Source: Halobacillus karajensis (lineage in GTDB: Bacteria > Bacillota > Bacilli > Bacillales > Halobacillaceae). Taken from it: a stretch of DNA of 64,000 nucleotides. Location of the stretch: positions 1-64,000 of the forward strand of contig NZ_FNWW01000002.1 of NCBI RefSeq assembly GCF_900108515.1, given 5' to 3'. Every line of letters starts with the position of its first letter. The first letter of the stretch is position 1. The notes under the pieces are model-generated. The model did not search any database. It was not told the DNA's origin and saw nothing but the letters and a program-made list of their open reading frames with translations. Shown piece by piece: positions 1-64,000 of this stretch. The translations under genes were made by a program, and so were the position numbers.

Positions 1-345
1 GAAACGCGTTCGGCGGTTCCAACTAATCGTGGAATGATGAGGCACTTTGTCGGTTAGGTTCACCCCTAAAAACCAACGATAAGCCACATTCGTTTGAATT
101 TGCCGTTCCAATTCACGCTCAGAACGAATGCCATAAATATAACCGATAAACATCATCTTAAATAAAACCAGAGGGTCCAACGATGGACGACCGTTATCTT
201 CCGAATAGAAGGGACGGACTTTTTCAGGAATAAAGGAGAAATCTATGTATTGATCAATCTTACGAAGTAAGTGGTCTTCAGGCACAAGCTCTTCAATAGT
301 CACCATTTCCAGCTCATTTTGTCGATCTTTCCTTGATTGAAACAA
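1..345 (-). mobile_element. IS1182-family transposase, N-terminal part (cut by window edge)
   Basis: The minus strand encodes 115 uninterrupted codons running off the left edge. They match the N-terminal DUF772 region of IS1182-type transposases: an opening with 'ELVPEDHLLRKID', then 'PFYSEDNGRPSLDP', 'IGYIYGIRSERELERQI' and 'VPHHSTISWNRR'. The start is a TTG at 345, preceded by an AGGCGGTG Shine-Dalgarno-like run at 351-358. The catalytic DDE residues lie outside the window, so intactness cannot be judged. The family assignment rests on recognisable motifs; the element's terminal repeats were not identified with certainty. Confidence 0.85.
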
Positions 346-424
346 ATCATCACCGCCTAAAAGGATTTCTATCTTTAGGGTAACAAACAACAAAAGGTAA
401 ATTGAGACCAAAATCAAAAAAATA

Positions 425-452
425 AGGCTGTCGAGAACTTTCTCGACAGCCT
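425..452 (-). terminator. Rho-independent terminator facing left (sspI/IS junction)
   Basis: A near-perfect palindrome with 13-bp arms (AGGCTGTCGAGAA and its complement). Read on the minus strand it is followed by TTATTTTTTT, so it can end transcripts coming leftward from sspI. It abuts the next hairpin at 455. Confidence 0.7.
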
Positions 453-454
453 GA

Positions 455-482
455 GCCAACCTTTTAAAAGGTTGGCTTTTTA
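455..482 (+). terminator. Second hairpin, T-run on the plus strand
   Basis: AGCCAACC/GGTTGGCT arms around a TTTTAAAA loop, followed on the plus strand by TTTTTATT. It sits directly beyond the sspI stop codon. On the minus strand it lacks a T-run, as if that run had been displaced by the element to its left (inference). Confidence 0.6.
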
Positions 483-698
483 TTATTGGTTTTGTTTGAG
501 ACCTTGTTCTAATGTATCTAGGATTTCCTGTCTTTCTTGTTCATCGGACTCTTTCCATAACATTTCAAAGAAGACACCAAGTCCTGGAAGCATTTTTTCT
601 TCTCCCTTTTGCAAGGCGTCATCAATTGTTGCTTCTAACTGTTCGGCATTATGACCACTGACGTTAGAGAGAATTGCTGCTCTTAAGTTTAAGTTCAT
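483..698 (-). CDS. sspI: Small acid-soluble spore protein SspI
   Basis: A 71-residue protein matching SspI of B. subtilis in length and in the segments '[12 protein letters not shown]' and '[17 protein letters not shown]'. SspI is a minor small acid-soluble protein made in the forespore under sigma-G. It belongs to its own class and lacks the DNA-binding motif of the alpha/beta SASPs. The Shine-Dalgarno AGGAGGG lies about 10 nt before the ATG. The same gene flanks the pheST region in B. subtilis, so context agrees. A CATACATA box (771-778, minus strand) could be part of a forespore promoter, but no convincing -35 was found. Confidence 0.95.
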
Positions 699-816
699 CA
701 GTCATCCACCCTCCTTTTCTGCAAAGCTTCGCAATTTATTCTTCTTTAGTTTGACCAACCATGCAGTCGCTATGTATGATGAATAAGAAATAAACACGCA
801 AATGAGGGACTATAAT

Positions 817-1551
817 ATGCTGACTTCCTTACAAAATGCAAAGGTGAAGGAATGGAAGAAATTACATAAACGTAAATATAGAAATCAAATGGGGATGTTC
901 ATTGTTGAAGGATTCCACCTGGTGGAAGAAGTGTTAAATAGTGATTGGGAAATCATTGAGTTAATTATTCGGGATGGAACTGATTTCACAATTCCTGAGG
1001 GATTGCCATCTGTCTTAGTAAGTGACACTGTCTTTCGTGCAATAGCTGAAACAGAAACTCCACAAGGTATAGCGGCAGTCGTGAAGCAGAAAGATCACAC
1101 GTACAACCCAGCCCGATTAACATTGATGCTTGATGCTGTTCAAGATCCTGGTAATGTTGGTACGCTCATCCGCACCGCTGACGCTGCTGGATTTGACCAA
1201 GTGGTTCTTGGGACTGGGACGGTTGATGCATATAATGACAAGGTGATAAGAGCCACTCAAGGTTCTATCTTTCATATTCCAGTAAGCACAGGGGATTTGA
1301 ATGAATTCGTTCAGCAATCGATTGAAGCTGGAATTGAAATTTGGGCATCTGCACTTCAAGATGCTGTACCATTCCAACAACTGGAGTCTCCATCTAATGC
1401 TGCTTTGATTGTTGGCAATGAAGGACAGGGGATAAAGGAAAAGTTATTGGAGAAAGCAGATAAGCGTGTTTACATTCCAATTTATGGCCAGGCCGAATCA
1501 TTGAATGTAGGCATCGCGGGTGCTGTTTTAATGTACCATTTAAGGGGATGA
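817..1551 (+). CDS. ysgA: TrmH/SpoU-family RNA 2'-O-methyltransferase (YsgA)
   Basis: A 245-residue SPOUT-fold methyltransferase of the RlmB/TrmH family, which methylates ribose 2'-OH groups in rRNA or tRNA using S-adenosylmethionine. An N-terminal substrate-binding region (residues 1-90) precedes the catalytic domain with the knot motifs 'DAVQDPGNVGTLIRTADA', 'IVGNEGQGI' and 'IPIYGQAESLNVGIAGAV'. Asn, Arg and Glu residues expected in motifs 1-3 are present. The ATG at 817 is chosen because GAGGG sits 8 nt upstream of it; an ATG at 802 lacks a ribosome-binding site. It precedes pheS as ysgA does in B. subtilis. The target nucleotide is unknown. Confidence 0.9.
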   Translation: MLTSLQNAKVKEWKKLHKRKYRNQMGMFIVEGFHLVEEVLNSDWEIIELIIRDGTDFTIPEGLPSVLVSDTVFRAIAETETPQGIAAVVKQKDHTYNPARLTLMLDAVQDPGNVGTLIRTADAAGFDQVVLGTGTVDAYNDKVIRATQGSIFHIPVSTGDLNEFVQQSIEAGIEIWASALQDAVPFQQLESPSNAALIVGNEGQGIKEKLLEKADKRVYIPIYGQAESLNVGIAGAVLMYHLRG

Positions 1552-1571
1552 GGTTGCATCCATAGGCTTCT

Positions 1572-1601
1572 TTGACTATAATATATTCAGTTGAATAAAA
1601 T
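1572..1601 (+). promoter_or_regulatory. Sigma-A-type promoter of the pheST T-box transcript
   Basis: TTGACT (1572-1577), an 18-nt spacer and TAAAAT (1596-1601) lie just upstream of the T-box leader. Confidence 0.6.
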
Positions 1602-1609
1602 CTTTAAAA

Positions 1610-1842
1610 GCGTTGAAAGAGCTAAGTAAATGCATGTAAATCGTTTACAGGGAGGAAGCATCTGAGACTGTAAGTGCTTCTAGCGTGGCATTCATTGAAA
1701 TTTCACTCGGGAGCTGACCATTAGGTCCGGGTTTTAACCCGTTATTTCATCGAAGTGGGCACATGTAAATGTGTCAACAAGGGTGGTACCGCGAAACGAC
1801 CATACAAGTCTCGTCCCTTTCTTAGGGAGGGGGCTTTTTTAT
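1610..1842 (+). promoter_or_regulatory. T-box leader controlling pheST
   Basis: The leader carries the hallmark T-box sequence AAGGGTGGTACCGCG near 1778-1792. It is followed by a terminator hairpin (about 1804-1835) and a TTTTTTATTTTT run. T-boxes bind uncharged tRNA through a specifier codon and allow read-through when charging is low. A TTC triplet at 1702-1704, in the lower part of stem I, is a plausible phenylalanine specifier, which fits the downstream phenylalanyl-tRNA synthetase genes. The specifier assignment is by eye; the T-box call itself is firm. Confidence 0.93.
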
Positions 1843-1939
1843 TTTTCGGCTGTGTTAAAAAATCAAGATGAAGTCTGGGGTAATTCATCCAAGACCAAGG
1901 AGATATTCTAACAAAGCCTAATTTAAAGGAGGAACTAGC

Positions 1940-2974
1940 ATGAAGGAACGTTTGGAGCAACTGAAACAGGAAGCTTTAACGAAAGTAGAAGAAGCTGACT
2001 CTGTTCAAGGCTTAAAAGATGTCAGAGTTGAGTACTTAGGTAAAAAAGGCCCGATCACAGAGGTTCTCAGAGGAATGGGAAAATTATCTAAAGAAGAGCG
2101 TCCGGTTATTGGTCAATTAGCGAATGATGTTCGGGAGAGCATTGCTAAAGCTATTGAAACGAAGCAAACAACATTGGAGGACGAGGCGTTAGAAAAACAA
2201 CTGGAGGAAGAAAGTATTGATGTGACACTTCCAGGACGACCTGTTCAAGTAGGAGGTCCTCACTTACTCACAAGTATTGTGGAAGAAATAGAAGACCTCT
2301 TTATCGGTATGGGCTTTGAAATTAAAGAAGGGCCTGAAGTCGAAACTGATTATTACAACTTTGAAGCGCTGAACTTACCGAAAGGGCATCCGGCACGGGA
2401 TATGCAGGATTCCTTTTATATCACAGAAGAGCTATTAATGCGTACACATACATCGCCTGTACAGGCACGAACGATGGGAACGAGAAATGGGAAGGAACCT
2501 GTCAAAATGATTTGTCCCGGAAAAGTGTATCGTCGTGATACGGATGATGCGACACACTCTCACCAATTCACACAAATTGAGGGGTTGTTGGTGGATAAAA
2601 ACGTACGAATGAGTGATCTAAAAGGCGTTCTGAATGCATTTGCGAAACAAATGTTTGGCGAAGAGCGAGAAATCCGCTTGCGCCCAAGCTTCTTCCCGTT
2701 TACAGAACCGTCAGTAGAAATGGATATTTCCTGTAAAGTGTGTGGGGGAGCAGGATGTTCTGTCTGCAAAAAAACAGGTTGGATTGAGATTCTCGGTGGC
2801 GGCATGGTCCATCCAAACGTTTTGGAGATGGCTGGCTATGATCCGAAAGAGTATTCCGGTTTTGCATTTGGCATGGGACCTGAACGAATTGCCATGTTGA
2901 AATATGGAGTGGACGATATCCGCCACTTCTACACAAACGATATTCGATTCTTAGAACAATATCATAAGGCCTAA
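1940..2974 (+). CDS. pheS: Phenylalanyl-tRNA synthetase alpha subunit
   Basis: A 344-residue class II aminoacyl-tRNA synthetase subunit that joins with PheT in an alpha2-beta2 enzyme charging tRNA-Phe. It has an N-terminal coiled-coil for tRNA binding (about residues 1-85). The catalytic core follows, with motif 2 '[20 protein letters not shown]', the '[13 protein letters not shown]' segment and motif 3 '[14 protein letters not shown]'. A Cys4 cluster, '[12 protein letters not shown]', is also present as usual in Gram-positive PheS. AAAGGAGG precedes the ATG. It is the first gene after the T-box and lies 17 nt from pheT. Length is normal. Confidence 0.98.
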
Positions 2975-2991
2975 AAGGGAGGAATGGAACA

Positions 2992-5418
2992 ATGCTCGTA
3001 TCATTAAATTGGTTGCAGGAATATGTAGATGTCAGTGAATATACACCAGAAGAGCTGGCAGAAATTATTACAAAAACAGGGATTGAAGTTGAAAGCGTCG
3101 AACCGGTGGCAGAAGAAATAAAAGGTGTCGTTGTTGGTTACGTCCGGTCCTGCGAACAGCACCCGAATGCGGATAAATTAAATTTGTGTCAAGTAGAGGT
3201 AGGGAAAGAGACTCTGCAAATCGTTTGTGGAGCTCACAATGTTGCTCAAGGTCAAAAGGTAGCAGTTGCAACACCAGGGGCTGTACTTCCAGGTAATTTC
3301 AAGATTAAGAAGACGAAATTACGCGGAGAAGAATCTAATGGAATGATTTGTTCCTTACAAGAACTAGGTATTGATGAAAAAGATGTGCCAAAAGAGTTTT
3401 CTGATGGGATCTTTGTTTTCCCTGAAGACGTGAAAGTAGGCGAAAATGCCGTTTCTCTACTAAACCTTGATGACATCATTATTGAGCTTGGCTTGACACC
3501 TAACCGGTCTGACGCCCTTAGTATGGCAGGAGTTGCTTATGAGGTAGCTGCAGCCATTGATGGTACGTATGAGTTGGCAGAGGAAATGGTGCAAACCTCT
3601 GATAAGAGAGCTTCAAACTACCTATCTGTAGTAGTAGACGATGAAGAAGCCAATCCTTATTACGGGGCTTTTGTTATTGAAAATATCCATGTTGGACCAT
3701 CCCCGCTATGGATGCGGAATCGCCTAACAGCTGCAGGTATTCGCCCGATTAACAATGTAGTAGATATTACGAATTATGTGTTGATGGAATATGGACAGCC
3801 ATTACATGCCTTCGACTATGACCGTTTTGGTTCCCAAACCATAGTGACCCGTCGAGCTAAAGATGGAGAGAAAATAACAACACTGGATGATCAGGAACGT
3901 GTGCTGAATGCTGACCACCTCGTTATAACGAATGGAGAGAAAGCTCATGCTATTGCAGGTGTCATGGGTGGTGCAGAATCAGAAGTCCAAACGGATACAA
4001 CGACGGTTATCCTAGAGGCCGCTTATTTCAGTCCTACCGTTGTCCGTGAAGCATCTAAGAATCATGGGTTACGCAGTGAGTCCAGTACCCGCTTTGAAAA
4101 AGGGGTGGATCCAAACCGGGTGGAACGTGCAGGCCTTAGAGCTTGTGAACTTCTGTCTAAATATGCTGGGGGAACAGTTCTAGAGGGTGTCGTTTCTCAT
4201 GATAACCTGGATCGTTCTGAAAAACAGGTGGCTGTAAATATAAACACCATCAATGACCGTTTAGGTACAAAAATTTCTAACGAAGATATGTCAGATATTT
4301 TCCGTCGGCTGCAATTCACCTATGAACAAGAAGGTGATGTATTCGACGTTTCCGTTCCGACGCGTCGAGGAGATATTGCAATTTTTGAAGATATGCTTGA
4401 AGAAGTTGCACGGATCTATGGGTACGATAACCTTCCTTATACGCTGCCTGAGGGGGCTTCCCAAGCAGGAGGTCTGACACAGAACCAAGAGTTGAAACGC
4501 AAAGTGAAGAGTTACTTTGAAGGTGCTGGCCTTTATGAAACCATTACGTACTCTCTTACAAGTGAAGATAAAGCTCAGATGCTTGTAAGCCCTGAGGTGG
4601 CAGAAAAAGCGGTTAGTCCTGTTTCGTTGGCGATGCCAATGAGTGAAGATCATGGGACACTTCGTCTAAGCATGCTTCCTGAATTGTTATCCTCGTTATC
4701 GTATAATGTTGCCCGAAAACAAGAGAACCTGGCCTATTATGAAGTGGGAACGGTCTTTATCAGTGAAGAAGAACAAGTAACAAAACAACCGGAAGAAGTC
4801 CTTCGTGCATCAGGGGCTTTAACAGGAGAATGGGTAACCCATCCTTGGCAACAAGAGAAAAAGCCGATAGACTTCTTCGTTGCAAAAGGCATTTTGGAAG
4901 GCCTCAGCCAACAGCTGGATCTATCTTTCGGTTATGAAAAAGCTAAGCTTGATTACATGCATCCGGGTCGTACAGCCGTTGTGTCGGTTGACGATGAAAC
5001 AGTTGGCTTCATTGGACAGGTTCACCCTAAGCTTCAGAAACAGCTTGGACTGAAAGAAACATATGTTTTTGATATTAATTTAGAAGTATTGTTTAAAAAG
5101 TATCAGAAAGAAGAAAAGTTCCAAGCTATTCCGCGACATCCTTCCGTTTCCAGGGACATCGCTCTCGTTGTAGATGAGGAAGTGACCTCTGGAACTATTG
5201 AAAAGACGATTGCTGATGCCGGAGATCCACTTGTGAAAGATGTGCAAGTCTTCGATCTTTATCAAGGTGAACACTTGGATAAGGGGAAAAAATCACTGGC
5301 CTTCCGTTTGCTTTACTTGGATCCAGTACGTACGCTTAAAGATCAAGAAGTAGAAGAAGCGCACAACCGTATATTAAATGCAGTTAAAGAAAAACATCAA
5401 GCTGAACTTCGAGGCTGA
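2992..5418 (+). CDS. pheT: Phenylalanyl-tRNA synthetase beta subunit
   Basis: An 808-residue protein, full length for bacterial PheT. Domains in order: a tRNA-binding OB fold ('HPNADKLNLCQVEVG', about residues 45-150), the B3/B4 editing domain that hydrolyses mischarged Tyr-tRNA-Phe (about 200-400), the B5 domain, a catalytic-like core, and a C-terminal anticodon-binding domain with 'FQAIPRHPSVSRDIALVVD'. GGGAGG lies before the ATG. It is co-transcribed with pheS under the T-box and followed by a strong terminator. Confidence 0.98.
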   Translation: MLVSLNWLQEYVDVSEYTPEELAEIITKTGIEVESVEPVAEEIKGVVVGYVRSCEQHPNADKLNLCQVEVGKETLQIVCGAHNVAQGQKVAVATPGAVLPGNFKIKKTKLRGEESNGMICSLQELGIDEKDVPKEFSDGIFVFPEDVKVGENAVSLLNLDDIIIELGLTPNRSDALSMAGVAYEVAAAIDGTYELAEEMVQTSDKRASNYLSVVVDDEEANPYYGAFVIENIHVGPSPLWMRNRLTAAGIRPINNVVDITNYVLMEYGQPLHAFDYDRFGSQTIVTRRAKDGEKITTLDDQERVLNADHLVITNGEKAHAIAGVMGGAESEVQTDTTTVILEAAYFSPTVVREASKNHGLRSESSTRFEKGVDPNRVERAGLRACELLSKYAGGTVLEGVVSHDNLDRSEKQVAVNINTINDRLGTKISNEDMSDIFRRLQFTYEQEGDVFDVSVPTRRGDIAIFEDMLEEVARIYGYDNLPYTLPEGASQAGGLTQNQELKRKVKSYFEGAGLYETITYSLTSEDKAQMLVSPEVAEKAVSPVSLAMPMSEDHGTLRLSMLPELLSSLSYNVARKQENLAYYEVGTVFISEEEQVTKQPEEVLRASGALTGEWVTHPWQQEKKPIDFFVAKGILEGLSQQLDLSFGYEKAKLDYMHPGRTAVVSVDDETVGFIGQVHPKLQKQLGLKETYVFDINLEVLFKKYQKEEKFQAIPRHPSVSRDIALVVDEEVTSGTIEKTIADAGDPLVKDVQVFDLYQGEHLDKGKKSLAFRLLYLDPVRTLKDQEVEEAHNRILNAVKEKHQAELRG

Positions 5419-5442
5419 TAACTAAATATGAAGGAAGAAAAA

Positions 5443-5474
5443 AGCTCAGAGTTAAATAAAACTCTGAGCTTTTT
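5443..5474 (+). terminator. Terminator of pheST
   Basis: AGCTCAGAGT/ACTCTGAGCT arms followed by TTTTT, 25 nt after the pheT stop. Confidence 0.85.
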
Positions 5475-5529
5475 CAGGACTTAGAGAGTTTCTCAGCCGT
5501 CTTTTTTGTTTTTTATCGATATTCAATCT

Positions 5530-5561
5530 GAAAAAAGAGGTAACCTTAAAAGGTAACCTCT
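5530..5561 (-). terminator. Terminator of rnhC
   Basis: GAGGTAACCT pairs with AGGTAACCTC with one mismatch. On the minus strand it is followed by TTTTTTC. It converges with the pheST terminator. Confidence 0.75.
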
Positions 5562-5585
5562 CACGTTTTCAAAAGCATAGGCTTT

Positions 5586-6518
5586 CTAATTGACAAGTTT
5601 TTTTGCTTTTTGAGTGTTGGCAAAGTGGACTTTTGCTATTTCTTCTAGTTTTGGTTCCCCATATGCTTCTAAAATAGCTGCTGCGGCACGGTCGACTTTG
5701 CCGGAAGCCCCTTTTGGTATCGGAAGTCCTGTATCGAATTCTATTTGGTCCATAGCTTTTACAAAAGAAGACCGTGCGATAATGGATGCTGTAGCCACAG
5801 CGATGGAATAACTTTCAGCTTTTGTCATAAAGTAAACATGTTCTTGAAGTTGTTGATTTTCACTTTGCAGGTGTTTCTGATATACGTGTGGTTCCGAGAA
5901 TTGGTCAATCAAAAGGCCCTCGGGCTTTTCAGGGGCGATTTTTTTAAGCAGGCGATTTAAAGCCTGATGGTGAAGAAGAGTTTTTATCTTTCCTTGACTC
6001 CATCCCTTTCTCTGCCATTGGTTATATTTTTTATTGGGCAGACGGAGAAGGCTGTATGGAATCTTCATGGCTACAATATCTTTGGCGAGGTTGGTGATTT
6101 GCGCATCGGAAAGGTTTTTCGAGTCTTTGATACCGATAGCTTTTAACTGCGGGATTTGTTCTTTCGTAACAAAAGCAGCTGCAACCGTAATCGGACCAAA
6201 GTAATCTCCTGTCCCAGCTTCATCAGACCCTATATGAGAGCTTGTGAATAATGTATCATCAGGATAATAAGCATGACGTTTGCCAGAATTTTTCTTCTGA
6301 GGAGAATCTGATGAAGACTTTCCCCACTTTTCTGCTTCTACTTCTGGTTTCTGCCCTTGAAAGAGGACTTTTCCTGATCTGTAGGCAGTGATTGTACAAT
6401 TGTTCGTTTTTGCAGCAAAAAGGGCGCTCGCTGGGGGAGTTGCTTTTTGTTGAGCGGCATAATAAGTTTTCATCTTCGCTATAGTAGGACTGGGTAATTT
6501 TAAAACAACTTGAGGCAT
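5586..6518 (-). CDS. rnhC: Ribonuclease HIII
   Basis: A 310-residue type 2 RNase H that cleaves RNA in RNA/DNA hybrids and uses Mg2+. The N-terminal TBP-like substrate-binding domain (about residues 1-85, 'VVLKLPSPTIAKMKTYY') distinguishes RNase HIII from HII. The catalytic domain opens with the signature 'HIGSDEAGTGDYFGP', which carries the first Asp-Glu pair. 'IKDSKNLSDAQI' and 'SIIARSSFV' follow. The ATG at 6518 is chosen because AAAGGA lies 7 nt upstream; the open frame extends further but the extra residues are atypical. It is transcribed against zapA, as in B. subtilis. Confidence 0.95.
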   Translation of the reverse strand: MPQVVLKLPSPTIAKMKTYYAAQQKATPPASALFAAKTNNCTITAYRSGKVLFQGQKPEVEAEKWGKSSSDSPQKKNSGKRHAYYPDDTLFTSSHIGSDEAGTGDYFGPITVAAAFVTKEQIPQLKAIGIKDSKNLSDAQITNLAKDIVAMKIPYSLLRLPNKKYNQWQRKGWSQGKIKTLLHHQALNRLLKKIAPEKPEGLLIDQFSEPHVYQKHLQSENQQLQEHVYFMTKAESYSIAVATASIIARSSFVKAMDQIEFDTGLPIPKGASGKVDRAAAAILEAYGEPKLEEIAKVHFANTQKAKKLVN

Positions 6519-6672
6519 ATTGGATTCCTTTCTGTCTAAAAATGATAGGAACAGTATAGCAAACTGGATGACAAAAGAGAACATTTGCGAAAAACATCCA
6601 TATTGGTTTCCTATTTGTCAACCTTCGTGTTAATATAAAGTTTAGGATTGAGAGAAACTAGGGGGTATGAAT

Positions 6673-6960
6673 GTGTCGCAGTCAGACCAAGAGAAAAAAA
6701 GAATTACAGTGGAGATCAATAAACGGTCTTACACTATAGTTGGTCATGAAGAGCCCCATCATATCCGTATGGTATCTAGTCTAGTGGATCAGAAGATGCG
6801 TGAGATTCATGAAGCAAACCCTAGTCTGGATACAGCAAAGCTCGCCGTTTTGACCGCTGTGAATACTATGAATGAATATATAAAATTGAAAGAAGAATGT
6901 ACAGAACTTATGAATTATATCGAGAAGAAAGAAAAAGAGGACAGAGGGAATCATGATTGA
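6673..6960 (+). CDS. zapA: Cell division protein ZapA
   Basis: A small (95-97 residues) cytoplasmic protein that bundles FtsZ protofilaments at the division site. It shows the ZapA core 'KKRITVEINKRSYTIVGHEEPHHIRMVSSLVDQKMREI' (broken here only for reading) followed by a helical coiled-coil tail ('VNTMNEYIKLKEECTEL'). Start choice: an in-frame ATG at 6667 is almost fused to the GGGGGT Shine-Dalgarno (6661-6666), whereas the GTG at 6673 has a normal 7-nt gap, so GTG is preferred. The 3' end overlaps cvpA by 8 nt, indicating translational coupling. Confidence 0.9.
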   Translation: MSQSDQEKKRITVEINKRSYTIVGHEEPHHIRMVSSLVDQKMREIHEANPSLDTAKLAVLTAVNTMNEYIKLKEECTELMNYIEKKEKEDRGNHD

Positions 6961-7495
6961 TTTATTATTGTTGTTTATTTTGTTTATAGGTGTAATGACA
7001 GGACTAAAAAGAGGTTTTATCCTTCAGCTTTTCCATTTAATTGGTTTTATAATAGCTTTTGTGCTTGCCGTCATCTATTATGACGATTTATCTCCGAAGC
7101 TAACGCTGTGGGTACCTTATCCTGAATTGCCCCAGGATTCCTCCTGGGCGGTCTTTTTAGAGAATTTACCTTTAGAACAAGCTTTTTATAATGCTATAGC
7201 TTTTGCCATCATATTCTTTGGAGCTAAAATTATCCTCCATATTATTGCGTCCATGCTGGATTTTGTTTCGGAACTTCCAATCCTCCATTCTTTAAATACA
7301 TTGTTAGGTGGAATTTTAGGCTTTATTGAAAACTATGTCATCTTATTCGTAGTGCTGTACATAGCGGCGCTTGTGCCTCTTGCGGGAGTGCAAAGTGCTT
7401 TGGATGGGTCGATTCTTGCACAGCTGATCATTGAACATACTCCAGTATTTTCAGAACAATTGAAAACACTGTGGATTGAGCATGTAGGCGGCTGA
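6953..7495 (+). CDS. yshB: CvpA-family membrane protein (YshB)
   Basis: A 180-residue integral membrane protein with about four hydrophobic segments, opening with 'MIDLLLLFILFIGVMTGLKRGF'. This is the standard CvpA opening, in which a glycine/arginine loop follows the first helix. CvpA-like proteins were linked to colicin V export in E. coli; in Bacillaceae the role is not settled. The start overlaps zapA by 8 nt. A hairpin terminator follows before polX, so zapA-cvpA may be partly uncoupled from polX. Confidence 0.88.
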   Translation: MIDLLLLFILFIGVMTGLKRGFILQLFHLIGFIIAFVLAVIYYDDLSPKLTLWVPYPELPQDSSWAVFLENLPLEQAFYNAIAFAIIFFGAKIILHIIASMLDFVSELPILHSLNTLLGGILGFIENYVILFVVLYIAALVPLAGVQSALDGSILAQLIIEHTPVFSEQLKTLWIEHVGG

Positions 7496-7523
7496 GCAAG
7501 GAGTTAGGATGAAGATGCAGATG

Positions 7524-7559
7524 GAGCCGCTATGATTATGATCATGGCGGCTCTTTTTT
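7524..7559 (+). terminator. Hairpin with T-run between cvpA and polX
   Basis: GAGCCGC/GCGGCTC arms with an inner ATGAT/ATCAT pairing, followed by TTTTTT. Confidence 0.8.
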
Positions 7560-7602
7560 CATCTTCTGGAAATTTTGATAGGTAAGAAGGAGTAGATGCG
7601 AA

Positions 7603-9327
7603 GTGACGGTTGATAAAAAACAAGTAATCAAATTATTAGAGAAAATAGCGGTCTATTTAGAATTAAAAGGGGAGAATCCTTTTAAAATCTCTGCTTATCG
7701 AAAGGCAGCTCAGGCACTTGAACGCGATGATCGATCCCTTAATGAAATTGATGATTTCACTAAGATGAAGGGGATTGGCAAAGGGACAGCTACTGTGATT
7801 GATGAATACTTAGAAAATGAAGAATCCGATACCTTAAAGCAATTGCAGGCTGAAGTTCCCGCTGGTCTGGTGCCATTACTGGATCTTCCAGGCCTTGGCG
7901 GAAAAAAATTAGCTAAACTGTACCAACAGTTAGAAGTGACAGATGCCGAGTCATTAAAGGACTCCTTAGAATCTGGGAAAGTTGAGGAGCTCGAGGGATT
8001 TGGGAAGAAATCAGCAGAAAAAATCTTGAAAGCATTGGAAGAGGCAGACTCACGACCGGAACGTCTCCCTATTTCTCTTATGCTTCCACTGGCAGAGAAA
8101 ATCGAATCATTTCTTCAAAAAGCAACGACCCTCAAGCGTTATTCAAGGGCAGGAAGTTTGAGAAGAATGCGGGAGACCATTAAGGATTTAGACTTTATTA
8201 TTGCTTCAGACAATCCGGGCTTGACAAGAGACGAATTGCTTGCCTATCCAGATATAAAAGATATCATTGCATCTGGAGAGACGAAAGTTTCTATTGTTGT
8301 AAATGAAGGGTACGATATTGGTATTGATTTTCGTATTGTAGCTCCAGAAGAATTTGCTACGACACTCCATCATTTTACAGGTTCCAAGGACCATAATGTG
8401 GCGATGAGGCAGTTGGCAAAGAAAAATAATGAAAAAATTAGTGAGTATGGCATAGAAAATATAGATACAGGTGAAATGTATACGTTTGAATCGGAAGAGG
8501 AGTTTTTCAAACATTTCGGTCTGCATTTTATACCCCCTGAAGCACGTGAAAATCAAGGGGAAGTAGAAAAGTTCAAAGAGCCAATAGAACTCGTAGAAGA
8601 GCAAGATATTCGCGGGGATCTTCACATGCACTCGACTTGGAGTGATGGGGCCCAATCGATCAGAGAAATGGCAGAGAGAGCAAAAGAAAAAGGATATGAG
8701 TACATTGCGATCACAGACCACTCTAAATATTTGCGTGTAGCGAATGGGTTGAATGAGAAACGTCTGCGTTTGCAAAGAGAAGAGATTAATAAAGTCAATG
8801 CCGAAATTGATGATTTTCACATTTTTGCAGGCGTTGAAATGGACATCCTTCCAGATGGAACATTGGATTTTGATGATGAATTTTTAGAGGAAATGGACTT
8901 TGTTATTGCATCGATACATTCAAGTTTTAACCAGGCAGAGGAAAAAATAATGAAGCGATTAACCACCGCTCTTGAAAACCCACATGTAAACATGATTGCC
9001 CATCCAACTGGCCGATTAATTGGGCGGCGTAAAGGGTACGATGTGGATCTTGAGGCATTGATTGAAGGGGCGAAAAGGACGGGGACCATTCTTGAACTAA
9101 ATGCGAACCCCAATCGTCTTGACCTAAGCTGGGAATGGTTGATGGAAGCACAAGAGCAAGGCGTTCAAATTGCTATTAATACTGATGCACATAGCTACCC
9201 TATGTTAGATCATATGAGAATTGGAGTCGGAGCAGCACGAAAAGGATGGCTGAGAAGAGAAACAGTCATTAACACATGGACGAAACAACAGTTGATGGAT
9301 AAATTCAATATCCGTATGGAGCAATAA
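7603..9327 (+). CDS. polX: Family X DNA polymerase/3'-5' exonuclease PolX
   Basis: A 574-residue two-module DNA repair enzyme. The N-terminal Pol X core (about 1-310) has two helix-hairpin-helix motifs ('MKGIGKGTATVIDEY', 'LPGLGGKKLAKLY') and the nucleotidyltransferase region around 'RAGSLRRMRETIKDLDFII'. The C-terminal PHP domain (about 335-570) has metal-binding His/Asp clusters 'DLHMHSTWSDG', 'ITDHSKYL', 'MIAHPTGR' and 'NTDAHSY'. In B. subtilis it fills small gaps in base excision repair. GTG start at 7603 after AAGAAGGAG. It is 15 nt upstream of mutS2. Confidence 0.95.
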   Translation: MTVDKKQVIKLLEKIAVYLELKGENPFKISAYRKAAQALERDDRSLNEIDDFTKMKGIGKGTATVIDEYLENEESDTLKQLQAEVPAGLVPLLDLPGLGGKKLAKLYQQLEVTDAESLKDSLESGKVEELEGFGKKSAEKILKALEEADSRPERLPISLMLPLAEKIESFLQKATTLKRYSRAGSLRRMRETIKDLDFIIASDNPGLTRDELLAYPDIKDIIASGETKVSIVVNEGYDIGIDFRIVAPEEFATTLHHFTGSKDHNVAMRQLAKKNNEKISEYGIENIDTGEMYTFESEEEFFKHFGLHFIPPEARENQGEVEKFKEPIELVEEQDIRGDLHMHSTWSDGAQSIREMAERAKEKGYEYIAITDHSKYLRVANGLNEKRLRLQREEINKVNAEIDDFHIFAGVEMDILPDGTLDFDDEFLEEMDFVIASIHSSFNQAEEKIMKRLTTALENPHVNMIAHPTGRLIGRRKGYDVDLEALIEGAKRTGTILELNANPNRLDLSWEWLMEAQEQGVQIAINTDAHSYPMLDHMRIGVGAARKGWLRRETVINTWTKQQLMDKFNIRMEQ

Positions 9328-9342
9328 AGGAGACGGTTACAC

Positions 9343-11688
9343 ATGAATCAGCGCATCCTTCATGTACTAGAATTCAAAAAAATTACCGAACAATTAAATG
9401 AGCATGCAGCATCATCTTTGGGGAAAGAAAAAACATCTTCATTAAAGCCTTCCTCTGACTTGGAGGAAATCCGCCAATGGCAAAAAGAAACGGATGAAGC
9501 AGGTCAAGTGCTTCGTTTGAAAGGTCACGTCCCTCTTGGAGGGATTTTTGATATTAAGTCCAGCTTGAAGCGGACAACAATAGGAGGCACACTCAGCGCT
9601 CTGGAATGCCTGGATGTAGCCAGTACGATATATGGAGGCAGGCAGTTAAAACGATTCATAGAGGATATGGAAGAACCGGAAATGCCTATTTTAAGAGATA
9701 TGGTCTCCCACATACATCCACTCAAGGAAGTGGAAACTGAAATTAGAAATTGTATTGATGACCATGGGGGAGTGATGGATGGAGCTTCCGAAAAACTCCG
9801 ATCTATCCGTTCTAAAATCAGAACCTATGAAAGTCGTGTTAGAGATAAAATGGACTCCTTCACAAAATCGAAGACAAAAATGCTCTCCGATGCGATTGTT
9901 ACAATTAGGAATGAGCGTTATGTACTCCCTGTAAAGCAGGAGTATAGGGGATCAATTGGTGGGATTGTTCATGACCAGTCCTCCTCAGGGGCCACTCTTT
10001 TTATTGAACCACAGACAGTTGTTGATTTGAATAATCAGTTGCAGGAAGCAAGAGTTCAAGAAAAGAATGAAATTGAAAAAATCCTGAAGGAGCTATCAGA
10101 TTCGATAGCTGAAAACAATGAACCATTATATGAAAATGTGAATGTGTTAGGGAACATTGATTTTATGTTTGCCAGGGCGAAGTTAGGTAAGCAAATGAAA
10201 GCAGCCATGCCGGCTATGAATGATGAAGGACGTATTAAAATGAAACAAGCAAGACATCCGTTAATCCCTGTGGATGAGGTAGTTCCAAATGATATTGAAA
10301 TAGGAACAGATTATACTTCCATCGTCATAACAGGTCCAAATACAGGTGGTAAGACAGTCACTTTGAAATTAGTCGGCTTATGTACGCTTATGGCTCAATC
10401 AGGACTCCAGGTTCCTGCTCTTGATGGATGTGAAATGGCTGTCTTTGATGAAGTCTATGCTGATATAGGAGATGAACAGTCCATTGAACAGAGTTTATCA
10501 ACCTTCTCCTCCCACATGACGAATATTGTGGATATATTAGATAAAGTGGATGGGCAGTCCCTTGTCCTGTTCGATGAACTTGGAGCAGGCACGGATCCTC
10601 AGGAAGGGGCAGCACTTGCGATGTCTATACTTGATGAAGTCGTCAATCGTAAAGCACGTGTCATTGCTACAACTCACTATCCAGAACTGAAAGCCTACGG
10701 CTATAACCGACCGGATGTCATTAATGCTTCTGTAGAGTTTGATATTCATACTTTAAAACCAACCTATAGGTTGTTAATCGGAGTACCCGGACGCAGTAAC
10801 GCTTTTGAAATTTCAAGGCGCCTTGGTTTAAACGAAGGGGTCATTGAATCTGCGAAAAGTCATATAGGTGTCGACTCTCAAAGTGTTGAGAATATGATCG
10901 CATCATTAGAAGAATCCAAGCGGGGAGCTGAACAGGATTACGAGGAAGCTGAACGTCTCCTTGCTGAAGCTGAAGAGTTGCGAAATGAGCTAAAACAGAA
11001 ATGGGACCAATTTGAAAACCAACGTGAGAAGTTGTATGAAAAAGCAGAACAAAAAGCAGAAAAAGCTATACGGCAGGCAAAAGAAGAGGCTGAAACAATT
11101 GTGGGTGAGATTAGAAATATGAAATCTCAGGCACAAATGAAAGAGCATGAGTGGATCGAAGCCCGCAAGATGTTTGAGGAAGCACAACCTGAGCTTGTCC
11201 AAAAGAAACCAAAGAAAACCCCAGCTCCTAAAAAAGAAACAAAAGAACTTAATCCTGGGGATGAAGTGAAGCTGCTGACCTTGAATCAGCAGGGCACGAT
11301 TGTTGAACAAACCGGTAAAAATGAATATCAAGTACAAGTCGGGGTCATGAAAGTAAAAGCGAAACGAAAAGAGCTGGAATTCGTTAAGGCGAAACAGCCA
11401 TATAAAGAAAAACCCATGGCCACTGTGAAAGGTAAAAATTTCCACGTAAAGACTGAGCTCGACTTACGTGGTGAAAGGTATGAGGAGGCGTTAAATCGAT
11501 TGGAGAAGTATGTTGATGATGCTTTATTAGCAGGGTACCCTCGTGTATCTATCATTCATGGAAAAGGAACTGGAGCTCTTCGTACAGCGGTCCAGAATTT
11601 CGCTAAGAACCATCGAAGTATCTCCAGTCATCGTGCTGGAGGAATGAACGAAGGGGGAAGCGGGGTAACGGTTCTGGAACTTCGTTAA
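9343..11688 (+). CDS. mutS2: Endonuclease MutS2
   Basis: A 781-residue MutS2, normal length. The MutS core lacks the mismatch-recognition domain. The ATPase has Walker A 'GPNTGGKT' (about residues 330-337), Walker B '[19 protein letters not shown]' and the following '[11 protein letters not shown]'. A long charged coiled coil (about 515-640) leads to the C-terminal Smr nuclease domain '[12 protein letters not shown]...[11 protein letters not shown]'. MutS2 acts on recombination intermediates and has been tied to rescue of collided ribosomes in B. subtilis; which role dominates here is unknown. It follows polX closely. Confidence 0.96.
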
Positions 11689-11712
11689 TTCAATGAAAAA
11701 GGGGGAGGAGTT

Positions 11713-12120
11713 ATGAGTAGTTTTTGGGAAAATACGTTAATAGAAACCGCTGCCCGCTACAGCGTTGTGGTCTTGTGCCTTGTCTTGTTCATGGCCATTT
11801 TTGAAATTGTGACGTCTTATAATAATTGGCAGGAAATAAAAAAAGGAAATATGGCTGTAGCGATGGCTACGGGAGGAAAGCTTTTTGGAATTGCGAACAT
11901 CTTCCGGTTCTCCATAGAACATAATGATTCACTTACACAAACGATGGGGTGGGGAGTGTATGGATTCCTCCTCCTCCTTTGTGGTTACTTTATTTTTGAA
12001 TTCTTAACCCCATCCTTCAAAATTGATGAGGAAATTACAAACGATAACAGGGCGGTAGGATTCATTTCCCTTGTAATTTCTATCGGACTTTCATATGTGA
12101 TAGGAGCTAATATTATTTAA
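11713..12120 (+). CDS. yshE: DUF350 membrane protein (YshE)
   Basis: A 135-residue protein with about four transmembrane segments and a pattern typical of DUF350/UPF0719 proteins: 'NWQEIKKGNMAVAMATGGKLFGIANIFRFS' (shown across two motifs) and a C-terminal 'VGFISLVISIGLSYVIGANI'. B. subtilis has yshE at the same place after mutS2. The molecular function is not known. The start follows GGGGGAGGAG. It likely shares the polX-mutS2 transcript, which ends at the hairpin near 12243. Confidence 0.85.
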   Translation: MSSFWENTLIETAARYSVVVLCLVLFMAIFEIVTSYNNWQEIKKGNMAVAMATGGKLFGIANIFRFSIEHNDSLTQTMGWGVYGFLLLLCGYFIFEFLTPSFKIDEEITNDNRAVGFISLVISIGLSYVIGANII

Positions 12121-12131
12121 GGAGAGAGTGT

Positions 12132-12209
12132 GTGGAAACATTAGCGAAAATACTAATGATCGTGGCCGCAGCCTTTTTAATCATAGGTGTTTTATTTTTT
12201 ATGATTTAA
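12132..12209 (+). CDS. Predicted 25-residue membrane peptide
   Basis: GTG-initiated ORF 11 nt after yshE, with AAGGAGAG in front. It encodes a single hydrophobic helix opening 'METLAKILMIVAAAF' and ending 'GVLFFMI'. The start resembles the first helix of DUF2905 proteins, but the usual C-terminal part is absent. It could be a genuine micro-membrane protein or a truncated relative. It lies inside the transcript that ends at 12243-12272. Confidence 0.45.
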   Translation: METLAKILMIVAAAFLIIGVLFFMI

Positions 12210-12242
12210 GGATTCTTTTAGATATGTAGATCTCTTTAAAAA

Positions 12243-12272
12243 AGTTCAGAGAAATAACTCTGAGCTTTTTTT
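12243..12272 (+). terminator. Terminator after yshE
   Basis: GTTCAGAG/CTCTGAGC arms (one G-T pair) followed by TTTTTTT. Confidence 0.85.
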
Positions 12273-12403
12273 CATTTGCAAACCATACTTTTGGGATGCT
12301 TTCTTCTGAATAAGTATCAGGGAACACAGGTGTAAAAAAGGAGAACTATTCATAGTGAGGAGGAAGTGTCTTACAGCAGTTTTGCGCGAAATATTTCCAA
12401 TTT

Positions 12404-12444
12404 TTCAAATTATAATTTGAATGTAATCCTTTAGTCGTTATAAT
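12404..12444 (+). promoter_or_regulatory. lcfA promoter with an overlapping perfect palindrome
   Basis: The perfect 18-bp palindrome TTCAAATTATAATTTGAA (12404-12421) overlaps a -35 TTGAAT (12417-12422). A 16-nt spacer and TATAAT (12439-12444) follow. The palindrome is well placed to act as a repressor site, but it does not match the FadR box. Confidence 0.55.
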
Positions 12445-12478
12445 AGGAGAGAAGACAATAATTAGGGAGGTCTGTCAA

Positions 12479-14182
12479 ATGAGTGATTTTCAACGTCCTT
12501 GGCACAAGCTGTATCCACCAGAAGTCCCTGTTACCATTGATTATGAAGAGCGCCCACTCCATAATTACTTAAAGACTAGTGCTGAAGTTTATGGTGAAAA
12601 GAAAGCGCTTTATTTTATGGGGAAAGAGATGACTTTCAAAGAAGTGTATACACAGGCGAAAGCCTTAGCTAGTTACCTCCAGGATCTTGGTTTGGAAAAA
12701 GGAGATAGAGTTTCTGTCATGCTGCCAAACTGCCCTCAATCAGTCGTTTCTTATTATGGTGTGCTCATGGCAGGAGGGATTGTCGTTCAAACAAATCCTT
12801 TATATATGGAAAGGGAATTAGAGTATCAATTGAAAGACTCAGGTGCCAAGATGATTATTTGCCTGGATATCCTTTATCCTAAGGCTGCCAATATTAAACC
12901 TGAAACCTCCCTTGAACATATCATCGTAACAGGTATTAAAGATTATCTGCCATTCCCTAAAAATAAAATCTACCCTTTCATTCAGAAACGTCAATATCAA
13001 GTACTCGTCAAGCCTGAACAATCGACAGACACACATTTATGGACGCATATGTTGAAAAAAGCGAGCGGAGATGTTAAGGAAGTATCTATATATCCTAAAG
13101 AAGATTTAGCCCTATTACAATATACAGGCGGCACTACTGGTTTTCCAAAAGGGGTTATGCTTACCCATTTCAATTTAATCGTAAATACTCAAATGTCGAA
13201 GAAATGGTTGTATAAGTGTAAAGATGGGGAAGAAACGGTTCTTGCTATCCTGCCATTTTTTCATGTATATGGGATGACATCCGTGATGAACTTGTCTGTA
13301 ATGATGGGGAACAAAATGATTCTTATGCCTAAATTTGAGCCGGAGGATGTATTAAAAATAATTGAAAAACAACGACCGACCCTGTTCCCAGGTGCCCCAA
13401 CGATTTATATCGGCTTATTAAATCATCCTGATTTGATGAAGTATGATTTATCTTCTATAGAAGCATGCATTAGTGGCTCTGCTCCGCTACCTGTAGAAGT
13501 GCAAGAACGATTTGAAGCGGTCACTGGTGGGCGTTTGGTAGAAGGATATGGGCTTACTGAAACATCACCGGTCACTCACTCTAATTTAGTCTGGGGTCAG
13601 CGTATGAGCGGAAGTATTGGTATACCTTGGCCTGATACTGATGCAAAAATATTTAAAATGGATACAAAGGAAGAAGCGGAAAACGGGGAGATTGGAGAAA
13701 TAGTTATCAAAGGCCCCCAAGTGATGAGAGGCTATTGGAACAGACATGAGGAAACAGCTCAAGTATTAAGTGAAGATGGCTGGTTCCATACAGGTGATAT
13801 GGGTTATATGGATGATGCCGGTTATTTTTATATTGTGGATCGGAAAAAAGATATGATTATTGCGGGAGGATATAACATTTACCCACGAGAAGTAGAAGAA
13901 GTGCTATATGAACATTCTGAAATTCAAGAAGCTGTGGTGGTTGGGGTGCCGGATCCCTATCGAGGTGAAACAGTCAAGGCTTTCATTGTGAAGAAACAGG
14001 GAAGTGAAATTACGGAAGAGGAGTTAAATGAATATTGTCGAAAGAATATAGCAGCGTATAAAGTTCCGAGGTTATATGAATTCCGAAAAGAACTGCCGAA
14101 AACAGCTGTGGGTAAAATTCTCAGAAGAAATTTAATTGAAGAAGAAAGGCGGAAATATGAGGAATCTGAAAGTATGCAGTAA
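12479..14182 (+). CDS. lcfA: Long-chain fatty-acid-CoA ligase
   Basis: A 567-residue acyl-adenylate-forming enzyme that activates long-chain fatty acids to acyl-CoA with ATP. AMP-binding motifs are complete: the P-loop 'LLQYTGGTTGFPKGVMLTH', the A5 motif 'EGYGLTETSP', 'GWFHTGDMGYMDDAGYFYIVDRKKDM' (two adjoining motifs) and the C-terminal catalytic lysine region 'LPKTAVGKILRR'. GGGAGG precedes the ATG. It opens the lcfA-fadR-fadB-etfB-etfA cluster, whose order equals that of B. subtilis and which supplies beta-oxidation and its electron carriers. The promoter is at 12417-12444. Confidence 0.96.
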   Translation: MSDFQRPWHKLYPPEVPVTIDYEERPLHNYLKTSAEVYGEKKALYFMGKEMTFKEVYTQAKALASYLQDLGLEKGDRVSVMLPNCPQSVVSYYGVLMAGGIVVQTNPLYMERELEYQLKDSGAKMIICLDILYPKAANIKPETSLEHIIVTGIKDYLPFPKNKIYPFIQKRQYQVLVKPEQSTDTHLWTHMLKKASGDVKEVSIYPKEDLALLQYTGGTTGFPKGVMLTHFNLIVNTQMSKKWLYKCKDGEETVLAILPFFHVYGMTSVMNLSVMMGNKMILMPKFEPEDVLKIIEKQRPTLFPGAPTIYIGLLNHPDLMKYDLSSIEACISGSAPLPVEVQERFEAVTGGRLVEGYGLTETSPVTHSNLVWGQRMSGSIGIPWPDTDAKIFKMDTKEEAENGEIGEIVIKGPQVMRGYWNRHEETAQVLSEDGWFHTGDMGYMDDAGYFYIVDRKKDMIIAGGYNIYPREVEEVLYEHSEIQEAVVVGVPDPYRGETVKAFIVKKQGSEITEEELNEYCRKNIAAYKVPRLYEFRKELPKTAVGKILRRNLIEEERRKYEESESMQ

Positions 14183-14199
14183 ACTCTTTAAAAAGAAAG

Positions 14200-14252
14200 T
14201 TGACAGAATATTCCCTTGATTGTAGAATAATATATGAATGATGATTCATTCA
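14200..14252 (+). promoter_or_regulatory. fadR promoter with FadR-type operator
   Basis: TTGACA (14200-14205), a 17-nt spacer and TAGAAT (14223-14228) form a strong sigma-A promoter. The inverted repeat TGAATGATGATTCATTCA (14235-14252) lies at the expected transcription start and matches the known Bacillus FadR box type (TGAATGA...TCATTCA). Binding here would repress fadR-fadB-etfBA until long-chain acyl-CoA releases FadR. Confidence 0.8.
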
Positions 14253-14284
14253 TTTTCAGTATGTAACAACAAGGGGACATAACA

Positions 14285-14872
14285 ATGAAGAAAAACAAAC
14301 CGAAATTTAAACAAATCATCGATGCAGCCGTTGAAGTTATTGCTGAAAATGGCTACCACTCCTCACAGGTTTCTAAGATTGCTAAAAAGGCTGGAGTGGC
14401 TGATGGAACCATCTACCTTTATTTCAAGAATAAGGAAGATATCCTTGTCTCATTGTTTCAGGAAAAAATGGGGCAGTTCATAGAAAAAATTGAACAAGAA
14501 ACAACCGCTAAACAGACGGCTGAACAAAAGTTATTGACATTGATACAAACGCATTTTAAACAGCTTTCAGCTGATCATCATTTAGCGATTGTGACACAGC
14601 TGGAATTGCGCCAATCAAATAAAGAGTTGAGACAGAAAATTAATTTTGTATTAAAACGCTATTTAAACATTATTGACCAAATCGTTGACGAAGGTGTGGA
14701 AGAGGAGCTGTTCCGTAAGAACCTAGATCGCCGTCTTGTGCGTCAAATGATTTTTGGAACGATGGATGAGACGGTGACTAACTGGGTGATGAAAGAACAG
14801 CGTTATAACATAGAAGACCAGGCAAAAGAAGTCCATAGCTTGATTGTGAATGGATTAGCCAGAAATGTGTAA
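14285..14872 (+). CDS. fadR: TetR-family fatty acid degradation regulator FadR
   Basis: A 195-residue TetR-family repressor. The N-terminal helix-turn-helix (about residues 10-55, 'GYHSSQVSKIAKKAGVADGT', 'YLYFKNKEDIL') is typical; the C-terminal half is the all-helical ligand-binding and dimerisation domain. In B. subtilis FadR (YsiA) represses beta-oxidation genes and is released by long-chain acyl-CoAs. Its position between lcfA and fadB and the inverted-repeat operator just upstream (14235-14252) support the same role and autoregulation. Confidence 0.93.
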   Translation: MKKNKPKFKQIIDAAVEVIAENGYHSSQVSKIAKKAGVADGTIYLYFKNKEDILVSLFQEKMGQFIEKIEQETTAKQTAEQKLLTLIQTHFKQLSADHHLAIVTQLELRQSNKELRQKINFVLKRYLNIIDQIVDEGVEEELFRKNLDRRLVRQMIFGTMDETVTNWVMKEQRYNIEDQAKEVHSLIVNGLARNV

Positions 14873-14886
14873 CGAGAGGAGAGGTC

Positions 14887-15663
14887 ATGTTGTCAACTTT
14901 AACTTCACAGCTAAAAGGAAATGTAGTTGAAATTACGATTCAGAGTCCGCCTGCTAATGCTTTATCAAGTACGATTCTTCAAGACTTATCGGACCAATTA
15001 GATAAGATTGAAAAGGATGCAGCGATTAAGGCCGTTCTTTTAAAAGGGGAAGGCCGATTTTTCTCAGCGGGCGCTGATATTAAAGAATTTACGTCTTTAC
15101 AAGGAGAAGAGGATTACAAGGCCTTAGCCTCTAAAGGACAGCAGTTGTTCAATAGAATTGAAAACTTCCATGTACCGGTTATTGCCGCGATACATGGCGC
15201 TGCACTTGGAGGTGGACTTGAACTTGCGATGTCCTGTCATATTCGTTATGTAGCGGAAGACGCTAAGTTGGGTCTCCCTGAACTGAACCTGGGTATAATT
15301 CCTGGGTTTGCAGGAACTCAAAGACTACCTCGCTATGTGGGAACAGCACGTGCTTATGAAATGATTCTCTCAGGAGTTCCAATCACTGGTAAGGAAGCCG
15401 TTCAGATAGGGCTTGCTAATCAGAGTTTTTCCAATGAAGAGCTCTTTGCCCAGGCTGAGAAGTTAGCGTCTGCAATCGCTCAAAAGAGCGGTCCTACAAT
15501 ACATCACGTGATGAAGTTGATTCCATATGCTCATACATCTCAATTTGAATCAGGCATTAACGCAGAGGCGAATGCATTTGGAGAAGTATTTGGAAATACC
15601 GATGCTAAAGAAGGAATCCAGGCGTTTATTGAAAAAAGAAACCCAGAATTTAAAAATCAATAG
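14887..15663 (+). CDS. fadB: Enoyl-CoA hydratase
   Basis: A 258-residue crotonase-fold enzyme that hydrates trans-2-enoyl-CoA in beta-oxidation. The oxyanion-hole segments 'RFFSAGADIKEF' and 'HGAALGGGLELAMSC' and the catalytic glutamate region 'LPELNLGIIPGFAGTQRLPR' are all present. It starts 12 nt after the fadR stop, with GAGGAGAGG upstream, and is followed by etfB in the same operon. It corresponds to B. subtilis fadB (ysiB). Other crotonase activities cannot be excluded from sequence alone, but context makes beta-oxidation most likely. Confidence 0.9.
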   Translation: MLSTLTSQLKGNVVEITIQSPPANALSSTILQDLSDQLDKIEKDAAIKAVLLKGEGRFFSAGADIKEFTSLQGEEDYKALASKGQQLFNRIENFHVPVIAAIHGAALGGGLELAMSCHIRYVAEDAKLGLPELNLGIIPGFAGTQRLPRYVGTARAYEMILSGVPITGKEAVQIGLANQSFSNEELFAQAEKLASAIAQKSGPTIHHVMKLIPYAHTSQFESGINAEANAFGEVFGNTDAKEGIQAFIEKRNPEFKNQ

Positions 15664-15679
15664 TCCAGGAGGTATACAC

Positions 15680-16453
15680 ATGAATATCTATGTTTTGCTT
15701 AAAAGAACATTTGACACAGAGGAAAAAATCTCAGTAAATAATGGAGTTATTACTGATGATGGCGCTGAATATATTATCAACCCTTATGATGAATACGCGG
15801 TAGAAGAAGCGATTAACCTTCGTGATGAACACGGTGGAGAAGTAACTGTAGTCACCATTGGAGAAGAAGAGGCAGAGAAACAGCTAAGAACTGCTCTAGC
15901 CATGGGCGCGGATAAAGCTGTCTTAATTAATACGGAAGATGACCTTGAAGAAGGGGATCAGTTTACAACAGTTAAAATTCTCGAAGCCTTCTTTGAAGAT
16001 AAAGAAGTTGACATTATATTAGGTGGGAATGTCGCTATAGATGAGGCAAGTGGTCAAGTAGGACCTCGTCTTGCAGAACGATTAGACATCGCTTGTGTAA
16101 CAACCATTACAGACATTAAAGTTGATGGAACTACCGTGAATATAGAACGAGATGTGGAAGGGGATGTCGAGAAAGTTGAAACATCACTGCCATTGCTCGT
16201 AACTTGTCAGCAGGGACTAAACGAGCCGAGATATCCATCGTTACCTGGGATCATGAAAGCGAAAAAGAAACCGCTCGATGAATTGGAAATCGATGACCTA
16301 GATCTCGATGAAGATGAGGTAGAACCGAAGACAAAAACAACTGAAATTTTCCTTCCACCTGAAAAAGAAGCTGGTAAAGTGCTTGAGGGCGAAGTGGATG
16401 ATCAAGTGAAGGAACTCGTATCATTGCTGAAAACAGAAGCGAAAGTACTGTAA
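15680..16453 (+). CDS. etfB: Electron transfer flavoprotein beta subunit
   Basis: A 257-residue EtfB. With EtfA it accepts electrons from acyl-CoA dehydrogenases and passes them toward the quinone pool. Markers are the N-terminal 'MNIYVLLKRTFDTEEK', the AMP-site region 'GGNVAIDEASGQVGPRLAE' and the recognition loop near 'NEPRYPSLPGIMKAKKKP'. The frame stays open far upstream inside fadB, but the ATG at 15680 has AGGAGG at ideal spacing and gives the family length. It lies 16 nt after fadB. Confidence 0.95.
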   Translation: MNIYVLLKRTFDTEEKISVNNGVITDDGAEYIINPYDEYAVEEAINLRDEHGGEVTVVTIGEEEAEKQLRTALAMGADKAVLINTEDDLEEGDQFTTVKILEAFFEDKEVDIILGGNVAIDEASGQVGPRLAERLDIACVTTITDIKVDGTTVNIERDVEGDVEKVETSLPLLVTCQQGLNEPRYPSLPGIMKAKKKPLDELEIDDLDLDEDEVEPKTKTTEIFLPPEKEAGKVLEGEVDDQVKELVSLLKTEAKVL

Positions 16454-16479
16454 ATAGATAAGGGAAAGGAGAATCTTTT

Positions 16480-17460
16480 ATGAGTAAAAAGGTTTTGGTG
16501 ATTGGGGAAGCTAGAGAAGGATCTCTTCGTAATGTCACATTTGAAGCAATTGCAGCTGCAAATATTGTGAGTGACGGAGGAGAGGTTGTTGGAGTTCTTT
16601 GCGGGGATGGCGACTTAAATGAAATGGGACAGGAAATGGTTTATTATGGCGCCTCACGTGTCATTACTATTTCAAACCCGGATTTGAAAACGTATACATC
16701 TGACGGTTATGGCCAGGCTGTTTATCGAGTGATTGAAGATGAATCTCCTGAAGGGATCATCATGGGCCATACAGCCATAGGAAAAGATTTGACTCCAAAA
16801 CTTGCGAGTAAGTTAGAATCCGGATTGATTTCTGACGCCACTGAGGTAGTTGCTGATAGCGGGAGGGTTGTTTTCACAAGACCCATTTATTCCGGGAAGG
16901 CATTTGAGAAGAAAGAAATTACAGACGGACTGGTTTTCGCCACCATCCGCCCTAACAACATCCCAGCTTTTACTCGAGATGACTCGTTGGCTGGGAACAT
17001 TTCAGAAAAGGAAGTGGAAATTTCAAATATTCGTACCATCATTAAAGATGTGCTTCGCAAATCTTCTGATGGCGTCGACCTTTCTGAAGCAAAAGTAATT
17101 GTTGCAGGCGGTCGTGGTGTGAAAAGCTCAGAAGGTTTTGAACCACTTGAAGAACTTGCGAGCGTCCTGGGTGGCACGGTTGGTGCTTCCCGCGGAGCCT
17201 GTGATGCTGGATATTGTGATTATTCTCTCCAGATTGGTCAAACCGGTAAAGTGGTAACACCGGATTTATATATTGCCTGTGGAATCTCAGGAGCTATTCA
17301 ACATTTAGCGGGTATGTCTAATTCTAAGGTCATTGTTGCCATTAACAAAGATCCAGAGGCTAATATCTTCAATGTAGCCGATTATGGAATTGTCGGAGAT
17401 TTATTTGATGTTGTTCCTAAATTAATGGAAGAAATTAAACAGATGAAAGTTAATGCCTGA
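16480..17460 (+). CDS. etfA: Electron transfer flavoprotein alpha subunit
   Basis: A 326-residue EtfA that carries the FAD of the ETF heterodimer. The C-terminal FAD-binding domain shows 'VVAGGRGVKSSEGF', 'GASRGACDAGY', 'QIGQTGKVVTPDLYIACGISGAIQH' (two adjoining motifs) and 'AINKDPEANIFNVADYGIVGD' (likewise). GGAAAGGAG precedes the ATG. It is the last gene of the lcfA-fadR-fadB-etfBA cluster and is followed by a strong terminator. Normal length. Confidence 0.96.
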   Translation: MSKKVLVIGEAREGSLRNVTFEAIAAANIVSDGGEVVGVLCGDGDLNEMGQEMVYYGASRVITISNPDLKTYTSDGYGQAVYRVIEDESPEGIIMGHTAIGKDLTPKLASKLESGLISDATEVVADSGRVVFTRPIYSGKAFEKKEITDGLVFATIRPNNIPAFTRDDSLAGNISEKEVEISNIRTIIKDVLRKSSDGVDLSEAKVIVAGGRGVKSSEGFEPLEELASVLGGTVGASRGACDAGYCDYSLQIGQTGKVVTPDLYIACGISGAIQHLAGMSNSKVIVAINKDPEANIFNVADYGIVGDLFDVVPKLMEEIKQMKVNA

Positions 17461-17463
17461 TTT

Positions 17464-17498
17464 AAAAGCCGAAGCCAAATATTTGGCTTCGGCTTTAT
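17464..17498 (+). terminator. Terminator of the fad-etf operon
   Basis: Near-perfect palindrome with AAAGCCGAAGCCAAA and its complement as arms, followed by TTATTA. It lies directly after the etfA stop. Confidence 0.85.
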
Positions 17499-17593
17499 TA
17501 CATGTTTAAATAAGGTATAAACAAATTGTTAGTCACTAAAAATAGATAGTGATATACTCTTAAAAGACTATTAGGTCGAGGAGGAATTATAGA

Positions 17594-17908
17594 ATGGCAA
17601 TTGTAAAAGCAACTGATCAGAACTTTACAGAAGAAACAAATCAGGGTCTTGTTCTAGCTGACTTTTGGGCACCATGGTGTGGACCTTGTAAAATGATTGC
17701 ACCCGTACTAGAAGAATTGGATGCGGAAATGAGTGACCAAGTGAAAATCGTTAAGTTGGATGTAGACGAAAACCAAGAAACAGCTGGTAAATTTGGTGTA
17801 ATGAGTATTCCGACACTTCTTCTTTTCAAAGATGGTCAAGTGGTTGATCAAGTTATCGGTTTCCAACCAAAAGAAGCTCTAGCTGAATTGATTCAAAAGC
17901 ATTCCTAA
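17594..17908 (+). CDS. trxA: Thioredoxin
   Basis: A 104-residue thioredoxin with the active-site motif 'WAPWCGPCK' and the cis-proline segment '[13 protein letters not shown]'. It is the general cytoplasmic dithiol reductant, recycled by thioredoxin reductase and used by ribonucleotide reductase, peroxiredoxins and others. It is a single-gene transcript with its own terminator; the position after etfA matches B. subtilis. GAGGAGG lies upstream of the ATG. Confidence 0.98.
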
Positions 17909-17920
17909 TGCCAAATTCAC

Positions 17921-17953
17921 AAAAAGCCGCGTTGCCATGCAGCGCGGCTTTTA
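17921..17953 (+). terminator. Terminator of trxA
   Basis: AAAAGCCGCG/CGCGGCTTTT arms, ending in a T-rich tail. Confidence 0.85.
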
Positions 17954-17999
17954 TAATCTTATCTATTCATGGATTTAGGTATAAAGGGAGATTCGAGAC

Positions 18000-18042
18000 C
18001 TTAAGCAGCTTCTTGCATGTACAACTCGAGGTGCTGCTTAAG
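18000..18042. repeat. 10-bp inverted repeat with 23-nt loop upstream of uvrC
   Basis: CTTAAGCAGC (18000-18009) is matched exactly by GCTGCTTAAG (18033-18042). No T-run follows on either strand, so it is not a plain terminator. It could be an mRNA leader structure or an operator for uvrC. Confidence 0.5.
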
Positions 18043-18129
18043 TTTATCGATGTCTTCCACCTGCATACATTATCAAACGTTGTGGTATTTTCAATATATA
18101 ATCTTCTCAGAGTAATGGAGTGAAATCAC

Positions 18130-19926
18130 ATGAACTCAAAAATTAAAGAGAAACTGGCAGTACTGCCGGATCAACCCGGTTGTTATTTGATGAAAGACAA
18201 AAATGGCACGGTTATTTATGTAGGAAAATCCAAAGTGCTGAAAAATAGAGTGCGTTCCTATTTTACAGGGGCTCATGATGGAAAGACGCAACGTCTTGTC
18301 CGTGAAATTGTGGATTTTGAATATATTGTTACGACTTCTGAAATCGAAGCTCTAATATTGGAAATGAACCTAATAAAAAAATATGATCCCAAATATAATG
18401 TCTTATTAAAAGATGACAAGACCTATCCTTATTTGAAAGTGACAGCAGAGCGGCATCCCCGGCTAATCGTTACAAGAAATGTAAAAAAGGATAAAGGAAA
18501 ATATTTTGGCCCATACCCAAACGTTATGGCGGCAAGGGAAACCAAAAAGCTTTTGGATCGCTTGTATCCATTAAGAAAATGCAATACTATGCCGGACCGC
18601 GTCTGTCTTTATTATCACATGCACCAATGTCTTGGTCCTTGTGAATTTAAAGTTAGCAAACAAACCAATGAAGAGATAGTGCAGAATATCACGTCATTTT
18701 TAAATGGTGGGCATACGGAAATCAAGAAAGATTTAAAAAAACGTATGCTTGAAGCATCCGAAGAATTGGATTTTGAACGAGCAAAGGAATTAAGAGATCA
18801 AATCGAACATATTGAATCTGTTATGGAACAGCAAAAGATGTCGATGAAGGATCAAGTGGACAGGGATGTATTTGGTTATTCATATGATAAAGGTTGGATG
18901 TGTGTACAAGTTTTCTTTGTGCGCCAGGGAAAGCTTATAGAACGAGATGTTGCACTTTTCCCATTTTTTGATGATCCGGAGGAGACCTTTATCAGTTATA
19001 TAGGCCGGTTTTACCTTCATCAAAACCACCCTTACCCTAAACAGGTCCTGGTGCCGGTGGCTACGGATGTAGAAGTTTTAGGGGGGGCACTGGATACAAA
19101 GGTCCTTATACCGATGAGAGGACGTAAAAAGGAATTAGTGGAACTTGCAATGAAAAATGCAAAAATATCTCTGGAAGAAAAGTTTGCCCTTATAGAGCGT
19201 GATGAAGAGCGGACAATTAAAGCAGTGGAAGCATTGGGAGATCATCTTCATATTGAGACACCACACCGCATAGAGGCATTTGATAACTCTAATATTCAAG
19301 GGGCCGATCCTGTTTCAGCTATGGTCGTTTTTATTGATGGCAAACCTCAAAAGAAGGAATATCGTAAGTATAAGGTCCGAGATGTTGAAGGACCTGATGA
19401 TTACGAAACGATGAGGGAAGTCATTAGACGAAGATACAAAAGAGTTTTAAAAGAAGATCTCCCTCTCCCGGACCTAATAGTCGTTGACGGAGGAAAAGGT
19501 CAAATGACGGCTGCGTTGGATGTTCTTGAAAATGAGCTTGGTGTGGATATTCCATTGTGCGGTTTAGCCAAAGATGATAAGCATAAGACAAGCGAATTAT
19601 TATACGGTGACCCTCCTGGACCGATAGATCTTGACCGTAAATCCCAAGAATTTTATCTTGTTCAAAGAGTTCAGGATGAAGTTCATAGATTTGCCATATC
19701 TTTTCATCGTCAACTTCGCGGCAAGGGAGCCATTCAATCGGAGCTTGACAACATCCCGGGGGTTGGGCAAAAAAGGAGAAGGCTTTTGCTTCGTCATTTT
19801 AAGTCTGTATCAGATATAAAAAATGCAGAAATGAGTGATATAACAAAACTTGGTATCCCAGAGCCTGTGGCTAATACAATACTCATTCACTTAAATCAGA
19901 ATGAAGAAGAACCAGCTGAAGAGTAA
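18130..19926 (+). CDS. uvrC: UvrABC excinuclease subunit C
   Basis: A 598-residue nucleotide-excision-repair nuclease that makes both incisions around a lesion bound by UvrB. Domains in order: the GIY-YIG nuclease ('[24 protein letters not shown]'-type start, residues about 10-95), a Cys-rich segment, the UvrB-binding UVR motif ('[17 protein letters not shown]', about 205-225), the RNase H-like nuclease ('[21 protein letters not shown]', 'VVDGGKGQM') and C-terminal tandem HhH ('[16 protein letters not shown]'). It is full length. The adjacent lysC of B. subtilis is missing here. Confidence 0.97.
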
Positions 19927-19940
19927 CAGCTGGTTCTTTC
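19908..19940 (+). terminator. Terminator overlapping the uvrC stop
   Basis: AGAACCAGCTG/CAGCTGGTTCT arms followed by TTC; the 5' arm lies inside the last uvrC codons. Confidence 0.75.
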
Positions 19941-20098
19941 TGATTACAAGAGATTATTGGTTCCCTGTTTTGAAGAGGCTGCATCAAGTGTAATCAGTAT
20001 CTCTCCCCGAGGGGGCCCATTTATTATGGATATCATGTGACGCTTCTTTGCTTGAGATTCTCGGGGGCAGGGCACCCGAATTATTGTTCTGTAGCTCT
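19941..20098. other. G/C-rich structured spacer between uvrC and yslB
   Basis: No coding signal. It contains CCCCGAG near 20005 and CTCGGGG near 20060, which can pair across about 50 nt, plus short G and C runs. In B. subtilis lysC occupies this position; no lysC remnant or lysine riboswitch core could be recognised. Confidence 0.4.
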
Positions 20099-20542
20099 TC
20101 AACCTTTAAGGGCTTTAATTTCAACATGGTTTTCTTTAGAGTTCTTTTCTTCAAAGCATTCATATGTATGTTCAGTGATTTGACCGATAATTTCGGCTAA
20201 GAAACCACATTCAAGCCGGAAGTCAACCTCCAGAAGTTTTTGATTAAGGCGTTTTTGGATGATGTGGCCGCTCAATTGAAAAATCATTTCTTTTCTTTTT
20301 TCTTTAACGAGATGCAACTCTCCCCAGCCCATGTACTGGAAAAATTCATAGAGTTCTTCCATCGAACTGATACTCGTCTGTCTCGCCATGTTTTTCCCCA
20401 TATAATAAAGGAGGTAGGGGGCATCCTTCCCTAAGAAGTCAGGAAGTGTGTAATAGCGCATCAGATCAAAGCCTGCGCCTGTCCCTACAAGCGATGAAAT
20501 GTTGCTTGTTGTTAGCTTAGTAGATTCTTTCAATACGCTCAT
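20099..20542 (-). CDS. yslB: DUF2507 protein YslB
   Basis: A 147-residue soluble protein of the DUF2507 family, related to V4R-type ligand-binding domains. It carries the typical 'GFDLMRYYTLPDFLGKDAPYLLYYMGKNMAR' region (two adjoining motifs) and 'ECGFLAEIIG'. YslB lies next to sdhC in many Bacillaceae, which is the case here with divergent transcription. Its biochemical function is not known. The start follows AAGGAATGAG. Confidence 0.9.
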   Translation of the reverse strand: MSVLKESTKLTTSNISSLVGTGAGFDLMRYYTLPDFLGKDAPYLLYYMGKNMARQTSISSMEELYEFFQYMGWGELHLVKEKRKEMIFQLSGHIIQKRLNQKLLEVDFRLECGFLAEIIGQITEHTYECFEEKNSKENHVEIKALKG

Positions 20543-20653
20543 TCCTTTCTTCCCTTATTATTACTCGAAATTTAGAATGGTGCAATATAAATTAACTCTT
20601 TTTACCGAAAGGAAATAATTGTGTAATTTTGTGATATTTATAAACGCGCTTTC

Positions 20654-20682
20654 TTGACGCTAATACGGGATAGAAGTACAAT
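20654..20682 (+). promoter_or_regulatory. Promoter of sdhCAB
   Basis: TTGACG (20654-20659), a 17-nt spacer and TACAAT (20677-20682). The transcript would carry an untranslated leader of about 135 nt before sdhC. Confidence 0.6.
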
Positions 20683-20823
20683 AAACATGTCACAAATTGT
20701 ACATTGGTCAGACACGTACTAGGGAAGAGGGGCTTTTCCTATTATTTTTATCGCTTCATTAAAGCGCTTAACTGTCTGAAAAATGTTCATATTCTTAAAG
20801 TTATCATCTTGAGGGGGGTAAAT

Positions 20824-21444
20824 ATGGCGGGAACACGCGGGTACGTTAACCGAAGATTACATTCATTATTAGGAGTTATTCCAATCGGGATCTTTTTGAT
20901 CCAACACTTAACTGTGAACTTCTTTGCAACACGTGGTCCAGAAGCATTTAACACAGCAGCTCACTTTATGGAGAGCTTGCCATATCGCTATGTACTGGAG
21001 ACTTTTATCATCTTTTTGCCACTGTTGTTTCATGCTATTTATGGTGTGTATATCGCATTCACAGCAAAGAGTAACTTATCAAACTTCGGTTATTTCAGAA
21101 ACTGGATGTTCATCTTCCAACGGATCACTGGTATCATTACACTCATATTCATTGCTTGGCATGTATGGGAAACTAGGATTGCCATTGGTTTTGGCTGGGC
21201 GGAATTGAACTATCAATTGATGGAAGGCATCCTTACTGAGCCGTTCTTTTTCTGGTTCTACATAGTAGGTGTCATTTCAACGACTTTCCACTTCTCTAAT
21301 GGACTATGGTCGTTCTTTGTAAGCTGGGGAATTACAGTATCCCCTCGCTCACAGAAAATTATGACCTATGCAAGCATTATTATTTTCCTTGCGATTTCTT
21401 ATGTCGGTGTCCGTACACTAATTCAGTTCGCATATGGCATATAA
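20824..21444 (+). CDS. sdhC: Succinate dehydrogenase cytochrome b558 subunit
   Basis: A 206-residue membrane anchor with five transmembrane helices and several His residues suited to bind the two b-type hemes ('IQHLTVNF', 'LLFHAIYGVYI', 'AWHVWETR', 'TTFHFSNGLWSF'). It docks SdhAB to the membrane and passes electrons to menaquinone. The ATG at 20824 is chosen for the strong GAGGGGGG ribosome-binding site; the frame is open 40 codons further upstream without support. First gene of sdhCAB. Confidence 0.96.
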   Translation: MAGTRGYVNRRLHSLLGVIPIGIFLIQHLTVNFFATRGPEAFNTAAHFMESLPYRYVLETFIIFLPLLFHAIYGVYIAFTAKSNLSNFGYFRNWMFIFQRITGIITLIFIAWHVWETRIAIGFGWAELNYQLMEGILTEPFFFWFYIVGVISTTFHFSNGLWSFFVSWGITVSPRSQKIMTYASIIIFLAISYVGVRTLIQFAYGI

Positions 21445-21506
21445 TCAATGAAATTTATAGTAAAGAAACGATAGATTTTTAGTATTCAAGGGAGTGAGCT
21501 TCAATC

Positions 21507-23258
21507 ATGACAAATCGTAATATTGTTGTTGTCGGTGGTGGTTTAGCCGGCCTAATGGCAACAATTAAGGCAGCCGAACAAGGGGTTCACGTGGATCTGC
21601 TTTCCATTGTTCCTGTTAAGCGTTCTCACTCCGTATGTGCCCAAGGCGGTATAAACGGGGCAGTTAATACGAAAGGGGAAGGAGATTCCCCGTGGGAACA
21701 CTTTGATGATACAGTTTATGGAGGAGACTTCTTGGCGAACCAACCTCCAGTTAAAGCAATGTGTGAGGCAGCGCCAGGAATCATCCACCTATTGGACAGG
21801 ATGGGTGTGATGTTTAACCGTACACCGGAAGGGTTGCTTGATTTCCGTCGTTTCGGGGGAACTCAACACCACCGGACTGCCTTTGCAGGTGCAACTACAG
21901 GCCAACAGCTTCTGTATGCCTTAGATGAGCAGGTACGCCGCCATGAAGTTAATGGCCTTGTTACAAAATATGAAAACTGGGAGTTCCTCTCCGCCATTGT
22001 TGATGAAAAAGGTGTTGGACGAGGCATTATTGGTCAAAACCTCAGTGATCATGAAATTAAGGCGTTTCCGGCAGATGCTGTTATTATGGCTACTGGTGGA
22101 CCTGGAATCATTTTCGGTAAATCAACAAACTCTGTAATCAACACTGGATCAGCCGCTGGTGCTCTTTATCAGCAAGGGGTCGATTATGCGAATGGGGAAT
22201 TTATACAAATCCACCCAACGGCAATCCCGGGAGACGATAAATTACGCCTCATGAGTGAATCTGCTCGTGGTGAAGGTGGTCGTGTCTGGACATATAAAGA
22301 CGGGGAACCGTGGTATTTCCTAGAAGAAAAATACCCGGCCTACGGAAACCTTGTCCCACGTGATATTGCCACACGTGAAATTTTTGACGTGTGTGTAAAC
22401 CAGAAGCTGGGGATCAATGGTGAAAACATGGTATACCTCGATCTTTCTCATAAAGATCCTAAAGAACTTGATGTCAAACTTGGTGGTATTATTGAAATCT
22501 ATGAAAAATTTGTCGGAGAGGACCCACGTAAGGTACCGATGAAGATTTTCCCTGCGGTCCACTATTCCATGGGTGGCATGTGGGTCGATTACGACCAGAT
22601 GACGAATATTCCTGGTATCTTTGCGGCAGGAGAATGTGATTATACTCAACATGGAGGAAACAGACTTGGTGCCAATTCCCTTCTTTCCTCTATTTATGGA
22701 GGAATGGTTGCAGGACCGAATGCTGTCAAATACATCGATGGCTTAGATGAACTCTCTGAAGATATGACGTCCAAACTATTTGACGAGAAAGTAAAAGAAG
22801 AAAAAGCTAAATTTGACGAGATTATGAATATGGATGGAGACGAGAATGCCTATCAAATTCATAAAGAGCTCGGAGAATGGATGACAGATAATGTTACTGT
22901 TGTGCGTGAAAATGAAAATCTTCTTAAAACCGATGAGAAAATCGTAGAGTTGATGGATAGATACAAGCGTATCAATATAAACGATACATCCCGGTGGAGC
23001 AATCAGGGAGCTATGTTTACGCGCCAACTTTGGAACATGCTTCAACTCGCACGTGTCATTACTCAAGGGGCTTATAATCGTAATGAAAGCCGTGGCGCTC
23101 ATTTCAAGCCAGAGTTTCCAGAACGTAATGATGAAGAGTGGTTGAAGACAACTGTGGCTAGTTATGACAAAGAAAACAATAAGCCTGTTTTCCGTTATGA
23201 CGAAGTTGATACATCCTTAATCGAGCCTCGTAAACGTGACTACTCGAAAAGTAAATAA
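21507..23258 (+). CDS. sdhA: Succinate dehydrogenase flavoprotein subunit
   Basis: A 583-residue SdhA that oxidises succinate to fumarate with covalently bound FAD. The dinucleotide motif 'VVVGGGLAGLMATIKAAE' lies at the N-terminus. 'HSVCAQGGINGA' contains the His expected for FAD attachment. Active-site segments 'FIQIHPTAIPG', 'ARGEGGRV', 'HYSMGGMWVDYD' and 'GECDYTQHGGNRLGANSLL' are present. GGGAGTGAG precedes the ATG. It sits between sdhC and sdhB in the standard order. Confidence 0.98.
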   Translation: MTNRNIVVVGGGLAGLMATIKAAEQGVHVDLLSIVPVKRSHSVCAQGGINGAVNTKGEGDSPWEHFDDTVYGGDFLANQPPVKAMCEAAPGIIHLLDRMGVMFNRTPEGLLDFRRFGGTQHHRTAFAGATTGQQLLYALDEQVRRHEVNGLVTKYENWEFLSAIVDEKGVGRGIIGQNLSDHEIKAFPADAVIMATGGPGIIFGKSTNSVINTGSAAGALYQQGVDYANGEFIQIHPTAIPGDDKLRLMSESARGEGGRVWTYKDGEPWYFLEEKYPAYGNLVPRDIATREIFDVCVNQKLGINGENMVYLDLSHKDPKELDVKLGGIIEIYEKFVGEDPRKVPMKIFPAVHYSMGGMWVDYDQMTNIPGIFAAGECDYTQHGGNRLGANSLLSSIYGGMVAGPNAVKYIDGLDELSEDMTSKLFDEKVKEEKAKFDEIMNMDGDENAYQIHKELGEWMTDNVTVVRENENLLKTDEKIVELMDRYKRININDTSRWSNQGAMFTRQLWNMLQLARVITQGAYNRNESRGAHFKPEFPERNDEEWLKTTVASYDKENNKPVFRYDEVDTSLIEPRKRDYSKSK

Positions 23259-23272
23259 AGGAGGTAACGATC

Positions 23273-24037
23273 ATGAGCGAAAATAAAACAATCACGTTGA
23301 TTATCACTCGTCAGGATCATCCGGATGAGCCATCATATGAAGAAAAGTTTGAGATTCCATATCGTGAAAATATGAATGTCATTTCTGCGCTTATGGAAAT
23401 TCGTCGTAATCCTGTCAATGCTGATGGCAAACCGACAACTCCTGTGTATTGGGATATGGGTTGTTTAGAAGAAGTGTGTGGCGCATGTTCCATGGTTATC
23501 AACGGCACACCACGCCAATCTTGTACAGCTCTTGTTGACCAATTAGAACAGCCAATTCGGCTGGCTCCGATGACGACTTTTCCAGTCAACCGTGACCTTG
23601 CTGTCGATCGCAGCCGGATGTTTGATTCCCTGAAGAAGGTTAAGGCATGGATCCCAATTGATGGGACTTATGACCTTGGACCTGGACCTAAAATGCCTGA
23701 AAGTAAACGGCAGTGGGCCTATGAGTTGTCTAAGTGTATGACATGTGGGGTATGCTTAGAGGCTTGTCCAAATGTTAACAGTAAATCTGACTTCATTGGA
23801 CCGGCACCATTGTCCCAAGTTCGTCTTTTTAACTCTCATCCGACCGGTGAGATGAACAAAAGTGAACGTCTACAGACAATCATGGATGAAGAAGGTCTTA
23901 TGGGATGCGGGAATGCTCAAAACTGTGTTCAATCATGTCCGAAAGGGATACCGCTTACTACATCCATTGCTGCTCTTAACCGTGATACGGCAATTGAATC
24001 ATTCAAAAGCTTTTTCGGAAGCGATCAGCGCGTATAA
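23273..24037 (+). CDS. sdhB: Succinate dehydrogenase iron-sulfur subunit
   Basis: A 254-residue SdhB that relays electrons from FAD to the heme anchor. The N-terminal plant-type ferredoxin domain has the 2Fe-2S ligands 'CLEEVCGACSMVINGTPRQSC' (read as consecutive Cys positions). The C-terminal domain has the 4Fe-4S motif 'CMTCGVCLEACP' and the second cluster motif 'CGNAQNCVQSCPKGIP'. AAAGGAGG lies before the ATG, 14 nt after sdhA. A terminator follows. Confidence 0.98.
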   Translation: MSENKTITLIITRQDHPDEPSYEEKFEIPYRENMNVISALMEIRRNPVNADGKPTTPVYWDMGCLEEVCGACSMVINGTPRQSCTALVDQLEQPIRLAPMTTFPVNRDLAVDRSRMFDSLKKVKAWIPIDGTYDLGPGPKMPESKRQWAYELSKCMTCGVCLEACPNVNSKSDFIGPAPLSQVRLFNSHPTGEMNKSERLQTIMDEEGLMGCGNAQNCVQSCPKGIPLTTSIAALNRDTAIESFKSFFGSDQRV

Positions 24038-24043
24038 TCTTCC

Positions 24044-24080
24044 AAAAGCCACCATTCTTTTTAGAATGGTGGCTTTTTTA
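24044..24080 (+). terminator. Terminator of sdhCAB
   Basis: AAAAGCCACCATTCT/AGAATGGTGGCTTTT arms followed by TT. Confidence 0.9.
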
Positions 24081-24256
24081 GTTTTTAACGTTAACCTTTC
24101 AATCTTTTCATGAAACTTCCTTGTCTTGAATAGCGGTTTAATTTTTTTGAGAGGGTTTTAAATATAGAATCTTTTATCATCAACCAGGGGGGCTGTAGGC
24201 TATAAGTTCCATAGTATAATAGACTTGTTGAATAATGGGTGAAGGTGGATGTATGT

Positions 24257-26581
24257 ATGTTTAATTTTAAATGGTCACAGTGGATGGTATTGTTATTTTT
24301 CATTCTTTCTGCATGTTATATGATTATACTGTCTGTTACTCAGCCATATCTTGGGATCGATGTGAAAGAAAACCACGGAGAGTGGACCATTATTAATATT
24401 CAAAAGGGAAGTTGGGGCGACCGGCATAATGTTCCTCTAGGCGGAGTCGTGCGTTCGATTAATGACACTGATCCAATAGAACATCGGTCTATTTCCATGT
24501 TTAAGGAGTTGGAGCGTGCAGATTCATTTGTGGTCCAGCACGACGGGCAGGAATTCCGTTATGATAATATCGATAATTCAAGTCCAATTCACTGGTTATT
24601 ATATATCGTTCTTCCCGTCTTGTTTTTTGTTGTGATTTTGAGTATTTCTTATCTAGTCCATAAACGGGTGCCGAAAAGGTATTCAGCAGAACAGTTAATC
24701 CTGTTCTTTTTGGCTATTGCGACAGGCTATCTAAGTAACAGTGGGGCGGTTAGAGATGATTTATATAGCCTGTTTTTGAATACCAGCTTATTTTTATTTT
24801 CCCCTGTTATACTCATCCATTTCTTATATAATTACTTTCAAGAACTGAATATTTATTGGTTTTCTAAAAAAATTGTTTATTTGTTATACCTTACTGTTAC
24901 TTTAGTGTCGATCGCGGAAGGGTATTTTTTGATAAAGGAGCAATATCCTGATTACTTTAAGCCTATACCAGGCGGTTTATTATTAGTTTTATATATTATT
25001 TCTTTCTATATTATTTACCGGGGGCTGTATATTCATAAACGATCAGCTGTTGGTCCTATTTTTAAGTACATGGCTATTGGGATGACGGTGGCTTTCTTTC
25101 CTTATATATGGCTTTACTTGATTCCTTCTCTCGCTTTCGGCGTGAATGTGATATCGCTTGAGGTTGGAGCAATGTTTCTAATCGCTTTACCGATCACTTT
25201 TATGTATTTGGTCACCAGGGAGAGATTGATTGATATAGATTTTGTGATGTCCCGGGTGCGTTATTATATTATCCTATCGGTGATACCCAGTATTGCCCTC
25301 ATGTTTATCATTGGTTGGATGATTAAAAGCGATTTGTATTTAGTCAGTTATATTCAAATCTTTTTGCTCCTTCATGTATCTTTAGTTTTGTTTCTGTCAT
25401 TAAAGGAGTTTTTAGACTTCAAGTTGCAACGTTTTTTATTTACAGCACGCTATAGTTATCAAGAAAGTATGCATAGAATGGCGCAGGACATGAAAGAGCA
25501 ATCCAATGCCGTTGATTTAATGAAAGTCATGCGTGACGAAGTGAAAAACGTATTGAATGTAAGAGATATTTACATTTATTCTAAACATAATAAACGGAAT
25601 ATGTATTGTGTTTATGAGCAAATCCCTCAGGATATTATTGAGCATTTTGATCCCTATTTGAACGATCAGCATTATGATATTGGCTCTGTAATTGAGACAG
25701 AAAAAGGTTTTGGTTTGATTGTAGGTTACTCTTTAGAAAAACTAACAATGATGTGGTGCAAAGGGAAAAAGGATTTTACTACGTTGAATCATGATGAAAG
25801 AACCTATTTGCAGACGATTTCTCATAATGCCAATATTGCTATTCAGAATATGAACACGATTGAAGACTTATTGAAAGAGCTACGGAAACTGAGAAATGAT
25901 CAAACACAAAAATATCCGACTTGGCTTTCCAGGTTATTATTCACCATTGCTGAAAACCAAAGGAAACAGCTTTCTATCGATTTACATGATACAGTTTTGC
26001 AGGAGCAGCTGTATCTTTATAGGAAAATGGATGACTTGATTCGACAACGTACGGACTTAACACCAAGCTTGCATGCAGAGCTTATGGTATACAAGGAGTC
26101 ACTCCTTGATAGTATTCATCTCATCCGTGAGACATGTAATGAATTACGACCTGCTTTTATAGAAGAAATGGGATTGGTCCAGTCGTTAAAAAATTTGATT
26201 CAACAATATCAACTCAGATCAAACTTCACTGTTTATTTTTCAAATGAGCGCTTTGATGCTGAACTAGACCAGGAAAGAATTTTGGCGATTTTCAGGATTG
26301 TTCAAGAATTGTTAACCAATGCGATGAAGCATTCTGAAGCTAAGATTGTAAAGCTTTCTTTATCCAATAAGGGAGAACACATCATGCTGCTTTATTCAGA
26401 TAACGGGAAAGGGATGGATTACTCTGTCCAACGGGATTTATTTTCCCATATTGGATTGTCGGGGATTGAACAGCGGGTGAATGGTTTGAATGGCCATTTA
26501 GAAATTGAAACAGCTCCAGGGGAAGGGTTTAAGACGATCATTACTTTCCCAGTTGGAAGGAAGAAGGAGGTCCAAGTATGA
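24257..26581 (+). CDS. comP: ComP-like membrane sensor histidine kinase
   Basis: About 774 residues. After the first membrane helix comes an extracytoplasmic PDZ-like segment (about residues 30-105, 'GGVVRSINDTDP'). Several further helices follow to about residue 400, then a GAF-like linker. The HisKA_3 domain has the phospho-acceptor His in 'SIDLHDTVLQEQ' (about residue 577) and the HATPase has 'ELLTNAMKHS' and 'DNGKGMD'. This architecture and the downstream comA-like gene match B. subtilis ComP, the ComX pheromone sensor. The ATG at 24257 is preferred over a GTG at 24239 because AAGGTGG precedes it. No comQ or comX lies upstream, so the signal is unknown. Confidence 0.82.
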   Translation: MFNFKWSQWMVLLFFILSACYMIILSVTQPYLGIDVKENHGEWTIINIQKGSWGDRHNVPLGGVVRSINDTDPIEHRSISMFKELERADSFVVQHDGQEFRYDNIDNSSPIHWLLYIVLPVLFFVVILSISYLVHKRVPKRYSAEQLILFFLAIATGYLSNSGAVRDDLYSLFLNTSLFLFSPVILIHFLYNYFQELNIYWFSKKIVYLLYLTVTLVSIAEGYFLIKEQYPDYFKPIPGGLLLVLYIISFYIIYRGLYIHKRSAVGPIFKYMAIGMTVAFFPYIWLYLIPSLAFGVNVISLEVGAMFLIALPITFMYLVTRERLIDIDFVMSRVRYYIILSVIPSIALMFIIGWMIKSDLYLVSYIQIFLLLHVSLVLFLSLKEFLDFKLQRFLFTARYSYQESMHRMAQDMKEQSNAVDLMKVMRDEVKNVLNVRDIYIYSKHNKRNMYCVYEQIPQDIIEHFDPYLNDQHYDIGSVIETEKGFGLIVGYSLEKLTMMWCKGKKDFTTLNHDERTYLQTISHNANIAIQNMNTIEDLLKELRKLRNDQTQKYPTWLSRLLFTIAENQRKQLSIDLHDTVLQEQLYLYRKMDDLIRQRTDLTPSLHAELMVYKESLLDSIHLIRETCNELRPAFIEEMGLVQSLKNLIQQYQLRSNFTVYFSNERFDAELDQERILAIFRIVQELLTNAMKHSEAKIVKLSLSNKGEHIMLLYSDNGKGMDYSVQRDLFSHIGLSGIEQRVNGLNGHLEIETAPGEGFKTIITFPVGRKKEVQV

Positions 26582-27228
26582 TGAATATACTAATTGTTGA
26601 TGACCATCCTGCTGTGGGAGCAGGAACAAAAGCGATGTTAGAACAAGAAGGAGATATGCAGGTAGATGTTACCCATGAGAATGAAAATGTAAAATCCCTT
26701 TTAGAAGAAAATGCATACGATGTTTTATTATTAGATCTATATATGCCCGGGATGAATGGCATTGAGCTGGCTAAAAAAATAAGAAAATCTTACCCGGACT
26801 TGAAGCTCCTCATTTATACAGGGTTTGATTTAAATACTCATTTCAATATGATTGTAGAAGCAGATATTAATGGTTTCGTAAGTAAAACGGCCACGAGTGA
26901 ACAACTGGTGACAGCTATCCGCTGTGCATTAAGGGATGAAGTTGTCATTCCCCTTCATTTATTAAAACAATTGAGAAGATCAGAAGCTTGCGTGAGTACA
27001 ACTTCAGAATCAGATGAAGTGAACGGGTTTTCTTTAAATGAAAAAGAACAATCGATTTTACAGGAAGTGGCCTCAGGTTTTACGAACAGGGAAATTGCCC
27101 AAACGCTGCATATGTCACAGCGCAGTGTGGAATACACTTTAACCGGAATTTTCAATAAGTTGAATGTCCGGTCACGCACGGAGGCACTCTTTAAAGCTCA
27201 AGAACTCGGGCTTGTGTCTAAATCTTGA
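26578..27228 (+). CDS. comA: ComA-like NarL/LuxR-type response regulator
   Basis: 216 residues. The receiver domain has acidic pocket 'VDDHPAV', phospho-acceptor Asp53 in 'LLLDLYMPGMNG', and Lys103 in 'FVSKTAT'. The C-terminal LuxR helix-turn-helix reads 'GFTNREIAQTLHMSQRSVEYT' (motif continues 'LTGIFNKLNVRSRTEA'), very close to the ComA recognition region. It overlaps the comP-like gene by 4 nt, with AGGAGG upstream. In B. subtilis ComA drives srfA and other quorum-responsive genes; targets here are unknown. Followed by the gerE promoter. Confidence 0.85.
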   Translation: MMNILIVDDHPAVGAGTKAMLEQEGDMQVDVTHENENVKSLLEENAYDVLLLDLYMPGMNGIELAKKIRKSYPDLKLLIYTGFDLNTHFNMIVEADINGFVSKTATSEQLVTAIRCALRDEVVIPLHLLKQLRRSEACVSTTSESDEVNGFSLNEKEQSILQEVASGFTNREIAQTLHMSQRSVEYTLTGIFNKLNVRSRTEALFKAQELGLVSKS

Positions 27229-27237
27229 AACAGTAGC

Positions 27238-27265
27238 ACAGGGTAGCCATTTCAGTCATACGATA
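27238..27265 (+). promoter_or_regulatory. Sigma-K-type promoter upstream of gerE
   Basis: AC at 27238-27239, 17 nt, then CATACGATA (27257-27265). This fits the sigma-K pattern AC-N16/17-CATANNNTA, which is how gerE is expressed in B. subtilis. Confidence 0.6.
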
Positions 27266-27322
27266 CAATGACTAAATAATTCCCCTCATATAAGCTCAGG
27301 AACAACAAGGAGGGGTACGCTT

Positions 27323-27547
27323 GTGAAGGAGGACGGCTATCGGCCAACACAAATTCTTACCAAGCGGGAGCGAGAAGTTTTCGAGCTTCTAGTACAGGAT
27401 AAAACGACAAGGGAGATCGCAAAAGAGCTCTTTATTTCAGAGAAAACTGTGCGTAATCACATCTCAAATGCAATGCAAAAGCTAGGAGTGAAAGGACGCT
27501 CCCAAGCGGTTGTAGAACTGCTGCGTATGGGGGAATTAGAATTGTAA
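27323..27547 (+). CDS. gerE: Spore coat transcriptional regulator GerE
   Basis: A 74-residue LuxR-type DNA-binding protein consisting only of the HTH domain, with 'LTKREREVFELLVQDKTTRE' and 'FISEKTVRNHISNAMQKLGV'. It matches B. subtilis GerE in length and sequence. GerE acts in the mother cell late in sporulation, controlling coat genes together with sigma-K. The GTG start at 27323 has AAGGAGGGG 7 nt upstream. It stands alone between a sigma-K-type promoter and a terminator-like hairpin. Confidence 0.97.
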   Translation: MKEDGYRPTQILTKREREVFELLVQDKTTREIAKELFISEKTVRNHISNAMQKLGVKGRSQAVVELLRMGELEL

Positions 27548-27589
27548 TCTCCGTAGAACAGCATACCATTGCTTTGGGGTGGAAGAGGT

Positions 27590-27637
27590 CCTTTCAGGTA
27601 GGTCACGTATAACGGGACGATACCTGAAAGGGTTTTC
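27590..27637 (+). terminator. Terminator-like hairpin after gerE
   Basis: CCTTTCAGGTA (27590-27600) pairs exactly with TACCTGAAAGG (27621-27631), followed by GTTTTCC. The 20-nt loop holds an inner GTC/GAC pairing. Confidence 0.65.
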
Positions 27638-27721
27638 CATATAAAGAAAGCTACACTTGAAATTTCTCGTCGAAAACATGAGAATGGAAGTTATAAAGTA
27701 TTTTCGTTAGGAGTGCTGAAT

Positions 27722-28174
27722 GTGACAAATTCGCAACAGACGTCCATGATGGCAGATGTAGAGAAAGAGCTAAGGTACATATCTGGGATCATCAAACAAA
27801 GAGGACGAGTCATTTTGAACCATTATCCAATTACAGCCCCTCAATTCGTCGCCCTTCAATGGTTGCTTGAAAAGGGGGATATGACGATCGGGGAGCTTTC
27901 TAATTATATCCATCTAGCATGTAGTACAACGACAGATCTTGTAGATCGTATGGAAAAGAACGAGCTTGTCGAAAGGGTGCGCGATCCTAAAGACCGCCGT
28001 GTTGTAAGAATTCATGTGTTAGAAAAAGGAGAGCGTATCATTCATGAGGTGATTGAGAAACGCCAGCATTACTTGAATGAGGTATTGAAGGATGTCTCCA
28101 AAGACGATGTAGAAACTTTAAACCGTCTGCTTCATGTTCTTCATGAGAAAATGAGAGAAACAGACCAGGATTAA
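27722..28174 (+). CDS. ysmB: MarR-family transcriptional regulator (YsmB)
   Basis: About 150 residues, with a winged-helix MarR domain. The recognition region is 'MTIGELSNYIHLACSTTTDLVDRMEKNELV' (shown across helices 3 and 4), followed by the wing 'RVRDPKDRRVVRIHVLEKG'. The GTG at 27722 is preferred because TTAGGAG lies 8 nt before it; the GTG at 27713 overlaps that site. B. subtilis ysmB sits in the same place between gerE and racE. The ligand and targets are unknown. Confidence 0.88.
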   Translation: MTNSQQTSMMADVEKELRYISGIIKQRGRVILNHYPITAPQFVALQWLLEKGDMTIGELSNYIHLACSTTTDLVDRMEKNELVERVRDPKDRRVVRIHVLEKGERIIHEVIEKRQHYLNEVLKDVSKDDVETLNRLLHVLHEKMRETDQD

Positions 28175-28204
28175 GACAACTAAGAAATAAAAGAGGGATG
28201 CAAA

Positions 28205-29026
28205 TTGAAACAACCAATTGGAGTCATTGATTCAGGAGTAGGCGGTCTAACGGTAGCGAGAGAACTGATGCGGCAATTACCTAAAGAGACATTTCTTTAC
28301 TTAGGGGATACGAAAAGGTGTCCATATGGTCCTCGGACCGAAGAGGAAGTACGTGCTTTCACTTGGCAAATGGTCAATTATTTACTGCGAAAAAATATGA
28401 AGATGCTCGTGGTCGCTTGCAATACAGCCACTGCCTATACACTTTCAGAACTTCAGGAATCATTGGATATTCCTGTCATTGGAGTTATTGACCCAGGAGC
28501 GCGAGCGGCAATCAAGGTGAGCCGTAACAAAAGGATTGGGATCATAGGCACCGAAGGAACGATTGAGAGTCATGCTTATCCTGACGCGCTGGTTTCCATC
28601 GACCAAAAAATACGAGTGAATGGCTTGGCCTGTCCGCCTTTTGTACCAATGGTCGAAGAAGGTATTCTATCTGGACCCAAAGCGGAAAGAATTGTTTCCC
28701 ATACGCTTCAACCATTAAAAGATCGGAATCATATCGATACTCTTATTTTAGGTTGTACTCATTATCCGTTAATCAAGGACCTTGTCCAAAAGGAGATGGG
28801 AAATCATATTCAGGTTATTAGTTCAGGAGAAGAAACAGCTAGGGAGGCAAGCTTAATCCTAGCGTATCATAAACTCCTTGAAAAAAATGACTCTACTCCT
28901 GTCCATGAATTTTATACAACAGGGGATATTGAGAAATTCCGTTTAGTAGCTAACAGTTGGTTTGATGAACCTGTTCAAATTCTTAAATCCATTGAATTGG
29001 AACACGTGCCAAGCTCTGCCTATTAA
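28205..29026 (+). CDS. racE: Glutamate racemase
   Basis: A 273-residue racemase that makes D-glutamate for peptidoglycan. The two catalytic cysteines are in 'MLVVACNTATAYT' and 'LILGCTHYPLI', and the N-terminal 'IGVIDSGVGGLTVARE' motif is intact. TTG start at 28205, 31 nt after ysmB. A terminator overlaps the end of the gene. Since MurI-type racemases also supply D-Glu for poly-glutamate capsules, that use is possible but has no support in the window. Confidence 0.96.
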   Translation: MKQPIGVIDSGVGGLTVARELMRQLPKETFLYLGDTKRCPYGPRTEEEVRAFTWQMVNYLLRKNMKMLVVACNTATAYTLSELQESLDIPVIGVIDPGARAAIKVSRNKRIGIIGTEGTIESHAYPDALVSIDQKIRVNGLACPPFVPMVEEGILSGPKAERIVSHTLQPLKDRNHIDTLILGCTHYPLIKDLVQKEMGNHIQVISSGEETAREASLILAYHKLLEKNDSTPVHEFYTTGDIEKFRLVANSWFDEPVQILKSIELEHVPSSAY

Positions 29027-29042
29027 GGCAGAGCTTTTTTTC
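29012..29042 (+). terminator. Terminator overlapping the racE stop
   Basis: AGCTCTGCC/GGCAGAGCT arms followed by TTTTTTT; the stop codon TAA lies in the loop. Confidence 0.88.
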
Positions 29043-29296
29043 TAGAAAAGGATCATCTCCTTCTCTCCTTGACCTTTTGTGTGATTGAACGGTGGTTCTA
29101 TGCGTAAGCTTTATTAGGAATCAACAAAGCCCTCGCGCTTCTTTTACTCCCAGGTGTTATGTGAAAAGGAGTGTACCCAATAATCCTTTAGCTAGTGTGC
29201 GGGTCTGTTCATGAACCTTACTTTCAAAATTCTCTGGTCTAATCCTCTGTGGGGCTCGTATATATGGTAGTACAATCTATCTCAGGAGGGAAAACT

Positions 29297-30397
29297 ATGA
29301 AGAAGTACGGCTATAAACCCCTCATCCTCACAGTATTTTTAGTGTTGTGTGCAGGGTTACTTTCAGGCTGCCTTTTTGAAGGAGAGCAATCATTAGAGAA
29401 AATGGACACACCAGAAGAGGCGGCTTCGACGCCGCCAGATCCGAGTAGTGATGAACCTCAATCTAAAGGAGAAGGAGAAGAAGCTGAGGGCACTGGAGAA
29501 GCAGGAGAAACAGAAGATGAATCTGCTGGCACGGTATCAAGAGAGGTCTATCTGTTAGACGCAAATGGAATGGTCGCCCCACAAACCTTAGAACTTCCGG
29601 CTTCAGAGGAAGTAGCTACACAGGTACTTGAATATATGGTGAAAGACGGCCCTGTAACGAACCTTCTCCCCAATGGATTTGAAGCTGTACTTCCAGCCGG
29701 TACAGAAATAAACGGGGTAAATGCTAAAGAAGATGGTACTTTAGTTGTCGATGTATCCGAAGACTTTAAAAACTATGAAGCGAAAGATGAAGAGAAAATT
29801 CTTCAAGCGATGACCTATACCCTTACCCAATTCGATAATGTAAAACGGATTAAGCTATGGATTAATGGTCATGAACAAGACGTTATGCCTGTTGACGGGA
29901 CCCCAATTTCTGAAGGGGTCTCCCGTTCAGACGGGATCAACAACCAGGTAGGCATGGAAACAGATATCATGAACAGTGAAGCGGTAACGGTTTATTTCCC
30001 AGCGCAAAATGGGGAACAAGTATACCAAGTTCCAGTAACGACCCGTGTTTCAAAAGGTGATGATGAATATGCTGCTATGGTACAGGCATTACTGGAAGGT
30101 CCTGAGGTAGGAAGTCCTCTTATGAATCCGTTTAATGAAGGGTCTGAGATGGTCAAATCGAAATTAGAAAATGGGGTCCTTGCGCTTTCATTTAATGAAA
30201 ATATCTTAACAGGTACAGACGAGCCGTCACTGTCTGATGCGGCCCTTGCTAGTCTAGTCATGAGTCTTACAGATCTTGCTGATGTAGAATCTGTCGAAGT
30301 CCATGTGGACGGCACAGAACAAGTATTTAACGAAGCTGGAGAACCACTTGCAGAACCAGTTTCAAGACAGGATATTAATGGGGCAGAAGAAATGTAA
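29297..30397 (+). CDS. gerM: Spore germination lipoprotein GerM
   Basis: A 366-residue lipoprotein: signal peptide with lipobox 'LLSGC' (Cys about residue 24), an acidic Ser/Glu/Gly-rich linker (about 35-80), then two GerMN domains (about 95-215 and 235-355), each with the pattern 'VTVYFP.../VEVHVDG'. In B. subtilis GerM is needed for efficient sporulation and germination and is part of the septal assembly that links mother cell and forespore. The ATG at 29297 is chosen for AGGAGG 8 nt upstream; the open frame is longer by 16 codons. It sits between racE and rph, as in B. subtilis. Confidence 0.93.
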   Translation: MKKYGYKPLILTVFLVLCAGLLSGCLFEGEQSLEKMDTPEEAASTPPDPSSDEPQSKGEGEEAEGTGEAGETEDESAGTVSREVYLLDANGMVAPQTLELPASEEVATQVLEYMVKDGPVTNLLPNGFEAVLPAGTEINGVNAKEDGTLVVDVSEDFKNYEAKDEEKILQAMTYTLTQFDNVKRIKLWINGHEQDVMPVDGTPISEGVSRSDGINNQVGMETDIMNSEAVTVYFPAQNGEQVYQVPVTTRVSKGDDEYAAMVQALLEGPEVGSPLMNPFNEGSEMVKSKLENGVLALSFNENILTGTDEPSLSDAALASLVMSLTDLADVESVEVHVDGTEQVFNEAGEPLAEPVSRQDINGAEEM

Positions 30398-30417
30398 GAA
30401 CGACACATTGACAATCA

Positions 30418-30455
30418 AAGCGCTTCAAAAGTGTGACAACTTTTGAAGCGCTTTT
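30418..30455 (+). terminator. Terminator of gerM
   Basis: AAGCGCTTCAAAAGT pairs with ACTTTTGAAGCGCTT, followed by TT. Confidence 0.88.
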
Positions 30456-30539
30456 CCAATTGATCTTTAACTACCGAGTAGATGTATTTTGTGTTAAGAT
30501 GGGCAAGGATAATGGTGTAGGAAAAGGAGGTCGTTATCG

Positions 30540-31298
30540 ATGAGAAATGATCATCGTGAAGTTAATGAACTAAGAACAGTGACGATAGAAACAGACTATG
30601 TAAAACATCCAGAGGGTTCAGTACTCATCAGTTTTGGAGATACAAAAGTAATTTGTAATGCCAGCGTAGAGGATCGTGTACCTCCTTTTTTACGTGGACA
30701 GGGGAAAGGATGGATCACAGCTGAATATGCTATGCTTCCACGTGCAACGGAACAGCGTAATATTCGTGAGTCATCCAAGGGGAAAGTCTCAGGTCGTACG
30801 ATGGAAATTCAACGATTAATTGGACGCTCCCTGCGTGCAGTGGTTGATTTAGATAAGATAGGTGAACGGACGATTTGGGTTGATTGTGATGTTATTCAGG
30901 CAGATGGCGGAACACGTACTGCATCCATCACTGGTGCGTTTGTAGCTGTTGTGATTGCACTTGGAAAGCTGGTCAAGAAGAATACACTTAAAGAGCTGCC
31001 CATTACAGACTTCTTAACCGCTATCTCTGTGGGTGTCCTGCCGGATGGCAACGAAATTCTCGACCTTTGTTACGAAGAAGATAGCAAAGCCCAAGTGGAT
31101 ATGAATGTCATTATGACAGGCAAAGGTGAATTCGTAGAATTACAGGGGACAGGCGAAGAGGCCACGTTCTCCATGCAACAGCTGCAAAAAATGCTTTCAC
31201 TTGCCGAAGAGGGCGTAACTAACTTGATTAAAGTGCAAGAAGAAGCAATTGGAGATTGGGCCAACGTCATCCGTTCGAAAGCAGAGGCGGCTGAATAA
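30540..31298 (+). CDS. rph: Ribonuclease PH
   Basis: A 252-residue phosphorolytic 3'-5' exoribonuclease that trims tRNA 3' ends. Phosphate-binding and catalytic motifs '[20 protein letters not shown]' and '[21 protein letters not shown]' (two contiguous blocks) are present. AAAGGAGG precedes the ATG. It is followed within 2 nt by the rdgB-like gene, forming the conserved rph-ysnA-ysnB operon. Confidence 0.97.
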
Positions 31299-31300
31299 TT

Positions 31301-31894
31301 ATGAAAGAATTGATTGTGGCTACAAAGAACGAGGGAAAAGTGGAAGAATTCCGTTCTATGTTTTCTAAATATAATATTGCTGTAAAATCATTGCTCGATA
31401 TTGATCGTTCTATAGAGATTGATGAAACAGGTAGCACGTTTGAAGAAAATGCAACGATTAAAGCGGAAGAAATGTCTGAATACCTTGGCCTGCCTGTCGT
31501 TGCGGATGATTCCGGGCTTGAAGTAGATGCCCTGAATGGTAAACCAGGTGTTTACTCTGCTCGTTATGCAGGAATAGAGAAAGATGACGACAAAAATACG
31601 GAAAAACTCCTGAAGAACTTAGAAAAAGTAGATGATCAGAAGAGAACAGCGCGATTCGTATGTGCTGTAGCAGTAGCTCGACCTGGAGAAAAAACTTTTG
31701 TCGAAAGAGGAACATGTGAAGGAACGATAGCCCGAGACCCCCAAGGGACGAATGGATTTGGATATGATCCTGTTTTCATTCCAGAAGGATCAACACGAAC
31801 GATGGCAGAGCACTCTTCTGACGAAAAGAATGCTATCAGTCATCGTTATCATGCCATTGAGAAAATTGAAGAGTGGCTGAAAACTCAATCATGA
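31301..31894 (+). CDS. ysnA: XTP/dITP diphosphatase (RdgB/HAM1 family)
   Basis: A 197-residue nucleotide-pool sanitiser that hydrolyses XTP, ITP and dITP to monophosphates, keeping deaminated purines out of nucleic acids. Family motifs are 'VATKNEGKVEEF', 'VVADDSGLEVDALNGKPG', 'ARYAG', 'GTNGFGYDPVF' and 'SHRYHAI'. It begins 2 nt after the rph stop, indicating translational coupling, and is followed 16 nt later by the phosphoesterase gene. Confidence 0.95.
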   Translation: MKELIVATKNEGKVEEFRSMFSKYNIAVKSLLDIDRSIEIDETGSTFEENATIKAEEMSEYLGLPVVADDSGLEVDALNGKPGVYSARYAGIEKDDDKNTEKLLKNLEKVDDQKRTARFVCAVAVARPGEKTFVERGTCEGTIARDPQGTNGFGYDPVFIPEGSTRTMAEHSSDEKNAISHRYHAIEKIEEWLKTQS

Positions 31895-31910
31895 GCGAGG
31901 TGAATGAGTC

Positions 31911-32435
31911 ATGCCTAAAATATTAATTGTCAGTGATACACACGGATTAAAAAAAGAAGTCAACGCAATAAAAGAAAGACATGCGGATGTAGACGCGATG
32001 ATCCACTGTGGGGATTCAGAACTTTCTTTTGATTCAAACGAGCTTGAAGGTTTCTACTACGCTAAAGGGAATTGCGATTTCGAAAGGGAGATGCAAGAAG
32101 AGCAAATCCTTCAAGTGGGGGAATTGACGTTTATTGTGACTCATGGACATTTATATCAAGTGAAAATGACTTTGATTCCTCTCTCCTATCGGGCTGAAGA
32201 AGTAGGCGCCCAAGTTGCTTGTTTCGGTCATTCCCATATCGCAGGAGCAGAAAAGGTCGGTGACACCCTCTTTATCAATCCGGGAAGTGCACGACTTCCA
32301 AGAGATCGAAAAGAACCGACTTATGCCATCTTGGAATGGGACAGTTTAAAACAGGTCCGCTTGCAGTTTTATCACATAAATGGAGAACACCTCCCAGATT
32401 TAAGCATGACAACAGAACTTGCAGTAAAGAATTAA
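31911..32435 (+). CDS. ysnB: YfcE/MJ0936-type metallophosphoesterase (YsnB)
   Basis: A 174-residue calcineurin-like phosphodiesterase. The two-metal centre ligands are in 'IVSDTHG', 'IHCGDSE', 'GNCD', 'THGHLY' and 'GHSHIA'. Family members hydrolyse phosphodiester model substrates and are Mn2+ or Mg2+ dependent; the natural substrate is unknown. Third gene of the rph operon and conserved in this position. The consensus tRNA promoter begins 20 nt after its stop. Confidence 0.92.
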   Translation: MPKILIVSDTHGLKKEVNAIKERHADVDAMIHCGDSELSFDSNELEGFYYAKGNCDFEREMQEEQILQVGELTFIVTHGHLYQVKMTLIPLSYRAEEVGAQVACFGHSHIAGAEKVGDTLFINPGSARLPRDRKEPTYAILEWDSLKQVRLQFYHINGEHLPDLSMTTELAVKN

Positions 32436-32454
32436 ATTCTTTGCTGCAATCCTG

Positions 32455-32483
32455 TTGACAAAATTGCGGATTCTTAATATAAT
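32455..32483 (+). promoter_or_regulatory. Consensus sigma-A promoter of the tRNA-Gly/tRNA-Arg unit
   Basis: TTGACA (32455-32460), a 17-nt spacer and TATAAT (32478-32483): a perfect consensus, as common for stable RNA genes. Confidence 0.85.
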
Positions 32484-32549
32484 AATTCTTGTCCGCTTCA
32501 CAAGATGGAATTAAGAGATTTTCACTTTAGAGGTAAGGAATTTTTAAAT

Positions 32550-32623
32550 GCGGGTGTAGTTTAATGGTAAAACCTCAGCCTTCCAAGCTGATGACGAGGG
32601 TTCGATTCCCTTCACCCGCTCCA
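32550..32623 (+). tRNA. tRNA-Gly (anticodon TCC)
   Basis: 74 nt with encoded CCA. Acceptor stem GCGGGTG/CACCCGC, T-arm GGTTCGATTCCC, anticodon loop CTTCCAA giving TCC (32582-32584) on the stem TCAGC/GCTGA. Confidence 0.97.
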
Positions 32624-32646
32624 TACATATTTAAAATAAAAAGCAT

Positions 32647-32720
32647 GTCCCAGTAGCTCAGCTGGATAGAGCAACAGCCTTCTAAGCTGTGGGTCGGGAG
32701 TTCGAATCTCTCCTGGGACG
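32647..32720 (+). tRNA. tRNA-Arg (anticodon TCT)
   Basis: 74 nt; acceptor stem GTCCCAG/CTGGGAC with discriminator G. CCA is not encoded. The anticodon loop CTTCTAA gives TCT (32681-32683) on stem ACAGC/GCTGT; the T-arm contains GTTCGAATC. Confidence 0.97.
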
Positions 32721-32730
32721 CTAACTATGA

Positions 32731-32772
32731 AAAAGCTGAAACCTTTGATAGACAAAGGATTCAGCTTTTTTC
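32731..32772 (+). terminator. Terminator of the tRNA unit
   Basis: AAGCTGAA-CCTTTG pairs with CAAAGG-TTCAGCTT, followed by TTTTTC. Confidence 0.85.
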
Positions 32773-33119
32773 TTATTTCCTTATAGAAGTGGGAATGGTC
32801 TTGACCGGGTACTATAACCCCGTTAGAGGCAGAAGAGGGGCTGGATTTTACTTTGATTTATGAGTATCTGGTTCTCATTGAATTGATGGGGAAAAATACT
32901 CTTATACGATCAGAAGTATAACGAAATGGAAGCCTACATTTAAAATGGAGAGATCAGGATGATTGATTCAGCAGCCCCATAATCAAAAGGATTTTAGAAT
33001 CGTACTAACCAATACACATTCAGGAAGATGTAATGAATAATGCCCCTCCAAACGTTGGTATGAAAGGTTTTTCTTATTTGAAAATTATGGAATGAAAGGT
33101 ATTTTAAGGACAATTATGT
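32773..33119. other. Intergenic, no gene recognised
   Basis: About 350 bp between the tRNA terminator and the toxin locus. Stops interrupt all frames; no RNA family, repeat or promoter beyond the toxin -10 (TATAAT, 33120-33125) was recognised. Confidence 0.5.
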
Positions 33120-33180
33120 TATAATCTTAATAGATAGTCATTCATTCAACACCATGATTGATTACGATAGGGCGGTTGAG

Positions 33181-33201
33181 ATCACCCGGAAAGGGGGTGA
33201 T
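33181..33201 (+). promoter_or_regulatory. Hairpin sequestering the toxin ribosome-binding site
   Basis: ATCACCC (33181-33187) pairs with GGGTGAT (33195-33201), which is the toxin's own Shine-Dalgarno (GGGGGTGA). Such anti-SD pairing limits translation of type I toxins. Confidence 0.6.
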
Positions 33202-33204
33202 TTC

Positions 33205-33306
33205 ATGACGATCTTTGAGGCGATTTCAATAATGATCTCTTTTTCTACGATGATCATTACACTAATCGCTGTGATTGTCGCTATTTTTTCAGCAACAAAA
33301 AAGTAG
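33205..33306 (+). CDS. Holin-like type I toxin peptide
   Basis: A 33-residue peptide opening 'MTIFEAISIMISFSTM', continuing as one hydrophobic helix and ending in a Lys-Lys tail. The short charged N-terminus, 'FEA' followed by a single transmembrane segment, and the Lys tail are hallmarks of the putative holin-like (Hol_Tox) toxins of Firmicutes, close to the TxpA/BsrG group. Such peptides insert in the membrane and are silenced by an antisense RNA overlapping the 3' end of their mRNA. The Shine-Dalgarno GGGGGTGA lies in a hairpin. It sits near the tRNA genes at the edge of an accessory region. Confidence 0.78.
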   Translation: MTIFEAISIMISFSTMIITLIAVIVAIFSATKK

Positions 33307-33340
33307 CCCCCCTGTCGGCTAACGGGTAAGGGCTACTTTT
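33303..33340. terminator. Bidirectional terminator at the toxin 3' end
   Basis: GTAGCCC (33303-33309) pairs with GGGCTAC (33330-33336). TTTT follows on the plus strand and TTTTTT on the minus strand. Confidence 0.65.
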
Positions 33341-33385
33341 CGATTTAGATAACGCCAATCCCCTATCAAAGAATGGCTATCATTG

Positions 33386-33414
33386 GACCACAGTTCGCGC
33401 TGTGGTCTTTTTAT
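33386..33414 (+). terminator. Second terminator of the toxin mRNA
   Basis: GACCACAG/CTGTGGTC with a TTCGCG loop, followed by TTTTTATT. It gives a toxin mRNA long enough to pair fully with the antisense RNA. Confidence 0.8.
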
Positions 33415-33433
33415 TATATGATTTGTTACCCCT

Positions 33434-33442
33434 ATAATACCA
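33434..33442 (-). promoter_or_regulatory. Extended -10 promoter of the antisense RNA
   Basis: On the minus strand TGGTATTAT gives a TGn extension plus TATTAT. A clear -35 is lacking, which is tolerated by extended -10 promoters. Confidence 0.45.
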
Positions 33443-33710
33443 CATTTCAGAAATTTTCACACGTTCACAATGCATTTTTTTATATTATCCAAGAAGATCC
33501 AAACAAGAAAAATGTTTAAAGAGATCTAAAATAAATGCAAAAACACGTTGAAGAGACCACAAGGGTCTCTTCTTTTAATGAAGAAAACCTCAACTTTTCT
33601 CTGTTCACTCTTTACTACTATAGTTCTTCGTGATTCCATGCACGGCGCAAAGAAATCTCTTCTCTTTGAGAAAATGTTAAATAACCTAGAAAACCTAACC
33701 TGAAGTGGGA
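33443..33710. other. Intergenic with one orphan terminator
   Basis: No coding signal. GAAGAGACC/GGTCTCTTC (33550-33572) followed by TTTT is a good terminator but no gene was found just upstream of it, so a small RNA ending here is possible. Confidence 0.45.
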
Positions 33711-33909
33711 TATAATAAGCGTATTATAAATAAGAGGGTGATAATGGCATGATAATGCCTTCTAATGCAACGGCTCATGCAAAGTCTATGGATTAGGCGA
33801 GCGATGCTTTGCATGAGAGGGATCATTCACTTGCGCACGCTTTTACAAATCTAACCCTAGACTTTGCTTCCTTATTGTTTATCAAAAATAAATATAAGGA
33901 GCTGTTTGC
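33711..33909 (+). promoter_or_regulatory. Structured leader of the CD3324-type gene
   Basis: TATAAT (33711-33716) may start this leader. CTCATGCAAAG (33774-33784) pairs exactly with CTTTGCATGAG (33807-33817). Alternatively GCAAAGTCTA (33779-33788) plus GG and TTAG pair with CTAA, CC and TAGACTTTGC (33851-33867). The two folds share GCAAAG, so they exclude each other, as in riboswitches and attenuators. The second fold is followed by a T-rich stretch. A two-codon ORF (ATG GCA TGA) follows GAGGGTG near 33744. Confidence 0.45.
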
Positions 33910-34173
33910 ATGAACTATGTAAAAGCTGATGATGTGTTACCAGAGGAACTTGTTTATGAAATACAGAAATACGTCCAGGGAAGGACGCTTTATATTCCTA
34001 AACCTAAAGCTGCTTATAAAAAGTGGGGCGCTTGTTCAGGGGCAAGAGCTTACATCAACGAGCGTAACTGTTTGATCAAAGCTGACTTTTCAAATGGTGA
34101 AACCATCGAAAAATTAACAAATAAGTATTATCTTTCAGAGGATACCATTAAAAAAATTATCTATTCGAGGTAA
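33910..34173 (+). CDS. CD3324-family protein (Mor-like HTH)
   Basis: An 87-residue protein with the N-terminal signature 'MNYVKADDVLPEELVYEIQKY' in two halves (VKADDVLP and EELVYEIQKY), 'LYIPK', 'KKWGACSGA' and a C-terminal helix-turn-helix-like end 'YYLSEDTIKKIIYSR'. This matches the CD3324 family, distantly related to the Mor transcription activator of phage Mu, so a DNA-binding role is likely but untested. ATAAGGAG lies 9 nt before the ATG. It has its own structured leader and terminator, so it is a single-gene unit. Confidence 0.75.
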   Translation: MNYVKADDVLPEELVYEIQKYVQGRTLYIPKPKAAYKKWGACSGARAYINERNCLIKADFSNGETIEKLTNKYYLSEDTIKKIIYSR

Positions 34174-34181
34174 CTGAAATT

Positions 34182-34217
34182 AACTGAAGATCTTAGCCAA
34201 AGGTCTTCAGTTTTTTA
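34182..34217 (+). terminator. Terminator of the CD3324-type gene
   Basis: AACTGAAGATC/GGTCTTCAGTT arms (one G-T pair) followed by TTTTTT. Confidence 0.85.
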
Positions 34218-34312
34218 TGCTCCATTTGTTTCTAAATAGAATTTGGCATAGGAATGTGTGAGCCGTTTCCATACACTAATGAATAGATATTGGTATATAT
34301 GGAGGGAGATAA

Positions 34313-34948
34313 ATGCAAGCATTCATTCGTCCAGAGCAGTTTAATTTGCTGCGTTTTCAAGCTTTCAAGCTGATTAGAGCCCGCAGCACGTCCCATGATC
34401 AAAATGTGATTCAGGCAGTTACCTCTTTAGTTAAGGAGAAGACGATGGGCGAATTCCGACATTGCTCTGAAGAAGAACTGTCGCTAATCAAACCATTATT
34501 TCAGGTTAGGGAAGAGGAACAGGTGGAAGAGGTTTTATCGCAACTTAAGCTGTATGTTATTCCTTTTCGGATTACTGAAAAGGAAGTGAAAAAATTATTT
34601 CCAAAAACAAAAAAAATGAAAATTCCTAATCTTGATACTATGGATGTAAGAAGACGTTCTTATTTAACCTGGCGGGACCCAGGAGCACAGAAGAAATATC
34701 TGGTCATAATGCGTAATGAGAAATGGATTGGGATAGAAGGGTCCTTTAAGAAAGAAACGCAAAAAGGCATATGTACAATATGCAACAGTTACCAATCTAT
34801 CGGCTTGTTTTTAGTAGAAATCAAAGGAAAAGAAAAGGGTACGTATAAGAAAAAAGGGAATTATATTTGCAGCGATGGGGAGGTTTGTAATCATAACTTG
34901 TCATCTCTAGATTATTTATATGATTTCGTTGATCGCCTTCGAAAATGA
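34313..34948 (+). CDS. FusB/FusC-family elongation factor G-binding protein
   Basis: A 211-residue two-domain protein: an N-terminal helical bundle and a C-terminal zinc-binding domain with 'GICTICNSYQSIGLF' and 'YICSDGEVCNHNL', which provide the Cys/His ligands expected of FusB-type proteins. These bind EF-G and release it from stalled ribosomes, giving tolerance to fusidic acid. Chromosomal homologues are common in Bacillaceae, so this may be a housekeeping ribosome-recycling helper rather than an acquired resistance gene. GGAGGGAG precedes the ATG. Single-gene unit. Confidence 0.83.
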   Translation: MQAFIRPEQFNLLRFQAFKLIRARSTSHDQNVIQAVTSLVKEKTMGEFRHCSEEELSLIKPLFQVREEEQVEEVLSQLKLYVIPFRITEKEVKKLFPKTKKMKIPNLDTMDVRRRSYLTWRDPGAQKKYLVIMRNEKWIGIEGSFKKETQKGICTICNSYQSIGLFLVEIKGKEKGTYKKKGNYICSDGEVCNHNLSSLDYLYDFVDRLRK

Positions 34949-35425
34949 CTATCAAATCAATGAAAGATAAGAAGTATTATAGGAATAATGAATCATTAGC
35001 GGGAGGAGTTTAGCAGGTTTAGTCTATTCTACCCCTGCAAATTTGACCATGGATATGTATGACGTTTGTTATAACTATTTCATCGATTTTATGATAGAGG
35101 AAGCAAAATGAGATGAGATCCAGTTGCTCTATCTATTTTTCAACTAAGCTTATTTGATGTCAACCTAAGAAAAAGGACTTATCAGGACTCATGATTCCAC
35201 AAGGGAATTAGTGGTTCTACGGCTGTTTTACGTACGAGTAGTTATACCATTATGTCTGAATAATTACAAACGCTCCAATATTTGAAAACACAAACCTTGG
35301 TGGCAGACTCTTTCTATTTCTATAGTTAAAAGCATGTTTGACGACATTTTTAGACCTCGAAACTGAGTCTTCAACAATAGGACAGTTATCTAAAGACTCA
35401 GTTTCAAGAGAATAGGGTTTTTCTT
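34949..35425. other. Intergenic without recognised genes; contains a 13-bp inverted repeat
   Basis: All frames are broken by stops. GAAACTGAGTCTT (35359-35371) and AAGACTCAGTTTC (35393-35405) form a perfect inverted repeat with a 21-nt loop and no adjoining T-run. Part of its sequence (CTTGAAACT.AGTCTTT) recurs downstream of acoL near 44244. Confidence 0.45.
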
Positions 35426-35426
35426 G

Positions 35427-35462
35427 GAAAAAAGGAACATTACGATTAAACGTTCCTTTTTA
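35427..35462. terminator. Terminator of the ars operon (works both ways)
   Basis: AAAAGGAAC/GTTCCTTTT-type hairpin; on the minus strand it ends the arsR-arsI-microprotein transcript with a T-run. Confidence 0.7.
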
Positions 35463-35480
35463 TAAATGGTTATCTTATTA

Positions 35481-35648
35481 CTAGCAACATGAAACACAGC
35501 ATGAGTGTGATCTTTCACTTTTCCAAAGAACTAGCTTATAAAAGCCCCATTTCTTTTTGGTAGCAGGAGGAATAGGAGGAGAATACATTTTATCATGATT
35601 CCTTTTTATTTCTTCTAATCGCTTTTCTATAGCATAAATATTATTCAT
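35481..35648 (-). CDS. Cys-rich microprotein downstream of arsI
   Basis: A 55-residue ORF with a strong GGAGGAAACTG ribosome-binding site before the ATG at 35648. It has a charged helical N-terminus ('IYAIEKRLEEIKRNHDK'), a Pro-rich bend ('SPPIPPATKKK') and a C-terminus ending in CCVSCC. The paired cysteines suggest thiol ligation of a soft metal or metalloid such as As(III) (inference from context). It lies 37 nt after arsI in the same orientation and before the operon terminator. No family was recognised. Confidence 0.6.
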   Translation of the reverse strand: MNNIYAIEKRLEEIKRNHDKMYSPPIPPATKKKWGFYKLVLWKSERSHSCCVSCC

Positions 35649-35685
35649 ACAGTTTCCTCCTTAGTTGCAGCAAGACTGCTCCTTT

Positions 35686-36060
35686 TTAATTTCCTTCAAC
35701 ATCTTTTTTCGTATAGAAAAATTCCCACTCATTGCCGTCTGGATCCGTTATCCAGAATTTATCTTGAAAGGCATAGCAACAGTTTGTATCCTTTTCTTCA
35801 CGGGTGAAAAACCCGAGTTTCTCGAGACGCTGCTTATGTTCATCAATATCTTCTTGCTTTTCAACTTGAATCCCAAAGTGACCTACCTGATTACCAGATA
35901 CTTCTGGTGTTACATTAAGGGTGAAATTAAGTTGAAGACCTTTAGGTAAGTATTTTGCATAATCACTTTTCTGTTTTACTGGTTTTTCCTCAAAGACTTT
36001 ATTATAAAATTTAATCGATTTCTCCATATCTACTACATTTAATCCAACATGTACATTCAT
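35686..36060 (-). CDS. arsI: ArsI/CadI-type VOC (glyoxalase-fold) protein
   Basis: A 124-residue vicinal-oxygen-chelate protein with 'MNVHVGLNVVDMEKSIKFY' and 'FWITDPDGNEWEFFYT', the two beta-alpha-beta-beta-beta halves. The 'NCCY' pair around residue 95 matches the vicinal thiols of ArsI, the Fe(II) C-As lyase that demethylates trivalent organoarsenicals, and of CadI proteins. Start: GGAGGT touches an ATG at 36066 but lies 6 nt from the ATG at 36060, so the latter is chosen. It follows arsR, with an ArsR-type operator in between. Confidence 0.85.
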   Translation of the reverse strand: MNVHVGLNVVDMEKSIKFYNKVFEEKPVKQKSDYAKYLPKGLQLNFTLNVTPEVSGNQVGHFGIQVEKQEDIDEHKQRLEKLGFFTREEKDTNCCYAFQDKFWITDPDGNEWEFFYTKKDVEGN

Positions 36061-36076
36061 TTTCATACCTCCATTA

Positions 36077-36092
36077 ATCAATTTTTTTTGAT
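36077..36092. promoter_or_regulatory. ArsR-type operator between arsR and arsI
   Basis: ATCAATTTTTTTTGAT, an inverted repeat (ATCAA-N6-TTGAT), identical base for base to the one upstream of arsR. It suggests a second ArsR-controlled start for arsI. Confidence 0.65.
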
Positions 36093-36107
36093 TTATTGTA
36101 TAAAAAG

Positions 36108-36428
36108 TTAATCTCGCCGAAACAGGCAGCAAAGCTCCTCAGATAAAATATGGTTGATTTCTGAATGATTTAATGTGTAATAGCTCCAAGTTCCTCTGGC
36201 TTCTTTTTCAATGAGCCGAGCGTCCACTAAGATTTTCAGGTGGTAAGATAACTTCGATTGAGGAAGTTGCAATTCCTCTGACAAGTCACAAACACAAACC
36301 TCACCATGCTCTGTGATTTCATGTAGAATATGAAGGCGTTTTTGATCTGCTAAAGCCTTAAATTTCTTTTCATAGAGGCTAAAAGTGCTTTTTAAGGATG
36401 TATCTGTAAATGGAATGGTTTTATCCAC
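36108..36428 (-). CDS. arsR: ArsR/SmtB-family metalloregulator
   Basis: A 106-residue winged-helix repressor. The recognition helix region reads 'LPQSKLSYHLKILVDARLIE' and the inducer site is 'EVCVCDLSEEL', a CVC motif of the alpha3 type that binds As(III)/Sb(III). A further 'ELCCLF' pair lies at the C-terminus and could add a thiol site. Metal binding would release it from the two identical operators at 36077 and 36445. GGAGGGG precedes the ATG. Confidence 0.92.
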   Translation of the reverse strand: MDKTIPFTDTSLKSTFSLYEKKFKALADQKRLHILHEITEHGEVCVCDLSEELQLPQSKLSYHLKILVDARLIEKEARGTWSYYTLNHSEINHILSEELCCLFRRD

Positions 36429-36444
36429 ATCATCCCCTCCTTAA

Positions 36445-36495
36445 ATCAATTTTTTTTGATATATAAAGCTTATGTCAGCTTATTCAGAAAGTCAA
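36445..36495 (-). promoter_or_regulatory. arsR promoter and operator
   Basis: On the minus strand TTGACT (36495-36490), 17 nt, then TAAGCT (36472-36467). The operator ATCAATTTTTTTTGAT (36445-36460) follows directly at the expected transcription start. Confidence 0.75.
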
Positions 36496-36902
36496 GCATC
36501 GCTTCCTTACTTAATCTAGACTCAGAAAGTAGTGTGCAGGAGTAAATTTTTACTTGTGTTCTGTTGAATAAACCATATTTTAAAGGTTGGCACATCAGTT
36601 TATAGATTTATTTGAATGAGTTGAAAAACTAGGAAGTCAATTTACTATAAACTCTGACTCTCAACTAATTCGTAACTTTTAATAATCAAGAATATCAAGA
36701 AGCTTCTTCTATTTTGGGCAAATAAGCGAAAAAGTCCTTGGATTGTTGACGCTGCGATGTTAAATAAGATCCAATAAATATATTATTTTATTTAACCATG
36801 TCCTTTAAAGACTTGCTATGACCACTTATCGTGAATATTCGTTATGTAGAATATGAATAGGGGAAAGGAGTAAGACCCCCTCTAATCGTTGAAATTATTA
36901 AC
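36496..36902. other. Intergenic, no gene recognised
   Basis: About 400 AT-rich base pairs with stops in every frame and no recognised RNA, repeat or terminator. Confidence 0.5.
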
Positions 36903-37049
36903 TTATGTTGTTGTTTGGCCTGCCCATTGTTTCAAGACTTGTTTTTTTGCAATTTGATACACTTCTTTTTCTGATTTGTTTTTGTTAGCTATTACATTGG
37001 TTTGATAAATTTTCCCTTTGAATGTAACGTTAATAAAATACTTGTACAT
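36903..37049 (-). CDS. BA3454-type small stress response protein
   Basis: A 48-residue ORF, too short for most gene finders, with AGGAGG 9 nt before the ATG. Sequence features 'INVTFKGKIYQTNVIANKN' and 'IAKKQVLKQW' fit the small BA3454-family proteins annotated as stress-response proteins in Bacillus: a short beta hairpin followed by a helix. The molecular role is unknown. No operon partner is adjacent. Confidence 0.65.
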   Translation of the reverse strand: MYKYFINVTFKGKIYQTNVIANKNKSEKEVYQIAKKQVLKQWAGQTTT

Positions 37050-37451
37050 TTTATTTTTCCTCCTCTCTTTATACTTTTATTGTAAATGTGATTTTTTAAG
37101 CTTTGATAGGTTTTATGTAAAGGTTTATTGAAAATTACTGCCCAAATGAACTCTTTATTCTAACCAGCCAAACATTCCAAGTATCGAGTCTCCCCCGATC
37201 CAGAGGCAAATTGCAACACGATTTGTTAGAGACCCACCGTAGTGAGAGTCACCCATGCGTGCAAGAAAAAGTTTTGTCGAAGCCAAAATGAAAATTCATA
37301 CTAACTAAGTTTTGTTTACATGCCCTCATCTAATGAACTTCCAGAATTTAATAGTCAGAAGGAAGGAAACAATAAGAAATAAATTGAATGTTACATAAAA
37401 AGGTCATTATAAGTTCTAGCTCAATTTTTTATAGAAGAGGTGAAGAATCTC
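37050..37451. other. Intergenic upstream of acoR
   Basis: About 400 bp separating the small minus-strand gene from acoR. No complete promoter, RNA gene or ORF could be supported; it probably contains the promoters of both flanking genes. Confidence 0.45.
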
Positions 37452-39266
37452 GTGCTCGGACAGATCACTAAAGCAGACTGGAAACGGTTTGTTCAAAAAG
37501 GTGTGTTGGATGATTCCCGGATAAGTGACCGGATTGCCGCATCATGGAATAAATGTATGCAGATTGGTGTCGATCCTTACAATGGTAAAGGCTCTCATTT
37601 GTTATCCGGAGAGGAATTTAAGAAGCGACGGAGAGAAAATAAGCATCTAATCGACGTGGCTGAACCTTTTATCAACAAATTGGCAGTGATGTATCAAAAC
37701 TCGGATGTGATTTTAATGCTTGTAGATCGTGATGGGTATGTTCTTCGGATGATTGGCGAAAGTAAAGTGAAGGCTGTCGCGGAAGATATCAATTTTACAG
37801 AAGGTGTGAAATGGACGGAAGAGCAAGTTGGGACAAATGCCATCGGGACGACGTTAGCAATTCAAGAACCGATCACTATTAACGGCATGGCCCATTTCTC
37901 GATCGCTTCGCAAAGTTGGAGTTGTTCCGCATCCCCTATTAAAGATGAGCAGGGCGAGATCATCGGAGCTTTGGATATATCAAGTCCACATGTTCCATCC
38001 TATCACGAGCATTTACTAGCTACGGTGGTCACGACCACGTACGCCATTGAAAGTAGCTGGAAGAGCAGGATCAATCAAGAAAAGTTGGAACTCATTAATT
38101 ATGGATTGAAAGTACAGCAAGAGAGTTCAGAACCATTCATGATTTTCAATCGCCATGATCAGATGATCTACCAGTCTCCATCGATTGACGTGATTCCGGA
38201 GTTTCCTAATCAAGGTCTGCCCGAGGGCGTGAAGAAAACTCCTGTTTACTCGGAAGAGTCCCCTGAAATAATCGGCCATTATGTATCCTGGTCAGGAAAA
38301 AGCAAGGAAGCTAGCATTCCAGGATGGAATCCAGCGTTTTCTTTTCAAGGGGTCACAGGAAAGAGCCAATCATTTCAATCGGTGTTACAACGGGCGGAAA
38401 AAGCGATGCATTCAGATGTGACCATTCACATCTCGGGAGAAACAGGGACAGGAAAAGAAGTGATGGCCCGCTCCCTTCATGACTGTACGGAATGTGATAC
38501 GCCTTTTGTTGCAGTAAACTGTGGAGCATTGCCGGAAAATTTGCTAGAAAGTGAGCTATTCGGCTATGTGGGAGGAGCTTTTACCGGTGCGCAAAAAGGC
38601 GGGTATGACGGGAAAATAATCCAAGCGAATGGGGGAACTTTATTCTTGGATGAAATCGGGGATATTTCATCGAAGACCCAAATCGCTCTTCTCCGTACAT
38701 TGCAGGAAAAGCAAGTGATCCCGATAGGAGGCAAAAAGGCGATCCCGGTGTCATTTCGGCTGATTACAGCGACTAACCAGCCATTAAGAGAACTGGTGAA
38801 AAACGGAACGTTCCGGGAAGATTTGTACTACAGGATTTATGTTTATCCTATAAAAATGCCTCCATTGAGAGAAAGACTGGAGGACCTCCCTGATTTGATC
38901 CGCTATTATTTTCACAAGCAAAACTGGCGCTTCAACTGGTCTAAAGAAGCAGTAAAGGCTTTACAACGTTACCATTGGCCGGGAAATATTCGCGAATTGT
39001 TTAATGTTCTGGAAGGTCTTCAGACAGAAACAGATACCTATGCTCCGGATCCAAGGCAAATTGAGTCATACATTCGTCAAATTACTCCCTTTGAATTCAA
39101 CCAACCGCTTCCCGAATCATTATCTTATCGTGAACAAATGGAAAAAGATTATATCGTCAAAGCCCTGAAACAGCATGGGGGGAAGGTTTCAGCCGCAGCT
39201 CAGCAGCTCGGCATCCCGCGCAGCACCTTTTATCGGAAATTGAAGAAATATAAATTGGACCGCTGA
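37452..39266 (+). CDS. acoR: Sigma-54-dependent activator of acetoin catabolism AcoR
   Basis: About 604 residues. An N-terminal GAF-type sensor (about 55-205) is followed by the AAA+ domain (about 310-540) with Walker A 'ISGETGTGKEV', the sigma-54 contact loop 'GGAFTGAQKGG', Walker B 'GGTLFLDEIGD' and 'LRERLEDLPDLI'. A Fis-type HTH closes the protein ('KVSAAAQQLGIPRSTFYRKL'). GTG at 37452 is preferred because GAGGTGA lies about 8 nt upstream; GTG at 37440 overlaps that site. In B. subtilis acoR follows acoL; here it precedes acoA. It would activate the sigma-54 promoter at 39372 when acetoin is present. Confidence 0.93.
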   Translation: MLGQITKADWKRFVQKGVLDDSRISDRIAASWNKCMQIGVDPYNGKGSHLLSGEEFKKRRRENKHLIDVAEPFINKLAVMYQNSDVILMLVDRDGYVLRMIGESKVKAVAEDINFTEGVKWTEEQVGTNAIGTTLAIQEPITINGMAHFSIASQSWSCSASPIKDEQGEIIGALDISSPHVPSYHEHLLATVVTTTYAIESSWKSRINQEKLELINYGLKVQQESSEPFMIFNRHDQMIYQSPSIDVIPEFPNQGLPEGVKKTPVYSEESPEIIGHYVSWSGKSKEASIPGWNPAFSFQGVTGKSQSFQSVLQRAEKAMHSDVTIHISGETGTGKEVMARSLHDCTECDTPFVAVNCGALPENLLESELFGYVGGAFTGAQKGGYDGKIIQANGGTLFLDEIGDISSKTQIALLRTLQEKQVIPIGGKKAIPVSFRLITATNQPLRELVKNGTFREDLYYRIYVYPIKMPPLRERLEDLPDLIRYYFHKQNWRFNWSKEAVKALQRYHWPGNIRELFNVLEGLQTETDTYAPDPRQIESYIRQITPFEFNQPLPESLSYREQMEKDYIVKALKQHGGKVSAAAQQLGIPRSTFYRKLKKYKLDR

Positions 39267-39288
39267 GAAAAAATGAGACAGAATGAGA
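39264..39288 (+). promoter_or_regulatory. Candidate AcoR enhancer: three phased TGAGA repeats
   Basis: TGAGA occurs at 39264, 39274 and 39284, exactly one helical turn apart. It lies about 85-110 bp upstream of the -24 element, the usual distance for an activator site of a sigma-54 promoter. The first copy overlaps the acoR stop codon. Confidence 0.45.
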
Positions 39289-39343
39289 GAATTTATCTTT
39301 TTGTCCCATATTCTACCTGAAAAATCATAACAGACGATTGTTA

Positions 39344-39373
39344 AACGCTCATTTTGTGGGCGTTTTCTTTTTT
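39344..39373 (+). terminator. Terminator of acoR
   Basis: AACGCTC (39344-39350) pairs with GGGCGTT (39358-39364), followed by TTCTTTTTT. Confidence 0.7.
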
Positions 39374-39389
39374 GGTATGAAACTTGCAT
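39372..39389 (+). promoter_or_regulatory. Sigma-54 (-24/-12) promoter of acoABCL
   Basis: TTGGTATGAAACTTGCAT: GG at 39374-39375 and GC at 39386-39387 with the diagnostic 10-bp gap. It lies between the sigma-54 activator gene acoR and acoA, which strongly supports the call. Confidence 0.85.
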
Positions 39390-39401
39390 GTAAGAAAATA
39401 G

Positions 39402-39419
39402 AACGCTCTATAGGGCGTT
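39402..39419 (+). repeat. Hairpin at the 5' end of the aco mRNA
   Basis: AACGCTC-TATA-GGGCGTT. It would form at the very start of the sigma-54 transcript and repeats both arms of the acoR terminator. Confidence 0.6.
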
Positions 39420-39444
39420 ACAAAAAATAAGGATGGTGACAAGT

Positions 39445-40455
39445 ATGAGAGCATCACAAGTCCAGCAGGAGTCGTTAACATCAGAAAAAGCCAAGTGGAT
39501 GTATCAGAAAATGGTAGAAATTCGGCAGTTTGAGGATCAAGTACATGAAACCTTCAGTACAGGTGTGATTCCGGGTTTTGTCCATTTATATGCTGGTGAA
39601 GAAGCGGTGGCTGTAGGGGTTTGTGCTCATCTGGATGACAAGGACTTCATTACGAGCACCCATCGTGGTCATGGCCATTGTATTGCCAAGGGATGTGATT
39701 TGAAAGGCATGATGGCCGAAATCTATGGGAAATCTACGGGCCTATGTAAAGGTAAAGGCGGATCTATGCATATTGCCGATGTCAGTAAAGGGATGCTTGG
39801 GGCAAATGGGATTGTCGGCGGAGGATTCCCGCTTGCTACCGGGGCAGGTTTGACTGCCAAATTAAAAAAGAACGGCGCGGTTGCGGTTTGCTTTTTTGGT
39901 GACGGGGCCAATAACCACGGTACGTTTCATGAAGGGATCAACCAGGCGGCCATTTGGAACCTTCCTGTCATTTTCGTGGCCGAGAATAATGGCTATGGCG
40001 AAGCTACCCCTTTTGAATATGCGTCCAGTTGTAAATCTATTGCTGACCGGGCGACATCTTACAGCATTCCAGGTGAAACAGTGGATGGAAAAGATACCAT
40101 TGCTGTCTATGAAGCGGCACAACGGGCAGTCGAGCGGGCCCGTAACGGAGAAGGGCCTAGCTTGATAGAATGTAAAACGTACCGTAATTACGGACACTTT
40201 GAAGGGGATGCTCAAACTTATAAAACATCAGAAGAACGCGATGAACACCTGACCGCTTTAGACGCGATCATCCGTTTCCGCGAACATTTGGTAGCGAATG
40301 AACTATCAACAGAGGAGGAGTTGCACGGGATTGATGAACAGGTCCAAGAGGCGGTGCGTGACGCAGTGGAATTTGCGGAGAAGAGTCCGCTGCCTGAAGC
40401 CGACCAGCTGACAACAGATGTGTATGTGAATTATAAGTCTGGTGAGGAGGAATAA
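39445..40455 (+). CDS. acoA: Acetoin dehydrogenase E1 alpha subunit
   Basis: A 336-residue thiamine-diphosphate-dependent E1 alpha. With AcoB it cleaves acetoin to acetaldehyde and an acetyl group passed to lipoyl-AcoC. The ThDP motif begins 'FFGDGANNHGTFHEG' and ends 'VIFVAENN'; 'THRGHGHCIAKG' is also typical of the family. The ATG at 39445 is used because GGATGGTGA lies 6 nt upstream; the ATG at 39433 lacks a ribosome-binding site. First gene of the operon. Branched-chain 2-oxoacid E1 is the main alternative, made unlikely by acoR and the sigma-54 promoter. Confidence 0.93.
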   Translation: MRASQVQQESLTSEKAKWMYQKMVEIRQFEDQVHETFSTGVIPGFVHLYAGEEAVAVGVCAHLDDKDFITSTHRGHGHCIAKGCDLKGMMAEIYGKSTGLCKGKGGSMHIADVSKGMLGANGIVGGGFPLATGAGLTAKLKKNGAVAVCFFGDGANNHGTFHEGINQAAIWNLPVIFVAENNGYGEATPFEYASSCKSIADRATSYSIPGETVDGKDTIAVYEAAQRAVERARNGEGPSLIECKTYRNYGHFEGDAQTYKTSEERDEHLTALDAIIRFREHLVANELSTEEELHGIDEQVQEAVRDAVEFAEKSPLPEADQLTTDVYVNYKSGEEE

Positions 40456-40458
40456 GTG

Positions 40459-41493
40459 ATGACTAGAGAAATTTCCTTTGCTGATGCGGTAAATGAAGCA
40501 ATTAGCGAAACGATGAGAAAAGATGACGATGTCATTCTGCTTGGAGAAGATGTCGCCGGTGGAGCGGATGTGGATCACCTTCAGAATGATGAAGCATGGG
40601 GCGGCGTTATGGGAGTCACAAAAGGACTGATCCAGGAATTCGGTAAGAATCGGGTACTGGATACGCCGATAGCCGAAGCCGGGTATGTCGGAGCGGCTGT
40701 TAGTGCTGCTGCTACAGGCATGCGTCCGATTGCTGAGTTGATGTTCAATGACTTTATTGGAAGTTGCCTCGATGAAGTGATGAACCAGGGTGCTAAGCTG
40801 CGGTATATGTTCGGCGGACATGCCAAAATTCCACTTGTCATTCGTACGATGCATGGGGCCGGATTCCGTGCCGCTGCCCAGCACTCCCAAAGTCTTTATG
40901 GCCTGTTCACAGCGATTCCAGGGGTGAAAGTCATCGTGCCATCCAATCCGAGAGATGCCAAGGGCTTATTAATCTCCGCTATTGAAGATGATGATATGGT
41001 GGTTTTTTTTGAGGACAAAACCCTTTATAACGTCAAAGCGGACGTACCAGAAGGCTATTACACAATTCCGATCGGTCAAGCGGATATCAAGCGTAAAGGG
41101 GACGACCTGACAATTGTCGCCATAGGAAAACAAGTCCAGATTGCGCTTATGGCGGCCGAGAAACTCGAGCAAAAAGGAATCCAGGCCGAAGTCGTCGACC
41201 CACGAAGCTTGTCACCGTTAGATGAAGATACAATTCTAAAGTCAGTACAAAAAACGAACCACCTGATCATTGTGGATGAAGCTAATCCCCGATGCAATGC
41301 CGCCACAGATATATCAGCTTTAGTAGCAGATAAAGGGTTCGATTTTCTCGATGCCCCGATCAAAATGGTTACAGGACCACACAGCCCGGTACCGTTCTCG
41401 CCATCATTAGAGGATGTCTATTTACCATCTCCTGAAAAAATTTTAGCCGTCGTCGCGGAAATGATCGATGATGAATCCATCGTTGCTATTTGA
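40459..41493 (+). CDS. acoB: Acetoin dehydrogenase E1 beta subunit
   Basis: A 344-residue transketolase-like E1 beta that pairs with AcoA to complete the ThDP site. Recognisable parts are 'VILLGEDVAGGADVDH', 'DTPIAEAGYVGAAVSAAATG', 'PVVIRT'-type segment 'IPLVIRTMHGAGF', and the C-terminal transketolase domain 'EVVDPRSLSPLDEDTI'. ATG at 40459 with GAGGAGG 8 nt before it; it follows acoA by 3 nt, so the two are translationally coupled. Length normal. Confidence 0.93.
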   Translation: MTREISFADAVNEAISETMRKDDDVILLGEDVAGGADVDHLQNDEAWGGVMGVTKGLIQEFGKNRVLDTPIAEAGYVGAAVSAAATGMRPIAELMFNDFIGSCLDEVMNQGAKLRYMFGGHAKIPLVIRTMHGAGFRAAAQHSQSLYGLFTAIPGVKVIVPSNPRDAKGLLISAIEDDDMVVFFEDKTLYNVKADVPEGYYTIPIGQADIKRKGDDLTIVAIGKQVQIALMAAEKLEQKGIQAEVVDPRSLSPLDEDTILKSVQKTNHLIIVDEANPRCNAATDISALVADKGFDFLDAPIKMVTGPHSPVPFSPSLEDVYLPSPEKILAVVAEMIDDESIVAI

Positions 41494-41550
41494 GGCACCC
41501 CGTATCAATGATATTACCGTTCACCCAATTTATAAAGGAGAGTGAAAGCG

Positions 41551-42777
41551 ATGGCCGAGAAAGTGGTGATGCCGAAATTCGGAATGAGTATGCAGGAAGG
41601 CACCATTGCCGAATGGTTGAAAAAGGAAAATGATGTCGTAGAAAAAGGGGAACCTCTGGTGACCATCAGTTCTGAGAAGATCACCAATGAATTAGAGGCC
41701 CCGTCGTCAGGTGTCCTGAAAATCGAAGCTGTAGAAGATGAAACTATTCAAGTCGGTCACACATTAGCTTATATCGGGGAAGAGGGAGAAAATCTCCAAG
41801 CTGGCTTATCTAGCTATTCCTCGCCATCCAAACAAGAGAAATCGGTACAAAAGCAAGAAGATAGCGCAGTGATGACCAAAACCACACCTGCAGCTATTGA
41901 GAAGAAAAGGGTCAAAATATCACCGGCTGCAAAAAAATTAGCAAAAACCAATGATATAGACTTCACTGAGTTGAAAGGGACCGGACCAAAAGGGCGGATT
42001 ACCAAGCAAGATGTGCAAGATTATTTGGGCTGGGATGCGTTCACGGAAAAAAGAGCGGAGAAAAGGGATGCAGAGAAAGAAACAATCAATCAGGCGATTC
42101 CTGTTAAAGGAATGCGGAAGGTGATAGCAGACCGGATGCAGCATAGTCTGCAGGAAAGCGCCCAGCTTACCTTAATGAAAAAGGCCGATATCACCGAGCT
42201 CCTCGAAATTCAAAAACAGGCGAAGCAAGATCTACAAGCGGGACGTTCTTCCTTTACTTTGACACTGACCGCTTTTATCGCGAGAGCCACCGTGAAAGCT
42301 TTACTAAAACACAAAGCTGTCAATAGTGCGTATTTGGATGGTGTCATCCATACGTATAATGATATTCACCTGGGGATGGCCACATCTCTCGACGAAGGAC
42401 TCGTTGTTCCTGTTGTATTCCATGCCGAAAAACAGGGGGTGTTTGAGCTAGCAGAATCGATCCATTTACTCAGTCAAAAAGCGAGGGCTCAGAAGCTCTC
42501 CAATGATCAACTGAAAGGGTCCACTTTTACGATCACCAATCTGGGGGCTTCAGGCATAGAGTTTTTCACTCCGATCTTGAACTCGCCTGAAGCGGGAATC
42601 CTAGGTGTAGGAGCCTATCAGCAGTCTCTTGTATTAGCAGATGACGAAGTAGAAGAGCGGAGCGTGCTGCCGCTTAGCTTGACCTTTGACCATCGCACTC
42701 TTGATGGTGCCCCGGCGAGTTCCTTTTTAAAGGATATCGTCTTTTATTTGGAACATCCTTATCAGATGTTGCTGTAG
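41551..42777 (+). CDS. acoC: Acetoin dehydrogenase E2 (dihydrolipoyl acetyltransferase)
   Basis: A 408-residue E2. Domains in order: one lipoyl domain (residues about 1-78) with the modified Lys in 'TISSEKITNELEAP', an E3/E1-binding peripheral domain ('KISPAAKKLAKTNDIDFTEL', about 115-150), and the acyltransferase catalytic domain (about 185-408) with the active-site 'LTFDHRTLDGAPAS'. It transfers the acetyl group to CoA. ATG at 41551 chosen for AAGGAGAG 8 nt upstream. It is separated from acoB by 57 nt and followed by acoL. Confidence 0.93.
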   Translation: MAEKVVMPKFGMSMQEGTIAEWLKKENDVVEKGEPLVTISSEKITNELEAPSSGVLKIEAVEDETIQVGHTLAYIGEEGENLQAGLSSYSSPSKQEKSVQKQEDSAVMTKTTPAAIEKKRVKISPAAKKLAKTNDIDFTELKGTGPKGRITKQDVQDYLGWDAFTEKRAEKRDAEKETINQAIPVKGMRKVIADRMQHSLQESAQLTLMKKADITELLEIQKQAKQDLQAGRSSFTLTLTAFIARATVKALLKHKAVNSAYLDGVIHTYNDIHLGMATSLDEGLVVPVVFHAEKQGVFELAESIHLLSQKARAQKLSNDQLKGSTFTITNLGASGIEFFTPILNSPEAGILGVGAYQQSLVLADDEVEERSVLPLSLTFDHRTLDGAPASSFLKDIVFYLEHPYQMLL

Positions 42778-42792
42778 GAAAGGATGATCGGA

Positions 42793-44181
42793 ATGCATAC
42801 AACGGATGTTCTCATCATAGGAGCAGGACCAGGTGGTTATGTAGCAGCACTGAGGGCTGCTCAATTCGGCAATCGGGTGACTATTGTAGATAAAGCAAAT
42901 TTGGGAGGCACTTGCTTGAATGTCGGATGCATCCCATCAAAAGCTTTGATAGAAGCTAGTCATTATGCTAATATGCACAAGAAAGCAGCCCGTGCAGGGG
43001 TTCGCTTTTCCGATGTCTCAGTTGATTTTCAAGCCTTGCAAGATTGGAAAAATTCCTTGGTCGATCAATTGACTAGTGGTATCGAAGGATTACTGACACA
43101 TAGAGAAATTATGATCCTACAAGGCGAAGCTTCTTTTCAGGATCGCTATACGGTGAAGGTGGCCGGGGAGGAGGAACATCTCGTGTCCTTTTCTTCCTGC
43201 ATCATAGCCACCGGATCCCGCCCCGTACAAATCCCAGCTTTACGCTTCGGAAATAGAGTGCTTACTTCCACCGAGGCATTAGCTTTACAAGAAAAACCCT
43301 CGTCACTGGCAATCATCGGCGGCGGGTATATCGGAGTCGAATTAGGCACCATGTTCGCTAACTTCGGAACCCATGTAACCATATTCGAAGGCATGGATAC
43401 GATTCTCCCTGGCTTTTCCACCGACATGTCATCTATTGTTTTTGAACAGCTGACTTCTAGGGAAAATGTTAGGGTTCATACAGGGGCGAAAGTGACGAGT
43501 GTCGAGCAGGGGCCTCAGGGAGTGAACATACATGCGGACATTAATGGCAGTGTTAAACAAGTGGAATCCGATTATGTCCTGGTGACGGTAGGGCGAAAAC
43601 CGAACACTGGCGATTTGCATTTGGAAAACGCAGGAGTGAGGGTATCAGAACAAGGTTTTATCCCTATTGATGATAGTGGTCGCACAAACCACCCTCATAT
43701 TTTCGCCATAGGTGATATTACCCCAGGACCAGCCCTAGCCCATCGTGCGACCCTGCAAGGAAAAATTGCTGTAGAAAGTCTTAATGGAGAGGTTGGCGAT
43801 GGATCAGAGTACGTTATTCCTGCGGTCGTGTACTCTGATCCACCTCTCGCGTCAGTTGGTCCATCGGAAGCCGAATTAGTCGCAGCAGGATATACAGTGG
43901 ATGTTCATAATTTCCCGTTTGATCACAACGGAAGAGCCTTGACACTGGGGATGGCCAAAGGGTTTGTCAAACTGATCGTCGATTCTTTTGATCAAACGAT
44001 TCTAGCTGCCGAAGTCGCGGGAGAAGGAGCACCTGAGCTGGTTAATGAACTAGCTGTCAGTATTCAGTCCGGCTTGACCCCTGAAGATGTCTCCCTTGTT
44101 GTACATGCTCACCCTACTTTAGGGGAAAGCATAATGGAGGCAGCTGATAAAGCCATCGGTTTACCAGTCCATACGTTATGA
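42793..44181 (+). CDS. acoL: Dihydrolipoyl dehydrogenase (E3) of the acetoin system
   Basis: A 462-residue FAD-dependent disulfide oxidoreductase that re-oxidises the dihydrolipoyl groups of AcoC with NAD+. FAD motif 'DVLIIGAGPGGYVAALRAA', redox-active disulfide 'GGTCLNVGCIPSKAL', NAD motif 'AIIGGGYIGVELG', and the C-terminal interface with catalytic 'VVHAHPTLGESIMEAA' are all intact. ATG at 42793 fits AAAGGATG better than the ATG at 42784. Unlike some AcoL proteins it lacks an N-terminal lipoyl domain. Last gene of the operon. Confidence 0.93.
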   Translation: MHTTDVLIIGAGPGGYVAALRAAQFGNRVTIVDKANLGGTCLNVGCIPSKALIEASHYANMHKKAARAGVRFSDVSVDFQALQDWKNSLVDQLTSGIEGLLTHREIMILQGEASFQDRYTVKVAGEEEHLVSFSSCIIATGSRPVQIPALRFGNRVLTSTEALALQEKPSSLAIIGGGYIGVELGTMFANFGTHVTIFEGMDTILPGFSTDMSSIVFEQLTSRENVRVHTGAKVTSVEQGPQGVNIHADINGSVKQVESDYVLVTVGRKPNTGDLHLENAGVRVSEQGFIPIDDSGRTNHPHIFAIGDITPGPALAHRATLQGKIAVESLNGEVGDGSEYVIPAVVYSDPPLASVGPSEAELVAAGYTVDVHNFPFDHNGRALTLGMAKGFVKLIVDSFDQTILAAEVAGEGAPELVNELAVSIQSGLTPEDVSLVVHAHPTLGESIMEAADKAIGLPVHTL

Positions 44182-44323
44182 CTTATCTAACATTTCACAT
44201 CAGAAACAGCTTATCGTCGATAGCTCAAAAGAATAAATTATTTCCTTGAAACTAAGTCTTTCGGTATAAGGCTAATCCAGCGAAACTCATGAGCCTTTTT
44301 ACAAAATCAATAGTAAACATTGG

Positions 44324-44357
44324 GACGTCATATACAAAAAATATGACGTCTTTTCTT
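44324..44357 (+). terminator. Terminator of acoABCL
   Basis: GACGTCATAT/ATATGACGTC perfect 10-bp arms followed by TTTTCTT, about 140 nt after acoL. Confidence 0.85.
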
Positions 44358-44738
44358 ATAAGTATTGAGTAATGGTTAAAAATTTTAAATAATTGGAATG
44401 TTAGTGGTTCTAGAGAAGTCCATGGAAGAAGAGAGAAGGGGAAGATAGAGAGGAATAATAATCTCTATAAAAATTAAAAAGAGGTTGAAATGAATGAGAA
44501 TAGAATTATTATGAAGAAGATTTTTAATTAAATTATCACCGACTCCAAACCGGTAATTGGAGAGAAACAAAAGTGGAACGACTTGGATGTAAAAAGTTCA
44601 TGCCATTTAAACTAAGGTGCAGCGTGCAGCATATTTCAATATATTCTTTGTGCTTGCTTTATGTTGAAGAAGCATTTACATAACACAGGCCCTTATCGTG
44701 AGGATAAGAGCCATTAGAAAAGGAAAGTGAGACCTTTA
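44358..44738. other. Intergenic between aco terminator and CHRD gene
   Basis: AT-rich, no supported ORF. A GGC-CTTATC/GATAAG-GCC hairpin near 44690-44713 lies beyond the 3' end of the CHRD gene on the minus strand but lacks a clear T-run there. Confidence 0.4.
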
Positions 44739-45173
44739 CTATCTTTTATCAAGAGGGATGATTTGGCCCCTGATTTCTCCACCAGGATTTTGCTCGGTAT
44801 GAGCGTTAACGTACGTAAGTTCTTTTCGCATAAATTTTAGCAGGTCACCGACATCGTCTATACCCACATCATTGGCTTCAATATCTTTATCTGTAATGGC
44901 TCCAATAATTTTTCCTCTTCGAGTGGTTATCCCTTCTTGCTCTTCTAAAGTCATTAAATTAGCTCCGAAAAGGAACGCAATGACCGGACCATTTTCATCA
45001 CGAGCACCAAAGTGAATATGTGCTTGAACGAAATTTCTGATATCCTCGACTTCGAGCTGAAATTTAATTTTTGTACAATTTTTATTAGGAATGAATTTAG
45101 CTACTCCAAAAGCATCTGTATTCACAGGAGGTATTTCATTTTTACCTTTCAGCTTTGCAATAAATCTTTCCAT
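44739..45173 (-). CDS. CHRD domain-containing protein
   Basis: A 144-residue protein consisting of one CHRD domain, first described in chordin and found in many bacterial proteins. Typical features are 'FIAKLKGKNEIPPVNTDAFG', 'AHIHFGARDENGPVIAFLFG' and the C-terminal 'YVNAHTEQNPGGEIRGQI'. No signal peptide is visible, so it appears cytoplasmic. Function is unknown; some Bacillaceae relatives are found with spores, which is only suggestive. GGAGG lies 8 nt before the ATG. Single-gene unit. Confidence 0.85.
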   Translation of the reverse strand: MERFIAKLKGKNEIPPVNTDAFGVAKFIPNKNCTKIKFQLEVEDIRNFVQAHIHFGARDENGPVIAFLFGANLMTLEEQEGITTRRGKIIGAITDKDIEANDVGIDDVGDLLKFMRKELTYVNAHTEQNPGGEIRGQIIPLDKR

Positions 45174-45441
45174 ATTTTCACCTCCTAAATGAGTAAACTA
45201 CGTTATTGTATGTTAAAAGAAATAAGCTTGTATAGGTGAGAGGATTAAAGCGTGATAAAACACCTTCTACGTTATAAGTGTATACCTTGAAATCATGTCT
45301 TCTGTTATAGAGGCGAGATGCCTTAATAAAGTACTCTTCTATCACATAGGCATAGTAAAAAGTAGGAGAGAATTGCATTTTTAACTTACAAAGCAGTTAT
45401 TTTGAAAATGGAATATGAATGAATTTAGGAGAGGATGATAG

Positions 45442-45591
45442 GCACCGCAAGATTTCGGTAGTATTTCTGTTTTATTATTACTACTGCAGCTTGTAGCTTT
45501 AAGAGCTTTATTTTTTATGGAGGGACGGAAAACAGGTCAGTCAGTAAAAGCTAATCAAACCAGTAATGAAATGGTGGAGCATCAAAAGTGA
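45442..45591 (+). pseudogene. Start-less small membrane protein frame
   Basis: Forty-nine open codons encode a Leu-rich membrane helix and a polar tail ('SISVLLLLLQLVALRALFF', then 'MEGRKTGQ'). A good AGGAGAGG site (45427-45434) stands 7 nt upstream, but the codon at the expected start is GCA, preceded directly by TAG. It looks like a small membrane protein gene of the DUF4083-like kind that has lost its start codon. Confidence 0.35.
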
Positions 45592-45700
45592 TTAGATGGG
45601 AGGAGTAGAAGTAACTCAGATGCGGCGTAATGTGATAACAACAATAATCCTTTTTAATTAGGGACATACAGTTAATATCTGGATTATCCCAAAGTAGACT

Positions 45701-45744
45701 TAAAAAAGCCTCTCATAAGTGCATTGAGCTCGTGAGAGGCTTTT
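45701..45744 (-). terminator. Terminator of the bio operon
   Basis: GCCTCTCA (45708-45715) pairs with TGAGAGGC (45733-45740). On the minus strand TTTTTTA follows; T-run is also present on the plus strand. Confidence 0.8.
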
Positions 45745-45847
45745 CTTAGAAAAGTATGACCTTAAAATCAGCAGATGTAATCTTGCCTTTTCTTTTATCC
45801 TTACTAAGAGAATTGATGCGAGATCGCAGAATAATGGGAAAAGCCAT

Positions 45848-46474
45848 TTAAGTTGATTTTTTTTTATTAAGTTTAGTTCCGTAAAGGACACTTTTCTTCG
45901 TTTTCAAATCACTCTTATTTGGGGAATGGATAGTTTTAAAAACAGGGTATAAACGCACGGCCAACAGACTGGTAAAAATAGCGAGTGCTATATCTATCCC
46001 TATAGTACTAAACAATCCAGCAGCTAGTACATGTGACAAATTAGTAGGCACGCCTAGCCAGAAATTTAATGCTAAATAAAGATAAGGGACACCTATGGTG
46101 TAAATAATAACCGTTCCAATTAGGTTGGCGGCAATGAAATGTTTAAAAGAAGGCTGTTGTATGCGTTCTATAAGGAAACCGATGGCAAAAGCACCTGCAG
46201 CAAAGCCAATTAAATACCCGAACGTTGGCTGCAAAACATACATAAGCCCTCCGCCTTGTGTAAATACAGGGAGTCCAGCTAAGCCAACGAACAGATAGAC
46301 CAATTGACTTTGTAATCCCTGCTTGCTTCCTAATAATGAACCCGCTAAAAACACCACGATAATCTGCAGTGTAAAAGGGACAATGGGCAACGGAACTTTT
46401 ATAAAGGCGCCAATCGCAGTCAGTGTTGCAAATATTGCTACTAATGTAAGCGATAAAGTGCTGAAGTTTTTCAA
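45848..46474 (-). CDS. bioY: Biotin transporter S-component BioY
   Basis: A 208-residue membrane protein with six hydrophobic segments, the substrate-capture (S) unit of an ECF-type biotin importer. 'VPLPIVPFTLQIIVVFLAG' and 'GRL/GG.LMYVLQPTFGYLIGFA'-type segments are characteristic of BioY. TTG start at 46474, supported by AAAGGAGTG 6 nt upstream; the frame extends 8 codons further without support. It is the last gene in the bio operon direction, so uptake and synthesis are likely under common BirA control. Confidence 0.9.
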   Translation of the reverse strand: MKNFSTLSLTLVAIFATLTAIGAFIKVPLPIVPFTLQIIVVFLAGSLLGSKQGLQSQLVYLFVGLAGLPVFTQGGGLMYVLQPTFGYLIGFAAGAFAIGFLIERIQQPSFKHFIAANLIGTVIIYTIGVPYLYLALNFWLGVPTNLSHVLAAGLFSTIGIDIALAIFTSLLAVRLYPVFKTIHSPNKSDLKTKKSVLYGTKLNKKKST

Positions 46475-46580
46475 TTTATTCACTCCTTTCCTTCTCAAAA
46501 CTCGCGAAAGGAAACGAATTTACGTCAATGAGCTGTGGCGTCTTAATTAAGACAATAACAACTTTTTCTCCATATCCCTG

Positions 46581-47567
46581 TTATACTTTTTCCGGTGCAT
46601 ATTCAACTTCGAACCCTAGATCCTCAAGCATTTGATGGTCTTTTGTACCTTCTTGACCGGTAGTTGTAAGATAATCACCTACAAAAATTGAATTGGCAGG
46701 GTAAAGGCTAAATGGTTGAAGGCTTCTCAAATTAACTTCTCTTCCACCTGAAACGCGAATTTCTTTGGTAGCGTTAATGAAGCGGAATAGACATAACACC
46801 TTTAAACAATAAGTTGGTGTCAGTTCATTTGTTCCTTCTAATAATGTTCCATCAATGGCATGTAAAAAGTTAACTGGAATTGAATCGGCGTCCAGCTCTT
46901 TTAACGCACGAGCCATGGCAATTACATCTTGTTTTGACTCCTTCATCCCAACGATTACCCCTGAACAAGGGGATATTCCAGCTTCTTTCGTATAATTAAC
47001 GGTAGCAACCCTATCATGGTATGTGTGACTTGTAGTGATCTGATCATGATGCTGTTCTGAGGTGTTGATATTATTGTTGTAGCGGTCGACTCCAGCTTCT
47101 TTTAACTGCCGAGCTTGTTCAGGCTTCAGCAAACCAAGGCACGCACAAACTTTCATGTCGTATTTATTTTTAATTTCTTTTACGGCCGAGGTGACAATGT
47201 CGATTTCACGTTTTGATGGACCCCGCCCGCTTGCTACGATGCAATAGGTGCCTGATTTCAGACGGTGGGCTTGCTTGGCCCCTTCAATGATCGTTTCCTT
47301 GTCCATCATTCGGTATTTTTGAATGGGGGCAGTCGAATCCCTTGATTGGGCACAGTATCCGCAGTTTTCAGGGCAAAATCCTGATTTTGTATTAATAATC
47401 ATGTTTAATTTGACTTGGTTCCCATAGTAATGTTTACGAACCTGATACGCACTATGTAACAACTCTAGCAATTCCTCTTTTGGACACTCTAAAACAGCGA
47501 GTGCCTCTTCATCCGTTATTTCGTTCCCCTGAAGGACTTTTTCAGCTAATAGATTCCAATTTTGCAT
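46581..47567 (-). CDS. bioB: Biotin synthase
   Basis: A 328-residue radical SAM enzyme that inserts sulfur into dethiobiotin. The radical SAM cluster motif 'CPENCGYCAQS' binds the 4Fe-4S cluster. The motif 'YNNNINTSEQHH' (Asn-rich, substrate pocket) and 'EIRVSGGREVNLRSLQPF', with the Arg ligand of the 2Fe-2S cluster, are intact. AAGGTGGG precedes the ATG. It follows bioD at a distance of about 130 nt, the largest gap within the bio cluster. Confidence 0.97.
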   Translation of the reverse strand: MQNWNLLAEKVLQGNEITDEEALAVLECPKEELLELLHSAYQVRKHYYGNQVKLNMIINTKSGFCPENCGYCAQSRDSTAPIQKYRMMDKETIIEGAKQAHRLKSGTYCIVASGRGPSKREIDIVTSAVKEIKNKYDMKVCACLGLLKPEQARQLKEAGVDRYNNNINTSEQHHDQITTSHTYHDRVATVNYTKEAGISPCSGVIVGMKESKQDVIAMARALKELDADSIPVNFLHAIDGTLLEGTNELTPTYCLKVLCLFRFINATKEIRVSGGREVNLRSLQPFSLYPANSIFVGDYLTTTGQEGTKDHQMLEDLGFEVEYAPEKV

Positions 47568-47696
47568 CTAATCCCACCTTAAGATTTAATATATTTAAAA
47601 TTTGCTCTTTAGCAACGATAGCTTTAACAAGTTGGCAGGTCCGAAACATGATTATTCTACCTTTAAATGATCACCTCTTAATGATGTCAATGCAGG

Positions 47697-49579
<1,883 letters not shown>

Positions 49580-51066
49580 TTTGAAGAGCCTCCTCAGCAG
49601 ATACACACTTAATAGCTTCTTTTATAATTTCAATCATTGCTTTTAAATCTTCTTTTGTAGAGGCAAGCGGTGGCATAAAGACGACAACATCTCCGGTAGG
49701 TCTTGTTAAAAGCCCTAACTCCCGCATTTTTAGAGATGATTTATAGGCCACTCGGCTTTCGAAAGGAAATGGACTTTTCGTTTGTTTATCATAAACAAGC
49801 TCGATTCCACACATAAAACCCAGCTGACGAATGTCACCGACATGTGGCAGGTCTGCCAGATCTTTAAATAATTCATTTAGGTATTCGGATTTTTGTGCTA
49901 TCTGCTGAACGATTTGGTCTTTTTTGAATAGGTCTAAATTAGCTAGGGCGACTGCACAGCCAAGCTGATTTCCAGTATAGGAATGTCCATGGAAAAGAGT
50001 TTTTAGATTTGTATAGTCATCATAAAAGGCCTCATAAATCTTTTCGGTTGTATATGTAATAGCAATAGGTAAGTACCCGCCGGTAATTCCTTTTCCAGCC
50101 GCCATGAGATCTGGTTCGACCTCTTCATGTTCGCATGCGAACATCTTACCTGTACGTCCGAAGCCAGTAGCTACTTCATCAATAATCATCAGGACATTAT
50201 ATTTAGTGCACAGTTCCCTTACACCAGATAAGTAACCTTCAGGCATAACAATCATACCGCCCGCTCCCTGTACCATTGATTCAATGGTTAAGCCAGAGAT
50301 TTCTTCATGGTGGTCCTTTAGTATGGACTCAAGTGTTTCAAGTGCTTCATCACGGCATTTTTTAGGGTTCTCAGCAGGATAACGATACACATTGGGAACG
50401 GAAGTTTTAAACCCTTTAAACATTAGAGGTCCGTATACTTTGTGAAATATATCGATGGATCCGACACTAACTGCCCCAATCGTATCCCCGTGATACCCAT
50501 TTTTAATCGAAATAAACTTTTGCTTGTTTGTTTTACCGATATTCTGCCAATACTGATAAGCCATTTTCACTGCAATTTCCATCGCTTCTGCACCGCTGTC
50601 CGAATAAAAAACTCTACTTAACGAATGAGGAGCTATCCCTACTAAATTTTCGGCCAATTCTGTAGCGGGTATGTTCGTCATTCCCAGCAAAGTGGAATGT
50701 GCAATCTTATCCAGTTGTTCTCGGATCGCATCATCTAACTCTTTTTTTCTATGTCCATGTACATTTAGCCAGACGGAAGAAAAAGCATCGTAGTATTCTT
50801 TTCCATCAATATCCTTCACTTTTATTCCTTTTCCACTTTCAATTATTAACGGGTTCTCATCATAATCTTTCATTTGTGTAAATGGCAGCCATAAATACTT
50901 TTTGCTTTTCTCAATTAAATCCATACTTTTCCTCCATTTCTATCACTCCAGCAATGTTCTACTTCTAATAGGTTTATAGCTTTTTTACTGACGTAATTGT
51001 GTAATTCTGTAGAGGTCCCAATTTTCCACAGTAACTGAATAAGGACCTTGTATCTTTTTGAAAATA

Positions 51067-51120
51067 AGTATAAGAGAAAATAATTGGTAATGTCAACCCT
51101 TTTTATAATAGGTTAACGAG
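51067..51120 (-). promoter_or_regulatory. bio operon promoter with BirA-type operator
   Basis: The near-palindrome TGTCAAC (51091-51097), 14 nt, GTTAACGA (51112-51119) fits the known Bacillus biotin operator (TGTTAAC-N14-16-GTTAACA). On the minus strand the -35 TTGACA (51096-51091) lies inside it, followed by 18 nt and TATACT (51072-51067). BirA-biotinyl-AMP bound here would occlude RNA polymerase. Confidence 0.82.
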
Positions 51121-51460
51121 AGGGTTATGCTTTACACATTTATAGAGTGTTGAGGCTAAAGGGAATGCTCGGGTAGGGGGGACTTGCTCTATGGACCGGA
51201 ATAATGACTCTCCATCAAATATTTGGCTAACTATTAGAATATTTATGGAAGTTTGTATGAATCCTGATTCCGTTTTGATGGGCATGGGGGCCAAATTTTA
51301 TATATAAACCGATTTGATGAGGATGAGGTGATGCAAAACGTTGGTTTTATGTTCATTCAAATGTTTTTTATCATTTGATAACAGTCAGTCTATCTGTGAA
51401 CTTTAAACGTATTATATGCCATTCCTTATAGGGAGTATTGGAGTATAGACGAATACTCTG

Positions 51461-51727
51461 CATCTATTAGAGCGGTTTGATCTTTTTACCATTATTCTGC
51501 TTGGGGAATCGATTATTAGTCTAATTGCCGTTCTACATCTTGAACCTGATAATTGTATGGGGGGTTACCGTTATATCGTTATTGCCATGTGATGGAAATA
51601 TTTTGATAATATCGAAAAAAGGGGAAAACTACAGGGGAAGTACACATTTATGGGGCTATTAACGGTGTTTATCTTCATTGATTTGGTTGGTATCGTCCAA
51701 GAATATTATCATTTTTATTTTAGTTAA
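51461..51727 (+). pseudogene. Broken LtrA-like membrane protein gene, C-terminal part
   Basis: The frame encodes 'HLLERFDLFTIILLGESII', close to the conserved 'HL.ERFGLLTIIVLGE' block of the low temperature requirement A family. A TGA stop at 51590-51592 stands where the family usually has Trp; the next residues read 'WKYFDNIEKRGK', again family-like, and the frame continues to TAA at 51725. The N-terminal half (51121-51460) is not recognisable as intact. The gene is therefore decayed by at least one nonsense change. Confidence 0.65.
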
Positions 51728-51814
51728 CTATTTTTTATGGAAAAGGTACGACAAAAGTCCTTCTTTTTAAATTAAAATGATTAAGAGAGGATGGATTCAT
51801 GCATCTGCTGTAAA

Positions 51815-51848
51815 TCAAAACGTTCCCTTCTTTGAAGTGAAGGGAACG
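51815..51848 (-). terminator. Terminator of the ferredoxin gene
   Basis: CGTTCCCTTC (51821-51830) pairs with GAAGGGAACG (51839-51848); on the minus strand it is followed by TTTTGATTT. Confidence 0.8.
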
Positions 51849-51874
51849 AAACAAGAATAATTGGGGGAATTTTT

Positions 51875-52207
51875 TTAATCTGACGGTCTTGGGCCGGTTT
51901 TTTTTCCGGTTCTTTCCACCGTTAACATAGGACGAACAGTGATATCTCCCTCTACACGAACTTGACATGATAAACGTAGGTTATCTTCAAAAATACCTTC
52001 AATTCCTTTACTTGCAAAGGCCTCCTGTTCAATATTGGATAAATCGCAAAATTCACCTTCTAACACTTCTACTCTGCATGTGGTACACTTTGCTCTCCCC
52101 CCGCACTGGTGAAGAATTTTAATACCATTATCTTCGAGAGCTAAAACTAATTTTTTTCCTTTTTCAACTTCAAACGTTCCTTCACCTGGGATGGTTACTT
52201 TGGGCAT
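51875..52207 (-). CDS. 2Fe-2S ferredoxin
   Basis: A 110-residue protein with a plant/adrenodoxin-like beta-grasp fold. Cluster ligands are in 'LHQCGGRAKCTTCRVEV' (C-X5-C-X2-C) and the fourth Cys in 'NLRLSCQVRVEGDI'. Such small ferredoxins serve as electron donors; in Bacillaceae the partner is usually not known. AGGAGG lies 7 nt before the ATG. Own terminator, no partner gene adjacent. The bio cluster nearby includes BioB, which needs reductant, but a link is only speculation. Confidence 0.9.
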   Translation of the reverse strand: MPKVTIPGEGTFEVEKGKKLVLALEDNGIKILHQCGGRAKCTTCRVEVLEGEFCDLSNIEQEAFASKGIEGIFEDNLRLSCQVRVEGDITVRPMLTVERTGKKTGPRPSD

Positions 52208-52381
52208 TGTATTACCTCCTGTAAACTTATTATTTAAATTTTTATTAGAACAAATGGGAATTATAATATGGATTTACAAGCTGGAAGTAGTACTTATAAT
52301 AATGCCATCACATAAAAAGTATTTAAAAGTCTAAAGTAAAACATGGTACTCTATAAATTAGATGGTATTTCTCACTATGTT

Positions 52382-52771
52382 TCATAAGAAGCGATTTCTA
52401 ATCTCAGGGGAAGGCAGTTGGCAATGATCGTTTTTACCAAACCATTTCAGTCGATTTTTAGCGATAAAATTATACACTCGGTCCCGTATTGGCTTTGGTA
52501 TCCCTATCAGTCCATAAGAAAGTTTCCAAATCCCTCTTAAATGCTTGCTTATTTTTAGAGCAGCGGTGGATTTTAAATAATAAGCATCGTCTTCAATCAA
52601 TATCATACTATCTGTGTCCGCTGGAATTTGATGATAGTCCCGCAAGGATTTGCCAATCTTACCTTGTTGAGAAGCAAATTTAAATGTGCCGTTTCTGTCT
52701 CTTTTTATAATGAATTGTACACTTCGATTACAAAAATTACATTCCCCATCAAAAAGAATAATCCGTTCCAT
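52382..52771 (-). CDS. DCC-family thiol-disulfide oxidoreductase (DUF393)
   Basis: A 129-residue thioredoxin-like protein with the family signature 'ILFDGECNFCNRSVQFII' (D-x-x-C-x-x-C-like) and 'KFASQQGKIGKSLRDY'. B. subtilis YuxK belongs to the same family. Substrate and function unknown. The ATG at 52771 is preferred: AGGAGGGG touches the ATG at 52777 but stands 6 nt from the one at 52771. Single gene. Confidence 0.85.
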   Translation of the reverse strand: MERIILFDGECNFCNRSVQFIIKRDRNGTFKFASQQGKIGKSLRDYHQIPADTDSMILIEDDAYYLKSTAALKISKHLRGIWKLSYGLIGIPKPIRDRVYNFIAKNRLKWFGKNDHCQLPSPEIRNRFL

Positions 52772-52907
52772 TTCCATCCCCTCCTAAAGACAGGATAACA
52801 TGTGCCGGTGGGATAGCTTCTATAATTTTGTTGTTTGAAGAATGGCCGGTATGAGGGACACGATAAGCGAATATTTCATAAGCTATCCTTGTAAAGGAGT
52901 GATTCGC

Positions 52908-53072
52908 TTGTTAGCCTTCACATACATTCTGGTCGGTGTGTTTTTCTGTTTTCATCAAAAGGAGCCGGTTAATCAGACAAGGGAAGAGCGATCCGCGTAC
53001 ATGTTCTTTTTATTAGGATGGATCATCTTTTGGCCGCTATACCTTCTCAATAAATTAATAAGAGGAAAATAA
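52908..53072 (+). CDS. Small membrane protein of unknown function
   Basis: A 54-residue protein with two hydrophobic helices ('FTYILVGVFFCF' and 'YMFFLLGWIIFWPLYLLN') joined by a charged loop ('HQKEPVNQTREERSA') and ending Arg-Gly-Lys. TTG start at 52908 with AAAGGAG 8 nt upstream; a longer frame from 52842 has no ribosome-binding site. No family recognised. The two-helix hairpin with positive ends suggests both termini face the cytoplasm. Confidence 0.6.
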   Translation: MLAFTYILVGVFFCFHQKEPVNQTREERSAYMFFLLGWIIFWPLYLLNKLIRGK

Positions 53073-53167
53073 CAGTAAAAAAAGGTGGATTTAACTGTAA
53101 TACTACACCTTATCCTTCACATAATAGGAGTGGCTCTTAAGCCAAGTGATTTGAGGAGTTGATCAGG

Positions 53168-53332
53168 ATGGAAAAGAGAAATGTACAGTGGTTGCCTGTT
53201 GTCGCTTCTATCGGCATCGGTGCTGCCACATACAGTATGATGACTGGTCAGGCAGGGCAATTGCAAAACGTGATCCCGAGTTTAGCGAAAATGTCGGGGC
53301 AACGTCAAAACAATTCAACCTCTAATCAATAA
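53168..53332 (+). CDS. 54-residue protein with a hydrophobic N-terminus
   Basis: ORF beginning 'MEKRNVQWLPVVASIGIGAA' with the remainder polar (Gln/Ser/Asn-rich, ending 'NNSTSNQ'). TGAGGAG lies about 9 nt before the ATG, and a strong terminator follows 6 nt after the stop, which supports a real gene. The N-terminal 'GIGAATYSM' pattern is reminiscent of the small DUF3918/YrzQ-type proteins of sporeformers, but similarity is too weak for a firm call. Confidence 0.6.
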   Translation: MEKRNVQWLPVVASIGIGAATYSMMTGQAGQLQNVIPSLAKMSGQRQNNSTSNQ

Positions 53333-53338
53333 CAAAAA

Positions 53339-53368
53339 GGGAGCGCCGGCATGGGCGCTCCCTTTTTC
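53339..53368 (+). terminator. Terminator after the 54-residue gene
   Basis: GGGAGCGCC/GGCGCTCCC arms followed by TTTTT. Confidence 0.9.
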
Positions 53369-53371
53369 ATC

Positions 53372-53403
53372 TAAAAAACGTTACTTGATAATAAGTAACG
53401 TTT
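53372..53403 (-). terminator. Terminator of sda
   Basis: AAACGTTACTT/AAGTAACGTTT arms; on the minus strand a TTTTTT run follows. It converges with the previous terminator. Confidence 0.85.
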
Positions 53404-53422
53404 GGTGTCTGTTCATGTATGT

Positions 53423-53560
53423 TTAAAGGCTTTCAGTTGGTAAATCAATGGATCGCTTATCGATTTCCTTTGTGATTAGATGAACGAATTCATCATCCAA
53501 TTGGAGTTTAACGGACTCTATGTACGTTTCCAGCAATGTTTGATCATCAAGCAGTGACAA
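53423..53560 (-). CDS. sda: Sporulation histidine kinase inhibitor Sda
   Basis: A 45-residue helical hairpin protein: 'LLDDQTLLETYIESVKLQL', 'DDEFVHLITKEIDKRSI'. It aligns along its length with B. subtilis Sda ('LSDELLIESYFKATEMNL', 'RDFIELIENEIKRRSL'). Sda binds the dimerisation domain of sporulation kinases KinA/KinB and blocks phosphorelay start when DNA replication is perturbed. The likely start is TTG at 53560, about 10 nt after AAGGGG. It has its own terminator, and a DnaA-box match lies 39 bp upstream. Too short for routine gene finding. Confidence 0.85.
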   Translation of the reverse strand: MSLLDDQTLLETYIESVKLQLDDEFVHLITKEIDKRSIDLPTESL

Positions 53561-53598
53561 AACGATACATCCCCTTAAAAATTTAATTCGGTGAACTT

Positions 53599-53607
53599 TT
53601 ATTCACA
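53599..53607. promoter_or_regulatory. Possible DnaA box upstream of sda
   Basis: TTATTCACA matches the DnaA-box consensus TTATNCACA. B. subtilis sda is known to be controlled by DnaA through such boxes. Only one copy was seen. Confidence 0.4.
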
Positions 53608-53782
53608 TTCATTAATTTTAGCAAAAAAAATAAATACATCATGAGTAAAAAGACCTGTTTTTTGCTAAGATCATACATATTCAGATGGTATCGCAGAATA
53701 AAACTTAGAGAAGGTGTTTATATTTGTAAGTTGGTGTCATAAGAACACAAATAACAAAGTGGAAAGTAAAGGGGAGCTTTAT

Positions 53783-53848
53783 ATGAGTAAATATCTTTGT
53801 GTTTGGTTTGAATATACTTTAGTATATCCTAATAAGCTGTGTTACTAG
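53783..53848 (+). CDS. Possible 21-residue peptide
   Basis: ATG preceded by AAGGGGAG at 6-nt spacing; the peptide reads 'MSKYLCVWFEY' and ends 'NKLCY'. The ribosome-binding site is good but there is no homology argument, so this may be chance. It lies in the 350-bp spacer between sda and ysoA, where nothing else was recognised. Confidence 0.25.
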   Translation: MSKYLCVWFEYTLVYPNKLCY

Positions 53849-53912
53849 AGGTTTGAAAATCTTACGTTAAGGTAAGACTGTGTAAAGTATAAACTCTAGG
53901 GAAGGGTGTCTT

Positions 53913-54893
53913 ATGGAAAATAATAACGGGAACTTAGTTATGTTCCCAAAATGGAAAGTTACTCTTGAACGGGTCGGGTTGGAAGCATTGAAAGAAAAAA
54001 GATATAAAGATGCTTCGGAAGCATTTGAACCTTTGGTTGAGTATGGTGCCGCAAATATTGATGTGATTACAGGCTTGTTAATGAGTTGGATCGAGCTTGG
54101 GTTATATGATGAAGCAGAAGAGTTATGTCAGGAGCAAATGAAGGAAGATTTCGAACAATATTATCACTACTTACATATTTATATAACGATTTTGTTTCAA
54201 AGTAATCAGTATGAAGAAATTGTTAACCTATTAGATGAAGTTTTTGAATCTGAGGATATCCCTCATCAAAGCAGAACGCAACTTTGGCAAATGTATGAGG
54301 TTAGTCGGAAGTTGCTTGAAGATCGCCATAAAGAAGAAGGTACTAAATTTTTTGATGAGTTAATGGATGCCTTGAATACGGATGACATACATAAGCAGTG
54401 GCTGGCAATCGATCAACTGAAGAAACAGTCGCCAGAACCTTTCCTGGGTGATGTTCGAAAAATATTGATGGAAGAATCGGTCCATCCGCTTATTAAGTCT
54501 TCCATTATAGAATGGTTCCGTGACGGTGGTGTGGAAGAGAGCGTCTCTATATTAAAATTCGGGCAGACCTCGACAGTCGTTCCTTCCGAGTTGACCCAGC
54601 TTCATTCGGATTACATTATCAAACAGATCCAGATGCGGCTAGGGCAAATTGAACAAAACAATCCAACTATGTATGAAATGATTAATCGTCTATTATACCA
54701 CTATTGTTACGTGCGTTATCCAATTTTCCCAGATGAGAAGGAGGTTCCGATTCTTGTTGAAGCTCTTAAGCAGTTGGGACATGAATATTTGCAGTTGCCA
54801 TTCTCCATAAATGAAGAATTGGATAACGTCGATCAATATAAATCGGAAATTGAATTATGTGAACAGCATTATGTATTTATAGTAGGGGATTAA
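53913..54893 (+). CDS. ysoA: TPR-like protein YsoA
   Basis: A 326-residue soluble helical protein with tetratricopeptide-like repeats in the N-terminal half ('GLEALKEKRYKDASEAFEPL', 'LGLYDEAEELCQEQM', 'YEEIVNLLDEVFE'). The C-terminal half resembles a HEAT-like stretch ('HPLIKSSIIEWFRDGGVEES'). It corresponds to ysoA, found directly upstream of tig in B. subtilis. Function unknown; TPR proteins generally mediate protein contacts. GGGAAGGGTG precedes the ATG. Confidence 0.88.
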   Translation: MENNNGNLVMFPKWKVTLERVGLEALKEKRYKDASEAFEPLVEYGAANIDVITGLLMSWIELGLYDEAEELCQEQMKEDFEQYYHYLHIYITILFQSNQYEEIVNLLDEVFESEDIPHQSRTQLWQMYEVSRKLLEDRHKEEGTKFFDELMDALNTDDIHKQWLAIDQLKKQSPEPFLGDVRKILMEESVHPLIKSSIIEWFRDGGVEESVSILKFGQTSTVVPSELTQLHSDYIIKQIQMRLGQIEQNNPTMYEMINRLLYHYCYVRYPIFPDEKEVPILVEALKQLGHEYLQLPFSINEELDNVDQYKSEIELCEQHYVFIVGD

Positions 54894-54921
54894 GGTTAGG
54901 AAAATGGAAAAAGGTCACGTC

Positions 54922-54949
54922 TTGAAAGGCTGTAGGATTATGTTATAAT
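54922..54949 (+). promoter_or_regulatory. Promoter of tig
   Basis: TTGAAA (54922-54927), a 16-nt spacer and TATAAT (54944-54949), about 100 bp before the tig start. Confidence 0.65.
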
Positions 54950-55048
54950 ATAGTGGTTGCAAACGAGATTCGTATGTAAAAAGAGTCATAGAATCATCAG
55001 ATCGTCTTCGGACGAAAATGAATGAATAGATGTTGGAGGGAATTTTTT

Positions 55049-56335
55049 ATGTCAGCAAAATGGGAAAAGCAAGAAGGCAACCAGGGTACTTTGACAGTAG
55101 AAGTACCTGCGAGCGAGTTCGATCAAGCTCTTGACCAGGCCTTCAAAAAAGTAGTTAAACAGGTACAGGTGCCTGGATTCCGTAAAGGTAAAGTGCCTCG
55201 TAAACTTTTTGAACAGCGTTTCGGCGTAGAATCTCTTTATCAAGATGCTCTTGATATTGTACTTCCACAAGCGTACACAGAAGCTGTTGAAGAAACAGGG
55301 ATTGAGCCTGTTGACCGCCCTGAAGTAGACGTAAAGCAGATTGAAAAAGGCCAGGACCTTGTATTTACAGCTGAAGTTACCGTGAAGCCTGAAGTAACGC
55401 TTGGCGATTATAAAGGTCTTGAAGTAGAAGAACAAAGCACAGAAGTTACGGATGAAGATGTTCAAAATGAATTGACGCAAATGCAAGAACGTCAAGCTGA
55501 GCTTGTTGTTAAAGAAGACGCAGCTGTTGAGAACGGAGATACAGTAGTAATGGACTTTGAAGGTTTCGTTGATGGCGAAGCATTTGAAGGCGGCCAGGCA
55601 GACAACTACTCCCTAGAAATAGGTTCCGGTTCTTTCATCCCTGGTTTCGAAGAGCAGCTTGTAGGTAAGAAAGCTGGAGAGGAGACAGATGTTGTCGTCA
55701 CTTTCCCTGAAGAATACCATGCTGAAGATTTAGCTGGTAAAGAAGCGACATTTAAAGTTAAAATTCATGAAGTAAAAGGAAAAGAGCTTCCTGAACTTGA
55801 TGACGAATTCGCTAAAGATGTGGACGAAGATGTTGAATCTCTTGAAGAACTTCAAACTAAAACCCGTGAGCGTCTAGAAGAGCAGAAGAAAACGGATGCT
55901 GAAAACAGCAAGCGTGATACTCTTGTTACAAAAGCTTCTGAGAATGCAGAAGTTGAAATTCCAGACGCTATGGTAGATACGGAACTTGACCGCATGGTAC
56001 AAGAATTCGAACAACGTCTTCAAATGCAAGGCATGACGAAAGATATGTACTTCCAGTTCACAGGTCAGGATGAAGACGCTCTTCGTGAACAAATGAAAGA
56101 AGATGCAGCGAAGCGAGTGAAAACAAACTTAACACTTGAAGCAATTTCTGAAGCTGAAAATGTTGAAGTTACGGATGAAGATGTAAATGCAGAACTTGAA
56201 AACATGGCTTCCACGTACCAGACAGATGTTGCACAACTAACACAAATGCTTGGCGGCAACACAGATATGATCAAAGAAGATCTAAAAGTGCGTAAAGCGA
56301 TTGATGTTCTAGTTGCAAATAGTAAAGCTGAATAA
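55049..56335 (+). CDS. tig: Trigger factor
   Basis: A 428-residue ribosome-associated chaperone with peptidyl-prolyl isomerase activity. The N-terminal ribosome-binding domain carries the signature '[19 protein letters not shown]' (about residues 37-55). The FKBP-type PPIase domain (about 160-245) includes '[20 protein letters not shown]' and '[12 protein letters not shown]'. A long helical C-terminal chaperone domain follows. The ATG at 55049 is chosen for TTGGAGGG upstream; the extra 9 codons before it are unsupported. The protein is strongly acidic, consistent with a salt-tolerant host. Confidence 0.97.
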
Positions 56336-56342
56336 TAAACTA

Positions 56343-56378
56343 AGAAGACAAGGTGCTTGAATGTGCCTTGTCTTCTCA
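56343..56378 (+). terminator. Terminator of tig
   Basis: AGAAGACAAGGTGC pairs with GTGCCTTGTCTTCT nearly perfectly; only a weak T-run follows. Confidence 0.7.
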
Positions 56379-56666
56379 TATATTTCGATATGATGGAGTA
56401 TAGTAGGTTAGGATAATGGAGAAGATAATTGATACTTCTCTTCATTATTACATACAATAATAATGGTGTTTCATTTGTTTGACTTATTTAGTAGTTGAAT
56501 TACATAATGAGGTTGGTGTATGAGAAGTTTGACACACCTCTGAAAAGGTATTGCTTTTTTGTTTGAAGTTAATTTGGTATGATGGGCAAAAGAAGCGGAA
56601 ACGTTGGCGTCGTATCATGTAACTTCAGTCGCGACGATTGCGTCATTATTATAAGGGGTGAAACGT

Positions 56667-57944
56667 ATGTTTAAATTTAACGATGAAAAAGGACAATTGA
56701 AATGTTCTTTCTGCGGTAAAAGTCAGGAACAAGTCCGTAAACTCGTTGCAGGACCTGGCGTATATATATGTGATGAATGTATTGAACTTTGTACAGAAAT
56801 CGTTGAGGAAGAGCTTGGGAATGAAGAAGAAGTGGAATTCAAAGAGGTTCCAAAGCCTCAAGAAATCCGTGAAATTCTTAACGATTATGTGATTGGGCAG
56901 GACCAGGCGAAAAAGAATTTGTCCGTGGCTGTTTATAACCACTACAAACGGATCAATGCAGGTGTGAAAAATGATGAGGTTGAACTTGCTAAAAGTAACA
57001 TTTTGATGCTTGGACCAACAGGTAGCGGTAAAACGCTTCTCGCGCAAACCTTAGCGCGTATCCTCAATGTTCCATTCGCTATTGCTGATGCTACTTCCCT
57101 TACAGAAGCTGGATATGTGGGTGAAGACGTTGAGAATATCCTGTTGAAATTGATTCAAGCGGCTGACTATGATGTAGAAAAAGCTGAAAAAGGAATTATT
57201 TATATCGATGAAATCGATAAAGTCGCTCGTAAATCAGAAAACCCTTCCATCACTAGGGATGTTTCCGGTGAAGGTGTTCAACAAGCGTTGCTGAAAATCC
57301 TTGAGGGAACACAAGCAAGTGTACCGCCACAGGGTGGTCGAAAGCATCCTCATCAAGAATTCATCCAGATCGATACAACAAATGTGTTGTTCATTGTTGG
57401 AGGGGCATTTGATGGCATTGATCAAATTATCAAGCGTCGTCTTGGTAGAAAAGTGATCGGCTTTGGTTCCGAACAAGTGGCTGATGAAGCAGAGAAGAAA
57501 GAACTGCTTACAAAAGTCCTACCGGAAGATTTATTGAGCTATGGATTAATTCCAGAATTCATCGGTCGCCTACCGGTTATCGGAAGCTTGGAGCAACTTG
57601 ATGAAGAGGCACTTGTAGAAATTCTTACAAAACCGAAGAATGCACTTGTCAAGCAATATCAGAAGCTTTTCCAAATCGACCATGTCGAATTAGAAATGGA
57701 AGAAGATGCTTTGCGTGAGATCGCGCGACTGGCTATTGAACGTAAAACAGGTGCCCGTGGTCTTCGTTCCATCATCGAAGGTATTATGCTAGATGTGATG
57801 TATGAACTTCCGTCTCGTGATGATATTGAGAAGTGTATTATTACTCAAGAGACAGTTACGGCTGAAAATGGTCGTCCAAAACTAATTTTGACAGACGGCA
57901 CTGTTGAAGATGAGAATAAACAGTCTCCTAAAGAGAGTGCGTAA
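56667..57944 (+). CDS. clpX: ATP-dependent protease ATPase subunit ClpX
   Basis: A 425-residue AAA+ unfoldase that feeds substrates to ClpP. N-terminal Cys4 zinc domain ('[12 protein letters not shown]', '[10 protein letters not shown]'), Walker A '[13 protein letters not shown]', Walker B '[14 protein letters not shown]', and the ClpP-contact loop region '[20 protein letters not shown]' with pore and sensor parts. ATG at 56667 is preferred over a GTG at 56658 that overlaps the GGGGTG ribosome-binding site. It is followed by a terminator; unlike in B. subtilis, lonB does not follow. Confidence 0.98.
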
Positions 57945-57965
57945 TAATCTTTAAGGAATATTCAA

Positions 57966-58002
57966 GAAGCCGTGCTACGAGATCATGTAGCGCGGCTTTT
58001 GT
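57966..58002 (+). terminator. Terminator of clpX
   Basis: AAGCCGTGCTAC pairs with GTAGCGCGGCTT (one G-T), followed by TTG/TT. Confidence 0.75.
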
Positions 58003-58218
58003 TATATTAAGAAGATAGCAGCTTAACTAAGAGTTCCCCTGCTACATAAGCATGAAAGGCTGTTTTCTGTTCATAATATGAGTAGCATAGGAAGATCCCC
58101 TTGGCAGCTTCTGTTAAGGGATTTCGGTGTTGGTATCATTTGGTGCCGTTTCGTTTACTTTCCAAGTATATTTATATATGATTAGAATACGTAGCTGCAT
58201 TTATCGGAGGTGCAAGAA

Positions 58219-60549
58219 ATGACAGACAAACAGAGAAAAAAGATACCTCTACTTCCTCTTAGAGGGTTGCTGGTATACCCTTCCATGGTCTTACATCTTG
58301 ATGTTGGCCGTGAGAAATCAGTTCAAGCATTAGAGCAATCCATGATGGTTGACAATGAAATTTTTCTCGTATCACAAAAAGAAGTCAACATTGACGAACC
58401 ATCTAAGGATGATTTGTATGATATGGGAACAATCGCACGTGTTAAACAGATGGTTAAGTTGCCAAATGGAACAAACCGTGTATTAGTAGAAGGTTTGTAT
58501 AGGGCACAAATAGAAAATGTGACGGATGATGATGATTTTTATCATGCGGATATCTTAACAATCGAAGATGAGCATGTAGAAAAGAATGAAGAAGAAGCTC
58601 TCATGCGCACATTAATGGATCAATTCGAGAAATTTGTGAAAGTTTCCAAAAAGGTAACCCAGGAAACATTTAATACCGTGTCTGATATTGATGAGCCAAG
58701 TCACATGGCTGATATCATTGCTTCTCATTTGCCTATTAAATTAAAAGAGAAACAAGCGGTGTTAGAAACAGCAAATGTAAAAGATCGACTTCAAAAACTC
58801 GTGGATATGATTGGTAATGAGCGTGAAGTTCTGCAAATTGAGCAGAAAATCGGGAAAAGAGTTAAAAAATCCATGGAAAAAACGCAGAAGGAATACTATT
58901 TGCGTGAACAGATGAAAGCCATCCAAAATGAACTTGGTGATAAAGACGGGAAATCTGGTGAAGTAGCCCAACTCAAAGAAAAAATCGAACAGGCTCAAAT
59001 GCCAGAGCGTGTAGAAGAAGTAGCGTATAAGGAGCTCGGCCGCTATGAGAAGGTTCCGCAAAGCTCTGCTGAGAGCTCTGTGATTCGTAATTATATTGAA
59101 TGGCTTGTCTCTTTACCTTGGTCGAAAGAGACCGAAGATAATTTAGATGTTAATCGCGCAGAAAAGATTCTCGATGAGGATCACTATGGACTGGAAAAGG
59201 TGAAAGAACGTGTGCTGGAATATTTAGCCGTTCAGAAGCTGACTCAAACTATTAAAGGTCCAATCCTATGTTTGGCAGGCCCGCCAGGTGTAGGGAAAAC
59301 CTCACTGGCAAAATCGATTGCGCGGTCCATCAATCGTAAGTTTGTCAGGGTGTCCTTAGGTGGCATTCGTGATGAAGCGGAAATACGGGGGCACCGACGG
59401 ACGTATATCGGTGCGATGCCGGGGCGGATTATACAAGGAATGAAGCGGGCTGAAACAGTTAATCCTGTTTTTCTCCTTGATGAAATTGATAAAATGGCCA
59501 GCGATTTTAGAGGGGATCCCTCGTCGGCTATGCTGGAGGTACTAGATCCGGAACAGAATGGTACATTCAGCGACCACTTTATTGAAGAACATTATGATCT
59601 GTCCAAAGTAATGTTTGTAGCTACAGCAAATAATGTCTCCAATATACCTGGCCCTTTACGTGATAGAATGGAAATTATCACAATCGCAGGTTATACAGAA
59701 GTTGAGAAAGTGCATATTTCTAAAGAACATCTTTTACCTAAGCAAATCAAAGAAAATGGCTTAAAAAAAGGTCAGCTTCAACTTCGAGATGACGCCCTTC
59801 TTAAATTAATCCGTCGATACACAAGGGAAGCTGGTGTACGTGGATTGGAGCGTGTATTGGCGAGTTTATGTCGAAAAGCTGCCAAAATAATTGTTTCCGG
59901 AGAAAAGCAGCGTGTTGTAGTGACAGAGAAACAGTTGGAAGAGCTTCTGGGACGTCCAAAATTCCGCTATGGCCGTGCAGAGCTGGAAGATCAAATTGGA
60001 GCAGCTACGGGGCTGGCTTATACGACTGCCGGTGGCGACACTTTATCAATTGAGGTTTCAATTTATCCAGGTAAAGGAAACTTGACGTTAACTGGAAAAT
60101 TAGGAGACGTGATGAAAGAATCTGCCCAGGCAGCTTTCAGTTACATTCGATCACGAGCAAGCGAACTTCATATTGACCCTGAGTTTGTAGAGAAGAATGA
60201 TATTCACGTTCACGTACCCGAAGGCGCTACACCTAAAGACGGGCCATCAGCTGGTATAACTATGGCCACAGCGCTGGTTTCGGCATTAACAGGACGTCCT
60301 GTACGTAAAGAAGTAGGGATGACGGGTGAAATCACCTTAAGAGGGCGTGTGCTCCCTATCGGAGGTTTGAAAGAAAAATCACTAAGTGCGCATCGCGCGG
60401 GACTTACGAAGATTATCATCCCTGACCAAAACGAAAAAGATTTGGAAGATATTCCGGACAGCATTAAGGAAGGATTAACGTTCGTTCCTGTGAAGCATTT
60501 GGATGAAGTCTTAGAACAAGCATTAACGGAGGCAGTACATGAAGGTTAA
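58219..60549 (+). CDS. lonA: ATP-dependent protease LonA
   Basis: A 776-residue Lon protease. The N-terminal substrate-binding LON domain (about 1-195) is followed by a helical region, the AAA+ module with Walker A '[15 protein letters not shown]' and Walker B 'VFLLDEIDK', and the protease domain with catalytic Ser in '[15 protein letters not shown]' and Lys in '[14 protein letters not shown]'. It degrades misfolded and regulatory proteins. ATG at 58219 is preferred: the GTG at 58210 overlaps the GGAGGTG site. No CtsR box was seen upstream. It overlaps ysxC by 11 nt. Confidence 0.97.
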
Positions 60550-61129
60550 TTCTGCAGATATCGTCATCAGTGCGGCGAGTAAAAAGCAATACCCGAAAGA
60601 ACCCATGCCTGAAATCGCATTGGCAGGGAGATCTAATGTTGGGAAATCATCGTTTATTAACAAGATGATTCAACGTAAAAACTTGGCTAGAACTTCCTCA
60701 AAGCCGGGGAAAACGCAAACACTAAATTTTTATATTATAAATGAACGATTTCATTTCGTCGATGTTCCCGGTTATGGCTATGCGAAAGTTTCAAAGAAAG
60801 AGCGTGCCAAGTGGGGAGAAATGATGGAAGAGTATTTTGCTGAACGTGAACAATTGAAGGCGACAGCATTGATTATTGATATTCGTCATAAACCTACAGA
60901 GGATGATCAGTTAATGTATGATTATTTAAAGCATTTTGATCTTCCAGTGATGGTTATAGCCACGAAGCTTGATAAAATAAAAAAAGGCCAACGTAAGAAG
61001 CAATTAAAAATGATTCAGGATGTTTTGGAAATGGAAGAGGAAGATGCATTGATTCCTTTTTCATCTGAAACAGGGGAAGGCAAGGATTTAGCATGGAGGA
61101 CGATGCTTTCCCATTTGGGTTTAAAATAA
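60539..61129 (+). CDS. ysxC: Ribosome biogenesis GTPase EngB (YsxC/YihA)
   Basis: A 196-residue essential GTPase for 50S subunit assembly. G1 '[15 protein letters not shown]', G2 '[10 protein letters not shown]', G3 'VDVPGYG', G4 'ATKLDKI' and G5 'FSSETGEG' are complete. Translation starts inside lonA (11-nt overlap), showing coupling. In B. subtilis the hem operon follows; here a terminator and an ABC transporter do. Confidence 0.96.
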
Positions 61130-61133
61130 GGCG

Positions 61134-61168
61134 AAACCACTTCTCAAATAAGAGGAGTGGTTTTTATT
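61134..61168 (+). terminator. Terminator of lonA-ysxC
   Basis: AAACCACTTCTC/GAGGAGTGGTTT-type hairpin (one bulge) followed by TTATTTTT. Confidence 0.8.
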
Positions 61169-61523
61169 TTTGTCTAGCTTATTTGAATAATAGAAGTTTC
61201 AATCTTTATAGAAGGGGACGACCATCCCGGGAGTTCCTCCCCTATCATTTTGTGACCAAAATTTTGAGGGCGGTTTAAGTAGATGAAGGGTGATCCAGAT
61301 CATCTTCGGTTCTTATTATTGTGTGAATTTTCATTATGTTAAAGCAATTCAACGCATTTATACGAAAAATTATCTATTTTATCGGTCAACCTTTCAAGGG
61401 GCTGATTTTAGCTAGTAATCATCCTTTTTTAATTTTGGGAATTGTTAGATAAATAGATATAATTTAAAGTATCGCCTATATTACAGAAAGATGACAAATT
61501 GTTGAAGGGGAGGATTTTTGGTT
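61169..61523. other. Intergenic upstream of the ABC transporter
   Basis: About 350 bp with no supported ORF. An AGGGGA/TCCCCT pair near 61214-61243 can form a G+C-rich hairpin; no known riboswitch was recognised. Confidence 0.4.
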
Positions 61524-62354
61524 ATGAAAAAGTATTTACTTTTGATTGCTCTGAGTACCATCATGCTAATTACACTTGCTGCATGTGGCAGCAGTGAAGA
61601 AAGTGAAGGCACATCAGGAGATAGTAATGAAAGTGATTCCAATGATTCAGCAGAGGAAACAGAATATGACCTGGTAGAAGAGGGGAAATTTACGTTTGCG
61701 GCTTCCGGTGAATTCCGCCCGTTCAGTATGACCGATGCCAGTGGGGAAATGACAGGATTTGATATTGATGTTGCTCATGCCATCGCCGAAGAGCTTGGGT
61801 TGGAGCCAAATCCTCAGAAACAGAAATTCGCAAGTATTGTGGAGGGTGTAAAGACAAATCGTTTTGATGCAGCGGTTGCTAGTCATACGATAACAGAAGA
61901 GCGCCAACAAGAAGTAGATTTTTCTACTCCTTATTATTATTCCGGCGCACAAATTTTCACTCGTCCGGACAGTGATGTTGAAACATTAGAAGATCTTGAG
62001 GGATTAGAAGTTGCTCTTTCTAAAGGGTCTACGTATAGTACGTATGCTGAAGAAGTAACCGATAATATTAAAACGTATGATAGTGATGTTGTAGCCTTAC
62101 AATCTCTTGCGAAAGGTCGTCATGATGCTGTAATTACAGACTTTCTTACTGGTAAAGAAGCTTCTGGGGAAGGGCTGGAAATTGAAGCGAAAGAAATGAT
62201 TGAACGCAGTGAACAAGCTGTGGCTGTATCTAAAGAGAACGAAGCTTTGCTTGAAGAAATCAATGCAGCTCTAGAAACACTTCGTGAAGATGGAACCCTT
62301 GCTGAAATTAGTGAAGAGTACTTCGGAGAAGATATCACGACCCTGCCGGAGTAA
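61524..62354 (+). CDS. Polar amino-acid ABC transporter substrate-binding lipoprotein
   Basis: A 276-residue family 3 solute-binding protein. Signal peptide with lipobox 'LAAC' (Cys about 20) and an acidic Ser-rich linker precede the SBP_bac_3 domain with 'FTFAASGEFRPFSM', 'MTGFDIDVAHAIAEELG', 'NRFDAAVASHTITEERQQEVDFSTPYY' (two motifs) and 'AVSKENEALLEEINAAL'. It delivers a polar amino acid to the permease. The specific ligand (Gln, Arg, His or cystine) cannot be told. ATG at 61524 after GGGGAGG. A hairpin separates it from the permease gene. Confidence 0.92.
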   Translation: MKKYLLLIALSTIMLITLAACGSSEESEGTSGDSNESDSNDSAEETEYDLVEEGKFTFAASGEFRPFSMTDASGEMTGFDIDVAHAIAEELGLEPNPQKQKFASIVEGVKTNRFDAAVASHTITEERQQEVDFSTPYYYSGAQIFTRPDSDVETLEDLEGLEVALSKGSTYSTYAEEVTDNIKTYDSDVVALQSLAKGRHDAVITDFLTGKEASGEGLEIEAKEMIERSEQAVAVSKENEALLEEINAALETLREDGTLAEISEEYFGEDITTLPE

Positions 62355-62377
62355 TAAATTTTCAGTAAATAACCGAA

Positions 62378-62414
62378 GTCAAAAAGAGTGCGCAATGAGC
62401 GTACTCTTTTTGAC
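62378..62414 (+). terminator. Intra-operon hairpin after the binding-protein gene
   Basis: GTCAAAAAGAGTGCGC pairs with GCGTACTCTTTTTGAC (one mismatch). It probably stabilises or partly ends the binding-protein mRNA, giving more of it than of the membrane parts. Confidence 0.7.
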
Positions 62415-62436
62415 ATTATAGAGGAGTTGAGATGAA

Positions 62437-63102
62437 TTGTATTTGTATTCTGCAAACTTTTGGACAGCACTTATTGATAGCAGAGGAATCTTTTTTGAAG
62501 CGGCTCAAATGACGCTTGCTCTTACAGCGGTTTCTATACTAATTGCCATTTTCATCGGCCTTTTGTTCGCTTTTATGAAAATTTCTAAAATCAAACCACT
62601 GGAATGGCTTGCAAATATTTATATATATGTAGTAAGGGGAACCCCTTTAATTGTACAGATTTTTGTCTTTTATTATGGGTTAACAGAGATTTGGATGATT
62701 AGCGGTTTTTGGTCAGTTGCCCTTGGGCTCGCATTTCACAATGGGGCTTATATTGCAGAGATTTTCCGGGGGGCGATTCAGTCAATTGGAAAAGGCCAGA
62801 CGGAAGCTGGGCGTTCACTTGGAATGAGTGGAAATTTAACCATGCGCCGGGTTATTTTGCCGCAAGCATTCAGACGTGCATTGCCTCCTTTAGGGAATCA
62901 GTTTATTATTGGTTTGAAAGATTCATCTTTGGCTGCCTTTATTGGCGTTTCGGAGATCTTTGCGGTTGCAACCACGCAAGGGGCCAATACGTTCGACTAC
63001 ATGACCTGGTTACTCGTAAGTGCGGTATGGTATTTAATTCTCGTCTTCCTACTGACTCTTGTTGTCAGTGCAATAGAGAAAAAAATGGCTGTGAGTGACT
63101 AA
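62437..63102 (+). CDS. Amino-acid ABC transporter permease
   Basis: A 221-residue HisM/GlnP-type permease with about five transmembrane helices. The N-terminal family segment 'GIFFEAAQMTLALTAVSI' and the cytoplasmic EAA loop 'EAGRSLGMSGNLTMRRVILP' that contacts the ATPase are present. 'VVRGTPLIVQIFVFYYGL' is typical. TTG start at 62437, 10 nt after GAGGAG. It works as a homodimer in family 3 importers. Followed 18 nt later by the ATPase. Confidence 0.92.
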   Translation: MYLYSANFWTALIDSRGIFFEAAQMTLALTAVSILIAIFIGLLFAFMKISKIKPLEWLANIYIYVVRGTPLIVQIFVFYYGLTEIWMISGFWSVALGLAFHNGAYIAEIFRGAIQSIGKGQTEAGRSLGMSGNLTMRRVILPQAFRRALPPLGNQFIIGLKDSSLAAFIGVSEIFAVATTQGANTFDYMTWLLVSAVWYLILVFLLTLVVSAIEKKMAVSD

Positions 63103-63120
63103 CAGAGGAGGAAACACAAA

Positions 63121-63855
63121 TTGTCAGATAAAATGATCGAAGTAAATAAATTAAATAAGTCTTTTGGTGATCTTCATGTATTGAAAGATATTGATTTTCA
63201 AGTAGAAGAAAGTGAAGTAGTTGTATTGATTGGAGCTAGTGGGTCAGGGAAAAGTACGATGCTTCGCTGTTTGAATTTCCTTGAAATGAAAAACAGCGGA
63301 GAGGTTTATATTAAAGGAAAGCAAATCGACCCCAAAAAAGATAATTTAAACCAAGTTCGTCAGCAGGTAGGAATGGTGTTTCAACATTTTAACCTCTTCC
63401 CTCATATGACTGTTCTGGGAAATGTGATTGAAGCGCCAACCCAAGTTAAGGGTGTCTCTAAAGCCCAGGCGAAAAAAGATGGTCAAGAGCTTTTAGAGAA
63501 AGTTGGCCTCGGAAACAAGGCGAATGACTATCCTTCAAGGCTTTCGGGCGGGCAAAAACAGAGAGTGGCTATTGCTAGGGCACTTGCTATGAAACCCGAA
63601 ATCATGCTTTTTGATGAACCGACATCAGCTCTTGACCCTGAACTCGTTGGTGAAGTTCTTGCCACGATGAAGGACCTGGCACAAGAAGGGATGACAATGG
63701 TGGTTGTGACCCATGAAATGGGCTTTGCCCGAGAAGTAGCGGATCGAGTAGTCTATATGCACGACGGGAAAATTGTTGAAACAGGAGCACCTAAAGATCT
63801 TTTTGAAAATCCTAAAGAAGAACGAACGCAAGCATTCTTGAGTTCCATTTTATAG
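63121..63855 (+). CDS. Amino-acid ABC transporter ATP-binding protein
   Basis: A 244-residue GlnQ-type ATPase. Walker A '[15 protein letters not shown]', Q-loop '[15 protein letters not shown]', signature '[19 protein letters not shown]', Walker B '[19 protein letters not shown]' and switch His '[16 protein letters not shown]' are all intact. TTG start at 63121 with AGGAGG 8 nt upstream. Third gene of the transporter operon. Confidence 0.95.
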
Positions 63856-63882
63856 ACTTTCATAAACTTCAGATTCTGAAAA

Positions 63883-63931
63883 AAGCACCCTGTAAAGCAG
63901 AACAATAAAATGTTTGCTTTACAGGGTGCTT
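63883..63931 (-). terminator. Long perfect hairpin, T-run on the minus strand
   Basis: 17-bp perfect arms (AAGCACCCTGTAAAGCA and complement). TTTTTTC follows on the minus strand, so it ends a leftward gene entering from the right edge; it may also end the ABC operon. Confidence 0.75.
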
Positions 63932-63959
63932 GTGTATGGAGATTAAGAAGAAAATTCTG

Positions 63960-64000
63960 TTATTTTTTATTCAATAAATAGACTCCGAAAATAATGAGGA
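63960..64000 (-). CDS. C-terminal end of a leftward membrane protein gene (cut by window edge)
   Basis: The last 12 sense codons read 'LIIFGVYLLNKK' and then TAA, the look of a final membrane helix with a short basic tail. The terminator at 63883 lies just beyond in the same direction. Too little is present to identify the gene. Confidence 0.35.
   Translation of the reverse strand, partial: LIIFGVYLLNKK

Follow-up and report, generated by a model that had tools for sequence, protein, structure and literature searches.

Whether a short gene for a hydrophobic peptide in Halobacillus karajensis forms a type I toxin-antitoxin locus with an RNA from the opposite strand is the question raised by the DNA studied here. 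We analysed a stretch of 64,000 nucleotides (contig NZ_FNWW01000002.1; hereafter the window), in which the initial annotation had placed a holin-like peptide gene of 33 residues. The ORF list contains this gene, which is located at 33205-33306 on the plus strand, starts with ATG and encodes 33 aa plus a stop codon (MTIFEAISIMISFSTMIITLIAVIVAIFSATKK). A search against Hol_Tox (PF16935), which had been suggested as a check, was positive, with 41.6 bits (curated cut-off, 23.3 bits; E 1.1e-10) over profile positions 1-33 of 34. Hol_Tox was the sole Pfam match of the peptide at E values up to 1, with no Fst-family match, and the scores for the equivalog models PepG1 (NF041589, 21.1 bits) and ComI (NF052249, 12.4 bits) were under the NCBIfam cut-offs of 70 and 55, respectively. 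The best 19-residue mean Kyte-Doolittle value over the 33 aa was 2.68; judged from its sequence, the product is a small hydrophobic single-helix peptide that may sit in the membrane. A genome search revealed three Hol_Tox loci in this genome, the window locus among them.

Upstream of the ORF, an extended -10 element, TGTTATAAT, was found at 33117-33125 on the plus strand, in agreement with the toxin -10 reported initially, and no good -35 candidate was recognised by eye. With its start placed from this -10 and its end at the terminator T2, the predicted toxin mRNA is ~283 nt long (33132-33414, plus strand). A 286-nt plus-strand RNA (33129-33414) folded with -109.4 kcal/mol, corresponding to a z-score of -9.0 against shuffles. 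The Shine-Dalgarno (SD) sequence AAAGGGGGTGAT at 33190-33201 on the plus strand had a duplex energy of -23.5 kcal/mol with an anti-SD sequence. In the predicted fold, it lies within a hairpin at 33178-33204 on the plus strand, whose 10-bp stem pairs 33178-33187 with 33195-33204, and six of the eight SD bases examined had a paired probability of ~0.99, consistent with the earlier placement of the ribosome-binding site in a hairpin. The SD stayed paired in three mRNA models (full, T1-terminated and antisense-bound), and the stem was 10 bp in the mRNA alone and 11 bp in the antisense-bound model. According to these models, the SD is sequestered in the predicted toxin mRNA.

Two terminator hairpins were identified by predicted folds and terminator scans. 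T1 (~33297-33340) covers the toxin stop codon and was assigned as the antisense RNA terminator on the minus strand, being weak on the plus strand. T2, the putative toxin mRNA terminator, has its hairpin at 33385-33408 on the plus strand and a U-rich tail reaching 33413; it lies about 80 nt beyond the toxin stop codon with its U-run on the plus strand, just where a second terminator had been proposed. A simple terminator scan detected T2 on the plus strand and, at T1, just a 5-bp minus-strand sub-hairpin (33321-33304), its loop limit hiding the full T1 on both strands. In a looser scan, the plus-strand version of T1 had nine pairs and the tail TTCGATTT, and scored weakly. Separately, we observed that positions 33313-33323 in the T1 loop form an 11-nt exact complement to the 5'UTR of a paralogous Hol_Tox mRNA (L002) in the same genome; the T1 loop is not conserved in relatives, so this complement may be a matter of chance.

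To place the window among its relatives, we counted the same parts in 111 distinct Hol_Tox loci, drawn from the 129 of 135 loci with a toxin HMM score of at least 12; these loci are partly related, and the counts are not independent. At T1, the scoring gave a minus-strand terminator for 97 of the 111 loci (14 of 555 shuffles) and a plus-strand one for 46 (41 of 555); at T2, it gave a plus-strand terminator for 97 (76 of 555). Given these frequencies, T1 is most likely mainly a minus-strand terminator, so that the antisense RNA would end at T1 and the toxin mRNA at T2. Thus, of the bidirectional terminator once proposed at the stop codon, the minus-strand part is well supported and the plus-strand part is weak. 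Of the 111 loci, 74 had an extended -10 at a distance of 5-60 nt beyond T2 (1 of 555 shuffles), and the combination of minus-strand T1, plus-strand T2 and this -10 occurred in 73 loci and in none of the 555 shuffles. Each Hol_Tox locus of the window genome (L001-L003) had all three parts. The extended -10 was absent from the expected place in 37 of the 111 loci, and 30 had none anywhere in the stretch; minus-strand T1 was absent in 14.

Ten of these 14 loci (L025, L026, L032, L033, L034, L035, L080, L087, L091 and L092) represent a second Hol_Tox class, with peptides of 22-30 aa that do not have the KK end; the other four are L008, L036, L095 and L109. Three short-class peptides examined had sub-threshold matches only to ComI or PepG1. 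Because this short class is without minus-strand T1, a Pfam match alone is no proof of an antisense RNA, and we discarded family membership by itself as a criterion for calling a type I system. One contig region (G037 C1:768164-772134) carried three Hol_Tox matches in one orientation within 4 kb. Start codons were also variable. Among the 106 loci counted (5 of the 111 were skipped by the motif), 36, including L002, L010, L027, L030, L101 and L117, had a codon other than ATG, GTG or TTG at the usual start position, about 8 nt 3' of the SD: CTG in 14, ATT in 9, ATC in 5, ACG in 5, ATA in 2 and GTC in 1. An in-frame ATG two codons upstream, within the SD, was present in 30 of the 36. Such near-cognate starts could possibly hold toxin translation low in those loci.

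Beyond T2, the opposite strand of the window contains the extended -10 TGGTATTAT at 33442-33434 (minus strand), as initially described, and no good -35 was seen by eye. From this -10, T1, the fold and the conservation in relatives, an antisense antitoxin RNA of ~131 nt is predicted at 33297-33427 on the minus strand. This RNA folded with -46.2 kcal/mol (z -5.2 against shuffles), and Rfam gave no family at the window locus at gathering cut-offs. A second -10-like sequence, TATAAT, is located within the T2 tail (33418-33413, minus strand), and the antisense 5' end is therefore uncertain by about 20 nt. Since the mRNA would end at T2, the antisense RNA, with coordinates placed as above, would be complementary to ~118 nt of the predicted mRNA, extending beyond the toxin 3' end alone. 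An RNA of about 130 nt overlapping the toxin 3' end had been proposed before; the length holds for the predicted RNA, and the overlap is larger than was stated. We infer the antisense transcript from its -10, terminator and fold, which are conserved in many relatives.

The 5' end of the toxin mRNA is predicted to fold onto its own 3'UTR through a helix, P1. In the minimum free energy (MFE) folds, the 5' strand of P1a, GATAGTCATTC (33133-33143, plus strand), pairs with 33371-33381, and that of P1b, GATAGGG-c-GGTT (33166-33177, plus strand), pairs with 33357-33367, so that the 3'UTR strands of P1 occupy 33357-33381 on the plus strand. Inspection of the MFE folds by eye showed the 5' end paired with the T1-T2 stretch in all four intact loci of the window subfamily, with the inner part of this pairing rearranged in L006; four intact loci are too few for a covariation count. 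We then calculated duplex energies for 96 loci. The 5'UTR gave a mean of -36.8 kcal/mol with its own T1-T2 stretch vs -26.3 kcal/mol with those of other loci, and the own partner had a median rank of 12.5 of 96, some ranking near the bottom (window, z -2.5). On average, the duplex test supports P1. Since the ranks were poor for some loci, a count over alignment columns was preferred.

For this count, 28 of the 96 loci, with a 'YEV' type toxin and belonging to another subfamily than the window, which is not one of the 28, were aligned. RNAalifold found P1 unasked, with 22 pairs. Paired cells amounted to 95.6% in the 28 relatives, compared with 87.3% in shuffled and 35.5-59.9% in slid alignments. 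Cells changed on both sides numbered 54 against 13.9 +/- 4.3 in shuffles, and the covariation score was 0.398 against 0.234 +/- 0.012. Pairs with a double change numbered 8, with no excess over shuffles (7.0 +/- 1.3; 189 of 500 reached 8). These results show that a helix equivalent to the window P1 covaries in 28 relatives of another subfamily.

Loci of the window type were collected by several searches. The locus DNA matched 10 of 150 genomes, two of them across just 28 and 34 bases, and the antitoxin half matched 6 of 44 family genomes; a pattern search for the antitoxin in the named genome collection gave seven stretches. A covariance model from eight antitoxins found matches in 45 of 397 genomes of the order (the own genome is included in the DNA, antitoxin-half and covariance-model counts), and the eight window-type antitoxins aligned with a mean column identity of 84%. 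Merging of these searches yielded 11 distinct window-type loci. The toxin ORF was intact in four, namely the window, L005 (H. andaensis), L006 (Halobacillus sp. Marseille-P3879) and L038 (Lederbergia galactosidilytica; identical to L137). It was lost or broken in seven: L007 (H. halophilus AcN7-4), L008 (Thalassobacillus pellis, frameshifted), L009 (H. litoralis SL-4), L037 (Bacillus sp. HF117_J1_D), L138, L141 and L142. The covariance model gave 51 matches, of which 30 were examined as loci. Twenty-three of these (L143-L165) scored lower, and with L152, at a contig end, set aside, the other 22 all keep an ORF (20 by HMM score; L161 and L164 by eye).

Inspection by eye showed T1 and the middle of the antisense half to be retained in the seven toxin-less loci. 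Their antisense extended -10 is intact in L007, L037 and L138; L008, L009 and L141 carry an altered version, and L142 has none. In a tree of the 11 antitoxins, with mostly low node support, the terminal branches of the toxin-less loci were 0.094-0.222 and, for L142, 0.565, and those of the intact loci were 0.030, 0.032, 0.055 and 0.156 (window). Three intact branches are shorter than any of the seven toxin-less ones, and the fourth, that of the window, is longer than five of them. These branch lengths do not favour the idea that lone antitoxins are under strong selection. Because four of the seven antisense promoters are altered or gone, and because the antitoxin served as bait, so that toxin-only loci would escape, most of the toxin-less loci look like relics in decay. 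For two lone antitoxins, exact complements to the remaining Hol_Tox mRNAs of the genome concerned were only 7-10 nt long. It is doubtful that the antitoxin RNA of this subfamily is selected in its own right, being kept without toxin in several Bacillota as an anti-addiction or trans-acting RNA, with the T1 loop of the window recognising a paralogous toxin 5'UTR. A type I antitoxin gene without toxin, as in the relatives of the window locus, is known from orz of E. coli, described in the cited text as the first confirmed report (PMC11264685). It differs from the present cases in that the lone antitoxins here are predicted, in relatives of the window locus, and that four of the seven have an altered or missing -10. 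We take orz to belong to an E. coli family different from the window-type antitoxins.

The locus is flanked by a tRNA-Arg gene (32647-32721) on one side and a CD3324-family gene (33910-34173) on the other. In 20 of 21 other genomes of the genus, the side with a ysnB-like gene and the tRNA matched, and similarity to the window ended at or before 32,785; the 21st (L187) gave a bare tRNA match in which the site is not visible. The DNA holding the locus thus seems species-specific at a site just past tRNA-Arg. Neither the locus DNA nor the toxin peptide had a match in the plasmid and phage collections, one exact antitoxin pattern had no match in viral contigs, and no prophage context was recognised by eye among ORFs of at least 110 aa between 26 and 44 kb. 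Elsewhere in the window, a T-box leader was found at 1604-1821 on the plus strand (Rfam RF00230, 101.6 bits).

The layout had been compared with TxpA/RatA and BsrG/SR4, and this comparison holds, with the elements present in the window and recurring in relatives. As described in the cited passages, txpA/RatA and bsrG/SR4 have 3' overlaps of ~120 nt, with an older estimate of ~75 nt for txpA/RatA, and published type I systems hold the ribosome-binding site by four or five GC pairs and involve RNase III cleavage (PMC3531473, PMC6562991, PMC4147584). In B. subtilis, loss of rnc is tolerated after removal of txpA and yonT (PMC3531473). Judged from the predicted coordinates, the overlap of ~118 nt is close to the ~120 nt published for both, and the antisense promoter and terminator, as sequence elements, are placed for such an overlap. 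The locus resembles bsrG/SR4 of the B. subtilis SPbeta prophage in its small membrane peptide, overlap, RBS within a stem and P1; by the published passages, SR4 contacts the 3' part of bsrG helix P1, wording which suggests that this helix connects both mRNA ends (PMC6562991, PMC4147584). It differs in that the bsrG SD stem is reported to go from 4 to 8 bp, whereas that of the window model goes from 10 to 11 bp. With txpA/RatA of the B. subtilis skin element, it shares convergent RNAs, each with a terminator, that form a duplex over the greater part of the final 120 nt, and a very long SD complement (PMC3531473, PMC6562991), while TxpA, with 59 aa, is longer than the 33-aa window peptide (PMC4147584). 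Systems like bsrE/SR5 and bsrH are already reported in Halobacillus, the genus of the window locus, at loci that the cited passage leaves unspecified (PMC6562991), and RNA-seq of B. methanolicus, in the part cited, gave an SR4-like antisense RNA with an overlap of ca. 120 bases, the toxin peptide being 19% identical to BsrG (PMC4342826). In view of these published systems, the window locus would join an already known kind.

Could the membrane-peptide gene instead be without a real antisense RNA, its minus-strand -10 being fortuitous and its translation controlled only by the mRNA fold? The family leaves some room for this, in that Hol_Tox also covers the 22-30 aa peptides with no KK end that make up 10 of the 14 loci without minus-strand T1. 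However, a fortuitous -10 fits poorly with the recurrence of this element 5-60 nt beyond T2 (74 of 111 loci, 1 of 555 shuffles), with the minus-strand terminator score of T1 (97 of 111 loci, 14 of 555 shuffles), and with the retention of T1 and the middle of the antisense half where the toxin is lost or broken; we regard this explanation as quite improbable. An Fst/par-like system, with one shared bidirectional terminator and an antitoxin blocking translation through repeats, would account for convergent RNAs, a hairpin at the stop codon and the weak plus-strand score of T1. Its chances are very slim, since the only Pfam match of the peptide at E values up to 1 is Hol_Tox and there are two separate predicted terminators, each lying within the body of the other RNA. 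Equally little weight falls on a decayed, inactive locus in variable DNA: seven of 11 window-type loci have a lost or broken toxin, and the DNA around the locus has no match next to the corresponding tRNAs of 20 further genomes in the genus, but the window has the ORF and the SD stem, an extended -10 and a terminator for each predicted RNA, and P1.

We therefore favour, with a probability of about 0.88, a Hol_Tox-type (TxpA/BsrG/BsrE-like) toxin-antitoxin system of type I, encoded on the chromosome. This reading draws on sequence elements, the family match, predicted folds, and the conservation and covariation in relatives, from which we infer that both RNAs are transcribed, that the peptide is toxic, that RNase III acts on the pair and in which order the RNAs pair. 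In the proposed mechanism, an RNA of ~131 nt would be transcribed from the minus strand, beginning just beyond T2 and terminating at T1 across the toxin stop codon; it would match the final ~118 nt of the toxin mRNA with full complementarity. The antisense RNA would most likely pair first via loops and then open P1. The paired mRNA would become an RNase III substrate, with the SD stem remaining closed. If the supply of antisense RNA failed, translation of the mRNA could give a membrane peptide with one helix, which would arrest growth.

For work on type I systems of Gram-positive bacteria, the window would offer a clean, testable locus from a halophile. Judged from the comparison, an arrangement with two terminators and an mRNA helix joining the 5' and 3' parts seem to be common in Hol_Tox loci of the same order, and the toxin-less relatives may serve as material on the decay of type I systems and the retention of a lone RNA antitoxin.
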